A stretch of 64,000 bases of DNA from Flavobacterium macrobrachii (GTDB taxonomy: Bacteria > Bacteroidota > Bacteroidia > Flavobacteriales > Flavobacteriaceae), in NCBI RefSeq assembly GCF_014486675.1, contig NZ_JACTAC010000002.1:1-64000 (forward strand), in the 5' to 3' direction. This document shows positions 1 to 64,000 of the stretch, one piece after another. Made by a program: the position numbers and the translations under genes. The notes beneath the pieces were generated by a model. That model made no database searches. It had not been told where the DNA came from and saw only the letters and a program-made list of their open reading frames with translations. Numbering within the stretch: position 1 is the stretch's first letter; every line of letters begins with the position of its first letter.

Positions 1-41
1 GTAGCAAACAAAAATGTTATTGAAAGTAAAATTTTCTTCAT
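1..41 (-). CDS. Secreted protein, 5' end only (partial)
   Basis: Reading leftward from an ATG at 41, the first 13 codons are MKKILLSITFLFA, a lysine-rich N-terminus followed by a hydrophobic run. This is the start of a Sec signal peptide, and the gene then runs off the left edge. A well-formed Bacteroidota promoter lies directly upstream, which supports the call. Nothing can be said about the mature protein. Confidence 0.6.
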   Translation of the reverse strand, partial: MKKILLSITFLFA

Positions 42-67
42 TTTGTTAGATTTTAAATTTTCGGGTG

Positions 68-99
68 CAAAGGTAACAATACATTTGGCTTGACCAAAA
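68..99 (-). promoter_or_regulatory. Bacteroidota-type promoter for the left-edge gene
   Basis: On the minus strand a perfect -7 element TACCTTTG (75-68) follows a TTTTGG -33 element (99-94) at 18 bp. Both match the Bacteroidota consensus TTG / TAnnTTTG. The start codon lies about 27 bp downstream of the -7 element. Confidence 0.7.
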
Positions 100-148
100 T
101 ATTATTAAAATCTAACTTTCTAGCAACTAATTATTTAACATGATTTCG

Positions 149-189
149 ATTTTAGTTTTTTAAAATCAATGATTTTAAAAAACTAAAAT
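149..189. repeat. Near-perfect 41-bp palindrome
   Basis: Two 20-bp arms (149-168 and 170-189) are exact reverse complements around a single central A. The arms contain TTTTAGTTTTTTAAAATCA and its complement. The site lies between the left-edge gene's promoter and the end of the DUF2480 gene. It could be a cruciform-forming site, an operator, or a terminator read in either direction. Confidence 0.75.
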
Positions 190-229
190 AAATAGTTCCA
201 TTTTACAAAAAATTAAAAGTAAAAAACTA

Positions 230-296
230 AAACCATTAAGAAATTAAGTTTCATTAAGTATTGTTGTGCTTAATTACCTTAACTTCTTAATGGTTT
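230..296. repeat. Inverted repeat, probable terminator of the suf unit
   Basis: Arms AAACCATTAAGAAATTAAG (230-248) and CTTAACTTCTTAATGGTTT (278-296) pair at 18 of 19 positions. The site lies about 35 bp past the stop codon of the DUF2480 gene, so it can end leftward transcription of that unit. It resembles the AACCAT..TAAG repeats seen at 4127-4258 and just before 7911. Confidence 0.55.
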
Positions 297-330
297 ATAA
301 AATCAATTAAAATTTTATGTTGAAAAGGAG

Positions 331-837
331 TTATTTAGCTTTTTTGAATAATGGAACTGCCGAACAAGCTTCGCCATACATCACACTTTTAGCTACTTTT
401 TGAAGTTCTTGAATAGCAAAGATATAAGCGCTTTCTGGAACAGGTTTTTTGGAACAACCTTTCAAGATAATGGGTTTGTCTTGATATTGCGTGTAATCAA
501 TTTTAGATAAAATCTCTTGATATAATGAAGTTTCCAAATCATTTATTGTTCCTAAAACCACTTTTTGGGCAAACGAAGAAACATGAGTTGTTACTAAAAT
601 ACTTGCCCAAGCAGGCAAAATAGCATCGGTAGAACAATGAATGGCAACTAAATGATTTTGATATTGCGACCAATCGTGATTTTTCAATGCTTCGCGAAAG
701 TCTTTTTCTTTAAGTAAAAAACCTTCATAAAGCCATTGGGAAATATCAATTTGTGTTCGAATTCCGATTGGATAATAATCTTCCAAATCGAAAACTTCGA
801 GCGATGAATTGGCAACTTTATTGATGATTTCGTCCAT
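331..837 (-). CDS. DUF2480 family protein at the end of the suf cluster
   Basis: The product is a 168-residue soluble protein without a signal peptide. It resembles the DUF2480 family, which is regularly found downstream of SUF genes in Flavobacteriia. Its function is not established. Cysteine-containing stretches are visible (VAIHCSTDA near residue 67, KGCSKKPVPES near 128, GEACSAVP near 157). The position behind sufT suggests a role linked to Fe-S assembly or cysteine chemistry, which is inference from context. A 68-bp gap holding a 13-bp tandem repeat separates it from sufT, and an inverted repeat follows its stop. Confidence 0.8.
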   Translation of the reverse strand: MDEIINKVANSSLEVFDLEDYYPIGIRTQIDISQWLYEGFLLKEKDFREALKNHDWSQYQNHLVAIHCSTDAILPAWASILVTTHVSSFAQKVVLGTINDLETSLYQEILSKIDYTQYQDKPIILKGCSKKPVPESAYIFAIQELQKVAKSVMYGEACSAVPLFKKAK

Positions 838-848
838 TTTTTAGTTTT

Positions 849-874
849 CAGTCGCAGTTTCCAGTCGCAGTTAT
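849..874. repeat. 13-bp tandem repeat pair (CAGTCGCAGT family)
   Basis: Units CAGTCGCAGTTTC (849-861) and CAGTCGCAGTTAT (862-874) match at 11 of 13 positions. A complementary stretch ACTGTGACTGGAAACTG follows, so the transcript can fold into a hairpin. The repeat fills the gap between sufT and the DUF2480 gene. The same unit length and motif recur at 7048-7073 and 44125-44150. Confidence 0.7.
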
Positions 875-905
875 CTGAATACTGTGACTGGAAACTGAAT
901 ACTAA

Positions 906-1229
906 TTAAAGCATTCCTAATTCTAATTTTGCTTCTTCACTCATTAAATCTTTGCTCCACGGTGGATCGAAAGTAATTTCTACTTCGCAGGATTTAACGG
1001 TGTCGATTTTTTGGATTTTTTCTTCTACTTCACGAGGTAACGTTTCGGCAACTGGACAATTAGGCGAAGTTAAAGTCATCAATACTTTTACATCGTTGTC
1101 TTCGTTAATCATTACATCATAGATTAATCCAAGTTCGTAGATGTCTACAGGAATTTCCGGATCATAAATGCCTTTTAAAACCTTTACTACATTTTCTCCT
1201 AAATTTATTTCGTCTTTAAATTCTTCCAT
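906..1229 (-). CDS. sufT: SUF system Fe-S cluster assembly protein SufT (MIP18/DUF59 family)
   Basis: The 107-residue product carries the MIP18/PaaD-like signature in order: DPEIPVDIYELGLIYDV near residue 23, TLTSPNCPVAETLP near 52 with the conserved cysteine, and FDPPWSKDLMSEEAK near the C-terminus. Members of this family help mature Fe-S proteins. The gene lies in the suf cluster, directly abutting the upstream 241-residue hypothetical gene and downstream of sufE. The full-length domain has no extension, so it is the short SufT form and not a fusion to an Mrp ATPase. Confidence 0.9.
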   Translation of the reverse strand: MEEFKDEINLGENVVKVLKGIYDPEIPVDIYELGLIYDVMINEDNDVKVLMTLTSPNCPVAETLPREVEEKIQKIDTVKSCEVEITFDPPWSKDLMSEEAKLELGML

Positions 1230-1955
1230 TTATTTATAATAAACTGATTTTAGTTCAATTGTAACATCAATATTTTTTATTTTTTCTATTCCAAACTCAT
1301 TATTAACAAATAATATTGGAGACACGAATTTAGGCAATCTTTTGTTAAAGAAAACCAAGTTTTTAATTATAAAATCTCCATATGAACTTGAATAAAAACC
1401 ATGATTTTGACTTTCAATAAATTCAATTTTTTTTGAAATTTTACTAAATTCATGTTCGTAACTCACTCTAGGATAAGTTATTTTCTCAATTTTTTTTACA
1501 AAATCGAATTCTTGCCTATATCCAAAATTATAAAATCGTTCTCTAAAATATTTCTTGAAAATCAATTTTGTTTCATCATCACCTCTAACAACATTAAAAA
1601 TTGTTTTCTTACTTACTACATAATGTATCGCATTTATAGTTTCATTGGAATGATAAATGATACTCTTTAGCTTTTTTCTATTATTATTTCCAAATCCTTT
1701 ATGTGGAGAAAACCCACAAATAACTGTGGAGTCTGATGGATGTTTTTTCAAAATGTATTTTGTATCCGGAAAGTCTATTTGAAACAATAAAGTATCCGCA
1801 AAAACTCCTTCATCATTAATTATATAATTTGACTTTTGTTCATAAACAAAATGGATTTCTTGAACATCTTTTGGCATTTTTTCATAAACCAACTGTGAAA
1901 AACAATTCCAAAAAGAAAAAAAAATCATTACACTTAAAAACCTCTTATATTTCAT
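1230..1955 (-). CDS. Hypothetical secreted protein embedded in the suf cluster
   Basis: This 241-residue protein is not recognised. It begins with a signal peptide (MKYKRFLSVMIFFSFWNCFSQ). The mature part is rich in Lys, Ile, Phe and Asn with no evident catalytic motif. The start codon overlaps the sufE stop as ATGA, and its stop directly abuts the sufT start, so it is translationally coupled to both. The base composition looks more AT-rich than the flanking suf genes, which suggests later insertion. An exported product inside a cytosolic Fe-S assembly operon is odd, and no role can be inferred. Confidence 0.75.
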   Translation of the reverse strand: MKYKRFLSVMIFFSFWNCFSQLVYEKMPKDVQEIHFVYEQKSNYIINDEGVFADTLLFQIDFPDTKYILKKHPSDSTVICGFSPHKGFGNNNRKKLKSIIYHSNETINAIHYVVSKKTIFNVVRGDDETKLIFKKYFRERFYNFGYRQEFDFVKKIEKITYPRVSYEHEFSKISKKIEFIESQNHGFYSSSYGDFIIKNLVFFNKRLPKFVSPILFVNNEFGIEKIKNIDVTIELKSVYYK

Positions 1956-2374
1956 ATTTTTTTTACACTAAATGCTAAAGCATACATTTTTATTTGTTTT
2001 ATCATTGAAACCAAACCGTTGGCGCGAGTTGGTGATAAATGTTCTTTTAATCCAATTTCGTCAATAAAATCAGTATTGGCATCCAAAATATCCGAAGCTT
2101 TTTGATTGGAAAAAGCACGAATTAAAATCGCAATTATTCCTTTGGTTAAAATCGCATCACTATCGGCAGTAAAAACTACTTTATCATCATTTTGCTCACC
2201 ATGAACCCAAACTTTTGACTGGCAACCTTTAATGATGTTATCTTCAGTTTTATATTGTTCGTCAATTAATGGCAATGATTTTCCGAGTTCGATGATGTAT
2301 TCATAGCGTTGCATCCAATCATCAAACATTGAAAATTCATCAACAATTTCGTCTTGTATTTCTTTTATTGTCAT
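1952..2374 (-). CDS. sufE: SufE family sulfur acceptor protein
   Basis: The 140-residue product matches SufE. The motif NIIKGCQSKVWVHG near residue 45-58 contains the conserved cysteine that takes persulfide sulfur from SufS and passes it to the SufBCD scaffold. The C-terminal half has the typical SPTRANGLVSMIKQIK helix. It lies two genes downstream of sufS and overlaps both neighbours by four bases (ATGA). It lacks a signal peptide and acts in the cytosol. Confidence 0.92.
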   Translation of the reverse strand: MTIKEIQDEIVDEFSMFDDWMQRYEYIIELGKSLPLIDEQYKTEDNIIKGCQSKVWVHGEQNDDKVVFTADSDAILTKGIIAILIRAFSNQKASDILDANTDFIDEIGLKEHLSPTRANGLVSMIKQIKMYALAFSVKKI

Positions 2375-2811
2375 TCTTTTTCGTCGGTTAATGCCACAAT
2401 TTTATTTACTAAACCTTCAATTTCAGCTGGTGGAAAACCATGATCAAAATCTACCGTTTCAAAGTTTTTATCCTGATAACGAACTTTCAAATCAGCAATT
2501 GCTGCACCATCATAATGGCGTTTTTGTGTTGGATCTTTTAAATCAGGAAAAGTTTCCAAATTTGTTTTTTCAAACAATGCAATCAACTCTTTCCAATCAC
2601 TATCTGATATTTTCGTCTGAGTTTGTGTCATAGAATCTGGCGTTCTTCCTTTGGAAACGGTTGCCGTTTGATTGTTTACGATAATCTTCAAATGAAAACC
2701 ACGTGTATGTGCTGAATATTGCAAAACTGCATTATTAATGTCATTTTGAGCTTCGTTACTGCAACTTTTTCCAAGGAAAATAGTTAGTAAAATCATTCCT
2801 ATTGCTTTCAT
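2371..2811 (-). CDS. Conserved hypothetical lipoprotein-like protein
   Basis: The 146-residue protein is not assigned to a family. The N-terminus MKAIGMILLTIFLGKSCSN looks like a lipoprotein signal with Cys17 as the possible lipidation site, although Lys at -2 is unusual for a lipobox. A stretch SAHTRGFHLKIIVNN near residue 33 begins the soluble domain. It lies 10 bp downstream of sufS and overlaps sufE by ATGA, so it is cotranscribed with them. Its place in the cluster may be positional and not functional. Confidence 0.75.
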   Translation of the reverse strand: MKAIGMILLTIFLGKSCSNEAQNDINNAVLQYSAHTRGFHLKIIVNNQTATVSKGRTPDSMTQTQTKISDSDWKELIALFEKTNLETFPDLKDPTQKRHYDGAAIADLKVRYQDKNFETVDFDHGFPPAEIEGLVNKIVALTDEKE

Positions 2812-2821
2812 ATTCTTAGTT

Positions 2822-4036
2822 TTAAGACAACATCATTTTCGCTTTTTTCACCGCTTCTACAAAAGTATCAATTTCTTCTTTAGTATTATAAAAAGCAAAA
2901 CTCGCTCTTATTGTTCCAGGAATTTGATAAAAATCCATAATCGGTTGCGCACAATGATGTCCTGTTCGTACTGCTATTCCTAGTTTGTCAATAATTGTAC
3001 CAATGTCATACGGATGAATTCCTTCTATATTAAACGAAATTACCGATGTTTTTTCTTTAGCCGTTCCGAAGATTTTCAGACCTTCAATTTCTAATAGTCT
3101 TTTTGTTCCGTATTCTAATAATTCGTGTTCGTAGGCTTGAATGTTTTCAAAACCAATTTCATTCAAATAATCAATTGCGGTTCCAAGCACAATTCCTCCA
3201 GCGATATTTGGTGTTCCTGCTTCAAATTTATGTGGCAAATCGGCATACGTAGTTTTCTCAAACGAAACTGTAGCAATCATTTCACCGCCACCTTGATATG
3301 GAGGTAATTTTCTAAGCCATTCTTCTTTTCCGTATAAAATGCCAACACCTGTTGGTCCGCAAATTTTATGTCCGGAAAACACATAAAAATCACAATCCAA
3401 TTCTTGAACATCTGGTTTTAAATGTGGTACAGCTTGTGCGCCATCGATTAAAACTGCCGCGCCAACTTCATGTGCTTTATCAATAATATATTTTATCGGG
3501 TTTAAAGTTCCCAATGCATTCGAAATATGGTTTACAGTAACCACTTTAGTTTTATCCGAAAGTAATTTATCAAATTCTGAAATAATCAATTCACCTTCAT
3601 CATTCATTGGAATTACTACCAATTTTGCACCCGTTTTTTCACAAAGCATTTGCCAAGGCACAATATTACTATGATGTTCTAATGCCGAAACCAAAACCTC
3701 ATCACCAACTTTTAAAATCGATGCAAAACCATTAGCAATCGCATTAATAGAGTGTGTCGTTCCAGATGTAAAAATTACTTCATATGGGAATTTAGCGTTA
3801 ATATGATTTTGAATTTTACCACGAGAAACTTCATAAGCATCAGTAGCTAATTGACTTAAGGTATGAACGCCACGATGAATATTGGCATTTATTTCTTCGT
3901 AATATTTTGTAATGGCATCAATAACCACTTTTGGTTTTTGCGAAGTAGCACCGTTATCAAAGTAAACAAGTTGTTTCCCATTCACTTTTTGAGTAAGTAT
4001 GGGAAAGTCGGCTCTTATTTTTTGTATATCTAACAT
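2822..4036 (-). CDS. sufS: Cysteine desulfurase SufS
   Basis: The 404-residue protein is a class V, PLP-dependent desulfurase that removes sulfur from cysteine for Fe-S assembly. The PLP lysine lies in FYVFSGHKICGPTG near residue 225. The catalytic cysteine lies in RTGHHCAQPIMDFY near residue 363, the arrangement of the group II (SufS/CsdA) enzymes. The N-terminal FPILTQKVNGKQLVYFDNGATSQ motif is typical. It is the first gene of the leftward suf half and has its own promoter at 4062-4095, so it does not depend on the iscA promoter. Confidence 0.95.
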   Translation of the reverse strand: MLDIQKIRADFPILTQKVNGKQLVYFDNGATSQKPKVVIDAITKYYEEINANIHRGVHTLSQLATDAYEVSRGKIQNHINAKFPYEVIFTSGTTHSINAIANGFASILKVGDEVLVSALEHHSNIVPWQMLCEKTGAKLVVIPMNDEGELIISEFDKLLSDKTKVVTVNHISNALGTLNPIKYIIDKAHEVGAAVLIDGAQAVPHLKPDVQELDCDFYVFSGHKICGPTGVGILYGKEEWLRKLPPYQGGGEMIATVSFEKTTYADLPHKFEAGTPNIAGGIVLGTAIDYLNEIGFENIQAYEHELLEYGTKRLLEIEGLKIFGTAKEKTSVISFNIEGIHPYDIGTIIDKLGIAVRTGHHCAQPIMDFYQIPGTIRASFAFYNTKEEIDTFVEAVKKAKMMLS

Positions 4037-4061
4037 GAATTATTTAGAAAAAATCTAAATA

Positions 4062-4095
4062 CAAAAGTACACATTTTGAAATGGTTTTTTATCAA
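4062..4095 (-). promoter_or_regulatory. Promoter of the sufS half-operon
   Basis: On the minus strand TACTTTTG (4069-4062) matches TAnnTTTG exactly, and a TTG (4095-4093) lies 23 bp upstream. The -7 element is about 25 bp before the sufS start. This gives the sufS group an independent promoter on the far side of the serine hydrolase gene. Confidence 0.6.
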
Positions 4096-4126
4096 ACGTT
4101 TGTTAATAATTGTTGAATGTTTTTAC

Positions 4127-4258
4127 AAACCATATAAGTCATATAAGTTCATTTAAGTTAAAGCATATTTATGTAATAATCTATTACTATTTTTCAATTT
4201 GAGTACAGCGAAATAAAATTACCAAATTCTTATATGTGCTTAAATACCTTATATGTTT
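4127..4258. repeat. Imperfect inverted repeat flanking the serine hydrolase gene (left)
   Basis: AAACCATATAAG (4127-4138), followed by further ATAAGT/TTAAGTT blocks, is answered by CTTATATGTTT (4248-4258) with preceding TTAAAT blocks. The arms face each other across about 110 bp. The same word family occurs at 7877-7911 and 230-296. It lies between the sufS promoter and the serine hydrolase start, so it marks one boundary of that inserted gene. Confidence 0.5.
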
Positions 4259-4292
4259 CAATTTTTATAACTTGCATCAAAATCTATTTATC

Positions 4293-5651
4293 ATGAAAAA
4301 ATTCTTCAAAATATTCGCTGTTTTAGTCCTATTACTTTTAGTTTATCTTCGAATAGAAATTTATCCACAACTTGACTTAATATCTGGTTTCTCTGCTAAA
4401 AGTGTTGCTTCTGGACATTTTTTAGACAATCGTTCCTTGGAAACCATCCAACAAGGTGATAATGACATTGATAAAATAGACTGGGCAACCAACGAAATTA
4501 ATGATACAGAACGATTTGTGACTTCAAAAGTTTACGGATTTAAAGAGCGAAAAGCCATTTATCGTGAAGGTTTGGGTGCAACTTTAATTAATGATGATTT
4601 TGATATTTCAAAACCTTATAATGTTCCGAAAAGAAACAAATTACAGAACGATTTACCTTTTCCTTATGGAAACAACGAACCCAAAGACACCGTTTTTTCA
4701 AATGTAAATTACGAAAAATTAAACGCTGCTGTTGCTAATGCTTTTGATAAAAAAGGCATAAAAGACAAGCGAACACGTTCAGTGATTGTGATTTATAAAG
4801 ACAAAATTATTGCTGAAAAATACGATACAGGTTTCAACAAAAACTCAAGAATTTTAGGTTGGTCAATGACTAAAAGTTTGACTGCAACCTATTTTGGAAT
4901 TCTTCAAAAACAAGGCAAAATCGATATTTCAAAACCAGCTCCAATTGCCGAATGGAAAAATGACGAGCGCAAGAACATCACTATCAACGATTTACTTCAC
5001 ATGAATTCTGGTTTAGAATGGGAAGAGAATTATTCTAAAATATGTGATGCTACCAAGATGCTTTTTATTGAAGAAGACATGACGCAATCTCAAATCAACA
5101 AACCATTGGTTGGAAAACCGAATGAAACCTGGAATTACTCATCTGGAACAACTAATTTATTGAGTGGAATTTTGCGAAAACAGTTTAAAACTCATCAAGA
5201 ATATCTGGATTTTTGGTACAGTAGTTTGTTTGATAAAATAGGTATGAATTCTGCTTTGGTAGAAACCGATATGGCTGGAAATTTTGTTGGTTCGTCTTAT
5301 GGTTGGGCAACTACAAGAGATTGGGCAAAATTTGGATTACTCTATTTACACAAAGGCAATTGGAACGGCGAACAAATCTTTGATGAAAGTTGGGCAAAAT
5401 ACGTGTCAACACCAACGAATACTTCAAATGGACAATATGGAGCACAATTTTGGTTAAATGTTGGTAAAAAATTCCCAAATGTTCCTAATGACATGTATTA
5501 TGCAAGCGGTTATCAAGGGCAAATGGTTGCGATTTTCCCAAGTCACGATTTAGTAATTGTTAGAATGGGTTTAAAAGAAGACCCTGAATTTGATTTTAAT
5601 GGTTTGTTGAGTGGAGTTGTTTCTAGCTTAACCGCAAAGAGCGCAAAGTAA
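4293..5651 (+). CDS. Membrane-anchored serine hydrolase, class C beta-lactamase-like
   Basis: From the ATG at 4293 the product has 452 residues. An in-frame start exists at 4236, but the shorter form begins with a clean membrane anchor (MKKFFKIFAVLVLLLLVYL). The serine beta-lactamase/PBP fold is shown by SMTK near residue 190 (SxxK nucleophile), WNYSSGTTN (YSS, equivalent to YxN) and the late YYASGYQGQ motif. Such proteins act as periplasmic esterases or peptidases, and the substrate is unknown. The gene runs against the suf genes and separates sufD from sufS. Its last codons (TAKSAK) are encoded by an intergenic repeat. Confidence 0.85.
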   Translation: MKKFFKIFAVLVLLLLVYLRIEIYPQLDLISGFSAKSVASGHFLDNRSLETIQQGDNDIDKIDWATNEINDTERFVTSKVYGFKERKAIYREGLGATLINDDFDISKPYNVPKRNKLQNDLPFPYGNNEPKDTVFSNVNYEKLNAAVANAFDKKGIKDKRTRSVIVIYKDKIIAEKYDTGFNKNSRILGWSMTKSLTATYFGILQKQGKIDISKPAPIAEWKNDERKNITINDLLHMNSGLEWEENYSKICDATKMLFIEEDMTQSQINKPLVGKPNETWNYSSGTTNLLSGILRKQFKTHQEYLDFWYSSLFDKIGMNSALVETDMAGNFVGSSYGWATTRDWAKFGLLYLHKGNWNGEQIFDESWAKYVSTPTNTSNGQYGAQFWLNVGKKFPNVPNDMYYASGYQGQMVAIFPSHDLVIVRMGLKEDPEFDFNGLLSGVVSSLTAKSAK

Positions 5652-5718
5652 AAAATCGCAAAGAGCGCAAAGTTTTTTAATCATTGCGCTCTTTGCGAAT
5701 TCTTTGTGTGTTTGCGGT
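5631..5718. repeat. Nested REP-like hairpin of the ACCGCAAA family
   Basis: The inner arms TCGCAAAGAGCGCAA (5656-5670) and TTGCGCTCTTTGCGA (5684-5698) are perfectly complementary. The outer arms start with ACCGCAAAGAGCGCAAAG (5631-5648) and end with TTTGCGGT (to 5718). The left arm overlaps the end of the serine hydrolase and supplies its stop codon. The convergent sufD gene ends just beyond, so the hairpin may also act as a bidirectional terminator. A related hairpin lies at 39345-39390. Confidence 0.75.
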
Positions 5719-5724
5719 TAAACC

Positions 5725-7041
5725 CTACAAATCAAACCCTAAATTAACACCCAATTTATTAGCAATAATCTTAGTAATTCGTTGTTTTAATTCAGGTATT
5801 TTTATGCTTTCTATTACACTATTTGAAAACGCATACATCAATAGTGCTTTAGCTTCTTTCTTTGGAATACCGCGTTGTTGCATGTAGAACATGGCGCTTT
5901 CGTCTAGCTGACCAATTGTGCATCCGTGTGAACATTTTACATCATCGGCGAAAATTTCTAATTGTGGTTTGGCGTTTATTGTAGCTTTATCACCAATTAA
6001 AATATTGTTGTTTTGCTGAAAAGCATCTGTTTTTTGAGCTTCTTTTTCTACGTAAATTTTTCCGTTGAAAACTCCTGTTGAGCTGTCGGCAAGAATGGTT
6101 TTGTAGTTTTGATGGCTTTCACAATTTGGCGTTGCGTGATTTACAAGTGTGTAATGATCAACGTGTTGCTTGTCGCCAATAATGGTAATTCCTTTCAAAG
6201 TAGAATCAATTCTCTCTCCAAAATGATAGAAATTCAAGTTATTTCTGGTGATGTTTCCACCAAAAGAAAACGTGTGAACCGAAACTCTACTTTCTTGTTT
6301 TTGAGAAATATAGGTGTTATCAATTAGGTTTGCTGTTAGCAAATCGTTTTGAATTTTGTAATAATCAACGATAGCACGTTTTTGAGCAAAAATCTCAGTA
6401 ACTGCATTTGTCAACACGGGATTTTCATTCAACGATTGATGTCTTTCAATGATTTGAACATGAGCATTTTCACCTACAATTACCAAATTTCGAGGTTGCA
6501 CCATCAAAGCATTTTCAACTCCTGTCGAGAAATAAATAATTTCAATTGGTTTTTCAACCACTTTACTTTTCGGAACATTAATGTACGCACCTTCATTTGC
6601 GAAAGCGGTATTCAACGTAGTTAAAGTCTCGTCTTTACTAGCAATTTTATTGAAATACTCGTCAATAACCATTTTGTATTTTGGTTTGGTCAATGCCGAT
6701 GACATTAAGCAAACATCCAATCCATCATGTGTAGTTGATGATAAAAACGAAGAGAATTTTCCATCCACAAAAATCACTTTATAGGTGTCAATTTCGTGAA
6801 GGAAATACTTCTTAACCTCAGCAAATTCAATAGCATTTTCGTGTTTTGGAAAAACGGTGAAGTCATTTTTTAAGATGGCGTTCAACGAAGTATATTTCCA
6901 TGCTTCCTCTTTTTTGGTTGGGAAACCTTTATTTTCAAAGTTTTTTATAGCCGAAGTACGCACATCATGCAACTGCGAAGTCACATCGATTTGTTCTTCA
7001 AATGCCATGAAAGACGATACTAATTTTTCTTTTAAATCCAT
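5725..7041 (-). CDS. sufD: Fe-S cluster assembly protein SufD
   Basis: The 438-residue protein belongs to the SufB/SufD beta-helix family and pairs with SufB and SufC as the scaffold on which Fe-S clusters form. The C-terminal signature is present: DDVKCSHGCTIGQLDESAMF followed by MQQRGIPKKEAKALLMYAF. The conserved Cys/His of SufD are in the first of these. It is the last gene of the iscA-sufBCD unit, 68 bp after sufC, and converges with the serine hydrolase gene. Confidence 0.95.
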   Translation of the reverse strand: MDLKEKLVSSFMAFEEQIDVTSQLHDVRTSAIKNFENKGFPTKKEEAWKYTSLNAILKNDFTVFPKHENAIEFAEVKKYFLHEIDTYKVIFVDGKFSSFLSSTTHDGLDVCLMSSALTKPKYKMVIDEYFNKIASKDETLTTLNTAFANEGAYINVPKSKVVEKPIEIIYFSTGVENALMVQPRNLVIVGENAHVQIIERHQSLNENPVLTNAVTEIFAQKRAIVDYYKIQNDLLTANLIDNTYISQKQESRVSVHTFSFGGNITRNNLNFYHFGERIDSTLKGITIIGDKQHVDHYTLVNHATPNCESHQNYKTILADSSTGVFNGKIYVEKEAQKTDAFQQNNNILIGDKATINAKPQLEIFADDVKCSHGCTIGQLDESAMFYMQQRGIPKKEAKALLMYAFSNSVIESIKIPELKQRITKIIANKLGVNLGFDL

Positions 7042-7047
7042 TTTTTC

Positions 7048-7094
7048 AGTATTCAGTCGCAGTATTCAGTCGCAGTTTCTGTAAACTGTGACTG
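7048..7094. repeat. 13-bp tandem repeat pair with hairpin, sufC-sufD gap
   Basis: AGTATTCAGTCGC occurs twice in exact tandem (7048-7060, 7061-7073). CAGTCGCAGTTT (7067-7078) then pairs with AAACTGTGACTG (7083-7094) at 11 of 12 positions. The repeat lies wholly between sufC and sufD in the middle of one transcription unit, so an RNA hairpin there could adjust sufD relative to sufBC. It is a member of the family seen at 849-874 and 44125-44150. Confidence 0.75.
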
Positions 7095-7109
7095 AGACTG
7101 TAAACTCTT

Positions 7110-7859
7110 CTAGTTCAATTCAGTTTTAATCCAATCGTATCCTTTTTCTTCTAATTCGTAAGCCAACTCTTTTCCGCCTGATTTTACGATTTTTCCGTCC
7201 ATTAAAACGTGAACAAAATCTGGAATAATATAATCTAACAAACGTTGGTAATGCGTGATTACTAACACTGCGTTGTTTTCGTTTTTCAATTTATTAACGC
7301 CATTAGCTACGATACGAAGTGCATCAATATCCAAACCTGAATCGGTTTCGTCTAGAATAGCGATTTTTGGTTCTAACATCGCCATTTGGAAAATCTCATT
7401 GCGTTTCTTTTCTCCGCCTGAAAAACCTTCGTTTAGCGAACGTGATAAAAACTTACGATCAATTTCTAATAATTCCGATTTTTCACGGATTAATTTCAGC
7501 ATTTCGTTGGCTGGCATTTCTTCTTTTCCGTTGGCTTTTCTACTTTCGTTGATTGCCGTTTTCATGAAATTGGTAACTGAAACTCCTGGAATTTCAACTG
7601 GATATTGGAACGACAAGAAAACACCTTTGTGAGCGCGTTCTTCTGGTGCTAATTCTGAAATATCTTCACCTTCTAAAAGGATTTCGCCTTCAGAAACTTC
7701 ATAATTTTCATTTCCTGCAATGATAGAAGAAAGTGTTGATTTTCCAGCACCATTTGGTCCCATAATTGCGTGAACTTCTCCTGCGTTTATCTCAAGATTA
7801 ATTCCTTTTAATATTTCTTTGTCTTCAACTGAAGCGTGTAAGTTGCTAATTTTTAACAT
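7110..7859 (-). CDS. sufC: Fe-S cluster assembly ATPase SufC
   Basis: The 249-residue ABC-type ATPase drives SufBCD. Walker A is GPNGAGKST near residue 34, the ABC signature is [15 protein letters not shown] near residue 148, and Walker B is [17 protein letters not shown] near residue 168. The D-loop and a late [11 protein letters not shown] motif with the switch histidine are typical of SufC. It has no membrane domain. It lies 51 bp downstream of sufB. Confidence 0.96.
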
Positions 7860-7910
7860 TTTATTCTTTTATTTTAAAACCATTTAGGGAATATAAGTTC
7901 ATTTAAGTTT

Positions 7911-9359
7911 TTATCCTACCGAACCTTCTAACGAAATTTCCAATAATTTTTGTGCTTCAACAGCAAATTCCATTGGTAATTTATTTAAAACTTCTTTACT
8001 GAAACCGTTTACAATCAACGCAATAGCTTTTTCGGTTGGAATGCCTCGTTGGTTACAATAGAAAACTTGGTCTTCACCGATTTTAGAAGTCGTTGCTTCG
8101 TGTTCGATTTTGGCTGATGAATTTTTGCTTTCGATATACGGAAAAGTATGCGCACCGCAATTATTTCCCATTAAAAGTGAATCACATTGGGAGAAGTTTC
8201 TAGCATTATCTGCATTTGCACTAATTCTAACTAAACCTCTGTAACTGTTTTGTGATTTTCCTGCCGAAATTCCTTTAGAAATAATAGTCGATTTAGTATT
8301 CTTACCCAAATGAACCATTTTAGTTCCAGTATCCGCTTGTTGGAAATTATTGGTTACGGCAATCGAATAAAATTCGCCTATCGAATTATCTCCTTTTAAA
8401 ACCACTGATGGATATTTCCAAGTAACGGCCGAACCTGTTTCTACTTGTGTCCATGAGATTTTTGCGTTTTTTTCGCAGATTCCTCTTTTGGTAACGAAGT
8501 TAAAAACACCACCTTTTCCTTCTTTATTTCCTGGATACCAGTTTTGAACTGTTGAATATTTTATTTCGGCATTATCTAAAGCAATAAGTTCTACAACAGC
8601 TGCGTGCAATTGATTTTCGTCACGACTTGGAGCTGTACAACCTTCAAGATACGATACGTAACTTCCTTCGTCGGCAATAAGAAGTGTTCTTTCAAATTGA
8701 CCTGTTCCTGCTTGATTGATACGGAAATACGTTGATAATTCCATTGGACATTTCACACCTTTTGGAATATAACAGAAACTTCCGTCAGAGAAAACAGCCG
8801 AATTTAAAGCTGCATAAAAATTATCTCTTTGTGGTACAACCGTTCCTAAATATTTCTGAACTAATTCTGGATATTCACGAATTGCTTCAGAAATACTCAT
8901 GAAAATAATACCTTTTTCAGCCAATGTTTTCTTGAAAGTAGTTGCTACCGAAACCGAATCGACTACAATATCCATAGCGATATTGTTCATCTTTTTTTGC
9001 TCATCGATAGAAATTCCGAGTTTTTTGTACATCGCCAAAAGTTCAGGATCAACATCGTCAAGAGTTTTGTTTGGATCGGCTTTTTTTGGCGCAGAATAAT
9101 ACGAAATCGCCTGAAAATCGGGTTTTTCATAATTAACATTTGCCCATTCTGGTTCCACCATTTCTTGCCAAGCACGAAAAGCTTCAATACGCCAATCGGT
9201 CATCCATTGCGGTTCATCTTTCTTTTTAGAAATCGCACGAACAATGTCTTCGTTTAACCCAATAGGAAACGTTTCCGAGTCTAATTCGGTATAAAATCCG
9301 TATTCGTATTCTTTGTTTTCTAATTCGACTTTTAAGTCGTCTTCAGTATATTTTGCCAT
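7911..9359 (-). CDS. sufB: Fe-S cluster assembly protein SufB
   Basis: The start is taken at 9359 ([10 protein letters not shown]), giving 482 residues. A longer reading to 9425 would run into the iscA gene and does not fit the family. Landmarks are [40 protein letters not shown] and [21 protein letters not shown] near the C-terminus, which hold the conserved Cys, Glu and His residues of the scaffold. It forms the SufBC2D complex with the next two genes. Only 4 bp separate it from iscA. Confidence 0.95.
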
Positions 9360-9363
9360 AGTT

Positions 9364-9693
9364 TTATAACGAAAAGCTTTCTCCACAACCACAAGTTCTG
9401 CTTGCGTTTGGATTATTAAAAACAAATCCTTTTCCGTTTAATCCGCCAGAAAATTCTAAAATTGTTCCTGCTAAATACAAAAACGATTTCTTTTCTACGG
9501 CTATTTTCACATTATTATCTTCAAAAACTTTATCGTTTTCTCCTATTTCTTTGTCAAATTTTAATTCATATGACAAACCTGAGCAACCGCCACTTTTTAC
9601 GCCAACACGAACATAATCGGTAGCCGCATTGAAACCGTCTTCTTCCATCATAGAAACGATTTTTTTACTTGCTGATTCAGAAACTTGTATCAT
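9364..9693 (-). CDS. sufA: A-type Fe-S carrier (IscA/SufA/HesB family)
   Basis: The 109-residue protein has the three cysteines of A-type carriers: one in [12 protein letters not shown] near residue 38 and two in the C-terminal [10 protein letters not shown]. These bind and transfer Fe-S clusters to target proteins. It heads the suf unit behind a perfect promoter. The symbol sufA reflects context; iscA would describe the fold equally well. Confidence 0.9.
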
Positions 9694-9723
9694 GGTCTAT
9701 TTTGATTTTGTCTAAATTAACTG

Positions 9724-9753
9724 CAAAGATACTTCATGTTGGCTATTTTGCAA
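9724..9753 (-). promoter_or_regulatory. Promoter of the sufA-sufBCD operon
   Basis: On the minus strand TATCTTTG (9731-9724) is a perfect -7 element, with TTG (9753-9751) 19 bp upstream. The distance to the sufA start is about 30 bp. No Fur- or IscR-like palindrome was evident. Confidence 0.7.
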
Positions 9754-9809
9754 CATAATCTAACATTTTTATAACGAATGACTAAATAGAAAAAATTGAT
9801 TTTATTCTA

Positions 9810-9817
9810 TAAATTTG
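9810..9817 (+). promoter_or_regulatory. -7 element upstream of the MBL-fold hydrolase
   Basis: TAAATTTG matches TAnnTTTG exactly and ends 17 bp before the ATG at 9835. No convincing TTG lies at the -33 position. Its location argues against an in-frame start at 9796, which would precede the transcript. Confidence 0.45.
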
Positions 9818-9834
9818 TAAAAAATAGTTACAAA

Positions 9835-10689
9835 ATGAAAATCTACCCTATAGAAACCGGCAATTTCAAGCTTGACGGCGGAGCGATGTTTGGCGTTGTG
9901 CCAAAAACCATTTGGAATAAAACCAATCCAGCAGACGAAAATAATCTTATTGATATTGCAGCACGTTGCATGCTGATAGAAGACGGAAACCGATTAATCT
10001 TGATTGATACCGGAATGGGAAACAAACAATCAGAGAAATTTTTTGGTTATTATTCGCTATGGGGAAATGACTCTCTTGATAAATCTTTGGCAAAATATGG
10101 TTTTCACCGTGATGATGTAACTGATGTTTTTATGACGCATTTGCATTTTGACCATTGTGGCGGAAGTGTAAATTGGAACAAAGACAAAACTGGATATGAA
10201 GTCGCTTTTAAAAATGCGAAATTTTGGACTAATGAAAACCATTGGGATTGGGCAACAAAACCAAATGCTCGTGAAAAAGCATCATTCCTTTCAGAAAATA
10301 TTCTTCCAATGCAAGAAAGCGGTCAATTGAACTTCATTAAAAGACCAAATGACGATTTTGGAATTTGTGATTTAGGATTTGATATTTTTTATGTTGATGG
10401 TCATACCGAAAAAATGATGATTCCGCATATTCAATATCAAGATAAAACGATTGTTTTTTGCGCGGATTTAATTCCAACTGCTGGACATTTACCTTTGCCT
10501 TATGTTATGGGTTATGACACGCGACCTTTATTAACAATGCCCGAAAAATCAAAATTTTTAACTGCTGCTGCTGAAAACAACTACTTTCTTTGGCTGGAAC
10601 ACGACGCTCACAATCCCATAATTACGGTAGAAATGACTGAAAAAGGTGTTCGATTGAAAGAACGATTTGAAATTCAGGAAATTTTGTAA
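9835..10689 (+). CDS. MBL-fold metallo-hydrolase
   Basis: The 284-residue cytosolic protein has the metallo-beta-lactamase zinc motif MTHLHFDHCGG (HxHxDH) near residue 101. Later ligand candidates are DGHTEK (His), CADLIPTAGH (Asp) and LEHDAHNP (His). The layout is that of lactonase-like MBL hydrolases. The substrate cannot be told from sequence. It is transcribed away from the suf operon across a 141-bp divergent gap and ends 220 bp before the protease gene. Confidence 0.85.
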   Translation: MKIYPIETGNFKLDGGAMFGVVPKTIWNKTNPADENNLIDIAARCMLIEDGNRLILIDTGMGNKQSEKFFGYYSLWGNDSLDKSLAKYGFHRDDVTDVFMTHLHFDHCGGSVNWNKDKTGYEVAFKNAKFWTNENHWDWATKPNAREKASFLSENILPMQESGQLNFIKRPNDDFGICDLGFDIFYVDGHTEKMMIPHIQYQDKTIVFCADLIPTAGHLPLPYVMGYDTRPLLTMPEKSKFLTAAAENNYFLWLEHDAHNPIITVEMTEKGVRLKERFEIQEIL

Positions 10690-10909
10690 AAGTGATTAAA
10701 AAGCAGTTTATATAAAACCAGTTTGTATTTATTCCCATAAAAGCATTTCTAAAATTCACTAAAATCAAAAGAGATAAATTATCTGATGTGGTAGCTTTAT
10801 CATATTTTTGATTAATTCGCAATATTTGATACTAAAATATTGTTAATGCTTTTATTTGTTGGTGGAAAAGAAATTATTTTTACAACCATTCAATAAATTT
10901 TTTAAAAAA

Positions 10910-12493
10910 ATGAAAGTTATACTTTATTCGCTTATTGCCAGTTTTTCGATATCAGTAGTTGCACAGGATGGAACGACTCGATATACCAAAAAAAAGCCTT
11001 TAACTGAAGCTGAACTTCAACGTTGGAGTCATCTCGATTTAGAAAAAGATTCCATTCCTGGAATGAGTGTTGATAAAGCATATGCCGAACTTTTGAAAGA
11101 CAAAAAAGGACAAAAAATTATTGTTGCCGTAATCGACTCAGGAACTGACATAGATCATCCCGATTTAAAAGGTGCCATTTGGACCAATCCAAAAGAAATT
11201 GCCGGCAATAAGAAAGATGACGACAAAAACGGTTATATCGATGATATTCATGGTTGGAATTTTCTAGGCGATTCGTATAATGAAACTCTAGAAATGACTA
11301 GAATTTTGAAAAAAGGCGATGATGGTTCAGAAAAATATAAAAAAGCATTAGCCGATCATACCGCTGAATACAAGAAAATAATGAGCTACAAACAACCAGT
11401 TGACATGTTGTATGAAGCCGACAAAACCATTCGCGAAGAATTAAAAAAAGAAGATTATACGCTAGAAGAATTGAAAAATGTAGCTTCGGTAAAATATAAA
11501 TTGTACCAAAGTAAAATGATGATGTTGTCTTATGCAGCTGATTATGGAGAAAAATTCAGAGAAGAATTAACTTCATTTAAAAACCATGTCTATGACAAGT
11601 TAAATTACAACTTGAACAAAGAGTTTGACGGAAGAAAAGTAGTTGGCGATAATCCAGAAGATTTCAACGACAGAAAATACGGAAACAACAAAGTTTACGG
11701 TTCCAATAAAGAAAACACCGAACACGGAACGCATGTTGCTGGAATTATTGCTCAAAAAAGAAATAACAATATTGGCGGCGATGGCGTTGCAAATAATGTA
11801 GAAATCATGGCAATTCGTGCTGTTCCAAATGGCGATGAATATGACAAAGACATTGCATTAGCCATTCGTTATGCTGTTGATAACGGTGCAAAAGTCATTA
11901 ATGGGAGTTTTGGTAAAGATTTTTCGCCTCATGCCGAATGGGTTTGGGAAGCATTGAAATATGCCGAAAGTAAAGATGTTTTGTTTGTTCATGCCGCTGG
12001 AAATGATGGAAAAGATATTGATGTAGAAGAAAATTTCCCAACAGATACCAAAGATAAAAACACCGAAATCGTTTCTAATTTTCTGCAAATTGGAGCTTTA
12101 AACTATGAATATGGCGAAAAAATTATCGCAGATTTTTCAAATTATGGGACTAAAAATGTAGATGTTTTTGCGCCTGGAGTTAAAATTTATGCCACTTTGC
12201 CCAACGGAAAATACAAATACTTGCAAGGAACATCAATGGCTTCTCCAAATGCAGCTGGTGTTGCGGCGTTAATTCGTTCACATTACCCAAATTTGAAAGC
12301 TTCGCAAGTAAAAGAAATCATCATGCAATCGGGTACACCAATAGACATGATGGTAAAAGTAGGAGAAAATGGTGAAAGCCGAAAATTTTCGCAAGCATCC
12401 GTTTCTGGAAAAATTGTCAATGCATATAATGCTCTAAAAATGGCAGAACAAATTTCAAGTCAATCAACTATCAAACCTAAAATCAAATCCTAG
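10910..12493 (+). CDS. Secreted subtilisin-like serine protease (S8 family)
   Basis: From the ATG at 10910 the product has 527 residues with a signal peptide ending near VVAQ (residue 19). The catalytic triad is visible: Asp76 in AVIDSGTDIDHPDL, His near 273 in EHGTHVAGIIA and Ser near 442 in GTSMASPNAAGVAAL. About 190 residues separate Asp and His, much more than in plain subtilisins, and this stretch is Lys/Glu-rich and helical. There is no evident type IX sorting domain at the C-terminus. The relic of an M1 peptidase gene begins 8 bp later, so the two once formed an operon. Confidence 0.9.
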   Translation: MKVILYSLIASFSISVVAQDGTTRYTKKKPLTEAELQRWSHLDLEKDSIPGMSVDKAYAELLKDKKGQKIIVAVIDSGTDIDHPDLKGAIWTNPKEIAGNKKDDDKNGYIDDIHGWNFLGDSYNETLEMTRILKKGDDGSEKYKKALADHTAEYKKIMSYKQPVDMLYEADKTIREELKKEDYTLEELKNVASVKYKLYQSKMMMLSYAADYGEKFREELTSFKNHVYDKLNYNLNKEFDGRKVVGDNPEDFNDRKYGNNKVYGSNKENTEHGTHVAGIIAQKRNNNIGGDGVANNVEIMAIRAVPNGDEYDKDIALAIRYAVDNGAKVINGSFGKDFSPHAEWVWEALKYAESKDVLFVHAAGNDGKDIDVEENFPTDTKDKNTEIVSNFLQIGALNYEYGEKIIADFSNYGTKNVDVFAPGVKIYATLPNGKYKYLQGTSMASPNAAGVAALIRSHYPNLKASQVKEIIMQSGTPIDMMVKVGENGESRKFSQASVSGKIVNAYNALKMAEQISSQSTIKPKIKS

Positions 12494-12501
12494 TTATTGT
12501 A

Positions 12502-12658
12502 ATGAAAAACAAAGTAACTTTAACTTTTCTTTTTGGAACTATACTTTGTTTTAGTCAATCAAAAAGTTATTGGCAACAAAAAGTGGTTTATAAAATGGAG
12601 GTTTAAAAACAAATAAAAAACTATTAAATATAAAAATGGAACAAAAATTATGAAGTTT
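12502..12658 (+). pseudogene. Decayed 5' fragment of an M1 peptidase gene
   Basis: An ATG at 12502 opens 34 codons with a signal peptide, then YWQQKVVYKMEV and a stop at 12604. The intact M1 gene at 14910 has YWQQKADYKMEV at the same position. Similarity continues past the stop at the DNA level: AAAAACTATTAAATATAAA here against AAAAACTATCAATATAAAG there, then a matching AACAAA..TTA block. The rest of the gene is missing. This is a remnant of the original gene copy or of its 5' end, left behind the S8 protease gene when the downstream cassette arrived. Confidence 0.75.
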
Positions 12659-12668
12659 TAAAATTTAA

Positions 12669-13118
12669 CTAATTGATTTTTTTAAATATACCATTACTAT
12701 AGCTATAACTTACTAATGTTGGAAATTCTTCCGTAAATCCTAGACCAAAATCTCTATAGAATGTGTTATTAAAATCTATTAAAAAGCTAACATTGTACAT
12801 GGATAAGTTTTTATTGTAAAATTTTTTAAAATCAAAATTTTTTAATCCAACGGATATAATTATAAACTGATAATTTGAATATTTCTTATCCCTGATTATA
12901 CTTTGAAACTTAACAGTACAACTTTCACAATCTGGTATAATATATAAAATTAATTTATTATTTTTACTGTCAAACACTTCTTGCAGTTTGAGCTCAGTAT
13001 GATTTAAATCATAAAATTTAAATTCATTAATGTCTCTTCCATTATAATTAAACCTGAATGTTTGTACAATTATAAAAGAAATGATAACTATTACAATTCC
13101 TATTATATATTTTTTCAT
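12669..13118 (-). CDS. Thioredoxin-like protein with CxxC, membrane-anchored
   Basis: The 149-residue protein begins with one hydrophobic segment (about residues 4-20), followed by a periplasmic domain. The motif ILYIIPDCESCTVKF places Cys64 and Cys67 as a CxxC pair after a beta strand, as in TlpA/thioredoxin-like redoxins. The later EEFPTLV near residue 135 supplies the cis-proline position. It is probably a thiol-disulfide or redox partner, which is inference. It is the last gene of a leftward three-gene cassette and starts on the base where the previous gene stops. It is strikingly AT-rich. Confidence 0.7.
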   Translation of the reverse strand: MKKYIIGIVIVIISFIIVQTFRFNYNGRDINEFKFYDLNHTELKLQEVFDSKNNKLILYIIPDCESCTVKFQSIIRDKKYSNYQFIIISVGLKNFDFKKFYNKNLSMYNVSFLIDFNNTFYRDFGLGFTEEFPTLVSYSYSNGIFKKIN

Positions 13119-14167
13119 TATTTAAATTTTTTATTTATCCAATCGTATTTTTTAAAAGTTAAGCCATTTTGATTAATAGTTTGCTCATTGTAGAGTGAAC
13201 ATTCTAGTTTTGCGCCAATATGATTTCCTTTTGTTTGTATCCCATTTAAAACTCTACTAGAACTCTCCAGAAAATAACTATTATCTATCTTTTTAAATTT
13301 GAATTTAAAAGTATCATCCTTAATTTTATATTCGTATTTATCTTTCTTATCAAATGAATTAGTCCACCACGTGTTATTTTGACTTTTTGCAAGAGACATA
13401 TTTAACTCAATTATCCCAAAATCATTTTTATCTATAATAAAATAACCATTATAAAGTAGCTTTGAATTCCTTTTTTTGGGGAAAAAATTCAATACAAAAA
13501 AGTCTTCTGATTCTTGTAGTTCGTAGTTATATAATTTAATATCAAATATTGGTGTTATTTCTTGACTCCCCAAACTACAGTAAACACCAGCGAAAATTGG
13601 TATTTCAAAATTATTGCTTTTTAACTCAAAGCCTTCTTGGAAATTATCATTTATTGTTTTTATAAATCCTTTATAAATCACTTTATTTTCATCATTAATC
13701 TCCAATCCTTCATTTAGAAAAATGATATTATTAAACAAAAAAATAGTTGTTGAGTCGAATTTAAAACTTATGTTTGATTGGTAAAAATTAAGATTTTTAT
13801 GATTTTGATTAAATCTTGAAACTTTTATTTTTTCAAGTATTGAAGCAGCTGTTTCATTTGTTTTCTTGATAACGACCTCATCAAGCGAAATATATTTAAT
13901 TGGATTGAGTTTAACTAAATAATTAATTTTTTCAATTTCTTCAAAACTCAATTCTAAATCATCATAATTTTCAATAACAAAAATAAGTTTATTGATTTTT
14001 TTGTCAATCTTGATTTGACCATCAGAATTTGACTTACCTAATAAATCATTTCCACTGTAGACTAATACATCTTGAATAGGTAAGTTATCGTTTTTTGAAA
14101 TGATATATACAGTCTTAGATTGTGAGTAGGTAATTAAAGAAAATAAAAGAAAAATAAATTTTAACAT
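13118..14167 (-). CDS. Secreted carboxypeptidase-regulatory-like domain protein
   Basis: The start is set at 14167 (MLKFIFLLFSLITYSQ, a signal peptide), giving 349 residues; an upstream in-frame start would add ten non-hydrophobic residues. The segment up to residue 90 reads as a CarboxypepD-regulatory beta-sandwich (NDNLPIQDVLVYSGNDLLGKSNSDGQI), then ISLDEVVIKK, the link usually found after such domains. The remaining 250 residues are beta-rich with no named family. It is probably an outer-membrane-associated periplasmic protein. It lies between the small secreted peptide and the CxxC protein. Confidence 0.7.
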   Translation of the reverse strand: MLKFIFLLFSLITYSQSKTVYIISKNDNLPIQDVLVYSGNDLLGKSNSDGQIKIDKKINKLIFVIENYDDLELSFEEIEKINYLVKLNPIKYISLDEVVIKKTNETAASILEKIKVSRFNQNHKNLNFYQSNISFKFDSTTIFLFNNIIFLNEGLEINDENKVIYKGFIKTINDNFQEGFELKSNNFEIPIFAGVYCSLGSQEITPIFDIKLYNYELQESEDFFVLNFFPKKRNSKLLYNGYFIIDKNDFGIIELNMSLAKSQNNTWWTNSFDKKDKYEYKIKDDTFKFKFKKIDNSYFLESSSRVLNGIQTKGNHIGAKLECSLYNEQTINQNGLTFKKYDWINKKFK

Positions 14168-14205
14168 AATAAAAAATAAGGGCTGTAAACAGCCCAATTA
14201 AACAT

Positions 14206-14436
14206 TTACCAAATCCAGTCCCAATTACCATCTTTTGTACAAGATGTTGTGTAACTATTTCCAGTTGCAACTCCAAAAGAATCATATTCTGTATAGGTAA
14301 TTTCAACTGAGTAAACAGTCAATATACCCAAAAAATTAACTCTTTTTTGACAAGTACTTCTAACTTGCCAAGAATTCGCAAAAGTTGATGAAACAGTCAT
14401 TAATGACAAAACTGAAACCATAAATAATTTTTTCAT
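14206..14436 (-). CDS. Small secreted peptide with two cysteines
   Basis: The 76-residue product has a clear signal peptide (MKKLFMVSVLSLMTVSSTFA) and a predicted 56-residue mature chain. The mature chain has two cysteines (29 and 66) that could form a disulfide, and ends in an unusual tryptophan-rich tail (NWDWIW). No family is recognised. It is the first gene of the leftward cassette and faces the XRE regulator across a divergent promoter region. A redox protein and a surface protein are encoded directly behind it. A secreted effector, bacteriocin-like or signalling peptide is conceivable, but there is no direct evidence. Confidence 0.65.
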   Translation of the reverse strand: MKKLFMVSVLSLMTVSSTFANSWQVRSTCQKRVNFLGILTVYSVEITYTEYDSFGVATGNSYTTSCTKDGNWDWIW

Positions 14437-14466
14437 AAATATAAGTTTTTTAATTGTTTAAAAAAG

Positions 14467-14474
14467 CAAATTTA
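14467..14474 (-). promoter_or_regulatory. -7 element of the peptide cassette
   Basis: On the minus strand TAAATTTG is a perfect -7 match 30 bp before the peptide start. A TTG lies 15 bp upstream, closer than usual. It is about 45 bp from the oppositely oriented regulator promoter. Confidence 0.5.
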
Positions 14475-14519
14475 TTAGTTTTAAAAAAACAAGTTAATCA
14501 TTATTTTTATGAATTTATT

Positions 14520-14527
14520 TATATTTG
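14520..14527 (+). promoter_or_regulatory. -7 element of the XRE regulator and M1 peptidase unit
   Basis: TATATTTG matches the -7 consensus and ends 18 bp before the regulator start. No clear -33 TTG is present. Since the M1 gene begins 13 bp after the regulator ends, this is also the nearest visible promoter for the M1 peptidase. Confidence 0.5.
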
Positions 14528-14545
14528 CAATAAATTATTTAAAAA

Positions 14546-14896
14546 ATGAATAAAATAGGAGAAAAAATCAGAAAGTTAAGAGATTTAAGAGGTTTTTCAC
14601 AAGAAAGTTTAGCTTTTGAACTTGGATTGACACAGCCTAGCTACGCTAGACTTGAAAAGTATGATGAAAGAATTAGTATAACTCGACTAATTCAAATTGC
14701 AAAAATTTTAAATACTACAGTCTCGGATTTGATTGAAGAAAAAACACAGAAAATAAGTCATCAATATAATAATGAAGTCGCTAATTCATATAATGTTGAC
14801 ACAATAAATACAATAATCAATGCTGATAAAGAGCATATAATTACGTTAAAGGAAGAAATACTTTTTTTAAAAAAATTGTTAGAAGATAAGTTTTAA
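14546..14896 (+). CDS. XRE-family transcriptional regulator
   Basis: The 116-residue protein has an N-terminal Cro/C1-type helix-turn-helix at about residues 5-60 (IRKLRDLRGFSQESLAFELGLTQPSYARLEK), then a helical tail with heptad-like leucines near the end (EEILFLKKLLEDKF), likely for dimerisation. It is divergent from the three-gene peptide cassette, with both promoters inside the 109-bp gap, so it probably controls the cassette and itself. The M1 peptidase gene follows after 13 bp in the same direction. Confidence 0.88.
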   Translation: MNKIGEKIRKLRDLRGFSQESLAFELGLTQPSYARLEKYDERISITRLIQIAKILNTTVSDLIEEKTQKISHQYNNEVANSYNVDTINTIINADKEHIITLKEEILFLKKLLEDKF

Positions 14897-14909
14897 TTAC
14901 CCATTAATT

Positions 14910-16772
14910 ATGCAAAAAATATTTTTATCATTTTTGTTGCTTTTAAATTTTACAAATTTTTACAGTCAAATAAATTTTTACTGGCAACAAAAAGCCGATT
15001 ATAAAATGGAGGTTTCTGTTGATGCCAAAAACTATCAATATAAAGGAAAACAAACGTTAGTTTACACCAATAATTCCAACGATACTTTAAAAAAAGTCTT
15101 TTATCACTTGTTCAACAACGCCTTTCAACCCGGAAGCGAAATGGACTTTAGAAACCAAAACATTGTCGATCCCGATGCAAGAATGGTTACTAAAACAAAA
15201 ACCGATGACGGAAAAGAAATTAAAGAAAGTAGAATTGCCAAATTAAAGCCAAATGAAATTGGATATTTAAAAATATCTAACTTTAAACAAGATGGAAAAA
15301 TTACTACTACAAAAGAAGTTGGAACAATACTAGAAGTAACGCTTTCAAAACCTATTTTACCCGGAAAAAAAACAACGTTTACACTTGATTTTGATGGTCA
15401 AGTTCCGGTTCAAATTCGTCGGTCGGGAAGAAATAATAAGGAAGGTGTTGAGTTTTCAATGGCGCAATGGTATCCAAAACTATGTGAATTCGATTTCGAA
15501 GGATGGAATACATCGCCTTATTTGGGTAGAGAATTTCATGGCGTATGGGGAAATTATGATGTAAAAATTACGATTGACAAAGACTACATTCTTGGCGGAA
15601 CAGGTTATTTAAAAAACAACAACGAAATTGGTTTTGGCTATGAAGATGATGGAAAAAAAGTGACCAAAAACCCAAATAATCCAACTTTAACTTGGCATTT
15701 TATTGCGCCAAATGTTCATGATTTTGCTTGGGCAGCCGACAAAGAATATATTCACGATAAACTTGTTCGTCCTGATGGTGTAACGCTTCATTTTTTATAC
15801 AAAAACAATCCGAAAATTTTTGATGTTTGGAAACAAGCACAACCTTTAACCTCAAAAATAATGGATTATTATAACGCCAATATCGGTTCATATCCTTACA
15901 AACAATATTCTGTTATTCAAGGTGGCGATGGCGGAATGGAATATGCCATGTGTACACTAGTATTGGGCGAAGGAAAATTAGACGGTTTCGTTGGGCTAAT
16001 TGCTCACGAAATGGGACATTCATGGTTTCAACATGTTTTAGCAACTAATGAAAGTAAACATGGATGGATGGATGAAGGCTTCACATCTTTTATTGAGGAT
16101 TTAGTTGTTAATGAACTTTCAAACAAAAAAGTGGAAAATCCTTTTAACGGTTCATACAAAAGTTATTCAAATTTAGTCAATTCAAATAAAGAACTTCCAT
16201 TATCTACTCATGCAGATCGATTTGATGAAAACAGAAGCTATAGTATTTCTTCTTATAGCAAAGGTGAACTTTTCTTATCCCAACTAATCTATTTAATTGG
16301 AAAAGAAAACACTATGAAAACATTAAAACGCTTTTATAAAGAGTTTAAATTTAAACATCCAACACCAAATGATATAAAACGAACTGCTGAACGCGTTTCG
16401 GGTGCGCAACTCGATTGGTATTTAACCGATTGGACAAAAACCACAAACACTATTGATTATGCTATAAAATCATTTGAAAACAATACAATTACACTTGAAA
16501 GAATTGGAAGAATGCCAATGCCAATTGATATTTTAGTAGAATATACTGATGGTTCTAAAGAAAGTTTCCACATTCCGTTACAAATGATGCATTTTGTAAA
16601 AGAAAATCCAAATACTAACATTAAAAGAACTGTTTTAACAGATTGGACATGGGCAAAACCAACGTATAATTTCCCTGTTTCAAATCAATCATCGGTTAAA
16701 AAAATAACCATTGATCCAAGTGGTTTAATGGCAGATGTGAAAACCGAAAATAATATATTGGAAGTAAAATAA
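14910..16772 (+). CDS. M1 family metallopeptidase (secreted aminopeptidase)
   Basis: The 620-residue protein has a signal peptide (to about residue 20, ending FYSQ). The gluzincin zinc site is IAHEMGHSWFQHVL near residue 366 (HExxH), with the third ligand Glu in HGWMDEGFTSF, 18 residues later. GGDGGMEYAMCTL upstream corresponds to the M1 exopeptidase motif. The enzyme removes N-terminal residues from peptides in the periplasm or outside the cell. A strong terminator follows at 16777. Its 5' end is duplicated, in decayed form, at 12502. Confidence 0.92.
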   Translation: MQKIFLSFLLLLNFTNFYSQINFYWQQKADYKMEVSVDAKNYQYKGKQTLVYTNNSNDTLKKVFYHLFNNAFQPGSEMDFRNQNIVDPDARMVTKTKTDDGKEIKESRIAKLKPNEIGYLKISNFKQDGKITTTKEVGTILEVTLSKPILPGKKTTFTLDFDGQVPVQIRRSGRNNKEGVEFSMAQWYPKLCEFDFEGWNTSPYLGREFHGVWGNYDVKITIDKDYILGGTGYLKNNNEIGFGYEDDGKKVTKNPNNPTLTWHFIAPNVHDFAWAADKEYIHDKLVRPDGVTLHFLYKNNPKIFDVWKQAQPLTSKIMDYYNANIGSYPYKQYSVIQGGDGGMEYAMCTLVLGEGKLDGFVGLIAHEMGHSWFQHVLATNESKHGWMDEGFTSFIEDLVVNELSNKKVENPFNGSYKSYSNLVNSNKELPLSTHADRFDENRSYSISSYSKGELFLSQLIYLIGKENTMKTLKRFYKEFKFKHPTPNDIKRTAERVSGAQLDWYLTDWTKTTNTIDYAIKSFENNTITLERIGRMPMPIDILVEYTDGSKESFHIPLQMMHFVKENPNTNIKRTVLTDWTWAKPTYNFPVSNQSSVKKITIDPSGLMADVKTENNILEVK

Positions 16773-16776
16773 TAGT

Positions 16777-16809
16777 AAAAGCGTTCTTAAAAATTGAACG
16801 CTTTTTTTT
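16777..16809 (+). terminator. Intrinsic terminator after the M1 peptidase gene
   Basis: The perfect 10-bp stem AAAAGCGTTC / GAACGCTTTT has a 9-nt loop and is followed by a T run. It begins 5 bp past the M1 stop codon. Confidence 0.85.
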
Positions 16810-16850
16810 GGAATAGAATTTGTAGATTTACCACAAATATTTTCTCTATT

Positions 16851-17264
16851 ATGAAATACATTAATTTTCTTTCTTTGTTTTTGCTATTCAGCTTTGCAAT
16901 TCAAAAAAGCTATTCGCAACCCATTCGTTTTAAAACCAGCAGTGTAAGTTTTACCGATAAAAAAGCAAACGGCAGCTGGAACGAATGGTCGGATTTTGTT
17001 GATGCTAACGTATTGATAACACTTGATGCCAAGAAAAATACTATCACTATAAATTCTCAGGAAGTACAATCCTTTAAAATTAAATCCTACGGAGAAATTA
17101 TCGATAATGATGACGTGAATATTGTACCGTTTGAATGTATGGACAATAAATTTTCCAAATGTCAAATCTTGATTATCACTAAGAAAAAAGAAAATAACCG
17201 AATGCAAGTTTACATCAATTACAACGAAGTAAAATTTGTGTACAACATTTACAATGATAAATAA
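16851..17264 (+). CDS. Conserved hypothetical secreted protein upstream of rnpA
   Basis: The start is set at 16851 (MKYINFLSLFLLFSFAIQ), giving 137 residues with a signal peptide. An in-frame start at 16794 would fall inside the terminator stem and is unlikely. The mature part is a small beta-rich domain (VLITLDAKKNTITINS, VYINYNEVKFVYNIY). The family is unknown. It ends 2 bp before rnpA and is presumably cotranscribed with it. Confidence 0.75.
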   Translation: MKYINFLSLFLLFSFAIQKSYSQPIRFKTSSVSFTDKKANGSWNEWSDFVDANVLITLDAKKNTITINSQEVQSFKIKSYGEIIDNDDVNIVPFECMDNKFSKCQILIITKKKENNRMQVYINYNEVKFVYNIYNDK

Positions 17265-17266
17265 AA

Positions 17267-17650
17267 ATGGATTTTACATATCCAAAAGCCGAAAAACTTA
17301 AGAGTAAAAAAACGATAGATTCTCTTTTTACCAAAGGTAAATCGGTTGGAAAATATCCGTTGCGATTGGTTTTTATTCAAAAAGATTTTGAAGATGATGT
17401 TCCATTGAAAATGGGTGTTTCAGTTTCCAAAAAATATTTTAAAAATGCCGTTGACCGAAACTATTTCAAGCGAATTCTTCGCGAATGTTATCGGCTTAAC
17501 AAACACATTTTGATTGAAAATTTAGACCAAAAATATTGCCTAATGTTTTTCTATCAAACCAAAGAAAAACTGAGTTATCAAGAAATTAATGAAAAAACCA
17601 TTCAGCTTTTTGAAAAATTTGTACTTTCATTAAGAAAAAAAGAAGAATAG
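17267..17650 (+). CDS. rnpA: Ribonuclease P protein component
   Basis: The 127-residue basic protein is the protein subunit of RNase P, which matures tRNA 5' ends. The RNR signature NAVDRNYFKRILRECYRLNK is present near residue 62, preceded by KMGVSVSKKYFKNA. Here it lies between a secreted hypothetical and an S41 protease, not beside rpmH as in many bacteria. Confidence 0.93.
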   Translation: MDFTYPKAEKLKSKKTIDSLFTKGKSVGKYPLRLVFIQKDFEDDVPLKMGVSVSKKYFKNAVDRNYFKRILRECYRLNKHILIENLDQKYCLMFFYQTKEKLSYQEINEKTIQLFEKFVLSLRKKEE

Positions 17651-17695
17651 AATAACTAATTTCGTTAGAAATAAGGATTTATAAAATACATTTTC

Positions 17696-19333
17696 ATGTT
17701 CTCAAAAATTAAAAAACGATATATCATCACCGTTCTTTTGAGCGGATTTTTCTTTGTTGGCGTTAGTTTCAAAGAAGATTTTTTTGAAATTGCTAAACAA
17801 ATCGAAATTTTTACCAACATTTTCAAAACCGTAAATCAAAATTACGTTGACGAAACCAATCCATCAGAATTAATGGATAAAGCGGTAAAAAGCATGCTTG
17901 CCGATATTGATCCATACACCAATTATTTCAGCGAACAAGATGTAATCAAATTCAAAATCAACAATACTGGCGAATATACCGGAATTGGAGCAATGATTAC
18001 TCGAAAAGACGACAAACTTATCATCAAAGAACCATACAAAGGTTTTCCTGCTGATAAAGCTGGTCTAAAAGCTGGTGACGAAATTACCCAAATAGGCGAT
18101 GTGTTACTTTCTGATTTTAAAGACGATGCTTCGCAGTTGCTAAAAGGTGCAAAAAACACCAAAGTCGATATAAAATACTTACGATTAGGGAAACCAATGT
18201 CAACCCAAATAACATTGGACGAAGTAGAAATAAAAGCCGTTCCATTTTTTGCAAAAATTGACGAAAAAACAGGCTACATCGTTCTTTCTCAATTCAATAA
18301 AAAAGCATCTTCAGAAACCAGAGAAGCTTTGGAAAAACTAAAAAATGATGGTGTAACTCAAATCATTCTTGACCTTCGTGGAAATCCTGGCGGATTGCTT
18401 CACGAAGCTGTAAATATTTGTAATTTATTTGTACCAAAAGGCGAAATTATCGTTACCACAAAATCCAAAAACGAAAAATATAACAGCACCTATAAAACCA
18501 CTCGCGAACCTATTGATACGCAAATTCCAATTGCTGTAATCGTAGATGGAAAAAGTGCTTCGGCTTCAGAAATTGTTGCTGGTGCGTTACAAGATTTAGA
18601 TCGAGCTGTTGTTGTTGGTAGCAGAAGTTTTGGAAAAGGATTGGTGCAACGTCCGTTTGATTTAACTTATGGAACGCAAGTAAAAGTTACCATTTCAAGA
18701 TATTACACGCCATCTGGAAGATGTATTCAAGCATTGAATTATAGCAAAAAAGACAAAAACGGAAAAGCTACCAAAACCGACGAGAAAAACTTTACCGCTT
18801 TTAAAACCAAAAACGGAAGAACGGTTTATGATGGTGGCGGAATTTTACCCGATGTAGAATTGGAAGAAACAAAATTGAGTTCGATTGCCGAAGCCTTGCA
18901 AAAAAACGATGCAATCTTCAACTATGTAACCAATTATTATTACAAAAATCCTTCTCTTGGAGATAAAATCCCAACGTTGACCGATGCTGATATGGCCGAT
19001 TTTAAAGCATTCATAAAAAAAGAAAAAATTAGCTTTGATACTGAAACGGAATTGGCTTTAAAAACCACTTTGGAAAAAGCCAAAAAAGAAAAAATCGATG
19101 CGTCAATCGCTGCCGAATATCAACAACTTTTAACCGCTTTGCAAAAAAGTGAAGAGACTTTAATTGATAAAAACAGTAAAGAAATTAAGAATTTACTGCT
19201 AGACGAAATCATCAAAAGATACCAATACAAAGAAGGCTTGTATCAATATTACACAAAAAACAATAGCGAAATTAAAAAAGCTGTCACTTTATTCAATAAC
19301 ATTGCAGAGTATAACAAAATCCTAAAAATTTAA
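17696..19333 (+). CDS. C-terminal processing peptidase (S41 family)
   Basis: The 545-residue protein has an N-terminal signal/anchor (residues 10-24), a PDZ domain at roughly 80-165 (NTGEYTGIGAMI...KAGLKAGDEITQIG) and the S41 catalytic domain. The nucleophile Ser lies in DGKSASASEIVAGALQD and the Lys in SRSFGKGLVQ. It cleaves proteins at their C-termini in the periplasm. A helical, Lys-rich C-terminal extension of about 130 residues follows the protease domain. The next gene starts 2 bp later. Confidence 0.92.
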   Translation: MFSKIKKRYIITVLLSGFFFVGVSFKEDFFEIAKQIEIFTNIFKTVNQNYVDETNPSELMDKAVKSMLADIDPYTNYFSEQDVIKFKINNTGEYTGIGAMITRKDDKLIIKEPYKGFPADKAGLKAGDEITQIGDVLLSDFKDDASQLLKGAKNTKVDIKYLRLGKPMSTQITLDEVEIKAVPFFAKIDEKTGYIVLSQFNKKASSETREALEKLKNDGVTQIILDLRGNPGGLLHEAVNICNLFVPKGEIIVTTKSKNEKYNSTYKTTREPIDTQIPIAVIVDGKSASASEIVAGALQDLDRAVVVGSRSFGKGLVQRPFDLTYGTQVKVTISRYYTPSGRCIQALNYSKKDKNGKATKTDEKNFTAFKTKNGRTVYDGGGILPDVELEETKLSSIAEALQKNDAIFNYVTNYYYKNPSLGDKIPTLTDADMADFKAFIKKEKISFDTETELALKTTLEKAKKEKIDASIAAEYQQLLTALQKSEETLIDKNSKEIKNLLLDEIIKRYQYKEGLYQYYTKNNSEIKKAVTLFNNIAEYNKILKI

Positions 19334-19335
19334 GA

Positions 19336-20148
19336 ATGCGATTTTTACAACTTTTACTGCTATTCACATTTGGATTTCTTCACGCACAGGAAGAAGCGGT
19401 TCATTCTGTATATTTTGATTTTGATAAATCAACCATCAGCGAAAAACAAGGAGAAGAACTTATCTCTTTTATAAAAAAAACAGATTCTACTAGAATTGAG
19501 TCTATAGAAATTTTTGGTTATACAGATGATGTTGGTAAAGAAGCCTACAATTTTAAATTATCAACAAAAAGAGCTTCTGTTATTCAAACTAAAATGATTG
19601 AAAGCGGCATTAAAAACAAAATTATTGTTACCATTGAAGGAAAAGGAAGAATCCTTATTGACGATGATATTGTTGAAAATCTTCCTGAGAAACGCTCTAA
19701 AAATCGCCGGGTTGACATTGTTATCAATCTAAAACCATTGCCAAAAATTGAAATTCCAGGTTTTTATAATTCCATTCAAAAAAATCATATCGTTGGCGAT
19801 CATATTTATCTAGACAACATTCTTTTTGACCGCGGAAGTAGTAAATTAACGTTCAAAGCCAAAACCGAATTAGATAAAGTAGCAAAGCTTTTGCACAAAT
19901 ACAAAAACCTTCAGTTTGAAATCCAAGGCCATGTTTGTTGCACGCCACCATATCAAAAAGAAGCGATTGATAAAGAAACGCGAAAAAGAGCACTTTCAAC
20001 CAACAGAGCTGAATCTGTTTTTAAGTATTTAGCATTTAAGAAAATTCCAAAAAACCGAATGACTTTTAAAGGTTATGGAAATACTGTTCCGCTAGGAAAA
20101 GGCGCAGAATATGATAGAAGAGTTGAATTGGTGATTACGAAGATTTAA
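19336..20148 (+). CDS. OmpA family protein with two tandem OmpA C-like domains
   Basis: The 270-residue protein starts with a signal peptide (MRFLQLLLLFTFGFLHAQ). It then has two peptidoglycan-binding OmpA-C-like domains: one from about 20 to 130 (VYFDFDKSTISEKQ, IEIFGYTDDVGKEAYN, KNRRVDIVI) and a second from about 150 to 270 (ILFDRGSSKLTFKAK, EIQGHVCC, LSTNRAESVFKYL, YDRRVELVI). There is no beta-barrel. The second domain has adjacent cysteines in GHVCCTPP. It may tether envelope components to the cell wall, and it shares a unit with the S41 protease. Confidence 0.85.
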   Translation: MRFLQLLLLFTFGFLHAQEEAVHSVYFDFDKSTISEKQGEELISFIKKTDSTRIESIEIFGYTDDVGKEAYNFKLSTKRASVIQTKMIESGIKNKIIVTIEGKGRILIDDDIVENLPEKRSKNRRVDIVINLKPLPKIEIPGFYNSIQKNHIVGDHIYLDNILFDRGSSKLTFKAKTELDKVAKLLHKYKNLQFEIQGHVCCTPPYQKEAIDKETRKRALSTNRAESVFKYLAFKKIPKNRMTFKGYGNTVPLGKGAEYDRRVELVITKI

Positions 20149-20591
20149 CTTCTTTTCATCTCAATATGCGGAATATCGTCTTCTAAGTACATTTCGCTAG
20201 TTTGAATAAAACCATGACTTTCGTAAAATTTTTTCAGATATAATTGTGCCGAAATGGTGATTTTGCTTTCGCCAAAATAAATTCGGATGCTTTCAACGGC
20301 TTCTCGCATCAAGATATGACCAATTTTACGATCTCTAAAATCGGGATGTGTTACAACTCTTCCAATTGATGCTTCGGCGAAATAATCATTTGGTTTAAAC
20401 AATCGTGCATACGCCACAATTTTGCCTTCAAACGTTCCCAAAAGATGTAATGCTTTCTCATCTTTGCCATCAATATCCAAATAAACGCAGTTTTGCTCCA
20501 CGACAAAGACTTCGCTGCGTAGTTTTAACAATTCATATAGTTCAAGCGAAGAAAGCGTCTCAAATCGCTTTGTTTTCCATTCTAGCAACAT
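20145..20591 (-). CDS. GNAT N-acetyltransferase, ElaA type
   Basis: The 148-residue protein shows the GNAT acetyl-CoA site in IGRVVTHPDFRDRKIGHILM (Arg/Lys-x-x-Gly-Ile-Gly-like turn) near residue 77. The ElaA start LRSEVFVVEQNCVYLDIDGKD is also present. The substrate is unknown. Its 3' end overlaps the OmpA gene by 4 bp, tail to tail. The DUF4837 gene lies immediately upstream with a 2-bp gap. Confidence 0.87.
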   Translation of the reverse strand: MLLEWKTKRFETLSSLELYELLKLRSEVFVVEQNCVYLDIDGKDEKALHLLGTFEGKIVAYARLFKPNDYFAEASIGRVVTHPDFRDRKIGHILMREAVESIRIYFGESKITISAQLYLKKFYESHGFIQTSEMYLEDDIPHIEMKRS

Positions 20592-20593
20592 GG

Positions 20594-21568
20594 TTATTTT
20601 GTTTTAGGTATTTTGATGGTTTTTATGATGGATTCCAGCTCAAACATTAAATCTCGTTTTTGTTTTGATGGCGCGTAACAAAATCCTTCGAGAACCAAAA
20701 TTCTATTGTTTGCTTTGTCTTTTATTGCATAATTTATAAATGGTCCAGACATAAAATCGCTATTGATTTCCCAAGTTCCTTTGGTTTCATATACATTGTA
20801 TTCATTCCAACGAATTTTAGAAAAATAAGGAAAATAAGCTTCTTCGGTTAACATTTTTGCGTTGTTACTTTTGGCATGAATGTATAATTTACCAATAGAA
20901 TCTCTAACTTTTACAATATCGTTTACGGCATTTTTATCGCGAATACTGTTGTATGGAATTTGATAAATGATGATACTATTGTTTCCGCTGGTAATTTCTT
21001 TTTTGAGCCAAATAAAATTTTTCCTTCTTCTAACGTATTCATATTCTATCGGAATTGCTATATCGATATTGAATTTTTTCTTGATTTTATATGTGTTTTG
21101 AAGCGAATCTGTAATAATTTGCTGATTGGCTTTGATTTCCGTTTCTCTCATTCGCTTGATGATTTCGGCGGAATGTTTTTCTAAAAGAAAAAGGATTTCA
21201 TTGGTCGATTTTCCAGTAATGTGAATAGAATTTTGCGTTTCGCCAAATTCATTTGCTTTGATTTCAAAAAGATTTTTATCGCTTTTTTTAACGATTATCA
21301 TGTTCCGACTTCCTGTTGAAAATCCTTCAAAAAGTTTTACTGGAAATTGTTTTATGGTAAAAAGTGGTTCTTCTTGTGGCAATCCAAGAACAGGTGTCGC
21401 AAATTTGTTTCGAATGCTATCGCCAACTTCTGAATTCCATAATTGATCGTCGATAATCACGGAAATAGTGTTGATATGACTAGAATCATCTTGCTTTAAC
21501 GTGTCCGTTTTTTTTTGACACGAAAACAAAATAGAAACCATTAGAAATAAAAAAAGGGTTTTATTCAT
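20594..21568 (-). CDS. DUF4837 family lipoprotein
   Basis: The start is set at 21568 (MNKTLFLFLMVSILFSCQKK), a lipoprotein signal with the lipobox LFSC and Cys17, giving 324 residues. The family is a Bacteroidota lipoprotein of unknown role; the assignment rests on overall resemblance (IDDQLWNSEVGDSIR near the N-terminus). It precedes the ElaA-like gene and lies 40 bp after the LysM protein gene, so the three may form one leftward unit. Confidence 0.78.
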   Translation of the reverse strand: MNKTLFLFLMVSILFSCQKKTDTLKQDDSSHINTISVIIDDQLWNSEVGDSIRNKFATPVLGLPQEEPLFTIKQFPVKLFEGFSTGSRNMIIVKKSDKNLFEIKANEFGETQNSIHITGKSTNEILFLLEKHSAEIIKRMRETEIKANQQIITDSLQNTYKIKKKFNIDIAIPIEYEYVRRRKNFIWLKKEITSGNNSIIIYQIPYNSIRDKNAVNDIVKVRDSIGKLYIHAKSNNAKMLTEEAYFPYFSKIRWNEYNVYETKGTWEINSDFMSGPFINYAIKDKANNRILVLEGFCYAPSKQKRDLMFELESIIKTIKIPKTK

Positions 21569-21608
21569 GATTATGAAATAAAACCCAAATTTATAGAACA
21601 TTTTCGGA

Positions 21609-23888
21609 TTAACCGCTAATTTTAAGTTTCATACCTGGTTTTAAACTTTCGTTGTTTATTCCGTTCCATTTTTTGATGTCCGCAACAGTTACGCCAGGAT
21701 GTTTTTTTGCAATGCTAAAAAGCGAGTCGCCTTTTTTCACGTAATAAAGTTTTACTTTTTCTTTTTCGCTATTAGCAAAAGTTTCTTTTTTGTTTGGTTT
21801 TGTATCGTTTACAATAAATAATTTTTTAGAAACTATTAGTTTTTCGCCTAACTTTATGTTGTTGTCTTCTAAATTGTTCCAATCTTTTAAATCAGAAACC
21901 GATGCGTTATATTTTTTAGCAATGTTTCCAAGATTATCGCCTGCTTTTACAACATATTCAACGATTTTTGTTTCCGTTTTTGCTTCGGTTACAACAGGTT
22001 CTTTTTCATCTGAATTCAAATTCATCAAAGCTAATTTTGAACCCATTTGGACGTTTCCGTCTTCAATTTTGTTCCATTTCTTTAAATCTTCAATGCTAAC
22101 ATTGAATTTTTTGGCAATGTAATAAAGGTTATCTCCTTTTTGAACTTCATAATAATCGCTAGGATTTTGTTTTGCATCTTCTTCATTTTCGTTAGAAGCG
22201 ACGGCATCATTTTGAGTACTTTCAACAATTCTTGGTTGCTTAACTTCTTTTCTAACTGTTGTAACAACACGTTCGTTCTTAACGATTTTTAAATTTGCAC
22301 CAAGATTAATATTGTTGCTTTTCAGTTTGTTCCATTTTTTTACTTCGGCAACAGTAACTCCGTGTTTATCGGCAATTTCCCCAAGATTGTCACCTTTTTT
22401 TACTTTGTAATATTTAGTAACATCTTTATAAGTAACTACTTTTTCCTCTTTGAAAACTTTAGCCGAATTTGATGCTAATGTTTCTTTTACTGTAGTTGTA
22501 TCGGTTTTAACTTTGGCAACTTTAGTTTCAGCAACAGCAGTATTTTCTTGAGAAATGGCTTGTTGCGTATATACTTTTAGATTTCTTCCTAATGGTGCGG
22601 AATTACTTCTTAATCTGTTCCATTTTTTCAACTGCGCAACGGTAACACCATATTTATCTGAGATTTCGCCCAAACTATCGCCGCGTCTAACTTTATGATA
22701 TTTCAATTTTGTAGTCGAATCGTTTGAAGCAACTGCCGATGCAAATCTTATATCAAAAGGTTTTTCTCTAAAACTGTCTTCATATTTTGCGTAAGCATAA
22801 ATTTTATCTTCGTTTGATTCAAAAAGTGCTATTTTATCTAGAGGCAATCTTAAATAGTAATCGTTTCCAGATATTACAGGAACAACTTCTCTTTTATAAG
22901 ATGGATTTAAAAACTGTAATTCTGCTACTGAAACGTCCAATAAATCAGCAATTTGCTTGAAAGTTAAAGCGTTTTTTACCTGAACAGTATCGGTTGCAAA
23001 ATGATTGGCAACTGGTTTATGAGGAACAATTCCGTGTTCTTTGTGATATTCAAAAATGTACATCGTAGCTAAGAAAGCTGGAACATAACCTTGTGTTTCT
23101 TTGTGTAAATATGGTCTGATATTCCAATAATTTTGTTTTCCGCCCGAACGACGAATCGCTTTAGCAACATTTCCTGGTCCAGTGTTGTAAGAAGCCAAAA
23201 CCAAATCCCAATCGCCAAAAATACTGTACATGTTTTTCATATACTGTGTTGCAGCTTTACTCGCTTTCATTGGATCGCTTCTTTCGTCAACATAAGTATC
23301 GATTTTCAAGCCATATTGTTTTCCGGTTTGGTACATGAATTGCCATAAACCTGTTGCGCCAGCTTTAGAAACTGCTCTTGGGTTTAACGCCGATTCCACA
23401 ACAGCCAAATATTTAATTTCCAAAGGGATATTGTGTGCCGCTAATGATTCTTCGAATAATGGAAAATAGTATTGTGAAATTCCCATTAATCGCTCAAATC
23501 CTTTTTTACGGTTTTTCAAAAATGACTTTATAACATTTTCTAAACCAACATTATACTCGATATTGAAAGGAGATTTTTCGTCTAATTTCTTTAATCTTTC
23601 TTTTAATAATTCGGTTGGCAATTCATAATCAACTTTTTCATCAACATTGATGTTTTTAATGTCCAATGTCATTTCGTTGTATAAATCCAAACTCGCTAAT
23701 TCCTTCATCCACATACTATCGATACACGAAGCTAAATTATCGCGAACAAAGGTCGTTTTGATAGAATCGAGATACTGTTTTTTGGTTAAAGGAACTTTTT
23801 CAATTTTAGCAGGAATGATAGTGTCTTGAGCAAAAGTTGCCGCAGAAACAAAGATTACTGCAAGTGAAGTTATTTTTTTTATAATCAT
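21609..23888 (-). CDS. LysM-repeat lytic transglycosylase (MltD-like)
   Basis: The 759-residue secreted protein (signal peptide to about residue 20) has a lytic transglycosylase domain near 110-280. Its catalytic Glu is in YLAVVESALNPRAVSKAGATG, with the later LASYNTGPGNVAKAI. Five LysM repeats follow (each YxVKKGDxLxxIAKKxxVxxxxLKxWN, starting near residues 400, 490, 580, 650 and 715) with Lys/Thr-rich linkers. It cuts glycan strands of peptidoglycan, anchored through LysM. Many family members carry only two or three LysM units. Confidence 0.92.
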   Translation of the reverse strand: MIIKKITSLAVIFVSAATFAQDTIIPAKIEKVPLTKKQYLDSIKTTFVRDNLASCIDSMWMKELASLDLYNEMTLDIKNINVDEKVDYELPTELLKERLKKLDEKSPFNIEYNVGLENVIKSFLKNRKKGFERLMGISQYYFPLFEESLAAHNIPLEIKYLAVVESALNPRAVSKAGATGLWQFMYQTGKQYGLKIDTYVDERSDPMKASKAATQYMKNMYSIFGDWDLVLASYNTGPGNVAKAIRRSGGKQNYWNIRPYLHKETQGYVPAFLATMYIFEYHKEHGIVPHKPVANHFATDTVQVKNALTFKQIADLLDVSVAELQFLNPSYKREVVPVISGNDYYLRLPLDKIALFESNEDKIYAYAKYEDSFREKPFDIRFASAVASNDSTTKLKYHKVRRGDSLGEISDKYGVTVAQLKKWNRLRSNSAPLGRNLKVYTQQAISQENTAVAETKVAKVKTDTTTVKETLASNSAKVFKEEKVVTYKDVTKYYKVKKGDNLGEIADKHGVTVAEVKKWNKLKSNNINLGANLKIVKNERVVTTVRKEVKQPRIVESTQNDAVASNENEEDAKQNPSDYYEVQKGDNLYYIAKKFNVSIEDLKKWNKIEDGNVQMGSKLALMNLNSDEKEPVVTEAKTETKIVEYVVKAGDNLGNIAKKYNASVSDLKDWNNLEDNNIKLGEKLIVSKKLFIVNDTKPNKKETFANSEKEKVKLYYVKKGDSLFSIAKKHPGVTVADIKKWNGINNESLKPGMKLKISG

Positions 23889-23976
23889 AACTTTATTTTA
23901 TTAAAGTTTCGTTTGTTTTTTGTTTGTATATGTTTACTAACGTAAATAATTGTAATATATTGTATTAGCAAAAAAT

Positions 23977-25164
23977 TTATTCTAAAATAGCTGCAATTCC
24001 TGGTAAAACTCTTCCTTCAAGCATTTCTAACATTGCTCCGCCACCAGTAGAAACGTAACTCATTTTTTCTTCAAAACCGAATTGTTTCACTGCAGCAACC
24101 GAATCGCCACCACCAACAAGAGAAAATGCTCCATTTTCTGTAGCTTCTGCGATGAAATTTCCTAAAGTGATTGTTCCTTTGGAAAAATTTTCCATTTCAA
24201 AAACACCCAATGGTCCATTCCAAAGAATAGTTTTACTGTTTAAAATTACTTCTTTGAAATTCGCTAACGATTTTGGTCCAGCGTCTAAACCTTGCCATCC
24301 ATCAGGAATTTCGCGAACGTCAACTATTTGTGTGTTAGCATCATTTGAAAAAGCATCGGCTGCAACAACATCAACTGGAATGTGAATTTGAACATTTTTT
24401 GCTTTTGCTTTTGACAAAATTTCCAATGCTAAATCCAATTTATCGTTTTCACAGATTGAATCGCCAACATTTCCACCCAACGCTTTAATGAACGTAAAAG
24501 TCATTCCACCGCCAATAATCATGTGGTCTACTTTGTCTAAAATATTTTCGATAACGGTAATTTTTGACGAAACTTTTGAACCGCCAAGAACTGCTGTTAC
24601 GGGTTTAACTGAATTATTCAACACTCGGTTTAAACTTTCAATTTCTTTGGCTAAAAGAGTGCCAAAACATTTATCGTTTGGAAAAAACTGAGCAATTATG
24701 GTTGTGGAAGCATGCGCTCTGTGAGCTGTTCCAAAAGCATCGTTTACATAAATATCTCCTAGCGAAGCTAATTCTTTGGCAAATTCAACATCGCCAGCTT
24801 CTTCTTCAGCATAAAAACGAAGATTTTCAAGAAGTAAAACATCGCCGTTTTGAATATTTTTTACAGCATTTTGAGCAACTTGACCACGGCAATCGTCAAC
24901 AAAAGTTACTGATTTTTCTAAAACTTGAGACGTTGTTTGAACAATATGACGAAGTGAATATTTGTCCTCTTTTCCTTTTGGTCTTCCAAGATGTGACATC
25001 AAAATTACGCTTCCACCATCGGCTAAAATTTTATCAATAGTTGGCTTTGCGGCTTCAATTCTATTGGCATCAGTTACATTAAAATTTTCGTCTAAAGGAA
25101 CATTAAAATCAACTCTAATTATGGCTTTTTTGTTTTTGAAATCGAAATCTTGGATTGTTTTCAT
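23977..25164 (-). CDS. pgk: Phosphoglycerate kinase
   Basis: The start is taken at 25164 ([11 protein letters not shown]), giving 395 residues, the usual length; in-frame starts at 25176 and 25203 exist. Signatures are the N-terminal [24 protein letters not shown] and the C-terminal ATP site [17 protein letters not shown] with [13 protein letters not shown]. It makes ATP in glycolysis by transferring phosphate from 1,3-bisphosphoglycerate to ADP. It is monocistronic, with a -7 element 28 bp upstream. Confidence 0.96.
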
Positions 25165-25191
25165 TGATTGTGACATTTTTATGAATCCTTG

Positions 25192-25199
25192 CAAATATA
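25192..25199 (-). promoter_or_regulatory. -7 element of pgk
   Basis: On the minus strand TATATTTG is a perfect -7 element. Transcription would begin close to 25185, which favours the pgk start at 25164 over those at 25176 or 25203. Confidence 0.5.
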
Positions 25200-25366
25200 A
25201 CAAAATTAAATTTTATGGTTCTTTTTTGTGTCTTTATCGATGATTTTTAAGAAAAATTTAAGTTATAAATCTTTTACTATCAACTTTTTAAAATTTATTT
25301 TTTGACCAATGCTATTTAGCAAAAAATCAGAATTAGTATTATTTTAAACCAATACAGTTTTTGACT

Positions 25367-25374
25367 TATATTTG
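25367..25374 (+). promoter_or_regulatory. -7 element adjoining the holB start codon
   Basis: TATATTTG ends 4 bp before the ATG at 25379. With the usual -7 to start spacing the transcript would begin at or next to the start codon, giving a leaderless or almost leaderless mRNA. Confidence 0.45.
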
Positions 25375-25378
25375 CTTT

Positions 25379-26527
25379 ATGCATTTTTCGGAAATTTTAG
25401 GACAAGATTATATCAAAAATCACTTATCAAAAAGCGCTTTGGAAGGACGAATTCCACATGCGCAGCTTTTTGTTGGTCCAGAAGGAAGCGGAACTTTAGC
25501 GATGGCAATTGCTTATGCTCAATTTGTTTTATGCCAAAATTTAGGAAGCGATAATTCGGGCGGAAACGAAAGTTGTAATTTAAAATTTCAAAATCTTTCG
25601 CATCCCGATTTGCATTTTATTTATCCAAATGTGACGAATGATGATGTAAAATCGAAACCAAAAAGTGCCGATTTTATTGCCGAATGGCGAGAATTTGTAT
25701 TAAAAAATCCCTACGGAAGTTTATTTGATTGGTACAAACATCTTGGCGTAAAAAACAAACAAGGCGAAATTCGCGTTGATGATGCTCAAGATATTTTGAA
25801 ATCATTGGCATTGAAATCCTACGAAGGCGGTTATAAAATCATGATTGTTTGGATGGCAGAAAAAATGAATATTGCTGCGTCAAATAAATTGTTGAAATTA
25901 TTAGAAGAACCGCCAGAAAAAACACTTTTTCTATTAATTGCCGAAAACGAAGAAGATATTATCCAAACGATTCGTTCGCGTTGTCAAGTAGTTCATTTTC
26001 CAGCTTTGCCTGAAAAAGTTATTGCTGAAAAATTAATTTCTTCGATGAATTTGGAACACAATTTGGCACAAAAAATAGCGCATCAATCGCAGGGGAATTT
26101 CAACAATGCTTTACATCTTTTACAATCAGATGAAGATGAATTGCCTTTTGAAGAATGGTTTGTGGATTGGGTTCGAACCGCTTTTCGTGCCAAAGGAAAT
26201 GCTGCGGCTATCAATGGATTGCTTTCCTGGAGCGAAACGATTGCTGGCATTGGAAGAGAAAGTCAAAAGCAGTTTTTGAATTTTTGCATAACGATGTTTC
26301 GACAAGCGTTGTTACACAATTATGAAGCCAAAAAATTGGTTTATCTTGAACCAAAAGTTGAAAATTTTACTTTTGATAAATTTTCTCCATTTGTCACTGG
26401 TGAAAATATTACCGAAATTTTTGAAGCGCTTTCCGATGCTATTTATCACATTGAAAGAAACGGAAATGCCAAAATTATTCTCACCGATTTATCTATAAAA
26501 CTAACCCGTTTAATCCATAAAAATTAA
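25379..26527 (+). CDS. holB: DNA polymerase III delta' subunit
   Basis: The start is set at 25379 (MHFSEILGQDYIKNHL), giving 382 residues. Clamp-loader AAA+ features are FVGPEGSGTLAMA (a P-loop without the usual Lys, as expected for delta'), AEKMNIAASNKLLKLLEEPPEKTLFLLIAE and IIQTIRSRCQVV with the SRC motif. It helps load the sliding clamp. The zinc-module cysteines of other delta' proteins are only partly present (LCQN, NESCN). It is followed after 4 bp by a DoxX-like gene. Confidence 0.9.
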   Translation: MHFSEILGQDYIKNHLSKSALEGRIPHAQLFVGPEGSGTLAMAIAYAQFVLCQNLGSDNSGGNESCNLKFQNLSHPDLHFIYPNVTNDDVKSKPKSADFIAEWREFVLKNPYGSLFDWYKHLGVKNKQGEIRVDDAQDILKSLALKSYEGGYKIMIVWMAEKMNIAASNKLLKLLEEPPEKTLFLLIAENEEDIIQTIRSRCQVVHFPALPEKVIAEKLISSMNLEHNLAQKIAHQSQGNFNNALHLLQSDEDELPFEEWFVDWVRTAFRAKGNAAAINGLLSWSETIAGIGRESQKQFLNFCITMFRQALLHNYEAKKLVYLEPKVENFTFDKFSPFVTGENITEIFEALSDAIYHIERNGNAKIILTDLSIKLTRLIHKN

Positions 26528-26531
26528 GATT

Positions 26532-26915
26532 ATGAACAATACAGCATCTATTTTGGTTTTAGTATTTCTTGCCGTAACTTTTATCCAATCTGCTTATGAC
26601 AAAGTGTTTGAATGGAAAGGAAATGTGGAATGGCTAAAAGGTCATTTTGCTGATACTATTTTGAAAAACAATGTTCCATTAGCATTGGGAATCATCTTAA
26701 TTTTAGAACTTGCAGCAGGAATTTTATCTTTAGTTGGTTGTGCCGAATTATTCATCAATGGCGGAAGAACTTTTGGATTTTATGGTGCCGTTATTTCTTG
26801 TATTACATTGATATTTTTACTTCTTGGTCAACGTTTAGCCAAAGATTATGATGGTGCAAGAACGATTGCCATTTATTTTGTTCCGGCAGTTTTGGCGGTG
26901 TATTGGTTGAGTTAA
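26532..26915 (+). CDS. DoxX family membrane protein
   Basis: The 127-residue protein has four predicted transmembrane segments (about 5-20, 48-68, 75-97 and 110-126). It has the DoxX-like layout with FIQSAYDKVFEWKGN near residue 17. It sits in the inner membrane. Its role is unknown; DoxX relatives are linked to redox or thiosulfate metabolism in some organisms. It is likely cotranscribed with holB (4-bp gap). Confidence 0.78.
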   Translation: MNNTASILVLVFLAVTFIQSAYDKVFEWKGNVEWLKGHFADTILKNNVPLALGIILILELAAGILSLVGCAELFINGGRTFGFYGAVISCITLIFLLLGQRLAKDYDGARTIAIYFVPAVLAVYWLS

Positions 26916-26981
26916 ATTACTGCTTCAAAATCAATTTTTTGAAAATATTTTTTTACTTTTATAACTAAATTTTTCATTCAA

Positions 26982-27221
26982 ATGAATATAGAAACACAAC
27001 GTAAAAATATAGTTCACAGAATTTTAGAAGTTGAAAACTCAAAATTATTGAGCCAAATAGAAGCTTTGTTAGATAACGACATTTATGCCTACACAGCTTC
27101 GGGGAAATCTTTGACTATTAAAGAATACAAAGAACATTTGGACGAAATTATTATTGCTTCAGAATCAGGAGAAAAAGGATATCCTACTGATGAAGCTCGA
27201 AATAAAATTTCCAGAAAATGA
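26982..27221 (+). CDS. Putative antitoxin of a type II toxin-antitoxin pair
   Basis: The 79-residue protein is mostly helical (NIETQRKNIVHRILEVENSKLLSQIEALL) and has a Lys/Glu-rich tail. It has no clear DNA-binding motif. Identification as antitoxin rests on size, the ATGA overlap with the ParE-like toxin gene and resemblance to short Bacteroidota addiction-module components. It would bind and neutralise the downstream toxin. Confidence 0.7.
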   Translation: MNIETQRKNIVHRILEVENSKLLSQIEALLDNDIYAYTASGKSLTIKEYKEHLDEIIIASESGEKGYPTDEARNKISRK

Positions 27222-27511
27222 AACCCGTCATTTGGTCAAAAAATTCCATTTCTTCCATTCAAAATATTTACGATTACATTGTTGAAGAAAGTCCTCAAAA
27301 TGCTGATTTAGTTGTAAATACACTTTTTGATTTTGGCGATAAACTCAATATATTTCCCGAAAAAAATCCGGTCGAACCAATTTACAACAATAACTTTATC
27401 CGATTTTTTCCTAAATGGAATTTCAAAATTGTGTACAAAATTGAACCCGATAGAATTTACATTCTTGATGTTTTTTCTACTCGAAAAAGATTGAAAAATT
27501 TTAATCCGTAA
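27218..27511 (+). CDS. RelE/ParE-type toxin
   Basis: The 97-residue protein shows the RelE/ParE fold pattern: WSKNSISSIQNIYDYI as the first helices, then paired strands ending in FKIVYKIEPDRIYILDVFSTRK. ParE members act on gyrase and RelE members cut mRNA; which applies here is not clear. It overlaps the antitoxin gene by 4 bp and abuts the end of the PIF1-like gene on the other strand. Confidence 0.82.
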   Translation: MKPVIWSKNSISSIQNIYDYIVEESPQNADLVVNTLFDFGDKLNIFPEKNPVEPIYNNNFIRFFPKWNFKIVYKIEPDRIYILDVFSTRKRLKNFNP

Positions 27512-29770
27512 TTACAAACTCGCCTTAAACATTTTCAATTCATCCCAAGAGAATTTTTCGCCATATTTTTCTTTTAGTTCCGTAACCGAATTTCCTTCAA
27601 AACCTTTGAATGCTTCGGCTAATTCCATGATTTTATCTTCGGGTAAAACTTCCGAAATTTTGATGGCTTTTGCTTCGATTAATTTTGCCAAATGTCCGCC
27701 AATGGTTTGTTCCGTTAGTTTTCTTATGGAAGCAATTTCTGCAACGGAAAGTTGTTGTTGCCAAAGCTCAAAAGTTTCCTGAATTGTTGATTTTTTAGGT
27801 TCTTTCTTTTTTTCTTTTTTAGCATAACGATCAATATCTTCTTCGTCATCTATCAGTGTAATTTTTACTTTTTTGAATTCCTGAGTAACGGTTTCCATCT
27901 TGTTAATTCGATAGTATTTTATTTCATCCGAAGACAATTTTTCTTTGGAAATAGTTTCGCCTTTAACCAAAATTTCAATCATTAATTTGGCTTTCATCAA
28001 TCGTAAAACGGCTTTGATTTGTAATTCTTCCAAAACCAATAATTCGTCATAATACGCTTTTACTTTTTTGATGCGTTTTACTTCTTCGAGTTTAAAAAGA
28101 ATTTCGTAAACCAGATTATCCATTGGCAACAAAAAATAATTGAACGCTGCCTGAATTCGCTCGTTTATAAACTGTAAATCAGGGTTTTCAGCAAATAATT
28201 TTCGCAGTTGAAGAATGAATTTTTGTGATGGATCAATCAGTTTTTCCATTTCGTCTGCACATTTTTTTGCCCAAATAGCATGCTTGGATTTTTCTGAAAT
28301 CTCCGATTTTTCATTGTACGTAAATCGATGATTTCGCCATTCTTGAGCCAAATCAGTCCAATCAAAACTGGAAATCAAAAAGTTAAGTATAAAATCTTTG
28401 GTGTCTTTTTGCAACGTTTTTTCCAAAAATTCAGTCGATGCTTTATTTTCGGAATAGTTCATAACATCTTGATCGTTAGAAATGCCATTCATTTGCAACG
28501 GAGAAAGCAAAATTAAGCCGTTTAACGAACGCAAACGCGAAAGTGCAACATAGGCTTGTCCGGGAAGAAAAACTTGCGAAACATCGAGCGCAGCTTTGTC
28601 AAATGTTAATCCTTGACTTTTATGAACGGTAATTGCCCAAGCCAATTTTATCGGATAATGCACAAAAGTTCCTAAAACTTCTTCTTCTATTTCTTTTGTA
28701 TTTTCGTTTACGGTATATCGAATATTTTGCCATTCGTATTTTTCCACTTCAATCGACTTATTTTCATCTGGAAAATGTACCCAAATTTCCCTTTCAGAAA
28801 GCGATTGGATAATTCCCATTTTTCCGTTGAAGAATTTTTTTTCAAAAGATAAATCGTTTTTGATAAACATGACTTGCGCACCAACTTTAAGTTCCAATTT
28901 TTCTTCTATCGGATAAATTTTATCGGGAAAATCATCGGTAACTTCAGCTTTGTAAAACCTCGAATTTCCTTCTAAATCTTCAAGCGATTGCTGGTTTATC
29001 GAATCGGCTTTGGCATTATGTGTTGTTAAAGTAATGTAACCTTTGTTGGCTTTTAAATCGAAATTGGGTTTGACAAATTCGTTTAAAATTAAAATATCAT
29101 TTTGGGTAATGGTATTGTTTCTAAGATTATTCAACACCGAAATAAATCTGTCGTCAGTTTGCCTAAAAATCTTAGATAACTCTATATATAATGGCGGATT
29201 TTGTTGCACGACATGCGCATGAAAAAAGAATTTTCCCGAATAATAATTTCGTAAAACACGCCATTCATCATCACGAATAACCGGTGGAAGTTGTAGCAAA
29301 TCGCCAATAAAAAGCACTTGAACGCCGCCAAAAGGTTGGTTTCGTTTTCGAACCGATTGCAACATAAAGTCCATTGCATCAAGCAAATCCGAGCGCAACA
29401 TACTGACTTCGTCAACAATCAACAATTCCATGTTTCGGATTACCGCTTTTTTTAAACCGCTCATTTTAAAATGCCTGCGAAGCGTTGCTCTACTTTCAAA
29501 CTTGGAATTTTCATTGAATTGTGCCACCGAATTATCGGGTAAAAATCCACCAAAGGGCAACTGAAACATCGAGTGAATAGTAACGCCACCAGCATTTAAC
29601 GCCGCAATTCCAGTTGGCGCAACAACGACACAATTTTTATGTGTGGTTTGAATAATTTCTTTGAGAAGCGTGGTTTTTCCGGTTCCAGCTTTTCCGGTTA
29701 GAAAAACGGAACGATTGGTTTGGTTGATGAATTGCAAAACATACTTTGCTTCGGCTGAGATAAATTCCAT
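27512..29770 (-). CDS. PIF1-like AAA/UvrD-type helicase with C-terminal HTH
   Basis: The 752-residue protein starts with Walker A FLTGKAGTGKTTLLKE near residue 23 and has Walker B LLIVDEVSMLRSD near 117. The C-terminal helicase motif is WAITVHKSQGLTFDKAAL...YVALSRLRSL at about 380-420. The last 130 residues carry a predicted helix-turn-helix domain (LSVAEIASIRKLTEQTIGGHLAKLI). PIF1/RecD-like enzymes unwind DNA 5' to 3'. The HTH addition is common in Bacteroidota versions. Monocistronic, ending tail to tail with the toxin gene. Confidence 0.87.
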   Translation of the reverse strand: MEFISAEAKYVLQFINQTNRSVFLTGKAGTGKTTLLKEIIQTTHKNCVVVAPTGIAALNAGGVTIHSMFQLPFGGFLPDNSVAQFNENSKFESRATLRRHFKMSGLKKAVIRNMELLIVDEVSMLRSDLLDAMDFMLQSVRKRNQPFGGVQVLFIGDLLQLPPVIRDDEWRVLRNYYSGKFFFHAHVVQQNPPLYIELSKIFRQTDDRFISVLNNLRNNTITQNDILILNEFVKPNFDLKANKGYITLTTHNAKADSINQQSLEDLEGNSRFYKAEVTDDFPDKIYPIEEKLELKVGAQVMFIKNDLSFEKKFFNGKMGIIQSLSEREIWVHFPDENKSIEVEKYEWQNIRYTVNENTKEIEEEVLGTFVHYPIKLAWAITVHKSQGLTFDKAALDVSQVFLPGQAYVALSRLRSLNGLILLSPLQMNGISNDQDVMNYSENKASTEFLEKTLQKDTKDFILNFLISSFDWTDLAQEWRNHRFTYNEKSEISEKSKHAIWAKKCADEMEKLIDPSQKFILQLRKLFAENPDLQFINERIQAAFNYFLLPMDNLVYEILFKLEEVKRIKKVKAYYDELLVLEELQIKAVLRLMKAKLMIEILVKGETISKEKLSSDEIKYYRINKMETVTQEFKKVKITLIDDEEDIDRYAKKEKKKEPKKSTIQETFELWQQQLSVAEIASIRKLTEQTIGGHLAKLIEAKAIKISEVLPEDKIMELAEAFKGFEGNSVTELKEKYGEKFSWDELKMFKASL

Positions 29771-29824
29771 GGCTTATAATTTAGAAAAACAAATATAAGT
29801 GATTGTTATTCAATATACAAACAA

Positions 29825-29852
29825 AAAACGCCTTCAAAAATGAAGACGTTTT
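29825..29852. terminator. Hairpin terminator after the OmpH-like gene
   Basis: AAAACG-C-CTTCA pairs with TGAAG-A-CGTTTT (one mismatch, about 12 bp) over a short A-rich loop. It lies 22 bp beyond the stop of the OmpH-like gene. Confidence 0.65.
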
Positions 29853-29873
29853 GTCGATTTGTAATAAATCAAA

Positions 29874-30461
29874 TTATTTTTTTGCTTCAGCTTTATCTTC
29901 AGCTTTATTATCCGTTTTTTCTTCTTTTTTAGCCGATGATTTGTATTTATCGTTTACAATTTTGATAATATCTTTGGTAATATCATAACTATCTTTTGCA
30001 TACAAAACGGTTGCGGTTTCACCTGTTCCATAGATATAATCATAGCCTTTTTCTTTACCATATTCTTTGATGGTATTTTTGTATGTCTTGATAACAGAGT
30101 CAAGTTCAACGCCACTTTCTTGTTGTAGTTGACGTAACATTGCTTCTTGTGCGTAAGATAATTCTTGCTCTCTTTTTTGCAATTCAGCACCTTTTTGTTG
30201 CGCCCAAGCCATTCCGTTTGCTTGTGCATTCTTTTGGAAATTAGCCGCATCCGATTTCCATCTAGCCACTTCAACCTCAAGTTGATTTCCCATTACTTTG
30301 GATTTGTCTTTGTATTTGGCTTCGATGTCTTTAGCTTCAACGCTTTCTTCTAATAATTTAGCCGTATCGATATAAGCGGTTTTAAACTCTTTTGTTTCTG
30401 AAGTTTTGTTGCATGACAAAATTGAAATAGCCAATGCAAAAAGAATAACTGTTTTTTTCAT
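29874..30461 (-). CDS. OmpH/Skp-like periplasmic chaperone, lipoprotein form
   Basis: The start is set at 30461 (MKKTVILFALAISILSCNK), giving 195 residues. ILSC is a lipobox, so this Skp/OmpH relative is probably lipid-anchored and not soluble. After the KTAYIDTAKLLEES strand come long charged helices (residues 45-125), the coiled-coil arms that hold outer-membrane proteins. The tail is extremely rich in Lys, Glu and Ala. A full promoter is visible upstream. Confidence 0.82.
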   Translation of the reverse strand: MKKTVILFALAISILSCNKTSETKEFKTAYIDTAKLLEESVEAKDIEAKYKDKSKVMGNQLEVEVARWKSDAANFQKNAQANGMAWAQQKGAELQKREQELSYAQEAMLRQLQQESGVELDSVIKTYKNTIKEYGKEKGYDYIYGTGETATVLYAKDSYDITKDIIKIVNDKYKSSAKKEEKTDNKAEDKAEAKK

Positions 30462-30506
30462 GTATAATTTATTTGTTAAAATAATTCGATTTTTAATTCT
30501 TAGTGT

Positions 30507-30539
30507 CAAAAGTAAAAAAATAAACTTTAAGTATTCCAA
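30507..30539 (-). promoter_or_regulatory. Promoter of the OmpH-like gene
   Basis: On the minus strand TACTTTTG (30514-30507) follows TTG (30539-30537) at 22 bp. The -7 element is a perfect consensus match. Confidence 0.55.
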
Positions 30540-30707
30540 CGAATAAAAAAAGTAATATTTATCTATCCATTATAAATAACTATGATATTCAAAATGATTA
30601 TAGTTATTGATTATCAAAGTCGAAGGCAAATAAAGCGATTTAATCGATTATATCATTTTCTTGATGTATTGATATAAATCGGTTTATAATCGTAAATTCT
30701 GTCGGAT

Positions 30708-31553
30708 TTATTCGCTTTTTATTACATAAATATGTGATGAATACTCTTTTTTACGGTTTCCATACTGATTTGATTTCAAACCAATCCAAAATGCTTTAAG
30801 GAAATTCATTTTTCCGTTTTTATATTTTTCCGAAAGCAAGCTGACATAAAAGCTGTCAAATTTCATGGGTAAAACTTCTACTAATTTTAAATTTTGTTTG
30901 GCAAATAATTTTTGAATAGCTGTTTTTGAAAAATGCCACAAATGTCTTGGCACGTCGAAAGCTGCCCAAAATTCTCCATAATATTTTGCATCATAGGATT
31001 TAAAATTTGGTACAGCAATAATTATTGTTCCCGATGATTTAATTAATCTTTTCAGCTCTGAAATATATTCTTCTAAATTGGGTACGTGTTCCAAAACGTG
31101 CCACATTGTAATAATATCAAATGAATTGCTTTCAAGCGAAGCAAAATCTTGAGCAAAATTAACTCCTTTTTTTATAGCAATTTCTTTGGCTTTTGTGCTT
31201 GGTTCAATTCCTACAGTTTGCCAACCATCACTATTTGCTACCGCTAAAAAATCTCCTGTTCCAGCACCAATGTCTAAAAGTTTTCCTTTTTGAGATTGAG
31301 AATTGATTAATTTCAATTTCTTTTTTAACGCAATTCCTTTGACAAAATGATACATTTTTTCAAAAACTGAACGCTTTCCGTCGGTATGCGAAATATAATC
31401 ATCGCTTTCGTAATAACTCGGTAATTTCTCCAAACTTGGTTTAGGAAACGTAATTAGCATATCAAATTCAGGATTGTGATGCAAATCAAAAACTTCTTTT
31501 GACACAGAATGATCTACTACTTTATTGTAAAAAATATTATTCTGAAAACTCAT
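30708..31553 (-). CDS. Class I SAM-dependent methyltransferase
   Basis: The 281-residue protein has the SAM-binding glycine motif KLLDIGAGTGDFLAVA near residue 89, then IGIEPS (motif II acidic residue), DIITMWHVLEHVPNLEEY (motif post-I/II) and PNFKSYDAKYYGEFWAAFDVPRHLWHFS. The last block is typical of UbiG/COQ3-like methyltransferases found in polysaccharide or lipid pathways. The substrate is unknown. It is downstream of mnmG, separated by a parS site and an inverted repeat. Confidence 0.87.
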   Translation of the reverse strand: MSFQNNIFYNKVVDHSVSKEVFDLHHNPEFDMLITFPKPSLEKLPSYYESDDYISHTDGKRSVFEKMYHFVKGIALKKKLKLINSQSQKGKLLDIGAGTGDFLAVANSDGWQTVGIEPSTKAKEIAIKKGVNFAQDFASLESNSFDIITMWHVLEHVPNLEEYISELKRLIKSSGTIIIAVPNFKSYDAKYYGEFWAAFDVPRHLWHFSKTAIQKLFAKQNLKLVEVLPMKFDSFYVSLLSEKYKNGKMNFLKAFWIGLKSNQYGNRKKEYSSHIYVIKSE

Positions 31554-31585
31554 AAATCTCTTTATTTATAGGACTTGACAAGGTT

Positions 31586-31601
31586 AGTTTCACGTGGAAC
31601 A
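31586..31601. promoter_or_regulatory. parS centromere-like site 1
   Basis: AGTTTCACGTGGAACA matches the ParB-binding consensus TGTTNCACGTGNAACA in 15 of 16 positions. It is intergenic, between the methyltransferase and mnmG genes. Two further copies lie within 2.3 kb. Confidence 0.85.
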
Positions 31602-31685
31602 AGGCATTTTAGATTGTTGATTAACGAATTAAGATTGCTGATTTTTACTTGAAAAACAACAATCACTATTCTAAAATCTAAAATT

Positions 31686-33554
31686 CTATCTTCCCATATA
31701 GATTAATAAAACGGATATATCAGCTGGAGAAACACCGCTAATTCTAGAGGCTTGGGAAATTGTTACCGGACGAATAGCTGATAATTTTTGCTTTGCTTCT
31801 ATCGACATTGATTTGATTTTATGATAATCAAAGTTGGTCGGGATTTTAATATCCTCTAAACGGATTAATTTTTCAGCATTATTTCGCTCTTTTTCGATAT
31901 AACCTGAATATTTTACCTGAATTTCGGCTTGTTCGATGATTTCTTTGTCTAGTTCGTTCTCCTGAATGTAGTTTTGAACCTTTTCAAACTTCAACATATC
32001 GTTCAAATCAATTTGCGGACGAGAAAAGACTTTAAACATTTTATCCGATTGTGTCATTGGTGAACTTTCTTTTTCTTCCAATATCGGATTAGTTTCTTGT
32101 GGCGTAATACTCGTTTCTTTGAAGAAATCAACCATTTTTTCACTTTCGTTGAATTTATGCTCCATTCTGCGCAATCTTTTTTCGGAAGCTAAACCAATTT
32201 CGAAGGATTTTGGCGTTAAACGGAAATCAGCATTATCTTGACGCAATAATGTTCGATATTCGGCTCGCGAAGTAAACATTCTATAAGGTTCTTCCGTTCC
32301 TTTGGTAATCAAATCGTCAATTAAAACACCTATATACGCTTCATCACGACGTAAAATCAACGGTTCTTGTTCTTTTACTTTTAATGCTGCGTTAATTCCA
32401 GCCATTAAACCTTGAGAAGCGGCTTCTTCATAACCGGTTGTTCCATTTATTTGTCCAGCGAAATATAATCCGTCAACTAATTTAGTTTCTAACGTATGTT
32501 TTAGTTGCGTTGGTGGAAAATAATCATATTCTATGGCATAACCTGGACGGAAAAACTTCACCTTCTCAAATCCAGCAACCGAACTCAACGCTTTGTACTG
32601 AATATCTTCAGGTAATGACGTAGAAAATCCGTTGACGTAAACTTCAACAGTATTCCAACCTTCGGGTTCTACAAAAAGTTGGTGTCTTTCTTTATCAGCA
32701 AATCGATTGATTTTATCTTCAATCGATGGACAATATCTTGGTCCAATACTTTTTATTCTTCCGTTGAACATTGGACTTCTATCAAAACCTTCACGAAGAA
32801 TATCGTGAACATCTAACGAAGTATAGGTCATGTGACACAATTTTTGATGAATTAACGGTTTCGTCTCATCAGAATAAGAGAATTTATCTGGAATTTCATC
32901 GCCTGGTTCTTCACGCATTTTTGAATAATCCAACGAACGTCCATCAACTCTTGGTGGCGTTCCGGTTTTCATTCGTCCAGCTTCAAAACCAACTTTTTTC
33001 AAATCTTCTGTAATTCCGAATGCGGCACTTTCTCCTGCTCTTCCACCACCGAATTGCTTTTCTCCAATATGAATTAATCCATTCAAAAACGTTCCGTTTG
33101 TCAAGACAACGGTTTTGGCCTTGATTTCAATTCCAAGCGAAGTTACAACGCCTTCGATTTTATTATTTTTTATCAAAAGTCCTTTGACCATTTCTTGATA
33201 GAAATCTAGATTTGGTGTGTTTTCCAACATTAATCGCCATTCTTCCGCAAAACGCATTCTGTCTGATTGAACTCGTGGCGACCACATTGCCGGACCTTTT
33301 GATTTATTCAGCATTTTGAACTGAATTGCCGTTTTATCAGAAACAATTCCGGAATATCCGCCAAGCGCATCGATTTCGCGAACGATTTGTCCTTTGGCAA
33401 TTCCGCCCATTGCTGGATTGCATGACATTTGGGCAATGTTTTGCAAACTCATTGTTACCAACAAGGTTTTGCAACCCATATTGGCTGCCGAAGCTGCTGC
33501 TTCGCAACCTGCATGTCCTGCTCCAACTACTATTACATCGTATGTGTTAAACAT
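31686..33554 (-). CDS. mnmG: tRNA uridine-5-carboxymethylaminomethyl(34) synthesis enzyme MnmG (GidA)
   Basis: The 622-residue flavoprotein works with MnmE to modify U34 of certain tRNAs. The FAD-binding start DVIVVGAGHAGCEAAASAANMG is at residue 6. Family blocks are MSCNPAMGGIAKGQIVREIDALGG, TNGTFLNGLIHIGEKQFGGGR and GTPPRVDGRSLDYSKM. The C-terminal helical domain ends in ISQASRISGVSPADISVLLIYMG. It is flanked by parS sites on both sides, and gidA is origin-proximal in many bacteria. Confidence 0.96.
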   Translation of the reverse strand: MFNTYDVIVVGAGHAGCEAAASAANMGCKTLLVTMSLQNIAQMSCNPAMGGIAKGQIVREIDALGGYSGIVSDKTAIQFKMLNKSKGPAMWSPRVQSDRMRFAEEWRLMLENTPNLDFYQEMVKGLLIKNNKIEGVVTSLGIEIKAKTVVLTNGTFLNGLIHIGEKQFGGGRAGESAAFGITEDLKKVGFEAGRMKTGTPPRVDGRSLDYSKMREEPGDEIPDKFSYSDETKPLIHQKLCHMTYTSLDVHDILREGFDRSPMFNGRIKSIGPRYCPSIEDKINRFADKERHQLFVEPEGWNTVEVYVNGFSTSLPEDIQYKALSSVAGFEKVKFFRPGYAIEYDYFPPTQLKHTLETKLVDGLYFAGQINGTTGYEEAASQGLMAGINAALKVKEQEPLILRRDEAYIGVLIDDLITKGTEEPYRMFTSRAEYRTLLRQDNADFRLTPKSFEIGLASEKRLRRMEHKFNESEKMVDFFKETSITPQETNPILEEKESSPMTQSDKMFKVFSRPQIDLNDMLKFEKVQNYIQENELDKEIIEQAEIQVKYSGYIEKERNNAEKLIRLEDIKIPTNFDYHKIKSMSIEAKQKLSAIRPVTISQASRISGVSPADISVLLIYMGR

Positions 33555-33609
33555 TTTGATATTAGATTTTAGATTTCAAATATTAAATTTTAATATCTGA
33601 ATATTTAAT

Positions 33610-33625
33610 TGTTCCACGTGGAACT
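33610..33625. promoter_or_regulatory. parS centromere-like site 2
   Basis: TGTTCCACGTGGAACT is a near-perfect palindrome matching the parS consensus except for its final base. It lies 56 bp upstream of the mnmG start. Confidence 0.87.
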
Positions 33626-33680
33626 TTATTTTTTTTCTCGCTATGCTCGGAACATTCAAAAACTCAACCAAGTTTTTCTT

Positions 33681-33760
33681 TTAGCCCCGATTGAAGTGTA
33701 AATCCTTTTATTTGTTTTTTCAAAACAAATAAAAGATTGAAACGAAAAGCGGGAAAATGG
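33681..33760 (+). ncRNA. Structured intergenic element, copy A (possible Flavo-1-type RNA)
   Basis: The element starts TTAGCCCCGATTGAAG and ends CGAAAAGCGGGAAAATGG, so AGCCC can pair with GGG near its end. In between, TTTTATTTGTTTT and AAAACAAATAAAA form a perfect 13-bp stem. A second copy with the same start and end blocks lies at 55516-55627 on the minus strand. The layout resembles what I remember of the flavobacterial Flavo-1 RNA family; this was not checked. It is antisense to both neighbouring genes. Confidence 0.55.
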
Positions 33761-33807
33761 ACAACAAAAATTCGGAAAGAAACGCTCAAAATTTTTTAGT
33801 TGTTTAA

Positions 33808-34227
33808 TCAGTGTTTCACGTGGAACATTTTGATTTTTTCGTCTTCCTTTTGTCGCATTACCTTTTCATCGCTTTCGGATTTATCTTTGTAACCGCAATA
33901 ATGCAAAACGCCATGAACCATTACACGTTTCAATTCTTCTTGGAAAGAAACGTTGAAATCTAGCGCGTTTTCCTTCACTCTTTCGATGGAAATAAAAATA
34001 TCGCCGTGTAAATCGTTTCCTATAGAATAATCGAAGCTAATAATATCGGTTAACGTGTCGTGATTGAGATATTGCTGGTTGATTTCGAGCAAATAATCGT
34101 CGTCACAAAATATATAATTGATTTCTCCTTCGGTTTTGTTTTCGGAAGTAATTACTTCGGAAAGCCAATCTTCGTATGATTGCTCGTCTTCGAGCGTGAA
34201 ATCTAATTCGTAATTAAAACTAATCAT
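33808..34227 (-). CDS. ybeY: rRNA maturation endonuclease YbeY
   Basis: The 139-residue protein belongs to the YbeY family, which processes 16S rRNA. The core motif reads VMVHGVLHYCGYKDKSESD near residue 107. Two of the three zinc-binding histidines are there (HGxLH), but the third (GYDH) is replaced by Lys-Asp. FCDDDYLLEINQQYLNHDTLTDIISFDY matches the family N-terminal block. The last codons, encoding MFHVKH, coincide with a parS site. The gene overlaps the DUF4175 gene by 8 bp. Confidence 0.9.
   Translation of the reverse strand: MISFNYELDFTLEDEQSYEDWLSEVITSENKTEGEINYIFCDDDYLLEINQQYLNHDTLTDIISFDYSIGNDLHGDIFISIERVKENALDFNVSFQEELKRVMVHGVLHYCGYKDKSESDEKVMRQKEDEKIKMFHVKH
33812..33827. promoter_or_regulatory. 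parS centromere-like site 3, inside the ybeY 3' end
   Basis: Read on the minus strand the sequence is TGTTCCACGTGAAACA, the canonical bacterial parS sequence in all 16 positions. It is in frame within ybeY and encodes the final residues FHVKH just before the stop. Confidence 0.92.
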
Positions 34228-37200
34228 TGGTTTTAAAATATTCTTGAACCTTTTGGTTAAAATTGGAGCGCAAAGGTAAGCTTTGTCTATTTAAAATTTC
34301 AATACTATTCAAATATTCTTGTAAACGCGCTGGTAACGCATTGGTTTGATTGTTGTATTCTTTTTTGTTGGTTTCGGATTGACGCTTTTTATTTTCGCCT
34401 TGTTCTTGGATGGCTTTTTCGAGTTTTAATAATTCGTATTTTAAATTCAATGCTTTTTGAATTACTTCGTTGTTGAAACCTTTGTTCAACAATTGCTTCT
34501 CGATTTGCTTCATTTGGTTTAATGCGTTTTGTCCGCTTCCACCAATTCCTTGTTTGTTTAATTCCTTTTGCAATGCTTCACGAAGTTGTTGTTGTTCTTT
34601 GTAAATCTCCATTATTTCTTTAGCATTTCCTTCGCCATCTTCGCCATTTTCTCCATCACGGTTTCCTTGTGAATTTCCGCTTCCGCCACCTTGACCGCTT
34701 TTGACGTTTTTACCATTCTTGCCCGAACCTTCTTTTCCATACTTTCCGTCCTTTCCTGAATTTCCTTCTTTTTGACCTTGACTTCCGCCTTCTTTTTCGC
34801 CTTGTTCACCTTCTTCGCCTTCGCCAGGTTTTTCACCTTTCTTTTGCCCTTTCTTCATCTTTTCGCTTAGGCTTTGTTGCTTTTGAATAATATCTGGCAA
34901 TTGCATGTCGCCTTGACCTTGACCAGGTTTTGGTTTACCCATTCCAGAACCGGACATTTGCATTTGGTTTTGCATACTATTCAATATATCCGATAGCATA
35001 TCTGCCAATTTATTAGACGAAGAAACCGAATAACGTTGGTGCGAATTTCCTTTGGAAATATTCATCTCAACCAAATTTTCAAGTGCTTTATCAACATTAT
35101 ATTGAACGTTGCCAATTTCGGTTGTGATGTTTTCGGCTATTTTTGGATTGCGCAAAGACAAAGCAAACAAACTGTCGTCAACGTGCTTGAACTGTTGTTT
35201 CAAATCCTGTTGTTTTTTAAGGTTTTTATTGAACGAAGGCGAACCACGTTTTAAACCTTTGAACTGATTCATTACATCTTCTTGAGAAAATGAATATGCC
35301 AAAAGATTATCTAAAATTTGACGCAACATGGCAATGTCTTCATCCATTTGTTCCAACTCGGCACCAGCCATCATTTCCATCATATCTTTGCTCATTTGCT
35401 TCATTTTCTTGGAAGCGTTTTTCTGTTTTGGCTTTGCTTTGTCCTTTTGCTGTTTTTGTAATTGGTCTTTGGCAGAATTCAAATCTTCTTTGATGCTTTT
35501 TTCTTTCTCTTCCGTTTTAGGCAAATCCATTGGAGATTTCAAGTCTTTATTTTCTTGCTCTAATTCGTTTAATTCTTTTTGAAGTTCATTAAATTCCTTA
35601 TTGATTTCGACTTGTTTTTCAGTTGTATTTTCATTCGTTTTTTCAGAAAGCTTATCTTGCTTCTCTGACAGTTTATTTAACTTATCAGCGATTTGCTGTG
35701 TTTTCTTTTCGACATAATAACGCTTGGTTAGTTCAACTAATTGCTCCAAACTTTTCTTTTGATTTTTGCTGTTTTGTTGGAATTTCTCCATTTTATCGAA
35801 AAGTTCTTCTTTACTGATTTTCTCGTTCAGTTTTTGAAGTTCATCTAAAAGCTTTTGGTTTTTCTCCAATTCTTTTTGTGACTTTTCTAAACGTTCTTCA
35901 AGCAATTCTTTTTTCTCATCGTTTTTATCCGATTTGAATTTTTCCAAATTGTCTTTCATCTTTTCTGAAAACTCCTTCATCAATTCGTCTTGTTGTTTTT
36001 GACGTTGAAGAAAATCATTTACTTTTTGTTGGTCTTTGTATTCTAAATTATCTTTTTCTTTACCCATTTTTTTCAACTTATCCATTTCGGAAAGTTGTTT
36101 ATCTTGTTCTTTTAAGGATTTGGCAAGCGAATTAATATTGTCATTTTGTTGTTGCAAAATTTGATCTTCTTTTTCCGTTTCAGTTGCGATTCTATTACTA
36201 AAAACTGACGATTTGGTACTCTTGAAATTATGAACGGCATCATTATCAAAGATTTCAAAATAGTATTCATAATTTACACCTTCTTCTACAGGAAGATTGC
36301 TTGGAAAAGAAAATACAAATTGATCATAAACGTCCTTTTTAACTCCAATAGTTCCACGTTTTGCAGCATTAGGCTTATCCTTTGGATAATAGACTATTTG
36401 AAGCTTAGAAAGTCCATAATCATCGGAAACTTGACCTAAGACAAAGTTTCTACCAATTTTTAAGCTATCTGGCGCGTTATTTACGGTTATTGTTGGGAAT
36501 TGATCTTTGATAACAGAAATCTGATAGTTCAGTTTTTCGTAATTCTTAACTTTATTATTTGATGTTAGTATTTGATATTCAGTATTTTGAAGAATATTTT
36601 TTGAAAAAGAGAAAAGATTTTCACTTTTAGCGAATGTTTGCTTTCCGTTAGTATCAAGCCAATCTACTTTTTGCGTTGCTAACGTGTTCATTCGCCAAGT
36701 TACTTTCGTGCCTTCGGGAATTATTGCATTTCCTGTTCCTTTGATTACTTCTTGCTTTTTATTCAGATAATTTGGGAAATTCAGAACCATTTCAAAATTA
36801 GCAATCGACGGAACAGTGATTACTTTCAATTGATAGTCATTCGAAGAAACTTCATTGGCTTCAAAATGAAACTCGGTGTCTTCTGTAAGCTTCGGAATAA
36901 CAAACTGAAATTCATCGGCATTGATTTTTTCCATAAAATAGCTTTCATCACCAATAAAAATCATCGTGTTTTCGGGAACGATTTTACCAACGGTTTTTAC
37001 TTTTACCAAAAAATCTTTATTCTGTTCGGTCTGTAAATTAGTATTCAAAAGTTGAAACTCAAATGGTGCTGGAGGAAGAAATTGTTGTTTATAATTGACA
37101 ACTCTATTCAAACTTTGGGTTATGAAATTACTATTCCCAGAAATGTAGAAAAAAGCAAAAAACAAAATCGGGATAATCGCTAAAGGCAAATACTTTTTGT

Positions 37201-37645
37201 TTTTACCAAAATTAACCGCATTACTAAAAGGAACAGGCTGAAGTGTATTTGCTTTTTGATCAATTGATGCTAAAAGCAATTCAGATTTATTTTTATCATC
37301 AGAAAGTTGCAAAAAATTAGTCAGCTTATCACCTACTTCACTAAAATGGCTTCCGATGATTTTTGACGCTTCGTTATAATCAATTCCTTTTTGGAGTTTG
37401 AACAATTTAAAAATCGGGAAAAGGATAAATCGTAATAAAAGGAAAAGCTCCACGGCAATAAATGTCCAAAACAAAACGGTTCTGGCTGTTGGTTTTAGCC
37501 AAAGGAAATATTCCACAAAAAGTGTGAAAAGAAAATACAGCAAACCAATTCCAACGAAGAAAATTGTTCCACGAAGTAATTCATTGGTGTAAAACTTTTT
37601 GATAAAAGCTTCTAGTTTGTCGTAAATAATGCCCGAATTGTTCAA
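34220..37645 (-). CDS. DUF4175 family large membrane protein
   Basis: No ATG fits. A TTG at 37645 (NNSGIIYDKLEAFIKKF) is favoured over an in-frame TTG at 37744, giving 1,141 residues. Two or three membrane segments lie at the N-terminus (RGTIFFVGIGLLYFLFTLF, VLFWTFIAVELFLLLRFI, and LAIIPILFFAFFYIS near 160). A beta-rich extracytoplasmic part follows, then about 350 residues of Lys/Glu/Gln coiled coil. A low-complexity Gly/Lys/Glu/Gln segment (about residues 930-1030) comes before the final helices. The function of DUF4175 is unknown. Confidence 0.83.
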   Translation of the reverse strand: MNNSGIIYDKLEAFIKKFYTNELLRGTIFFVGIGLLYFLFTLFVEYFLWLKPTARTVLFWTFIAVELFLLLRFILFPIFKLFKLQKGIDYNEASKIIGSHFSEVGDKLTNFLQLSDDKNKSELLLASIDQKANTLQPVPFSNAVNFGKNKKYLPLAIIPILFFAFFYISGNSNFITQSLNRVVNYKQQFLPPAPFEFQLLNTNLQTEQNKDFLVKVKTVGKIVPENTMIFIGDESYFMEKINADEFQFVIPKLTEDTEFHFEANEVSSNDYQLKVITVPSIANFEMVLNFPNYLNKKQEVIKGTGNAIIPEGTKVTWRMNTLATQKVDWLDTNGKQTFAKSENLFSFSKNILQNTEYQILTSNNKVKNYEKLNYQISVIKDQFPTITVNNAPDSLKIGRNFVLGQVSDDYGLSKLQIVYYPKDKPNAAKRGTIGVKKDVYDQFVFSFPSNLPVEEGVNYEYYFEIFDNDAVHNFKSTKSSVFSNRIATETEKEDQILQQQNDNINSLAKSLKEQDKQLSEMDKLKKMGKEKDNLEYKDQQKVNDFLQRQKQQDELMKEFSEKMKDNLEKFKSDKNDEKKELLEERLEKSQKELEKNQKLLDELQKLNEKISKEELFDKMEKFQQNSKNQKKSLEQLVELTKRYYVEKKTQQIADKLNKLSEKQDKLSEKTNENTTEKQVEINKEFNELQKELNELEQENKDLKSPMDLPKTEEKEKSIKEDLNSAKDQLQKQQKDKAKPKQKNASKKMKQMSKDMMEMMAGAELEQMDEDIAMLRQILDNLLAYSFSQEDVMNQFKGLKRGSPSFNKNLKKQQDLKQQFKHVDDSLFALSLRNPKIAENITTEIGNVQYNVDKALENLVEMNISKGNSHQRYSVSSSNKLADMLSDILNSMQNQMQMSGSGMGKPKPGQGQGDMQLPDIIQKQQSLSEKMKKGQKKGEKPGEGEEGEQGEKEGGSQGQKEGNSGKDGKYGKEGSGKNGKNVKSGQGGGSGNSQGNRDGENGEDGEGNAKEIMEIYKEQQQLREALQKELNKQGIGGSGQNALNQMKQIEKQLLNKGFNNEVIQKALNLKYELLKLEKAIQEQGENKKRQSETNKKEYNNQTNALPARLQEYLNSIEILNRQSLPLRSNFNQKVQEYFKTND

Positions 37646-37752
37646 AATTGCTACTCTTTTGTTAATAACCGATAAATGTACAATTTTTCCCGAATATGAA
37701 AACGTTAAAAAAAAGTCAATTTCAAAAGTCAATTTCAAAAGCAATCTTAAAA

Positions 37753-37787
37753 ACTTCTAACTTCTGACTTCTGACTTCTAACTTCTG
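37753..37787. repeat. Five 7-bp tandem repeats abutting the gltX promoter
   Basis: ACTTCTA, ACTTCTG, ACTTCTG, ACTTCTA and ACTTCTG run in exact register. The array ends 2 bp before the gltX -7 element and therefore occupies the -33 region. Confidence 0.85.
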
Positions 37788-37789
37788 TT

Positions 37790-37797
37790 TATCTTTG
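37790..37797 (+). promoter_or_regulatory. -7 element of gltX
   Basis: TATCTTTG is a perfect -7 match 16 bp before the gltX ATG. The place of the -33 element is taken by the 7-bp repeat array, which has no TTG. Confidence 0.6.
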
Positions 37798-37813
37798 CCA
37801 AAAATTTAATAAA

Positions 37814-39325
37814 ATGTCAAAACCTGTTAGAGTTCGTTTTGCTCCAAGTCCAACTGGACCATTGCATATTGGTGGCGTTAGAACTGCTTTATTTAATTAT
37901 TTATTTGCTAAAAAACATAACGGTACCTTCTATCTAAGAATTGAAGATACCGACCAAAATCGTTTTGTTCCTGGTGCGGAAGAATATATCATGGAAGCAT
38001 TAGAATGGCTCGGAATTGCTCCAAGTGAAACTATTGGAAAAAACGAAAAATTTGGACCTTATCGTCAAAGCGAAAGAAAACATTTGTACAAACAATATGC
38101 TGACCAATTGATTGCTTCGGGAAATGCGTATTATGCATTTGACACGACTGAAAGCTTGGATTTTCATAGAAAACAACACGAAGAACAAGGAAAAACTTTT
38201 ATATACAATTGGCATAACCGTGAAAAATTAGATACTTCATTGGTAATTTCAAATGAGGAAACCGAAAAAAGGATTGTAGCTGGCGAAGCTTATGTTATCC
38301 GATTTAAAACGCCTGTTAATGAAATTTTAGAATTAAAAGATATCATTCGTGGTGATATAAAATTTGATACTAATTTATTGGACGATAAAGTTTTATTCAA
38401 ATCTGACGGAATGCCAACGTATCATTTGGCGAATATTGTAGATGATCATTTGATGGAAACGTCGCATGTTATTCGTGGAGAAGAATGGTTGCCAAGTTTG
38501 CCTTTACATTATTTATTGTATAGAAGTTTTGGTTGGGATGCGCCAGAATTTGCCCATTTACCATTGATTTTAAAACCAATCGGAAACGGAAAATTATCCA
38601 AACGCGATGGCGATAAAATGGGATTTCCTGTATTTCCTTTGGAATGGAAAACCGACGAAGGAATTTCATCTGGATATAGAGAAAACGGATTTTTCCCAGA
38701 AGCTGTTGTTAACTTTTTAGCTTTATTAGGATGGAATGATGGAACCGATCAAGAGCTTTTTTCGTTAGAAGAATTAGCTGAAAAATTTGACTTGAACAGA
38801 GTTCATAAAGCTGGAGCAAAATTTGATCCAGAGAAAAATAAATGGTTCAATCATCAATATTTGCAAAAGCAAAGTGATGAGAGTTTAGCGGAAGCGTTTG
38901 AAAAAAATGTAATTGAAAAAAATGGCAAGTGTGATTTCTCCTTCGTTGAAATGACAAAAATCACATCATTGATAAAAGAACGCGCTAATTTTGTTTCTGA
39001 GTTTTGGGATTTAGCTGATTATTTCTTTGTTGCACCAAAATCTTATGATGAAAAAGCGGCGAAAAATTGGAAAGAGGAAACGCCAGGATTAATGCAACAA
39101 TTAATTACCGTTTTGACATCTATTGACGATTTTACATCCGTAACTATTGAAACTATTGTAAAAGACTGGATGACACAAAATGAAATCGGAATGGGAAAAG
39201 TAATGCAACCATTTCGTTTGAGTTTGGTTGGTGCTTTAAAAGGTCCACATTTATTTGATATTGTAGAATTGATTGGAAAAGAAGAAACCATCAAGCGATT
39301 GGAGAAAGCAATTGCTAGTTTATAG
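37814..39325 (+). CDS. gltX: Glutamyl-tRNA synthetase
   Basis: The 503-residue class I synthetase charges tRNA-Glu. The HIGH-type motif is FAPSPTGPLHIGGVRTALFN at residue 8 and the KMSKS-type motif is KLSKRDGDKMG near residue 258. The C-terminal anticodon-binding helical domain is complete (EIGMGKVMQPFRLSLVGALKGPHLFDI). It is divergent from the DUF4175 gene and monocistronic, with a hairpin after the stop. Confidence 0.96.
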   Translation: MSKPVRVRFAPSPTGPLHIGGVRTALFNYLFAKKHNGTFYLRIEDTDQNRFVPGAEEYIMEALEWLGIAPSETIGKNEKFGPYRQSERKHLYKQYADQLIASGNAYYAFDTTESLDFHRKQHEEQGKTFIYNWHNREKLDTSLVISNEETEKRIVAGEAYVIRFKTPVNEILELKDIIRGDIKFDTNLLDDKVLFKSDGMPTYHLANIVDDHLMETSHVIRGEEWLPSLPLHYLLYRSFGWDAPEFAHLPLILKPIGNGKLSKRDGDKMGFPVFPLEWKTDEGISSGYRENGFFPEAVVNFLALLGWNDGTDQELFSLEELAEKFDLNRVHKAGAKFDPEKNKWFNHQYLQKQSDESLAEAFEKNVIEKNGKCDFSFVEMTKITSLIKERANFVSEFWDLADYFFVAPKSYDEKAAKNWKEETPGLMQQLITVLTSIDDFTSVTIETIVKDWMTQNEIGMGKVMQPFRLSLVGALKGPHLFDIVELIGKEETIKRLEKAIASL

Positions 39326-39344
39326 TTAGCTTTTTAAAAATTTT

Positions 39345-39398
39345 ACCGCAAATTCGCAAATTAAGATAAATCAATTTATGAATTTGCGGTTTATTTTT
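39345..39398. terminator. ACCGCAAA-family hairpin between gltX and the barrel protein gene
   Basis: ACCGCAAATTC (39345-39355) pairs exactly with GAATTTGCGGT (39380-39390), followed by a T-rich tract. It lies between convergent genes, so it can stop transcription from both sides. Its outer words match the repeat at 5631-5718. Confidence 0.7.
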
Positions 39399-40043
39399 TT
39401 ACAAATTAATAATCACTTGACCGTTAATACAACCAAGGTTTCCTTTGAATTTATCACCGTTATTCAAGAGTTTTAAAGCATCGTCTTTGTTGAGTTTGTT
39501 CAGAATGTTGGTAAATCCGTATTCGTAGAAAAGAACTGCTCTAATTGTTCTACTTCCGGCAGAAACACCAAGGTAAAAGTTTCCACTTACGGTAGAAATA
39601 TCTGCAATTTGGTCTGCTTGTAATAATGTTCCTTTCAAGATTTTATTTTCATCAGAAGTTGCAACTTTCATTTTTCCGTTTACTTGTAAAACTGGTCCAA
39701 AATCCAACGAAACATGATCTTCAACTACATTATAACTCAATAATAATCGAACTTTTACACCTTGAAGATTGTATTTAATTTTTTGGTCAAAATTAGATTC
39801 CAACGAAAAGTTATTGGAGAAAAATTGCATTCCATAAATCATGCTCCAATTGTTGTAATAATTTCCACGAACCGAAAGTCCGCCAGCAAAACCTAATTCA
39901 GGATTTGCAGTAAAATTATCTGTAAATAAAGTTGTTTGAGAAACTCCTGCAGAAATACCAATTCTATTTCCGTCTCTGTAACCGTATTGAGCAAATCCTA
40001 TTGAGGAAATCAACAATAAAAGAAGGCTAATTTTTTTCTTCAT
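39399..40043 (-). CDS. Outer-membrane beta-barrel protein, PorT-like
   Basis: The start is set at 40043 (MKKKISLLLLLISSIGFAQ), giving 214 residues with a signal peptide. The mature part is built of alternating strands with aromatic girdles (RIGISAGVSQTTLFT, LSVRGNYYNNWSMIYGMQFFS, GVKVRLLLSYNVVEDHVSLDFGP), typical of small 8-stranded porin-like barrels. It resembles the PorT/outer_beta-barrel families. No partner gene is nearby and the role is unknown. Confidence 0.78.
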   Translation of the reverse strand: MKKKISLLLLLISSIGFAQYGYRDGNRIGISAGVSQTTLFTDNFTANPELGFAGGLSVRGNYYNNWSMIYGMQFFSNNFSLESNFDQKIKYNLQGVKVRLLLSYNVVEDHVSLDFGPVLQVNGKMKVATSDENKILKGTLLQADQIADISTVSGNFYLGVSAGSRTIRAVLFYEYGFTNILNKLNKDDALKLLNNGDKFKGNLGCINGQVIINL

Positions 40044-40067
40044 AAAATGATAACTGATAATTTGTAA

Positions 40068-40075
40068 CAAACATA
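40068..40075 (-). promoter_or_regulatory. -7 element of the beta-barrel gene
   Basis: On the minus strand TATGTTTG is a perfect -7 element 24 bp before the start at 40043. A TTG lies 13 bp upstream, too close for a normal -33 element. Confidence 0.45.
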
Positions 40076-40122
40076 CATTTTTATCGTACAATAACTAATA
40101 TAACCAATTAAAAAATATAAAT

Positions 40123-41106
40123 ATGGTGATTTTTATTGTCTTTATGGTCTTCGGGCTGTTTTTATTATTTGCTTCATTCTTTACAGTAAAGCAACAAAGT
40201 TCGGTTGTTGTTGAGCGTTTTGGAAAATTTCATAGTATTCGAAACTCAGGTTTACAACTTAAAATTCCTGTTATCGATAGTATTTCAGGAAGAGTTAATT
40301 TAAGAATTCAACAGCTTGATGTTGTTATCGAAACCAAAACAAAAGATAACGTGTTTATCAAAATGAAAGTTTCAGTACAGTTTAAAGTTATTCAAGAGAA
40401 AGTTTACGAAGCATTTTATAAACTAGAATATCCGCATGACCAAATCACTTCTTATGTATTTGACGTAGTTCGTGCTGAAGTTCCTAAATTAATTTTGGAT
40501 GATGTATTCGTTAGAAAAGATGATATTGCTGTTGCTGTAAAACGCGAATTGAATGAAGCAATGTTATCCTATGGATATGACATAATCAATACTTTAGTAA
40601 CTGATATTGATCCTGATATTCAAGTAAAAAATGCGATGAACAGAATTAATGCTGCTGATAGAGAAAAAACAGCTGCTGAATTTGAATCGGAAGCACAAAG
40701 AATTAGAATTGTTGCCAAAGCAAAAGCCGAAGCCGAAAGTAAAAAACTTCAAGGTCAAGGTATTGCTGACCAAAGAAGAGAAATTGCTCGTGGATTAGTA
40801 GAAAGTGTTGAAGTTTTAAATTCAGTTGGAATCAATTCTCAAGAAGCTTCGGCATTAATCGTAGTGACGCAACATTACGATACATTACAAGCGATTGGAG
40901 CCGATACAAATTCTAATTTGATTTTATTACCAAACTCACCTCAAGCTGGAAGCGATATGTTAAACAATATGGTAGCCAGTTTCACAGCAAGTAATCAAAT
41001 TGGTGAAACGATGAAAAATCAACCAAAACGTGTTAAATCTAAAAACGATCACACTTCAACTGATTTTAATCCAAGTGATACTTCAAACCCTGAAGATGAA
41101 GTTTAA
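40123..41106 (+). CDS. SPFH/Band 7 (stomatin-prohibitin) membrane protein
   Basis: The 327-residue protein has one N-terminal membrane helix (FIVFMVFGLFLLFASFF). The Band 7 domain follows (SSVVVERFGKFHSIRNSGLQLKIPVIDS to about residue 190), then a helical coiled coil rich in Ala, Glu and Lys (ADREKTAAEFESEAQRIRIVAKAKAEAESKK). Such proteins oligomerise into membrane microdomain scaffolds. A strong terminator follows. There is no neighbouring NfeD gene, which often accompanies family members. Confidence 0.9.
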   Translation: MVIFIVFMVFGLFLLFASFFTVKQQSSVVVERFGKFHSIRNSGLQLKIPVIDSISGRVNLRIQQLDVVIETKTKDNVFIKMKVSVQFKVIQEKVYEAFYKLEYPHDQITSYVFDVVRAEVPKLILDDVFVRKDDIAVAVKRELNEAMLSYGYDIINTLVTDIDPDIQVKNAMNRINAADREKTAAEFESEAQRIRIVAKAKAEAESKKLQGQGIADQRREIARGLVESVEVLNSVGINSQEASALIVVTQHYDTLQAIGADTNSNLILLPNSPQAGSDMLNNMVASFTASNQIGETMKNQPKRVKSKNDHTSTDFNPSDTSNPEDEV

Positions 41107-41124
41107 TTCATTTTATTTCAATAA

Positions 41125-41150
41125 AAAAAGAGGCTTAATTGCCTCTTTTT
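41125..41150. terminator. Terminator shared by the SPFH gene and the convergent small gene
   Basis: AAAAAGAGGC pairs exactly with GCCTCTTTTT over the loop TTAATT. The hairpin is 18 bp past the SPFH stop and overlaps the last codons of the gene ending at 41135. Confidence 0.88.
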
Positions 41151-41389
41151 CTGTTTATTAACCAATTTATTACATAAGGAATTAACATCTTAAAAATAGT
41201 ACCATACGTTCCGGAAAATACTTTTTGATATAAATCGCCAACGAACGAAACGGATTTAGAAGGAACCAAACTTTCTTTAGTTTTATCAAAACTCAACTTC
41301 ATTTTTTGATAATAAAGTTCTTTTTCGAGGTTTAGAATTTCCAAATCGCGTTCTATTTCGGCATAAGAAGAATATTTTTTTGTTTCCAT
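41135..41389 (-). CDS. Small hypothetical protein of an envelope-stress trio
   Basis: The 84-residue protein has a Glu/Lys-rich helical first half (SSYAEIERDLEILNLEKELYYQKMK) and a hydrophobic C-terminal segment (TIFKMLIPYVINWLI). It is not firmly assigned. It follows the holin-like and YtxH-like genes with a 3-bp gap, a trio that recurs in Flavobacteriia. It is likely membrane-associated. Its C-terminal codons lie within a terminator stem. Confidence 0.7.
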   Translation of the reverse strand: METKKYSSYAEIERDLEILNLEKELYYQKMKLSFDKTKESLVPSKSVSFVGDLYQKVFSGTYGTIFKMLIPYVINWLINRKRGN

Positions 41390-41392
41390 AAT

Positions 41393-41743
41393 TTAGTCGT
41401 TAAAAAATATTTCAGAGAATTTTTCCAAAATTGGACCTTCAACAATTTTGTCTTTTACTAAAAATAAAAGTAATGCTAAGACCAAATATATTCCAGCAAT
41501 AATCAGAAAACCAATTGAATAGCTATCCATCATTTCTCCTAATGCAATTGCTCCAGCGATAGAAATAAAGAGTAAAAAAATCATCAAACAAATGCTTATC
41601 AAGAAAAACTTGAGAATCATTGTTGTTGATTTCATTGCTACTTTAAAACCCCAAAGTTTATAGTAAGAAATACTACTTTCTAAATAGGCTTTAGCATTTT
41701 CTTGAATGCTGTCAACATTTTCTTTTAGTTCTTCAAAAGCCAT
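41393..41743 (-). CDS. Phage-holin-like (Phage_holin_3_6/DUF1469-type) membrane protein
   Basis: The 116-residue protein has an amphipathic N-terminal helix and two membrane segments at about residues 43-68 and 74-98 (ILKFFLISICLMIFLLFISIAGAIALG, SIGFLIIAGIYLVLALLLFLV). The layout matches the holin-superfamily proteins that accompany YtxH proteins in stress operons. There is no phage context here, so a lysis role is unlikely. Its start codon overlaps the YtxH stop by one base. Confidence 0.78.
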   Translation of the reverse strand: MAFEELKENVDSIQENAKAYLESSISYYKLWGFKVAMKSTTMILKFFLISICLMIFLLFISIAGAIALGEMMDSYSIGFLIIAGIYLVLALLLFLVKDKIVEGPILEKFSEIFFND

Positions 41744-42072
41744 TATTTTTGAAGTTTAGCGTTTTGTTTTTTAAGCTCCGCCAGTTTTTCTTCCAAAAAT
41801 GTAATGGCTTCTTCGGCTTTATAACTTGATTGCGAAAGCAAACTTTCTACTGTTTCTTTCAATTCATCTTTAGATTGTGAAAACTTCTCTTTGTCTTCTT
41901 CTTCAAAAGAACCAAACTTAGATTTTACACCATCTTTCAAATCGTCAAAACTGTTTTTTATTTTATCTCTCGTATTTGAGCCTTTATCAGGAGCAAACAA
42001 AATTCCAATTCCAACCCCAATTGCTGCACCAGCCAAAAGTGCCAAAATACTTTCACTACTTTTACTTGCCAT
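41743..42072 (-). CDS. YtxH domain-containing protein
   Basis: The start is set at 42072 (MASKSSESILALLAGAAIG), giving 109 residues. The Gly/Ala-rich helix LLAGAAIGVGIGILFAPDKGSNTRDKIK is the YtxH signature. Long charged helices follow (KDELKETVESLLSQSSYKAEEAITFLEEKLAELKK), suggesting a coiled coil. YtxH proteins are induced by general stress in other bacteria. It leads the three-gene unit. Confidence 0.82.
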   Translation of the reverse strand: MASKSSESILALLAGAAIGVGIGILFAPDKGSNTRDKIKNSFDDLKDGVKSKFGSFEEEDKEKFSQSKDELKETVESLLSQSSYKAEEAITFLEEKLAELKKQNAKLQK

Positions 42073-42305
42073 AATTTCTATATTTTTAATTTTATTAAAT
42101 ATACGACAAAAAAATGGCAATTAGTGTTAATATCAGGTTAAAGAAACAAAAAACGTTTTTAAAGCGAAATAAAAGGAGTTTTTATAATTTATGTAAAAAC
42201 ACTTTAGCAATTTTTAAAAATGAATTAAAAACAAAATATGAAGGTCGTTTTTGATAATAAAAACTAATTAATTTTAAATTATTAATAACTTTTTATAATA
42301 ATAGA

Positions 42306-42331
42306 AAAATCCCGAAGTGTTTCGGGATTTT
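42306..42331. terminator. Terminator after glnS
   Basis: AAAATCCCGAA pairs exactly with TTCGGGATTTT over a GTGT loop. On the minus strand it is followed by a T-rich tract, so it terminates glnS, whose stop is 27 bp away. Confidence 0.88.
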
Positions 42332-42357
42332 GATTTATAAAACTTATAGTTTGATTT

Positions 42358-44043
42358 TTATTCTTTACTTTCCACTTTTGCCCAAGTGTCTCTCAAGCCA
42401 ACTGTTTTATTAAAAACTAAGTTGGAAGGAGATGAGTCTTTATCAACACAAAAATAACCTAAACGTTGAAATTGAAATTGGTCTAAATTTTTTGCTGATT
42501 GTAAACTTGGTTCAACATATCCAGTAATGATTTCTAAAGAATTTGGATTGATGAACTCTTTAAAGTCGATTTCTTTATTTCCATCCGGACTTTCATTAGA
42601 AAATAATCGGTCATAACTGCGAACTTCAGCAGAAATAGCATGATTAATAGAAACCCAATGAATTGTTCCTTTTACTTTTCGTTGAGAAGCTTCTGTTCCA
42701 CTTCCGCTGCGAGAATCGGTATCATACGTACAGTGAATTTCAGTAATAGTTCCGTTTTCATCTTTTATAACACTTTCTCCTTTAATAATATACGCATTTT
42801 TTAAACGTACTTCTGTTCCTAATGTTAAACGGAAAAATTTCTTATTAGCTTCTTCTTGAAAATCTTCTCTTTCGATGTATAATTCCTTGGAAAAAGGCAC
42901 TTTTCTATATGTCATTACTTCTTCTTCCGGATTATTTTCGGCTTCAAGCCATTCTTCTTTTCCATTAGGATAATTGGTAATTACTAATTTTACTGGATTT
43001 AAAACTGCCATAACTCGTGGTGCGGTTTTGTTCAATTCTTCGCGAACGCAAAACTCCAAAAGTGAAACATCAATCAAGTTGGTTCGTTTTGCAATACCAA
43101 TAGTTTTAGCAAAATTACGAATTGCCATTGGCGGATAACCACGGCGACGCATTCCTGAAATGGTACTCATTCGCGGATCATCCCAACCATTAACATGCTT
43201 TTCTTCAACTAATTGCAATAATTTTCGTTTAGAAACTACAGTATGAGAAAGGTTTCTTCGAGCAAATTCTCTTTGCTTTGGACGCACTTTTGTTTCGTCA
43301 TAAACTTGGTCTAAAAACCAATCGTATAATTCTCTGTGAGGCAAAAATTCTAGTGTACAAAACGAGTGTGAAATTTGCTCTAAATAATCACTTTCACCAT
43401 GTGCCCAATCGTACATTGGATAAATACACCAATCATTTCCTGTACGATGATGTTGTTTTTTCAAAATACGATACATGATTGGATCACGCATCAACATATT
43501 GTTATGTGACATGTCAATTTTAGCACGAAGAATATGTGTTCCTTCTTCAAATTCGCCGTTTTTCATACGTTCAAAAAGGTCTAAATTTTCTTCAACCGAA
43601 CGATTTCTATAAGGAGAATTGGTTCCAACTTGAGTTGGTGTTCCTTTTTGTTTTGCCATTTCTTCAGAAGATTGACTGTCAACATAGGCTTTACCTTTTT
43701 TGATAAACTCAACAGCCCAATCATACAATTGTTGGAAATAATCAGAAGCATAACATTCATTTGCCCATTGATAACCCAACCATTCAATATCTTTTTTGAT
43801 AGCATCAACATATTCCTGTTCTTCTTTGGCTGGATTGGTATCGTCAAAACGTAAATTTACTGGCGACTGATAATCAATTCCTAATCCAAAATTTAAACAA
43901 ATTGCACTTGCATGACCAACATGCAAATAACCATTTGGTTCCGGCGGAAAACGAAAACGAAGCTTATCTTTTGATAAACCATTTTTCAAATCTTCCTCGA
44001 TAATTTGTTCTAAGAAATTCAGTGATTTTTCTTCTGTTGACAT
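42358..44043 (-). CDS. glnS: Glutaminyl-tRNA synthetase
   Basis: The 561-residue class I synthetase charges tRNA-Gln. The HIGH-type motif is FPPEPNGYLHVGHASAICLN near residue 31 and the KMSKS-type is TVVSKRKLLQLVEE near residue 271. The distal beta-barrel anticodon-binding domains are complete (WVSINHAISAEVRSYDRLF). With glnS present, the cell charges glutamine directly and does not rely on GatCAB for it. It is divergent from folB. Confidence 0.96.
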   Translation of the reverse strand: MSTEEKSLNFLEQIIEEDLKNGLSKDKLRFRFPPEPNGYLHVGHASAICLNFGLGIDYQSPVNLRFDDTNPAKEEQEYVDAIKKDIEWLGYQWANECYASDYFQQLYDWAVEFIKKGKAYVDSQSSEEMAKQKGTPTQVGTNSPYRNRSVEENLDLFERMKNGEFEEGTHILRAKIDMSHNNMLMRDPIMYRILKKQHHRTGNDWCIYPMYDWAHGESDYLEQISHSFCTLEFLPHRELYDWFLDQVYDETKVRPKQREFARRNLSHTVVSKRKLLQLVEEKHVNGWDDPRMSTISGMRRRGYPPMAIRNFAKTIGIAKRTNLIDVSLLEFCVREELNKTAPRVMAVLNPVKLVITNYPNGKEEWLEAENNPEEEVMTYRKVPFSKELYIEREDFQEEANKKFFRLTLGTEVRLKNAYIIKGESVIKDENGTITEIHCTYDTDSRSGSGTEASQRKVKGTIHWVSINHAISAEVRSYDRLFSNESPDGNKEIDFKEFINPNSLEIITGYVEPSLQSAKNLDQFQFQRLGYFCVDKDSSPSNLVFNKTVGLRDTWAKVESKE

Positions 44044-44062
44044 AGATATTTTGTAATTTTAG

Positions 44063-44070
44063 CAAAGATA
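44063..44070 (-). promoter_or_regulatory. -7 element of glnS
   Basis: On the minus strand TATCTTTG is a perfect -7 element 19 bp before the glnS start. No TTG is present at the expected -33 distance. Confidence 0.55.
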
Positions 44071-44124
44071 AAAAAGTTTGGAGTTTTCGGTTTACAGTTT
44101 ATAGTTTTCTTTTATAAACTTGCA

Positions 44125-44150
44125 ACTGAGACTGAAAACTGAGACTGAAA
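44125..44150. repeat. 13-bp tandem repeat pair in the glnS-folB gap
   Basis: ACTGAGACTGAAA occurs twice in exact tandem directly before the folB start. It shares the unit length and the ACTG/GACTG words with the pairs at 849-874 and 7048-7073. It fills the region where a folB promoter would be expected. Confidence 0.8.
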
Positions 44151-44159
44151 ACAAAAAAT

Positions 44160-44519
44160 ATGGGAACAATAAAATTACAAAATATACGAACTTTTTCATT
44201 TCACGGTTGTTTGGTAGAAGAGGCAAAGATAGGTTCTGACTATCGAGTTGATTTGGAAATTAAAACTGATTTGAGGAAATCTTCTTTATCAGATGAGTTA
44301 AAAGATACGGTTGATTATGTGCTTCTAAATAGGATAGTGGAAGAAGAAATGGCAATTCGCTCTAAATTATTAGAACATGTTGCACATCGAATTATAAAAA
44401 GGATTTTTGATGAAATACCTTCTGTTTCTAGAATTCTATTAGCGGTTTCAAAACTAAATCCACCAATTGGCGGTGATGTTGAAGCGGTTACAATTGAAAT
44501 GGAAGAATATCGAAATTAA
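44160..44519 (+). CDS. folB: Dihydroneopterin aldolase
   Basis: The 119-residue protein makes 6-hydroxymethyl-dihydropterin in folate synthesis. Family features are IKLQNIRTFSFHGCLVEEAKIGSDYRVDLEI at the N-terminus, DTVDYVLLNRIVEEEMAIRSKLLEHVAHRI with the conserved Glu, and LAVSKLNPPIGGDVEAVTIEM near the end. The length is normal. The tRNA-Cys gene follows in the same direction. Confidence 0.92.
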   Translation: MGTIKLQNIRTFSFHGCLVEEAKIGSDYRVDLEIKTDLRKSSLSDELKDTVDYVLLNRIVEEEMAIRSKLLEHVAHRIIKRIFDEIPSVSRILLAVSKLNPPIGGDVEAVTIEMEEYRN

Positions 44520-44555
44520 TTTTTAATTTTTAATTATAAATTATTAATTGTTTTA

Positions 44556-44563
44556 TATATTTG
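44556..44563 (+). promoter_or_regulatory. -7 element of tRNA-Cys
   Basis: TATATTTG is a perfect -7 element 10 bp before the tRNA 5' end, suggesting transcription from its own promoter apart from folB. Confidence 0.55.
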
Positions 44564-44573
44564 CCGTCCAACT

Positions 44574-44644
44574 GGCATCGTGGCCGAGCGGCTAGGCACC
44601 GGTCTGCAAAACCGTATACTCCGGTTCGAATCCGGACGATGCCT
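44574..44644 (+). tRNA. tRNA-Cys (GCA)
   Basis: The 71-nt gene folds as a cloverleaf. The acceptor stem is GGCATCG with CGATGCC, the T arm is CCGG-TTCGAAT-CCGG and the anticodon loop is CTGCAAA with anticodon GCA. The discriminator base is T, as expected for tRNA-Cys. CCA is not encoded. A terminator follows at once. Confidence 0.96.
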
Positions 44645-44645
44645 C

Positions 44646-44678
44646 AAAAACCTTCTAAGAAATTAGGAGGTTTTTTTT
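44646..44678 (+). terminator. Intrinsic terminator after tRNA-Cys
   Basis: AAAACCTTCTAA pairs with TTAGGAGGTTTT (one T-G wobble) over a GAAA loop and is followed by a T run. Confidence 0.85.
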
Positions 44679-44707
44679 ATTGTAAATTTTTAGAAAAAAT
44701 TAAAGAA

Positions 44708-45397
44708 TTAGTCTTCTTTTTCTAATTGTTCAAAAGCAGAATTTACAATCTTTCTTTCTTGTGGAAACCAAGCTTGTGATAGTAAAACTACACCACAAAT
44801 AATCAAAACAATACTGATAAATTTTTTGATTAAAAGAATGTTTTTTGGGTTTAGTTTATTACGTAATTGTTTAGCTAATAATATTTTAAAAATATCAGTA
44901 ATAAAATAACTAACAATTAATGTGGAGAAAAAAGTAATCATTCGTGATGCTTTTAACTCTAACTGTGGACCAATTGTAATTAGAATTGCCAACCAAAATC
45001 CAAGTACACCAATATTGATAAAATTCAGGAAGAAACCTTTAATAAAAAGTGAAAAATAATTGGTTTTAGCGAGTTCTTTTGGATCAATTTCATCTAAACT
45101 TTTCTTGGATTCTTTTTTGTTTTTTACAAATGAAATAATTCCATAAGTAAGCATTACTAATCCACCAAAAATGAATAATGCAGGATCATCTTTTATACTT
45201 TGTATTAATCGATAACTACTGAAAAAAGCAATTAAAATAAAAACAATATCAGCAACAACAACGCCTAAATCAAAAACAACTGCTGCTCTAAATCCTTTAA
45301 CGACACTTGTTTCTAGTAATACAAAAAAAACTGGTCCAATCATAAAACTTAGAAGGAAACCAAGCGGAATGGCAGATAAAATATCGTTTAATATCAA
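44708..45397 (-). CDS. LysE family amino-acid exporter-like protein
   Basis: The 229-residue integral membrane protein has about six hydrophobic segments. The N-terminal ALP-like region is AIPLGFLLSFMIGPVFFVLLETSVVKGFRAA, the LysE/RhtB signature. The cargo is unknown; relatives export amino acids. The loop after the third segment is longer and charged (KKESKKSLDEIDPKELAK). It ends 29 bp from the tRNA terminator on the other strand. Confidence 0.88.
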   Translation of the reverse strand: MILNDILSAIPLGFLLSFMIGPVFFVLLETSVVKGFRAAVVFDLGVVVADIVFILIAFFSSYRLIQSIKDDPALFIFGGLVMLTYGIISFVKNKKESKKSLDEIDPKELAKTNYFSLFIKGFFLNFINIGVLGFWLAILITIGPQLELKASRMITFFSTLIVSYFITDIFKILLAKQLRNKLNPKNILLIKKFISIVLIICGVVLLSQAWFPQERKIVNSAFEQLEKED

Positions 45398-45429
45398 GTG
45401 ATTGTTTTTTAGTAATTTGTAAAAAGTAG

Positions 45430-45482
45430 TTAGTAAATAGCAAATTTAATGTAAAAATAAAAATAAAAAAACTATTTACTAA
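45430..45482. repeat. Inverted repeat between the GIN-domain gene and lysE
   Basis: TTAGTAAATAG (45430-45440) pairs exactly with CTATTTACTAA (45472-45482). Beyond the arms come further TAATTACT/AGTAGT words, and similar AGTAATTAGTAAAT words recur near 48440. It probably ends transcription of the GIN-domain gene. Confidence 0.5.
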
Positions 45483-45505
45483 TCACTAATTACTCTTTAG
45501 TTATC

Positions 45506-46171
45506 TTATTTTGCTTCGCTTATATTTCCGCCAGCAACAACTTTTTGATTGATTTGTTTTGGCTTACCATAAATAGTAATATCGCCACCAGCACGAACTT
45601 TTGCATCAACAAAATCGCTTGCAAAAATATCCGCTTCACCGCCAGCATTTGCAGTAATAGTGGTTTGATTTGTCTTTAAATCTTTACCTTCATAAATTCC
45701 TCCAGAATTGGCTAAAACATCTTGATTTACAGCATTTCCTGAGACTTCAATTTTTGAACCGTTCGCCACTCTGGCGGTTAATTTTTGAACATCTAGTTTC
45801 AATTTAACTTCTGAACCTTCTTTTACTTTTATGTCAAATGCTACGGTTTTTATTTCATCGCCACAGGCAATTCTTGAACCTTCATTAGCTTCAACTGCGT
45901 CGATATTTTTATAATAAAGCGTTACCGAAATATCATCTCCTTTTAGCATTTTACTCAATGGCATTCTTATTTTTAATTCACCATTTTTATTTACAAATTC
46001 CACTTCGTTTGCTGCTTTTCCATCGATTACAGCTTTATTTTCGTTGCTTTTTACTAAGAAAACGTCTATTTGATCAAATGAAGTTACTTTAGTAAAATCA
46101 CCTACATTTTTTTCTGTTTGTCCAAATGTTAATGAACTGAATACTAATAAACTATAAACTAACTTTTTCAT
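45506..46171 (-). CDS. Head GIN domain (DUF2807) secreted protein
   Basis: The 221-residue protein has a signal peptide (MKKLVYSLLVFSSLTFGQ). The mature part is a repetitive beta-helix: short strands alternate with Gly/Asn turns (EVSGNAVNQDVLANSGGIYEGKDL, ITANAGGEADIFASDFVDAKVRAGGDITIYG), the putative auto-transporter adhesin, head GIN family. It is probably exported to the periplasm or surface. The function of the family is not established. Confidence 0.87.
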   Translation of the reverse strand: MKKLVYSLLVFSSLTFGQTEKNVGDFTKVTSFDQIDVFLVKSNENKAVIDGKAANEVEFVNKNGELKIRMPLSKMLKGDDISVTLYYKNIDAVEANEGSRIACGDEIKTVAFDIKVKEGSEVKLKLDVQKLTARVANGSKIEVSGNAVNQDVLANSGGIYEGKDLKTNQTTITANAGGEADIFASDFVDAKVRAGGDITIYGKPKQINQKVVAGGNISEAK

Positions 46172-46191
46172 AAATTTTGAATTTTATAAAG

Positions 46192-46215
46192 CACTTCGAC
46201 TGCGCTCAGAATGAC
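46192..46215. repeat. Single copy of a CTTCGACTGCGCTCAG-type dispersed repeat
   Basis: The stretch around CTTCGACTGCGCTCAG is much more GC-rich than the surrounding spacer. It matches a short word that I recall as common between genes of Flavobacterium relatives. Only one copy was seen in this window. It lies between rnr and the GIN-domain gene. Confidence 0.45.
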
Positions 46216-46225
46216 AAAAATATAC

Positions 46226-48406
46226 CTATTCATTTCTTCTAATAAAGTGAAAATCCAATTGTTTTTTAACCAAATCGGCAGTTTTTACTTTTACATAAAC
46301 TTCATCTCCAAGTTGTAGTAAACCTTTAGAAACTTGTCCAACCAATGCATACTGCTTTTCATCAAAAACATAATAATCTTCTTTTATTTCACGAATTCGA
46401 ACCATTCCTTCGCATTTATTTTCGATAATTTCTACATAAATTCCCCATTCGGTTACACCTGAAATTACGCCTAAAAATTCCTGGTCTTTGTGATCTTGCA
46501 TGTATTTAACTTGCATGTATTTCACAGAATCTCTTTCGGCTTGTGCAGCTAAACCTTCCATATCGCTTGAATGAGCACATTTTTCTTCGTAAATTTCAGC
46601 ATCGGCAGATTTTCCTCCATCTAAATAAAATTGCAATAATCGATGCACCATTACATCGGGATATCTTCGAATTGGCGATGTGAAATGACTATAATAATCA
46701 AAAGCTAATCCATAATGACCAATATTTTCAGTTGAATATTTTGCTTTACTCATACTTCGAATGGTTAACGTATCGACTAAATTTTGTTCTTTTTTACCAT
46801 TTACCTCATTCAATAAATTGTTTAATGATTTTGAAATATCTTGTTTGGATTTCATATTGATTGAATAACCAAATTTCGAAATAACTGTTTGAAGGTTTAT
46901 CAATTTATCTTCATTAGGTTCATCGTGAATTCTATACACAAAAGTCTTCTTTTGTTTTCCAATAAATTCAGCTACTTTTCGATTGGCTAAAAGCATAAAT
47001 TCTTCAATCAAATGATTAGCATCTTTAGAAACTTTAAAGAAAACGCCAACAGGTTCAGCTTCTTCATTTAAATTGAATTTTACTTCTACTTTATCAAACG
47101 AAATTGCGCCAGCTGCCATTCTTTTTCTACGAAGAATTTTAGCTAATTCGTCTAATTTTAAAGTTGCTTCAACGATTGGTTTTGGAACTTGATATTCCTT
47201 TCCGGTAAGAGAAATTTCAGCCGGAATTACATCTGTTTTAGTTTCAATAATTTGCTGTGCTTCTTCATAAGCAAATCGTTGATCCGAATAAATCACGGTT
47301 CGACCAAACCATTGATTGACAACTTCTGCTTTTGGAGTTAATTCAAAAATAGCTGAAAATGTATATTTTTCTTCATGTGGACGAAGTGAACAAGCAAAAT
47401 TTGATAAAACTTCCGGTAACATTGGAACAACTCTATCCACTAAATATACTGAAGTTGCTCTGTTATACGCTTCATCATCCAAAATTGTTCCTTCTTGTAA
47501 ATAATGAGAAACATCGGCAATATGAACACCAATTTCAAAATTTCCGTTGTCTAAAACTTGAAACGATAATGCATCATCAAAATCTTTTGCATCTTTTGGA
47601 TCAATAGTAAATGTTAATACATCGCGCATGTCACGACGTTTTGCTATTTCATCAGCAGTAATTGAAGTGTCTAATTTATTAGCATAAGCATCAACTTCAA
47701 TAGGAAAATCATAAGGCAAACCATATTCGGCTAGAATCGCATGAATTTCAGTGTTATGTTCGCCTGGTTTTCCTAGAACTTTAATAACGGAACCAAAAGG
47801 AGAATCGGCTTTTGCTGGCCAATCTTCTAGTTTTACTAATACAACATCACCGTGTTGAGCATCGGCTAATTTATTTTTTGGAATAAAAATATCAGTGTAC
47901 ATTTTAGCATTGGCAGTCGTGACAAATCCAAAATTCTTTTGAATATCAATAACACCAACAAACTCTGTTTTATGTCTTTCAATAATTTCAATTACTTCTG
48001 CTTCTGGTTTTCTAGAACTTCTTCTATTATAAACATAGGCTTTCACTTTATCGCCATCTAAAGCATGATTCAAATTTATAAACGGAATATAAACATCATT
48101 CTCTAATTCATCACAAACAAAATATCCTGCTTTTCTAGAAGTCATATCAACAACACCTTCATAATATTGCTGGCTAGATGCTTTAACTAAATACTTTCCA
48201 GGTTCGGATTCAATAATCAACTTTTGAGCTGCAAGGATTTTTAAATCTTTAATAATTTCGTTTCTACTTTTAGTATCATCGACTTCAAGAATAGCAGCTA
48301 TTTGTTTGTAATTGAATGGTTTATTGGCATTTTTTGATAATATTTTAAATATCTTTTCGGAAAATGTTTTCTCTTTTTTTCCAAATTTTTTTGGTTTCTT
48401 ACTCAT
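46226..48406 (-). CDS. rnr: Ribonuclease R
   Basis: The 726-residue 3'-5' exoribonuclease degrades structured RNA. Domains in order are an N-terminal winged helix (PFNYKQIAAILEVDD), cold-shock domains (about 70-220), the RNB catalytic domain with the metal site TFTIDPKDAKDFDDALSF near residue 270, SPIRRYPDVMVHRLLQ near 580, and a C-terminal S1 domain (FLGVISGVTEWGIYVEIIE). It is the last leftward gene before the candidate origin. Confidence 0.95.
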   Translation of the reverse strand: MSKKPKKFGKKEKTFSEKIFKILSKNANKPFNYKQIAAILEVDDTKSRNEIIKDLKILAAQKLIIESEPGKYLVKASSQQYYEGVVDMTSRKAGYFVCDELENDVYIPFINLNHALDGDKVKAYVYNRRSSRKPEAEVIEIIERHKTEFVGVIDIQKNFGFVTTANAKMYTDIFIPKNKLADAQHGDVVLVKLEDWPAKADSPFGSVIKVLGKPGEHNTEIHAILAEYGLPYDFPIEVDAYANKLDTSITADEIAKRRDMRDVLTFTIDPKDAKDFDDALSFQVLDNGNFEIGVHIADVSHYLQEGTILDDEAYNRATSVYLVDRVVPMLPEVLSNFACSLRPHEEKYTFSAIFELTPKAEVVNQWFGRTVIYSDQRFAYEEAQQIIETKTDVIPAEISLTGKEYQVPKPIVEATLKLDELAKILRRKRMAAGAISFDKVEVKFNLNEEAEPVGVFFKVSKDANHLIEEFMLLANRKVAEFIGKQKKTFVYRIHDEPNEDKLINLQTVISKFGYSINMKSKQDISKSLNNLLNEVNGKKEQNLVDTLTIRSMSKAKYSTENIGHYGLAFDYYSHFTSPIRRYPDVMVHRLLQFYLDGGKSADAEIYEEKCAHSSDMEGLAAQAERDSVKYMQVKYMQDHKDQEFLGVISGVTEWGIYVEIIENKCEGMVRIREIKEDYYVFDEKQYALVGQVSKGLLQLGDEVYVKVKTADLVKKQLDFHFIRRNE

Positions 48407-48517
48407 TATATCTTTTCTAATATTGCTGAAAATTACGAAATAGTAATTAGTAAATTGTAATTAATGATTAGTTTTAATTAAAAAATAACATTTATTACCT
48501 TTATAAAAAATCATAAA

Positions 48518-48751
48518 ATGAAGAATTTCATCACGATTGCAGTATTTAATTTTCCACAAGAAATTGTAGTTCTGAAATCTATTTTAGAAAACGAAGGTAT
48601 TGTTCATTACTTCGAAAATGAAACGATTATTTCTGTTGATCCTTTTGCAAGCATTGCTTTTGGTGGAATTAAACTAAAAATTCATCCCAACGATATAGAA
48701 ATGGTTCAAATGATATTAGATAACCTCAATTCTAATTTAGAAATTGTGTAA
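48518..48751 (+). CDS. DUF2007 domain protein
   Basis: The 77-residue protein matches the small DUF2007 fold: FITIAVFNFPQEIVVLKSILENEGIVHYFENE then a GIKLKIHPNDIEMVQMIL ending. It is cytosolic and of unknown role. It is divergent from rnr and is the first rightward gene at the point where gene direction switches. A near-consensus TACCTTTA -7 element lies at 48496-48503. Confidence 0.82.
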   Translation: MKNFITIAVFNFPQEIVVLKSILENEGIVHYFENETIISVDPFASIAFGGIKLKIHPNDIEMVQMILDNLNSNLEIV

Positions 48752-48915
48752 AATAAAAATTCATTTTTACTAAAATTTAAAAGTTGTCAACATATATTAA
48801 AAACAACAAAAAATAATTTTAAAAAATTTAAAAAAAATGATGGTTATTATAGTGTGTTAATAGTTACAATAACTTTTTTAGAAAATACATCTTTTAAAAG
48901 TTATCTATAGTTATA

Positions 48916-49043
48916 AACAGAAATTAACAATGTAAATAAATTGTAAAGTTCTAAAAATGAATTAAATTTTAGTTTTTATTAACAGTTGTTAACATATGAA
49001 AAAATAGTGAAAATGATAATAAGTTTAGTTGTTAATTTCTGTT
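48916..49043. repeat. 15-bp inverted repeat inside the candidate origin
   Basis: AACAGAAATTAACAA (48916-48930) is the exact reverse complement of TTGTTAATTTCTGTT (49029-49043). The 98 bp between them contain several more TTAACA motifs, including a palindromic TGTTAACA. The symmetry suggests paired protein-binding sites. Confidence 0.7.
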
Positions 49044-49376
49044 GAAAACCATGTTGAAAATGCTGATAAATTTTCCAAAAAAAAGCGAAACTAAATTTGA
49101 TTTTTTTAATTCAATTTTTGATTAGAAAAAAAAGAAATACAACCAAAAAAAACTTCTAATTTTCTATCCAAAGTTGTTAACAATTGATGTTAAATTAAGG
49201 TTAACTGAATATCAGATAATTACAAAACACTATTAACATACTATAATTTTAACATTTATTATAAATTTTATTTAATGATTTTGAGATAGTTATAAAAAAT
49301 AAACAACGATAATTTTTTATTATATTTTAATTATCAAGTAGTTAGAATAAACATAAAAATAAACCAATACTTTACC

Positions 49377-49384
49377 TAAATTTG
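49377..49384 (+). promoter_or_regulatory. -7 element of rpiB
   Basis: TAAATTTG matches the -7 consensus 26 bp before the rpiB start. No TTG lies at the -33 position. Confidence 0.45.
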
Positions 49385-49410
49385 TAACATAAAACAACAC
49401 ACAAAATACA

Positions 49411-49842
49411 ATGAAAATCTCTATTGGAAACGATCATGCTGGACCAGATTATAAAATCGCCATTGTTAACTATTTACAATCCAAAGGATACGAAATTTTA
49501 AATCACGGAACCGATACTTTCGATAGCGTTGATTATCCAGATTTTGGCCATCCAGTTGCAATTGATGTTGAAACAGGAAAAGCTGATTTAGGAATTGTAA
49601 TTTGTGGTTCTGGAAACGGTATTGCAATGACTGCTAATAAACACCAAGGCATTCGTTGCGCACTTTGTTGGACAAAAGAAATTTCAGCGCTAGCTCGCCA
49701 ACACAACAATGCAAACGTAGTAAGTATTCCGGCACGATTTACTTCTATTCAACAAGCTGTTGAAATTGTGGATACATTTTTAACTACCGATTTTGAAGGC
49801 GGAAGACATGCTAATCGAGTAAATAAAATAGCTTGTTCGTAA
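49411..49842 (+). CDS. rpiB: Ribose 5-phosphate isomerase B
   Basis: The 143-residue enzyme interconverts ribulose 5-phosphate and ribose 5-phosphate. LacAB/RpiB motifs are IGNDHAGPDYK, DSVDYPDFGHPVA, LGIVICGSGNGIAMTANK with the catalytic Cys, and HNNANVVSIPARFT. The length is typical. It is the first gene to the right of the candidate origin and is directly followed by a small membrane-protein gene with no gap. Confidence 0.95.
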   Translation: MKISIGNDHAGPDYKIAIVNYLQSKGYEILNHGTDTFDSVDYPDFGHPVAIDVETGKADLGIVICGSGNGIAMTANKHQGIRCALCWTKEISALARQHNNANVVSIPARFTSIQQAVEIVDTFLTTDFEGGRHANRVNKIACS

Positions 49843-50184
49843 ATGAAAGAATTTTTAAATAATATTGACAGTCAAATTTTAATTAGTAGAAAGATTGCTC
49901 TTTTTACTTTTTTATTAAGTTCTTTGATTATCACTACATATTATTTTACAAATTTTCATGGTATCATTTATTTAGGTCTATTTTTTTTATTAATCGCTGT
50001 ACCAATAAATACGTTTATATCTTTTGTATTAATTATCAGTATTTTCAGGAATAAAAATGAAATTAAACCAATTCTATTTTCATTATTTTTAATTCTAATT
50101 AATTTACCGTTTGGTCTTTTTTACATGAAAATAGGATTTGATATATATGATGCAGTAACTTATTCCAATGGACTGATAAATTAA
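49843..50184 (+). CDS. Hypothetical small membrane protein
   Basis: The 113-residue protein has three hydrophobic segments (about 18-36, 42-68 and 76-95) and is otherwise unrecognised. Its start codon follows the rpiB stop directly, so it is translationally coupled with rpiB. It is rich in Ile, Phe and Leu and has no charged motif of note. Confidence 0.68.
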   Translation: MKEFLNNIDSQILISRKIALFTFLLSSLIITTYYFTNFHGIIYLGLFFLLIAVPINTFISFVLIISIFRNKNEIKPILFSLFLILINLPFGLFYMKIGFDIYDAVTYSNGLIN

Positions 50185-50216
50185 TCTAATCAGTATTTAA
50201 TACAATTTAACAAAGT

Positions 50217-52343
50217 ATGACCAACATACAATTTATTCAAAACCAAATCAATGTTCCGATAAAAGGAATTGAAAATACCATTAATTTACTAAACGAAGAT
50301 TGCACTATTCCGTTTATTTCTCGTTACCGAAAAGACCAAACCGGAAATTTAGACGAAGTTATAATTGAGCAAATTGCCAAACTTTCCAAGCAATACGACG
50401 AAATTGTAAAACGAAAAGAAAGCATTTTAATATCCATTGAAGAACAAGGACAACTTTCGCTAGAATTGAAATCTAAAATTGAAAAATCATTTGATTTACT
50501 AGAACTTGAAGATTTCTATTTGCCTTATAAAAAGAAGAAAAAAACACGCGCCGATGTTGCTCGTGAAAACGGATTAGAAACTTTGGCAAAAATTATAATG
50601 TCGCAAGCAAATGACGATATCGACTTCATTTCGTCAAAATATTTGAATAAAAATGTTACCAACGAAGACGAAGCTTTGCAAGGTGCGCGCGATATTATTG
50701 CCGAATGGGTAAACGAAAATATAGCCGTTAGAAAAAGCTTGAGAAGATTATATAATAGAAAAGCAATCATTGAAACCAAAGTTGTAAAAAAGAAATCGGA
50801 AGAAGAAGAAGCTCAAAAATTCAAACAATATTTCGATTGGTCTGAACCTATTTCAAAAGCGCCATCGCACCGATTGTTAGCCATGCTACGTGCCGAAAAT
50901 GAAGGTTTTATAAAATTAAAAATTGAAACCAATCTTGATGAAGTTTATGATATAATTGATGAATTAGTTATCAAAAACGGAAACAGTCCTTCTATTAATC
51001 ATGTTCAACTCGCAATTGAAGACAGTTATAAACGATTACTTCATCCAGCAATATCTAACGAAACGTTGCAAGAAGCCAAAGCTAAAGCCGATAAAACTGC
51101 CATCGATGTTTTTGCAAATAATTTAGGGCAACTTTTGCTCGCGCCACCATTAGGAGAAAAAAGAATTTTGGCAATCGATCCAGGTTTTCGTAGCGGTTGC
51201 AAAATTGTGTGTTTGGACGAAAAAGGCGATTTATTGTACAACGAAACTATTTATCCGCATGCTCCACAAAACGAAAGTGCAATGGCGATGAAAAAAATAA
51301 AATCGATGGTCAATGCATATAACATTGAAGCCATTTCTATTGGAAACGGAACAGCTTCTCGCGAAACTGAATTTTTCATCAAGAAAATTGCTTTCGATAA
51401 ACCAGTTCAAGTTTTTGTAGTTTCAGAAGCTGGCGCATCAGTTTATTCAGCGAGTAAAATTGCTCGTGATGAATTTCCAAATTATGATGTAACCGTTCGA
51501 GGTTCGGTTTCTATTGGACGACGACTTTCCGATCCATTGGCAGAATTGGTAAAAATCGATGCAAAATCCATTGGAGTTGGACAATATCAACACGATGTTG
51601 ACCAAACTAAGCTAAAAGAAGAATTAGATACAGTAGTTGTTCGTTGCGTGAATTCTGTTGGAATAAACATCAATACGGCGAGCAAATCGTTGTTAAGTTA
51701 TGTATCTGGAATAGGCGAGAAGATGGCGGAAAATATCGTGGCTTATCGTTCTGAAAACGGACCTTTTGAAGATAGAAAACAAATCAAAGAAGTGCCGCGT
51801 TTGGGCGAAAAAGCATACCAACAAGCCGCAGCATTCATCCGAATAAAAGATGGAAAAAATCCGTTAGATAATTCGGCAGTTCATCCCGAAGCGTATTCCA
51901 TTGTTGAAAAAATGGCTAAAGATTTGAAAATTTCTGTAAACGAATTAATCGCCAACAAAGAAAAAATCGCCTTAATAAAACCCGAAAATTACATCACCAA
52001 CGAAATTGGAATTTTGGGAATAAAAGACATTCTAAAAGAACTTGAAAAACCAGGATTAGATCCAAGAAAAGCGGCAAAAGTTTTTGAATTTGATCCAAGC
52101 GTAACTTCCATAAAAAATGTAAAAACGGGAATGATTTTACCTGGAATTGTCAACAACATTACAGCTTTTGGTTGCTTTGTCGATATTGGAATAAAAGAAA
52201 GCGGTTTGGTTCATATTTCGCAACTCAAAGAAGGATTTGTTTCTGATGTAAATGAAGTGGTAAAATTACACCAACACGTTCAAGTAAAAGTAGTTGAGGT
52301 TGATGAAGACCGAAAACGTATTCAGTTGACGATGATACTTTAA
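50217..52343 (+). CDS. tex: RNA-binding protein Tex
   Basis: The 708-residue protein has the full Tex layout: an N-terminal helical region (NEDCTIPFISRYRKDQTGNL), a YqgF/RNase H-like domain (RILAIDPGFRSGCKIVCLD near residue 322), helix-hairpin-helix motifs (YVSGIGEKMAENIVAYRSENG near 500) and a C-terminal S1 domain (GMILPGIVNNITAFGCFVDIG near 637). It acts on transcription or RNA in the cytosol. A perfect inverted repeat follows its stop. Confidence 0.94.
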   Translation: MTNIQFIQNQINVPIKGIENTINLLNEDCTIPFISRYRKDQTGNLDEVIIEQIAKLSKQYDEIVKRKESILISIEEQGQLSLELKSKIEKSFDLLELEDFYLPYKKKKKTRADVARENGLETLAKIIMSQANDDIDFISSKYLNKNVTNEDEALQGARDIIAEWVNENIAVRKSLRRLYNRKAIIETKVVKKKSEEEEAQKFKQYFDWSEPISKAPSHRLLAMLRAENEGFIKLKIETNLDEVYDIIDELVIKNGNSPSINHVQLAIEDSYKRLLHPAISNETLQEAKAKADKTAIDVFANNLGQLLLAPPLGEKRILAIDPGFRSGCKIVCLDEKGDLLYNETIYPHAPQNESAMAMKKIKSMVNAYNIEAISIGNGTASRETEFFIKKIAFDKPVQVFVVSEAGASVYSASKIARDEFPNYDVTVRGSVSIGRRLSDPLAELVKIDAKSIGVGQYQHDVDQTKLKEELDTVVVRCVNSVGININTASKSLLSYVSGIGEKMAENIVAYRSENGPFEDRKQIKEVPRLGEKAYQQAAAFIRIKDGKNPLDNSAVHPEAYSIVEKMAKDLKISVNELIANKEKIALIKPENYITNEIGILGIKDILKELEKPGLDPRKAAKVFEFDPSVTSIKNVKTGMILPGIVNNITAFGCFVDIGIKESGLVHISQLKEGFVSDVNEVVKLHQHVQVKVVEVDEDRKRIQLTMIL

Positions 52344-52355
52344 TAAGTAAAAAAC

Positions 52356-52399
52356 AAAATTCCAAATTCCAATTGTTTACAAATGGAATTTGGAATTTT
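52356..52399. terminator. Bidirectional terminator between tex and tatA
   Basis: AAAATTCCAAATTCCA (52356-52371) pairs exactly with TGGAATTTGGAATTTT (52384-52399) over a 12-nt loop. It lies 12 bp past the tex stop and 19 bp from the convergent tatA stop. Confidence 0.8.
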
Positions 52400-52418
52400 A
52401 AAAATTGGAATTTACTAT

Positions 52419-52601
52419 TTATTTAGATTCTTCTTCTTTTTTAGAATTTGCAGGTTGTTTTTCTTCACCTTTTGAAGCGTCTTTAAATTCCTTAATACCA
52501 GTTCCAAGACCTTTCATTAATTCTGGAATTTTTTTACCTCCAAAAAGCAACAAAACAATCACTAAAATTACGATTATTTCGGTCATACCAAATCTTCCCA
52601 T
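52419..52601 (-). CDS. tatA: Sec-independent translocase subunit TatA/TatE
   Basis: The 60-residue protein has the TatA hallmark: a short periplasmic N-terminus, one membrane helix ([16 protein letters not shown]), the hinge [22 protein letters not shown] and a charged tail. It forms the pore of the twin-arginine pathway. It is the only leftward gene to the right of the candidate origin. tatC is not in the window. Confidence 0.92.
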
Positions 52602-52734
52602 GATATAAATTTTTAAGCTTTCGCTGATTTTTATTTGAATAATGAGACAAAGGTAAAAAGAAAATGAATGTATTTGTCTTAAAACTATAATAAATGTGCC
52701 GAAACTACGTTTAAATTATAAAATATTTAATTTC

Positions 52735-52742
52735 TATATTTG
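52735..52742 (+). promoter_or_regulatory. -7 element of the M23 peptidase gene
   Basis: TATATTTG lies 19 bp before the ATG at 52762 and is a perfect -7 match. It argues against the in-frame upstream start at 52696. Confidence 0.5.
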
Positions 52743-52761
52743 TAAAACAATACTAAAAAAC

Positions 52762-53631
52762 ATGTCTGAAAAAAGACTGAAACGAAAAATCATCAAGAAA
52801 AAGCTATTCACAAAAAACCGTTTGGTTATTTTGAACGAAGACACTTTTGAAGAAATTTTTTCGTTGCGATTAACTTTAATGAATGTTTTTGTGGTAGCAA
52901 CAGTTGGTGCTTTGCTGATTATTTTTGTGACTACATTCATCATTGCTTTTACACCACTTCGCGAATATATTCCAGGTTATGCTTCATCAAAATTGAAAAA
53001 AGACGCTACTGAATTAGCTTTAAAATCTGATTCATTAGCTTTAGCATTGAAAAAAAATGAAGCCTACATTGCATCTATCAAAAAAGTATTAACTGGCGAT
53101 TTAGATTACACAAAATTCAGTAAAGACTCGCTTTTAGTTGAACCAATCCAACCTGTTGAAGAAACTGATGTAAAAGCATCTGAAGATGAATTAAAACTCA
53201 GAGAAACAGTAAATCAAGAAGACAAATACAATCTTTTTGAAAAAGCAAAACCAAAGGTTAGTATTGTATTATTTGCGCCAGCAAAAGGAATTATAACTGA
53301 AAAATTTAATCCAAAAAACAAGCATTTTGCAGTAGATGTTGCTTTGGCAAAAAACACACCGATAAAAGCTACGCTTAGCGGAACAGTCATTTTTGCCGAT
53401 TGGACTCCGTCAACCGGAAATGTAATTATCATTCGTCATAATAACGGATTTATTTCGGCTTATAAACACGCGGCATCATTAACAGCAAGTCAAGGCGATA
53501 CTGTGAAAACTGGAGAAGTAATTGCACTTGCCGGTTCCACCGGAAGCGAATCAACCGGAATTCATCTGCATTTTGAACTATGGAAAGATGGTTTCCCAAT
53601 CGATCCAAGTATTTTTATAAAATTTGAATAA
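52762..53631 (+). CDS. M23 family peptidoglycan metallopeptidase
   Basis: From the ATG at 52762 the product has 289 residues. It has one membrane helix at about 38-60, then a coiled region and a C-terminal LytM domain. Zinc ligands are His and Asp in NKHFAVDVALAKN and the HxH pair in STGIHLHFELWKDG. Such enzymes cut peptide cross-bridges or regulate amidases during cell growth and division. It is followed by an SdpI-like gene whose start lies right after its stop. Confidence 0.9.
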   Translation: MSEKRLKRKIIKKKLFTKNRLVILNEDTFEEIFSLRLTLMNVFVVATVGALLIIFVTTFIIAFTPLREYIPGYASSKLKKDATELALKSDSLALALKKNEAYIASIKKVLTGDLDYTKFSKDSLLVEPIQPVEETDVKASEDELKLRETVNQEDKYNLFEKAKPKVSIVLFAPAKGIITEKFNPKNKHFAVDVALAKNTPIKATLSGTVIFADWTPSTGNVIIIRHNNGFISAYKHAASLTASQGDTVKTGEVIALAGSTGSESTGIHLHFELWKDGFPIDPSIFIKFE

Positions 53632-53632
53632 C

Positions 53633-53998
53633 ATGGAAGCAATTTTAATATATATAATTGAAAATCTGTTTTTTATGCCTTTTTTAATCGGTATTATTTT
53701 TGTCATTACGGCTTTAATTATGCTACGATTTCCGCCAAAAAATATCAATTATTTATACGGATATCGAACAGGAAATTCAATGAAAAACCAAGAAGTTTGG
53801 AATTTCTCTCAAAAGTATTCGTCCATTAAAATGATACAAAGCGGACTGTTTTTGGTTGCTATTTCGTTTTTAGGAATGGTATTTCATCCTGATGAAAAAG
53901 TTCAGTTAATCGTTGGAATTGGCTTATCGATTCTGGTTTGTGTTTTCTTATTTTATACAACTGAAAAAGCCATCAAAAAGAATTTCCCAAATCTTTAG
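53633..53998 (+). CDS. SdpI/YhfL family membrane protein
   Basis: The 121-residue protein has three membrane segments and the family motif YGYRTGNSMKNQEVWNFSQKY near residue 40. The better studied SdpI is an immunity protein against a toxic peptide; here no toxin gene is adjacent, so a general envelope role is as likely. An in-frame start at 53624 overlaps the M23 gene; 53633, immediately after that gene's stop, is preferred. Confidence 0.82.
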   Translation: MEAILIYIIENLFFMPFLIGIIFVITALIMLRFPPKNINYLYGYRTGNSMKNQEVWNFSQKYSSIKMIQSGLFLVAISFLGMVFHPDEKVQLIVGIGLSILVCVFLFYTTEKAIKKNFPNL

Positions 53999-54002
53999 AA
54001 TT

Positions 54003-55487
54003 ATGTCGATTAAGTCATTTGCAGCCCAATTATTTGCCAAACATATCCATAAAAAAACCCAAGCTTGGGCAAATAATCCTGTGGAAACCCAACGCAACGT
54101 TTTCCAAGAATTAATTCATCAAGCAAAAGATACCGTTTTTGGAAAAGACCATCATTTTTCCGAAATCAAAACCTTTGAAGACTTTGCCAAGCATGTTCCA
54201 ATAAGAGATTACGAAGAACTTCGACCTTATATTGACCGAATGGTCAAAGGCGAAGAAAACATACTTTGGAAAGGAAAACCAATTTATTTTGCCAAAACTT
54301 CGGGAACAACATCGGGAGCAAAATACATTCCGCTGACCAAAGAATCAATGCCGTTTCACATTCAAGCAGCGCGAAATGCTATTTTAAGCTACATATACGA
54401 AACTGGAAAAGCAGATTTTGTTGATGGCAAAATGATTTTCCTGCAAGGAAGTCCAATTTTAGAAGACAAAAACGGAATTAAACTCGGGCGACTTTCGGGA
54501 ATTGTAGCTCATTTTGTTCCAAAATACCTTCAAAAAAACCGAATGCCAAGCTGGGAAACCAATTGTATTGACGATTGGGAAACCAAAGTAGATGCGATTG
54601 TCGAAGAAACGTTCAACGAAGATATGAGCGTCATTTCGGGAATTCCGTCTTGGGTGCAAATGTATTTTGAAAAGTTAGAACAAAAAGGAGAAAAACCCGT
54701 TGGCGAAATTTTCAAAAACTTCAATTTGTTCATTTACGGTGGTGTAAATTATGAACCCTATCGAGCCAAATTTGAAAAACTCATCGGGCGAAAAGTAGAT
54801 TCAATTGAACTTTTTCCAGCTTCCGAAGGATTTTTTGCCTATCAAGATTCGCAAAAAGAAAAAGGAATGTTACTGCTTTTAAATTCGGGAATTTTCTACG
54901 AATTTGTAAAATCAGATGAGTTTTTTACAACCAATCCAAAACGATACACCATTGGCGAAGTCGAACTTGGCGTAAACTACGTTTTGTTACTTTCTACCAA
55001 CGCCGGACTTTGGGCTTACAACATCGGCGATACCGTTCAATTCACGAGTTTGAAACCATATCGCGTTATCGTTTCGGGCAGAATTAAGCATTACATTTCG
55101 GCATTTGGCGAGCACGTTATCGGCAAAGAAGTTGAAACAGCGCTCAAAGAAGCGATGGAAAATACAACCATCAGCGTCAACGAATTTACCGTTGCGCCAC
55201 AAATCAATCCAAATCAAGGATTGCCGTATCACGAATGGTTTATCGAATTTGAAAGCGAACCCGAAAACATGAACGAATTTGCCTTGAAAATCGATAATGC
55301 CATGCGAAAACAAAATGTTTATTACGACGATTTGATTGTTGGCAACGTGTTGCGAACACTTGTAATTACAAAAGTGCCGAAAAACGGTTTCCAAGAGTAC
55401 ATGAAATCCATTGGTAAACTCGGCGGACAAAATAAATTACCAAGATTGAGCAACGACAGAAAAATTGCAGATTTTTTTACTAATTAG
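54003..55487 (+). CDS. GH3 auxin-responsive promoter family protein (adenylate-forming)
   Basis: The start is set at 54003 (MSIKSFAAQLFAKHIHKK), giving 494 residues, 4 bp after the SdpI-like gene. GH3 motifs are the nucleotide site FAKTSGTTSGAKYIPLT, the acyl-adenylate block ELFPASEGFFAYQ and YNIGDTVQFTSL. Plant GH3 enzymes join amino acids to acyl hormones; bacterial members probably make other acyl-amides. No signal peptide is present. A structured repeat element lies downstream. Confidence 0.9.
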   Translation: MSIKSFAAQLFAKHIHKKTQAWANNPVETQRNVFQELIHQAKDTVFGKDHHFSEIKTFEDFAKHVPIRDYEELRPYIDRMVKGEENILWKGKPIYFAKTSGTTSGAKYIPLTKESMPFHIQAARNAILSYIYETGKADFVDGKMIFLQGSPILEDKNGIKLGRLSGIVAHFVPKYLQKNRMPSWETNCIDDWETKVDAIVEETFNEDMSVISGIPSWVQMYFEKLEQKGEKPVGEIFKNFNLFIYGGVNYEPYRAKFEKLIGRKVDSIELFPASEGFFAYQDSQKEKGMLLLLNSGIFYEFVKSDEFFTTNPKRYTIGEVELGVNYVLLLSTNAGLWAYNIGDTVQFTSLKPYRVIVSGRIKHYISAFGEHVIGKEVETALKEAMENTTISVNEFTVAPQINPNQGLPYHEWFIEFESEPENMNEFALKIDNAMRKQNVYYDDLIVGNVLRTLVITKVPKNGFQEYMKSIGKLGGQNKLPRLSNDRKIADFFTN

Positions 55488-55515
55488 AAGCGAAAAGCTC
55501 GGGCATTTTTGCCAA

Positions 55516-55627
55516 CCATTTTCCCGCTTTTCGCAGTATCTTTTTGTCACATCGTGGCATCCCGAAGTTTCGGGAGAGATGCAAATCGTCAAAAGACAAA
55601 AAGGATACTTGCTTCAATCAGGGCTAA
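55516..55627 (-). ncRNA. Structured intergenic element, copy B (possible Flavo-1-type RNA)
   Basis: Read on the minus strand it begins TTAGCCCTGATTGAAG and ends CGAAAAGCGGGAAAATGG, the same blocks as copy A at 33681-33760. The central stem (ATCCTTTTTGTC / GACAAAAAGAT) encloses a second hairpin (GCAT..CCCGAA / TTCGGG..ATGC) that copy A lacks. It is antisense to the neighbouring genes and ends 17 bp before the next start codon. Confidence 0.55.
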
Positions 55628-55643
55628 AAAAGAAACAAAAGGA

Positions 55644-56519
55644 ATGAAAATAAACATTTTTATAGTATTATTTTTTCTAAAAACAATTTGGCTTTCCGCT
55701 CAAACCAAAGGCATTGTCGTTGACGAAAACAACCTACAAATTCCTTATGTCAACATATGGGTTGAAGGCGAAAACATTGGAACAACATCCGAAGAAAACG
55801 GAACTTTCATCATCGACAGCAACGACGGAAACAAAAATTTGATATTCAACATTTTGGGTTTTGAGAAAAAAATAATAAAACTTTCCGAAGCCAAAAAAGT
55901 CGTTTTGCAATCACTAACCAACGAACTCAACGAAATTGTCATTGTCAATAAAAAAGAAACAAAAGAAATAGAAATTGGTCAAGTAGAAAATGCCATTCTT
56001 CAAGCTTTTGAAAACGGACCAAAAATTGACGTTAAATATTTTCCCTACAATCCAAAATACAAAAGCACAAGATACATCAAACAAGTTAGAATTCTAACCG
56101 ACAGCAAACTCGAAACAGCAACACTAAAAATTCATTTTTATGCAGTGGACGAAAACGGATTACCAGGAGAAAAACTCTTGAAGAAAGATTTTATCGTTAC
56201 CATCAAAAAAGGCGGAAGAAACAATAAAATCAATGTATCCAAATTCAATTTAGCAATCCCAAAAACTGGAATTTTTGTAGGTTTTGAAAAACTAATGATT
56301 GAAAGTAACAAAGAAGAAAAAACCATCACCGATCCAAATACCAAAGTAACCACAACCAAGCGAACCTATTATCCGTTGTTGCTTTACAATTATATTGACA
56401 GGGATTTTATCTACACGTTTTCGGGTGGAAAATGGATAAAAGAAACAGCAGAAACCAAAGGAATAACGACCAAAATTGACGCTTATCAACCAGCAATTAA
56501 CCTTATCCTAACTAATTAA
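55644..56519 (+). CDS. Secreted carboxypeptidase-regulatory-like domain protein
   Basis: The start is set at 55644 (MKINIFIVLFFLKTIWLSAQ, a signal peptide), giving 291 residues; an upstream in-frame start would read through the structured element. The CarboxypepD-regulatory domain occupies about 20-95 (TKGIVVDENNLQIPYVNIWVEGENIGTTSEENGTF), followed by LNEIVIVNKK. The remaining beta-rich part is unnamed (KSTRYIKQVRILTDSK, KIHFYAVDENGLPGEKLL). It is likely periplasmic and outer-membrane associated. Confidence 0.82.
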   Translation: MKINIFIVLFFLKTIWLSAQTKGIVVDENNLQIPYVNIWVEGENIGTTSEENGTFIIDSNDGNKNLIFNILGFEKKIIKLSEAKKVVLQSLTNELNEIVIVNKKETKEIEIGQVENAILQAFENGPKIDVKYFPYNPKYKSTRYIKQVRILTDSKLETATLKIHFYAVDENGLPGEKLLKKDFIVTIKKGGRNNKINVSKFNLAIPKTGIFVGFEKLMIESNKEEKTITDPNTKVTTTKRTYYPLLLYNYIDRDFIYTFSGGKWIKETAETKGITTKIDAYQPAINLILTN

Positions 56520-56532
56520 ACCGCAAAATCAG

Positions 56533-56540
56533 TATATTTG
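56533..56540 (+). promoter_or_regulatory. -7 element of the DUF6909-type gene
   Basis: TATATTTG lies 21 bp before the ATG at 56562. It is a perfect -7 match without a clear -33 TTG. Confidence 0.45.
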
Positions 56541-56561
56541 CAGGTTAGAAAATAAAAATTA

Positions 56562-58253
56562 ATGAAAGAAATTAAGAACATTTCGCGCTCACGAGCGCAA
56601 GAGTCGTCAGCAGCTATTGAACGACTGTACATTACCATGAGACATTTATTCAACAGAGGTTTTTATAAACCAATGGGTGTTTCGGGTGAAACTTTGAGAG
56701 AAGCATTGCTTTCTCTTCGACCAGAAATTTATGGAAGTATTGCCGAAGAAAAAGTAGAACTTAACGGTTTACTTTATGTTATAGAACGACTTCCTGTTGG
56801 TATTGAAGAATGTCGTTACATCAATTTAACTTCAGACGAAGGTTATTCAAAATCCCATTTTCAAGCAATTGTTCCGCCAAAAAGAAGACGTAATTGTTAT
56901 CGAATTGACGAAGAACAAATGAATGTTGAAATCACTCGTGGACGTTCAGATATTTATGATATTTTGACGCATTTGACTTTTATTTTTATTGAATCGCATA
57001 AAATTAAAGATAGAGTTTTATTGGATGATATTGAAGTAGAAGTAACGCGTGATTGGCAAAAATTGGAGCAAGCCGTTCTTCAAAATAAAAAGCTTTCGCA
57101 AAAAGAAAAAGAAATTGCAATTTCTCATGCTGCTAATGTTTTAGGAAGAAGTTTTTCGGAAGTTTTGGATATTTATGACGCATTTGGAACTGCAGAAAAG
57201 CCAGATCGATTTTTGCACGTAATCTATTGGTTAGGAAAAATTGCTATTGAAGAAATCGTAGATAATAATAAACGAACAATTACGTTTAGTCCAATTTTGA
57301 GAGAACGTTTAGGACATCATATTCATGGTGAAATTTGGGCGCATTCAATAAAAAATAAGTTAAAAGACAACAATTTACTCGATAGACCAATTCATATAAT
57401 CAGTGCTAATATGCATAGTGTTATGAATTCTGTTTTTGCGCCAAGTGTTTTAGCTGCAAAATATAAAGGAAAAGAAGAATATCAAATTTATGAAGATTTG
57501 AGCGCTTCATCTAACAAGGATTTACGCAAAAAAGTTGAAGATTTTGCCTTGCTAAATGGAATGATTTCTATTCCAGACGAATCGGGAACCAATATTGATG
57601 TTCAAATTTTTGATACGGCAAAATTCGATTGGAAAAAAACCGCTTTTCCATCAGCAAAAGTTGGAAAATTAGCTCCGGTTTTAATTGTTATGGATTATGC
57701 ATTTGGAGAGCAAGCTTTTGAAACTATCGATGAATTGTTAAAACCTTTCAAAGATGGAAAAAACAGAACGTTTTTAAATGTAGAATCGGTTTCAATCATG
57801 GGTAAAGCAGGAATTCTTGAAGGTGGAAAAGGTGATATTATGATACCATCAGCGCACATCAATGAAGGAACGGCTGATAATTATCCGTTTGAAAATGAGT
57901 TGACAGCTTCAATGTTTGAAGGACATGATATTCCCGTTTTTGCTGGACCAATGGTCACAGTTCTTGGAACATCGCTTCAAAATAAAGATTTATTGAAGTT
58001 TTTCCACGAATCAACATGGGAAGTTATTGGACTAGAAATGGAAGGTGCTTATTATCAAAAGGCAATTCAATCGGCATCAAAAATCAGAAAAAGCATTCCG
58101 CAAAATGTAAAAGTTCGTTATGCGTATTATGCTTCAGATAATCCATTGGAAACCGGAAGTACGTTAGCTTCTGGAGGTTTAGGAACTACTGGAGTAAAAC
58201 CTACTTATTTGATTACGATTAAAATATTAGAACAAATTTTTAACACCAAATAA
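56562..58253 (+). CDS. DUF6909-type protein with a nucleoside-phosphorylase-like C-terminal half
   Basis: The 563-residue protein is highly typical of Flavobacteriia (SRSRAQESSAAIERLYITMRHLFNRGFYKP at the start) but has no proven function. The C-terminal half has features seen in nucleoside phosphorylases and AMP nucleosidases: HINEGTADNYPF, VFAGPMVTVLGTSLQ and WEVIGLEMEGAYYQKAI, where MEG is the usual ribose-binding motif. A nucleotide- or nucleoside-binding role is inference. It is followed after 2 bp by the chain-length gene. Confidence 0.72.
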   Translation: MKEIKNISRSRAQESSAAIERLYITMRHLFNRGFYKPMGVSGETLREALLSLRPEIYGSIAEEKVELNGLLYVIERLPVGIEECRYINLTSDEGYSKSHFQAIVPPKRRRNCYRIDEEQMNVEITRGRSDIYDILTHLTFIFIESHKIKDRVLLDDIEVEVTRDWQKLEQAVLQNKKLSQKEKEIAISHAANVLGRSFSEVLDIYDAFGTAEKPDRFLHVIYWLGKIAIEEIVDNNKRTITFSPILRERLGHHIHGEIWAHSIKNKLKDNNLLDRPIHIISANMHSVMNSVFAPSVLAAKYKGKEEYQIYEDLSASSNKDLRKKVEDFALLNGMISIPDESGTNIDVQIFDTAKFDWKKTAFPSAKVGKLAPVLIVMDYAFGEQAFETIDELLKPFKDGKNRTFLNVESVSIMGKAGILEGGKGDIMIPSAHINEGTADNYPFENELTASMFEGHDIPVFAGPMVTVLGTSLQNKDLLKFFHESTWEVIGLEMEGAYYQKAIQSASKIRKSIPQNVKVRYAYYASDNPLETGSTLASGGLGTTGVKPTYLITIKILEQIFNTK

Positions 58254-58255
58254 TT

Positions 58256-59236
58256 ATGAGTACAAACACTCAAAATGACGACAATCAAGAAATTGATTTA
58301 TCACAGATTTCAAGAAAAATTGGCGATTTTTTTGAAGGAATAGCAACTAAAATTTTCAGAGTAATTTTATTCTTTAAAAGAAATATTATTTGGGTTGGAA
58401 TATTGTTTGTTCTTGGAGCTGGACTTGGTTTTTATCTAGATAAAACAACTAAAGTATATGAACATCAGATAGTTGTTACACCAAATTTTGGTAGCGTTGA
58501 CTATCTATATGCAAAGATTGAACTTTTAGAATCAAAGATAAAAGACAGTGACACAATTTTCTTGAAGGAAGTTGTTGGTATAAAAGACACAAAGAAATTC
58601 AAGGATATTGAAATTGAACCTATTGCAGATGTTTATAAGTTTATAGAGAACAAGGAACAAAACTTTGAATTAATTAAATTGATGTCAGAAGATGGAGATA
58701 TTAAAAAGGTTCTAAGTGAAAGTTTAACGAGTAAAAATTATCCTTATCATTTGTTAAAATTCGTTACTTTAAATGAGACTGATTATGAAAAAACTGTATC
58801 GCCAATATTGAATTATTTAAATAAATCCGACTATTATTCACTTATTCAAAAAGAATACCTGAATAATGTTAAGATCAAAATGGCTGAGAATGATTCTATT
58901 ATTGGACAAATAAATGGTGTGTTAAATGCCTTTTCTTCTAATGTAAACGGTTCACAAAAAAGTGATAAACTGGTTTATTACAATGAAAATTCTCAGTTGA
59001 ATGATGTAATTAAAACAAAGGATCAGCTTGTGTATGAACAAGGTCAACATAGAATTTCGCTAGTAAATTTAGACAAAATAGTCAAAAATAATTCAGAAGT
59101 ATTGAACATTAAAAATACAGAATCAATAAACGGAAAAATGAAATTAATACTACCGATACTTTTCATATCAATTTTTGTATTAGTTGGATATTTCAAATCT
59201 TTCTACAAAAAACAAATGGCAAAACATAACGCATAA
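58256..59236 (+). CDS. Wzz-like polysaccharide chain-length determinant protein
   Basis: The 326-residue protein has two membrane helices, near residues 45-62 (IIWVGILFVLGAGLGFYL) and 296-313 (LILPILFISIFVLVGYF), around a large periplasmic part with coiled-coil character. This is the polysaccharide co-polymerase layout. It lacks the cytosolic kinase domain of Wzc. It likely sets O-antigen or capsule chain length. It opens the polysaccharide locus, 3 bp before rfbA. Confidence 0.78.
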   Translation: MSTNTQNDDNQEIDLSQISRKIGDFFEGIATKIFRVILFFKRNIIWVGILFVLGAGLGFYLDKTTKVYEHQIVVTPNFGSVDYLYAKIELLESKIKDSDTIFLKEVVGIKDTKKFKDIEIEPIADVYKFIENKEQNFELIKLMSEDGDIKKVLSESLTSKNYPYHLLKFVTLNETDYEKTVSPILNYLNKSDYYSLIQKEYLNNVKIKMAENDSIIGQINGVLNAFSSNVNGSQKSDKLVYYNENSQLNDVIKTKDQLVYEQGQHRISLVNLDKIVKNNSEVLNIKNTESINGKMKLILPILFISIFVLVGYFKSFYKKQMAKHNA

Positions 59237-59239
59237 TTT

Positions 59240-60097
59240 ATGAAAGGAATTATATTAGCTGGTGGATCGGGAACACGATTACATCCATTGACTTTGGCAG
59301 TAAGTAAACAGCTTATGCCAATTTATGACAAACCGATGATTTATTATCCATTGTCAACCTTGATATGGTCAGGAATTAGAGAAATTTTGATTATTTCTAC
59401 ACCACATGATTTACCATTATTTAGACAATTGCTTGGCGATGGTTCTAACTTAGGTTGTCGATTTGAATATGCTGTTCAAGAACATCCAAACGGATTAGCT
59501 GAAGCTTTTATTATTGGAAAGGAATTTATTGGAAATGATAAAGTAGCCTTGGTTTTGGGTGACAATATTTTCTACGGAACAGGACTTTCCGACTTGTTAT
59601 TAGCCAATAATAATCCTGAAGGTGGAATTATTTATGCGTATCATGTTCACGATCCAGAAAGATATGGTGTAGTTGATTTTGATGATAATGGAAATGTTTT
59701 ATCTATCGAAGAAAAGCCAGAAACACCAAAGTCAAATTTTGCTGTTCCAGGAATATATTTTTATGATAATGATGTAGTTGAAATTGCTGCCAATATACAA
59801 CCAAGTCATCGTGGTGAACTTGAAATTACTGATGTAAATAAAGAATATCTACGTCGTGGAAAACTAAAAGTAAGCATACTTGATAGAGGAACAGCATGGC
59901 TTGATACAGGAACATTCAACTCGTTGATGCAAGCAGGTCAATTTGTTCAAGTAATTGAAGAACGCCAAGGATTAAAAATTGGAGCCATTGAAGAAGCTGC
60001 TTTCAAAATGGGTTTCATTGATGCCGAACAATTAAAAAAATTAGCCCAACCACTATTAAAAAGTGGTTATGGAAATCACTTATTAAGTTTAATATAA
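59240..60097 (+). CDS. rfbA: Glucose-1-phosphate thymidylyltransferase
   Basis: The 285-residue enzyme makes dTDP-glucose from dTTP and glucose 1-phosphate, the first step to dTDP-L-rhamnose. The N-terminal nucleotide site is [20 protein letters not shown], followed by [23 protein letters not shown] holds the metal-binding Asp. [21 protein letters not shown] is typical. It directly precedes rfbC with no gap. Confidence 0.96.
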
Positions 60098-60649
60098 ATG
60101 AATTTTGTTCCAACAAAATTAGCAGGTTGTTATGTAATTGAGCCAAAAATCATTCAGGATGAACGCGGTTATTTCATGGAAAGTTTCAATGAAAAAACAT
60201 TTCAAGAAGGTGTAGAACAAGCGGTTCATTTTGTTCAAGACAATCAATCGTTTTCAACAAAAGGCGTTTTGCGCGGATTGCATTATCAAACAGGCGAACA
60301 TGCGCAAGCCAAATTAGTTCGTGTATTACAAGGCGAAGTTTTGGATGTAGCCGTTGATATTCGTCCAGATTCACCAACATTTGGTCAATATGAAGCTGTG
60401 CTTTTATCAGATGAAAATAAAAAGCAATTTTTTGTTCCAAGAGGTTTTGCTCACGGATTTTTGGTTTTGAGCGAAACGGCAACTTTTTTCTACAAATGTG
60501 ATAATTTTTATAACAAAGAAAGTGAAGGCGGAATAGCTTATAACGATAAAACTATCAATATTGATTGGCAATTTTCATTTGAAAATTTGATAATTTCTGA
60601 AAAAGATAAAGTACAACCTACAATAGAAAATGCCAAGAAAGCATGGTAG
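60098..60649 (+). CDS. rfbC: dTDP-4-dehydrorhamnose 3,5-epimerase
   Basis: The 183-residue cupin enzyme epimerises the dTDP-4-keto sugar at C3 and C5. Signature blocks are DERGYFMESFNEKTF, GVLRGLHYQTGEHAQAKLVRVLQGEVLDVAVDIR with the active-site His, and FFVPRGFAHGFLVLSE. Its end overlaps rfbD by 7 bp. Confidence 0.95.
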   Translation: MNFVPTKLAGCYVIEPKIIQDERGYFMESFNEKTFQEGVEQAVHFVQDNQSFSTKGVLRGLHYQTGEHAQAKLVRVLQGEVLDVAVDIRPDSPTFGQYEAVLLSDENKKQFFVPRGFAHGFLVLSETATFFYKCDNFYNKESEGGIAYNDKTINIDWQFSFENLIISEKDKVQPTIENAKKAW

Positions 60650-61494
60650 TTTTAGTTACAGGAAGTTCAGGACAATTAGGTCAAAGTTTGCAGTTTATTG
60701 CGCCAAATTATCCGCAAATAGACTTTGTTTTTTGTGATTCAAAAACTCTAGATATTACTAATCTTGAAAACTGTAATCAGGTTTTTGATCAATACAAACC
60801 CAATTTTTGCATAAATGCCGCAGCATATACTGCCGTAGACAAAGCCGAAAGCGAATTTGAAAAAGCTTTTGCTATTAATGTAACGGGTGTAAAAAACTTA
60901 GCCCAAGTTTCAAAAAAACACGACACTATTTTACTTCATATTTCTACTGATTTTGTTTTTGATGGAAGCAAAACTAAACCATATATTGAAACCGATATTC
61001 CAAATCCAACAGGAGTTTATGGACAAACTAAATTGGATGGTGAAAAAGTAATTCAGCAAATTTGGGAGAAACATTTTATCATTAGAACATCATGGGTTTA
61101 TTCTCAATTTGGGAATAATTTTATGAAAACCATGTTGCGATTAGCTTCAGAAAGAGATACTATTTCAGTGGTAAACGACCAAATTGGAACACCAACAAAT
61201 GCGGTAGATTTGGCTGAAATTTTGGTGAAAATTATACTAACCGACAACCGACAACCGACAACCGATAACTTCGGAATTTATAATTTCAGTCATGAAGGAC
61301 AATGTTCATGGTATGATTTTGCTAAAAAAATATTTGAAATTAATAATATAAGTATAAATTTACTTCCTATACCAACAACAAGTTTTCCAACGCCAGCAAA
61401 AAGACCAGCTTACAGCGTTTTGGATAAAAGTAAAATTAAAAGTATTTTTGGATTGGAAATTAATAATTGGGAAGAGAGTTTAAAAACAATTTGA
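60643..61494 (+). CDS. rfbD: dTDP-4-dehydrorhamnose reductase
   Basis: The 283-residue short-chain reductase completes dTDP-L-rhamnose. VLVTGSSGQLGQSLQ binds NADPH, AAYTAVDKAESE and STDFVFDGSK are family blocks, and YGQTKLDGEKV holds the catalytic Tyr and Lys. Residues around 200-209 (TDNRQPTTDN) are encoded by a 7-bp tandem array and appear to be an extra surface loop. Losing or gaining one repeat unit would shift the frame. rfbB, which supplies the 4,6-dehydratase step, is not in this window. Confidence 0.94.
   Translation: MVVLVTGSSGQLGQSLQFIAPNYPQIDFVFCDSKTLDITNLENCNQVFDQYKPNFCINAAAYTAVDKAESEFEKAFAINVTGVKNLAQVSKKHDTILLHISTDFVFDGSKTKPYIETDIPNPTGVYGQTKLDGEKVIQQIWEKHFIIRTSWVYSQFGNNFMKTMLRLASERDTISVVNDQIGTPTNAVDLAEILVKIILTDNRQPTTDNFGIYNFSHEGQCSWYDFAKKIFEINNISINLLPIPTTSFPTPAKRPAYSVLDKSKIKSIFGLEINNWEESLKTI
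61240..61267 (+). repeat. Four 7-bp tandem repeats inside rfbD
   Basis: ACCGACA occurs three times and ACCGATA once, in exact register, for 28 bp. The array is within the rfbD coding region. Because 7 is not a multiple of 3, a change of one or two units would break the reading frame. Confidence 0.88.
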
Positions 61495-62597
61495 AAAAAT
61501 TAGCAATAATTGGCGCTAGCTATTTACAACTTCCATTAGTAGAAAAGGCAAAAAAAATGGGTATTGAAACTCATTGTTTTGCTTGGTCTGATGGCGCAGT
61601 TTGTAAAGAAATTGCAGATTATTTTTATCCAATTTCAATTTTAGAAAAAGACGATATTTTACAAAAATGTATTGAAAACAATATTGATGGGATTACCACA
61701 ATTGCTACAGATATGGCGGTTCCAACGATATGTTATGTTGCCGAAAAAATGAATTTAGTTTCTAATAGTTCTATTTCATCGTTTGCATCTACAAATAAAA
61801 GCGAAATGAGAAATGCTTTTAAAAAAGGAAATTGTTCCATGCCTAAATTTATAGAAGCAGATAATATTGATGTAAATACTAAAGATTTTAAATTTCCAGT
61901 TATAGTAAAACCTGTAGATAGATCTGGAAGTAGAGGTGTAACAAAAGTTTTGTTTGAGAACCAATTGCCAGAAGCAATACAGTATGCAATAACCGAATCG
62001 TTTTGTAAAAAAGCAATAATAGAAGAATATATTGATGGAGATGAAGTAAGTGTAGAAACTATTTCTTATGATGGCGAACACACTATTTTAGCTATTACAG
62101 ATAAGGTTACAACAGGTGAACCACATTTTGTAGAATTAGCACACCATCAACCATCGAGTTTATCAAATGAAATCCAAGAAAAGATAAAATCAGAAACTAT
62201 AAAATGTTTAAATGCTTTAGCAGTTAATTTTGGTGCAGGACATTCTGAATTTAAAATTACTCCTAATGGAGAAGTTTTTATTATAGAAGTTGGCGCTAGA
62301 ATGGGCGGCGATTTTATAGGTTCGCATTTGGTAGAACTATCAACAGGTTATGATTTTTTAGAAGGTGTAATTAATATTGCTTTGGGTAAATATGAAAAAC
62401 CAGTTTTAAAAAGCAATGCTTTTTCTGGAGTTTATTTTTTATGTAAAGAAACTGAACAAATTTTACCTTATTTTTACCAAAATAATAGTTTTGATATTCT
62501 TAAAGAAATTCAAAATATTGCATTGCAAGAAGTCATGAATAGTAATGAAAGATCAGGATACTTAATTTACCAGTCTAATGAAAGAATAAAGCTATAA
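61491..62597 (+). CDS. ATP-grasp ligase of the polysaccharide locus
   Basis: The start is taken at a TTG at 61491 overlapping the rfbD stop as TTGA (KKLAIIGASYLQLPLVEKA), giving 368 residues; another in-frame TTG lies at 61467 and no ATG fits. ATP-grasp features are VIVKPVDRSGSRGVTKV, AIIEEYIDGDEVSVETIS and FIIEVGARMGGDFIGSHLVE. The enzyme joins a carboxylate to an amine or similar group using ATP. Its place suggests an amide-type decoration of a sugar or a related activated acid, which is inference. Confidence 0.85.
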   Translation: MKKLAIIGASYLQLPLVEKAKKMGIETHCFAWSDGAVCKEIADYFYPISILEKDDILQKCIENNIDGITTIATDMAVPTICYVAEKMNLVSNSSISSFASTNKSEMRNAFKKGNCSMPKFIEADNIDVNTKDFKFPVIVKPVDRSGSRGVTKVLFENQLPEAIQYAITESFCKKAIIEEYIDGDEVSVETISYDGEHTILAITDKVTTGEPHFVELAHHQPSSLSNEIQEKIKSETIKCLNALAVNFGAGHSEFKITPNGEVFIIEVGARMGGDFIGSHLVELSTGYDFLEGVINIALGKYEKPVLKSNAFSGVYFLCKETEQILPYFYQNNSFDILKEIQNIALQEVMNSNERSGYLIYQSNERIKL

Positions 62598-63523
62598 TGA
62601 AATTATCAATAGTTACTACTTTATATAAATCTAAAGGTTTTCTTGAAATTTTCTTGAAAGAAATTATTTCTGCTATTGAAATTATTAATGTTAAAGAGTA
62701 CGAATTAATCTTTGTAAATGATGGTTCTCCAGACAATTCTGTAGAATATTTATTAGATAGAAAAAAAGAAATTTCACAAATAAAAATTATAGACTTATCT
62801 AGAAATTTTGGACATCATTATGCAATTCAAGCAGGTTTAAATTATTCTTCTGGTGAATATGTCTTTTTAATTGATAACGATTTAGAAACTCCTCCGAGTA
62901 TTTTGGTTGATTATTATAAAGAAATTAAAAACGATACAAATTTAGATGTTGTTTATGGTTATCAAGAAGCCAGAAAAGGCAATTTTATTGAGAAAAAAGC
63001 AGGAAGTGTTTTTTGGGTTTTAATCAATAAGTTATCAGATACAAAAATACCACATAATATACTTACAGAAAGATTAATGACCAGACAATACGTAAATGAA
63101 TTATTGCGATTGCAAGATGCAAATTTATTTATTGGCGGAATGTTTTATTGGGTTGGATTTAATCAAAAAGGAATTCCGGTAAAGAAAGGAATCCGAGAAG
63201 GAGCAAGCACTTATACTATAAAAAGAAGAGCCGAATTAATGCTTCAGGCTATTACTTCATTTTCAGGCAAACCTTTAGAATGGTTATTTTATATAGGAAT
63301 ATCAATCTCATCTTTTAGCTTTCTTTTTTTAATGTATTTAGCCGTTCAAAAAGTAATTCATCAAGATGATGTACAACTTGGTTGGACATCAATTGTAGCA
63401 ATTAATGTACTAATTTTAGGAATTATTTCTACTTTTTTAGGTTTAATAGGTATTTACATTTTTAAAATATTTAAGCAAGTACAAGGACGACCAAATGCTA
63501 TTATAAAAAAGGTATATGAATAA
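62597..63523 (+). CDS. Family 2 glycosyltransferase with C-terminal membrane helices
   Basis: The 308-residue protein has the GT2 N-terminal fold: LSIVTTLYKSKGFLEIF, ELIFVNDGSPDNSVEYLL and VFLIDNDLETPPSIL with the DxD-type metal site. The C-terminus has two membrane segments (about 231-252 and 265-292), as in DPM1/GtrB/ArnC-type enzymes that act on polyprenyl phosphate. It is likely to load a sugar onto a lipid carrier. Its ATG shares a base with the stop of the ATP-grasp gene. Confidence 0.9.
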   Translation: MKLSIVTTLYKSKGFLEIFLKEIISAIEIINVKEYELIFVNDGSPDNSVEYLLDRKKEISQIKIIDLSRNFGHHYAIQAGLNYSSGEYVFLIDNDLETPPSILVDYYKEIKNDTNLDVVYGYQEARKGNFIEKKAGSVFWVLINKLSDTKIPHNILTERLMTRQYVNELLRLQDANLFIGGMFYWVGFNQKGIPVKKGIREGASTYTIKRRAELMLQAITSFSGKPLEWLFYIGISISSFSFLFLMYLAVQKVIHQDDVQLGWTSIVAINVLILGIISTFLGLIGIYIFKIFKQVQGRPNAIIKKVYE

Positions 63524-64000
63524 AATTTTAGCAATTTTAGGAGCTGGAGAACTTGGACAACAAATTGCCAATTTTGCTATTAATGACAATCATTACAGTG
63601 ATGTATATTTTTATGATGATCTTAATGATGGAAAACAAATAAAAGGAAATACAATCCAATTAATATTTGATTTTGAGAACAATTTATTTGATGAAATGAT
63701 AATTGGTATAGGATATAATCATTTAAAAGCAAGAGAAGAAAAATTCAACTTTTTACAAAAAAAAATAAAATTCGGAAGAATAATCCATTCAACGTCTTGG
63801 GTTGATAAATCGGCAACTATTGAAGAAGGATGTATTGTTTATCCAAAATGTGTAATTGATAAAAATGTAATTATAAAGCATAATTCAATTCTTAATTTAA
63901 ATTGTACTATTTCGCATGATTCAACAATTGCATCAAGTTGTTTTTTAGCACCATCAGTTTCTATAGCCGGATTTTGTACTATTGGTAGTGAATGTTTTTT
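63516..64000 (+). CDS. NeuD/PglD-like sugar O- or N-acyltransferase, 3' truncated
   Basis: An ATG at 63516 overlaps the glycosyltransferase stop and the frame stays open to the window end (161 codons). The N-terminal Rossmann-like part starts MNKILAILGAGELGQQIANF, and a left-handed beta-helix begins with GRIIHSTSWVDKSATIEEGC and continues as hexapeptide repeats (VYPKCVIDKNVII, NCTISHDSTIA, SIAGFCTIG). This is the layout of NeuD/PglD acetyltransferases that modify nucleotide sugars. The acyl group and acceptor are not known. Confidence 0.88.
   Translation, partial: MNKILAILGAGELGQQIANFAINDNHYSDVYFYDDLNDGKQIKGNTIQLIFDFENNLFDEMIIGIGYNHLKAREEKFNFLQKKIKFGRIIHSTSWVDKSATIEEGCIVYPKCVIDKNVIIKHNSILNLNCTISHDSTIASSCFLAPSVSIAGFCTIGSECF

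Follow-up and report, generated by a model that had tools for sequence, protein, structure and literature searches.

Among the described replication origins that most closely resemble the locus considered here is the oriC of Escherichia (E.) coli and Yersinia, found between gidA (also named mnmG) and mioC, as predicted for Yersinia in PMC10225481. The shared traits are an AT-rich spacer with DnaA-type nonamers and the neighborhood of mnmG, but here mnmG is 16 kb away, no TTATCCACA-type box is found within one change and the flanking genes are different. In the Bacillus subtilis-type BUS origin, DnaA boxes are combined with DnaA-trios. The present locus has a similar box cluster adjoining an AT-rich run, but its trios are not above chance: using the criterion that at least three NAN triplets occur no more than 16 bp from a box (PMC8287927) and a strand rule that we derived ourselves from 3'-GAT-5', trios were found at 91 of 188 boxes as compared to 91.9 in the control.

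In Bacteroidetes, oriC is commonly distant from dnaA (PMC4755523). The predicted origins of Prevotella intermedia, Elizabethkingia meningoseptica, Mariniflexile and Algorimicrobium are likewise distant from dnaA, at or near the turn of the GC skew. The former two were called with E. coli-type boxes (for Elizabethkingia, far from dnaA, see PMC8994065), and the latter two with Ori-Finder 2022, which by default uses the E. coli-type box TTATCCACA (PMC10225481) and which puts oriC at or beside mnmG (PMC12843772, PMC11278836). In contrast, the locus described here displays the nonamer TTNTYAACA in the spacer upstream of rpiB. The published origin calls that we found for the family involve tools with the E. 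coli box as default, placement at mnmG, or a dnaA that does not fit the skew (PMC11278836, PMC12843772); a figure legend in PMC11278836 swaps genes, giving mnmG for ter. Our literature search found nothing that pairs rpiB with oriC or an origin of replication in Flavobacteri*; DoriC was outside this search and may list the site. As far as the literature was searched, three points described below are new, namely the word that defines the boxes, an address shared across the family and the repeated relocation. Together with a 130-bp model, this address and box word would make it possible to locate origins in draft genomes, to estimate growth rates from coverage and to build oriC plasmids, while the relocated cases offer a natural experiment on what fixes the place of an origin and how strand composition follows the direction of replication.

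Here, we analyzed a stretch of 64,000 nucleotides (the window) from Flavobacterium macrobrachii, the genome of which comprises 3.45 Mb in 234 contigs; among the named relatives compared, Flavobacterium solisilvae displays the highest identity (RpiB 97%, Rnr 94%). An initial annotation had proposed that oriC, away from dnaA, is located in the spacer at 48752-49410. The best explanation of the data is indeed that this spacer is the chromosomal replication origin, presumably DnaA-dependent with a variant box, a reading to which we assign a probability of about 93%. What the data show is the box cluster, its conservation, its coincidence with the skew minimum and a strand composition of rnr and glnS that is opposite in genomes with the conserved module on their other side.

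The spacer upstream of rpiB

The spacer and its surroundings comprise the following features:

31586-31601, + strand: parS-like site, 2 mismatches, from the genome scan
31686-33554, - strand: mnmG (gidA), PF01134
33812-33827, + strand: parS-like site, 1 mismatch, the best match in the genome
37814-39325, + strand: gltX, PF00749; in some relatives, the module is found upstream of it ("address B")
46226-48406, - strand: rnr (RNase R), PF00773, E 9.5e-111
48518-48751, + strand: gene for a 77-aa protein, weakly DUF2007-like (E 0.079 for the protein itself)
48752-49410, no strand: putative oriC spacer ("address A"), from the small + strand gene to rpiB; no gene, AT-rich, densest box cluster, conserved non-coding DNA
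48808-48838, no strand: 31-bp A/T-only run, candidate unwinding site
49411-49842, + strand: rpiB, PF02502, E 3.3e-57

The 659-bp spacer has a GC content of 17.1%, as compared to 31.9% for the whole window, and no open reading frame of at least 30 aa is found between the end of the small + strand gene (48751) and rpiB, i.e., the stretch is gene-free and AT-rich, as first described. The small gene itself is present, but its initial assignment to DUF2007 is weak; the matches of four homologs all fall under the Pfam cut-off (best 7.4e-5). The hexamer TTAACA occurs six times and its complement TGTTAA five times, and this total of 11 (about ten had been noted) compares to 2.8 expected, a count of 11 being reached in none of 2000 Markov shuffles. 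Outside the spacer, a scan of the window in steps of 50 gave at most three per 654-bp stretch. Two TGTTAACA palindromes, also noted initially, are the only ones in the window. The plasmid collection and a distant blastn search with the spacer gave no match.

An easily melted AT-rich stretch, typical of an oriC, is found at the 300-bp scale, where the two weakest duplex stretches of the window start at 48728 and 49092, both in or overlapping the spacer; at the 50-bp scale, two places elsewhere in the window are weaker. With 37 bp, the window's longest run of A and T only is at 44513, outside the spacer. A 15-bp inverted repeat (48916-48930 / 49029-49043), previously listed among the origin features, is exact, but we discount it as evidence because a perfect repeat of this length also appeared in one of 12 shuffles and the left arm is altered in nearly all of nine aligned relatives.

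The direction of the genes switches at the spacer, as had been pointed out: among non-overlapping open reading frames of at least 80 aa, 14 of 14 on the right run rightward and 30 of 45 on the left run leftward. The nearby parS sites referred to in the initial annotation are real. Both are within 18 kb of the spacer, and the genome holds six such places within two mismatches as compared to one for the reversed control. They flank the ends of mnmG, and the site at 33812-33827 is inside the end of ybeY.

Predicted variant DnaA boxes and the conserved module

The boxes and conserved elements of the spacer are listed below; counts out of 55 refer to an alignment of 54 chosen loci that carry a conserved 20-mer, plus the window.

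48772-48883, + strand: left module (model R1), matched in 96/101 genus-set and 109/149 family-set genomes, window included
48784-48792, + strand: variant DnaA box TTGTCAACA, present in 53/55 aligned sequences
48843-48862, + strand: conserved 20-mer GTTATTATAGYKTGTTAATA, strongly conserved in the module alignment
48855-48863, - strand: one-mismatch box CTATTAACA, overlapping the conserved 20-mer
48976-48984, + strand: variant DnaA box TTATTAACA, a box nearby in 24/55
48986-48994, + strand: variant DnaA box TTGTTAACA, overlapping the palindrome 48987-48994
49040-49048, - strand: variant DnaA box TTTTCAACA, a box nearby in 47/55
49052-49060, - strand: variant DnaA box TTTTCAACA, from the nonamer scan
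49174-49182, + strand: variant DnaA box TTGTTAACA, forming a palindrome with an overlapping - strand box (49175-49183); a + strand box nearby in 42/55
49230-49238, + strand: one-mismatch box CTATTAACA, from the nonamer scan

A box is also found near window position 48921 in 37 of the 55 aligned sequences; the window itself holds the TTAACA half only. The predicted boxes follow the word TTNTYAACA, which is found 25 times in the whole window, with seven copies clustered in the spacer as compared to 0.7 expected from dinucleotide-matched shuffles. In a set of 34 spacers, of which 27 (with that of the window) are from genus-set loci and seven from single-contig genomes, 190 copies were counted against 18.4 in shuffles. 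The individual forms TTATTAACA (48 vs 2.9), TTGTTAACA (47 vs 2.2), TTTTCAACA (41 vs 2.2) and TTATCAACA (38 vs 0.8) are all enriched in these 34 spacers; TTTTTAACA is not (7 vs 8.4). No copy of the E. coli box TTATNCACA is found in the 34 spacers (2.1 expected), i.e., an origin with E. coli-type boxes is not seen here, and the window's spacer has no nonamer within one change of TTATCCACA. Within two changes there are 10 (2.9 expected) rather than the three initially counted. Judged from these sequence counts, the informative unit is the nonamer TTNTYAACA, not TTAACA or the near-E. coli boxes. As a marker, TTAACA alone was rejected as less specific, its densest stretch lying elsewhere in the relatives G058 and G073 and being tied in G045.

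A full-length alignment of the spacer was obtained across ten sequences. In its left 130 bp, a box is followed by an AT-rich stretch and then by GTTATTATAGYKTGTTAATA, at almost fixed spacing. The 20-mer is found within two mismatches in 82 of 101 genomes (reversed control, 34). A sequence-only model of the module, R1, built from 35 sequences including that of the window, matched 96 of the 101 genomes of the genus set (genus in the broad sense) at E 0.01, leaving five without a match, and at E 0.001 it matched 109 of 149 family-set genomes, or 108 of 148 genera, leaving 40 genomes without a match; the window's own genome is included in these counts. Considering only the best R1 match per genome (weaker second matches were dropped), the module is located at most 3.5 kb upstream of rpiB and on the same strand in 79 of the 96 genus-set and 102 of the 109 family-set matches. 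Of the seven remaining family-set matches, four are not on the rpiB contig and three are in genomes without an rpiB match. Of the 17 remaining genus-set matches, nine share the rpiB contig at a distance of 11.6-75 kb and one is 4.2 kb away; four are on another contig, one is a weak match at 62 kb (G084) and two are in genomes without rpiB. The module thus holds a conserved place, normally one per genome, with some copies relocated, and the motif array recurs in the corresponding spacer of most relatives, as the initial annotation had anticipated for an origin. In the genome with the 4.2-kb distance (G099:C34:10081-10205), an insertion between origin and rpiB is suggested.

A GC content of 17% might by itself raise the prospect that the spacer is a sequence-neutral AT-rich stretch, the motif cluster being a by-product of base composition. 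We regard this as scarcely credible, as dinucleotide-matched shuffles give 2.8 hexamers and 0.7 nonamers where the spacer has 11 and 7, and the presence of the left module in 108 of 148 sampled genera refutes neutrality.

The dnaA gene of the source genome is on another contig than the window, and in ten single-contig relatives it is found 0.87-1.29 Mb from the module. These putative origins are therefore not dnaA-adjacent, in agreement with the distance from dnaA originally suggested. The 500 bp upstream of the genome's own dnaA hold one box, at -495. In G096, a single-contig genome, the dnaA match at G096:C1:1660812-1661296 is in two overlapping pieces, one with internal stops, indicating a broken gene or an assembly error.

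When the DnaA of this genome is compared to domain IV of E. coli DnaA (1j1v, the chain of which we take to start at residue 374 for the numbering), Arg399, Arg432, Asp433, His434, Leu438 and His439 are kept, and Thr435 and Pro423 are both replaced by Ala. Residues 399, 423, 432-435 and 438-439 make base-specific contacts, and variation at 423 in Epsilonproteobacteria was judged probably not to be responsible for specificity (PMC5043019). Because residue 435 is among the base-contacting residues and is altered here, Thr435Ala is a candidate cause of the change from C to A at box position 6.

In the proposed mechanism, DnaA, encoded far off on the chromosome, would bind the TTNTYAACA cluster at 48784-49238 and the left module at 48772-48883. 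Its assembly would melt the AT-rich flank, i.e., the A/T-only run at 48808-48838 or the equally weak right end, the helicase would be loaded, and forks would depart from the spacer in both directions.

GC skew and the position of the probable origin

The GC skew was sampled around four single-contig chromosomes (about 20 samples of 20 kb each). Left of rpiB, samples were negative in 9/10 (G058) and 10/10 (G045) cases, and right of rpiB they were positive in 9/9 and 7/9, respectively. The skew is weak in G022 (8/10 negative on the left, 6/9 positive on the right), where the module is 75 kb from the rpiB used for centring, and in G073 (5/9 and 10/10).

Contiguous stretches of 64-400 kb were analyzed for eight single-contig relatives and for the window, i.e., the skew minimum of the source genome refers to the window. 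The cumulative minimum was found at most 1.8 kb from the start of rpiB in eight of the nine stretches, at -1125 (window), -1029, -256, -668, -1799, -870, -724 and +477 bp; in G058 it was at -14591 bp. The densest 600-bp cluster of TTNTYAACA was within about 1.1 kb of the skew minimum in all nine, although this cluster is thin in G073 (three boxes as compared to two in the next-densest stretch). In G058, where rpiB lacks a module, the cluster, which gives a weak R1 match (E 9e-5), and the skew minimum are about 15 kb off, between ybeY and gltX. Because minimum and cluster coincide away from rpiB in G058 and at the spacer in the others, we place the origin at the box cluster, not at rpiB. In the relatives, the skew minimum suggested in the initial annotation as a check thus coincides with this spacer, except in G058, where it coincides with the moved cluster. 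In the interval from -11.5 to -1 kb, the skew of G058 is near zero (-0.014) rather than positive, as compared to -0.046 to -0.147 in the other eight.

Could oriC instead be located next to mnmG, some 16 kb leftward, the rpiB spacer being something else? Ori-Finder predictions near mnmG have been reported for two other Flavobacteriaceae (PMC12843772, PMC11278836), and mnmG is 16-20 kb from rpiB in eight of ten single-contig relatives. The cluster and minimum of G058 are flanked by the ybeY-mnmG pair on one side and gltX on the other, and G022 and G076 carry the module at most 2 kb from mnmG. However, the window holds no dense box cluster near mnmG (the second-densest 600-bp stretch among those listed has two boxes and is right of rpiB), and the skew minima are at rpiB in eight of nine genomes, so that an origin at mnmG appears very unlikely. 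As a gap of 16 kb is small on a whole-chromosome plot, the published mnmG predictions may point at the same origin.

Local minima of the skew within ±10 kb were surveyed in 67 of 80 loci, the 13 shortest or most truncated being omitted. They were found elsewhere in the module-at-rpiB loci L204, L208, L222, L228, L254 and L256, and still at rpiB in F. supellecticarium and F. enshiense despite a module at gltX. Given these discordant loci, local minima were judged unreliable as an origin marker.

Modules at gltX

In G009, G011, G020, G058, G072 and G080, the module is located 0.5-1 kb upstream of gltX, on the gltX strand. The named genomes with this placement are F. supellecticarium, F. enshiense, Flavobacterium sp. 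NKUCC04_CG, the MAG Lapin-020 and two Myroides species, M. indicus and M. albus; the modules of M. albus and G020 have identical coordinates. The rpiB address is empty in G011, F. supellecticarium and F. enshiense, where the small gene and rpiB are separated by 39-46 bp. On these sequence positions, the putative origin in some relatives is at another, nearby place to which it has moved; most relatives carry it at the rpiB spacer, but, as an amendment to the initial annotation, the link to rpiB is not universal. Because rpiB is the family-wide place, the moves were probably from rpiB to gltX. A quick Rnr tree of 49 rows, with Pustulibacterium as the root, requires three changes of the address label, at least two of them forced by starred branches; F. 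enshiense and the window's species belong to one starred group with ten members.

These relocations bear on the view that the spacer serves rpiB as a conserved regulatory leader, i.e., a promoter array or the sites of another regulator, rather than an origin. Such a leader would account for the position of the module upstream of rpiB on the same strand in 102 of 109 family-set matches, but not for modules upstream of gltX, 12-16 kb from rpiB, for an rpiB address that can be empty, or for a skew minimum and strand composition that track the module and not rpiB; we consider it more improbable still than an origin at mnmG.

With oriC assigned to the module, rnr and glnS, which are located between the two addresses and keep their gene direction, would be replicated in opposite directions in the two arrangements. 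Loci were classed as module-at-rpiB (67) or module-left-of-gltX (10), with L213 dropped and 12 loci unclassed. The third-position GC skew of the rnr coding strand is positive in 47 of 65 module-at-rpiB loci and negative in 9/9 module-left-of-gltX loci; for glnS, the values are 44 of 52 positive and 7/7 negative. The contrast is less for lysE (33 of 63 positive vs 9/9 negative) and lipo (26 of 61 positive vs 8/9 negative), smaller genes in the same interval. A difference is also seen for rpiB, which is a leading-strand gene in either arrangement (the median is -0.19 for module-at-rpiB loci, with mostly higher values in the gltX group, in a Mann-Whitney comparison that ignores kinship and includes L213, where the place of the module is unsure). 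Because rpiB is expected to be unaffected by the change of address, single short genes are noisy, and kinship leaves only two (at most three) independent relocation contrasts, too few for a sign test.

The combined picture, to which we give slightly better than even odds, is that Flavobacteriaceae have their oriC at rpiB with a shifted DnaA code (C to A at box position 6, Thr to Ala at residue 435), and that the origin is a relocatable module that would have moved independently at least twice to the same address left of gltX, reversing the replication of the approximately 11 kb between.

Other arrangements were also seen. Three named Myroides, i.e., M. marinus, Myroides sp. 1354 and NP-2 (L215, L217, L218), have the module at a distance of 31-35 kb on the left side of gltX; these three and the mnmG-proximal modules of G022 and G076 look as if a rearrangement had broken the gltX side of the origin. 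Among Avrilella, Paenimyroides and Capnocytophaga (L205, L209 and L213), the first two have only weak module matches, off both addresses, and Capnocytophaga has none. In Pustulibacterium (L249 / G232:C20:89899-90004), a second, inverted weak module match is found across rpiB (E 7e-4).
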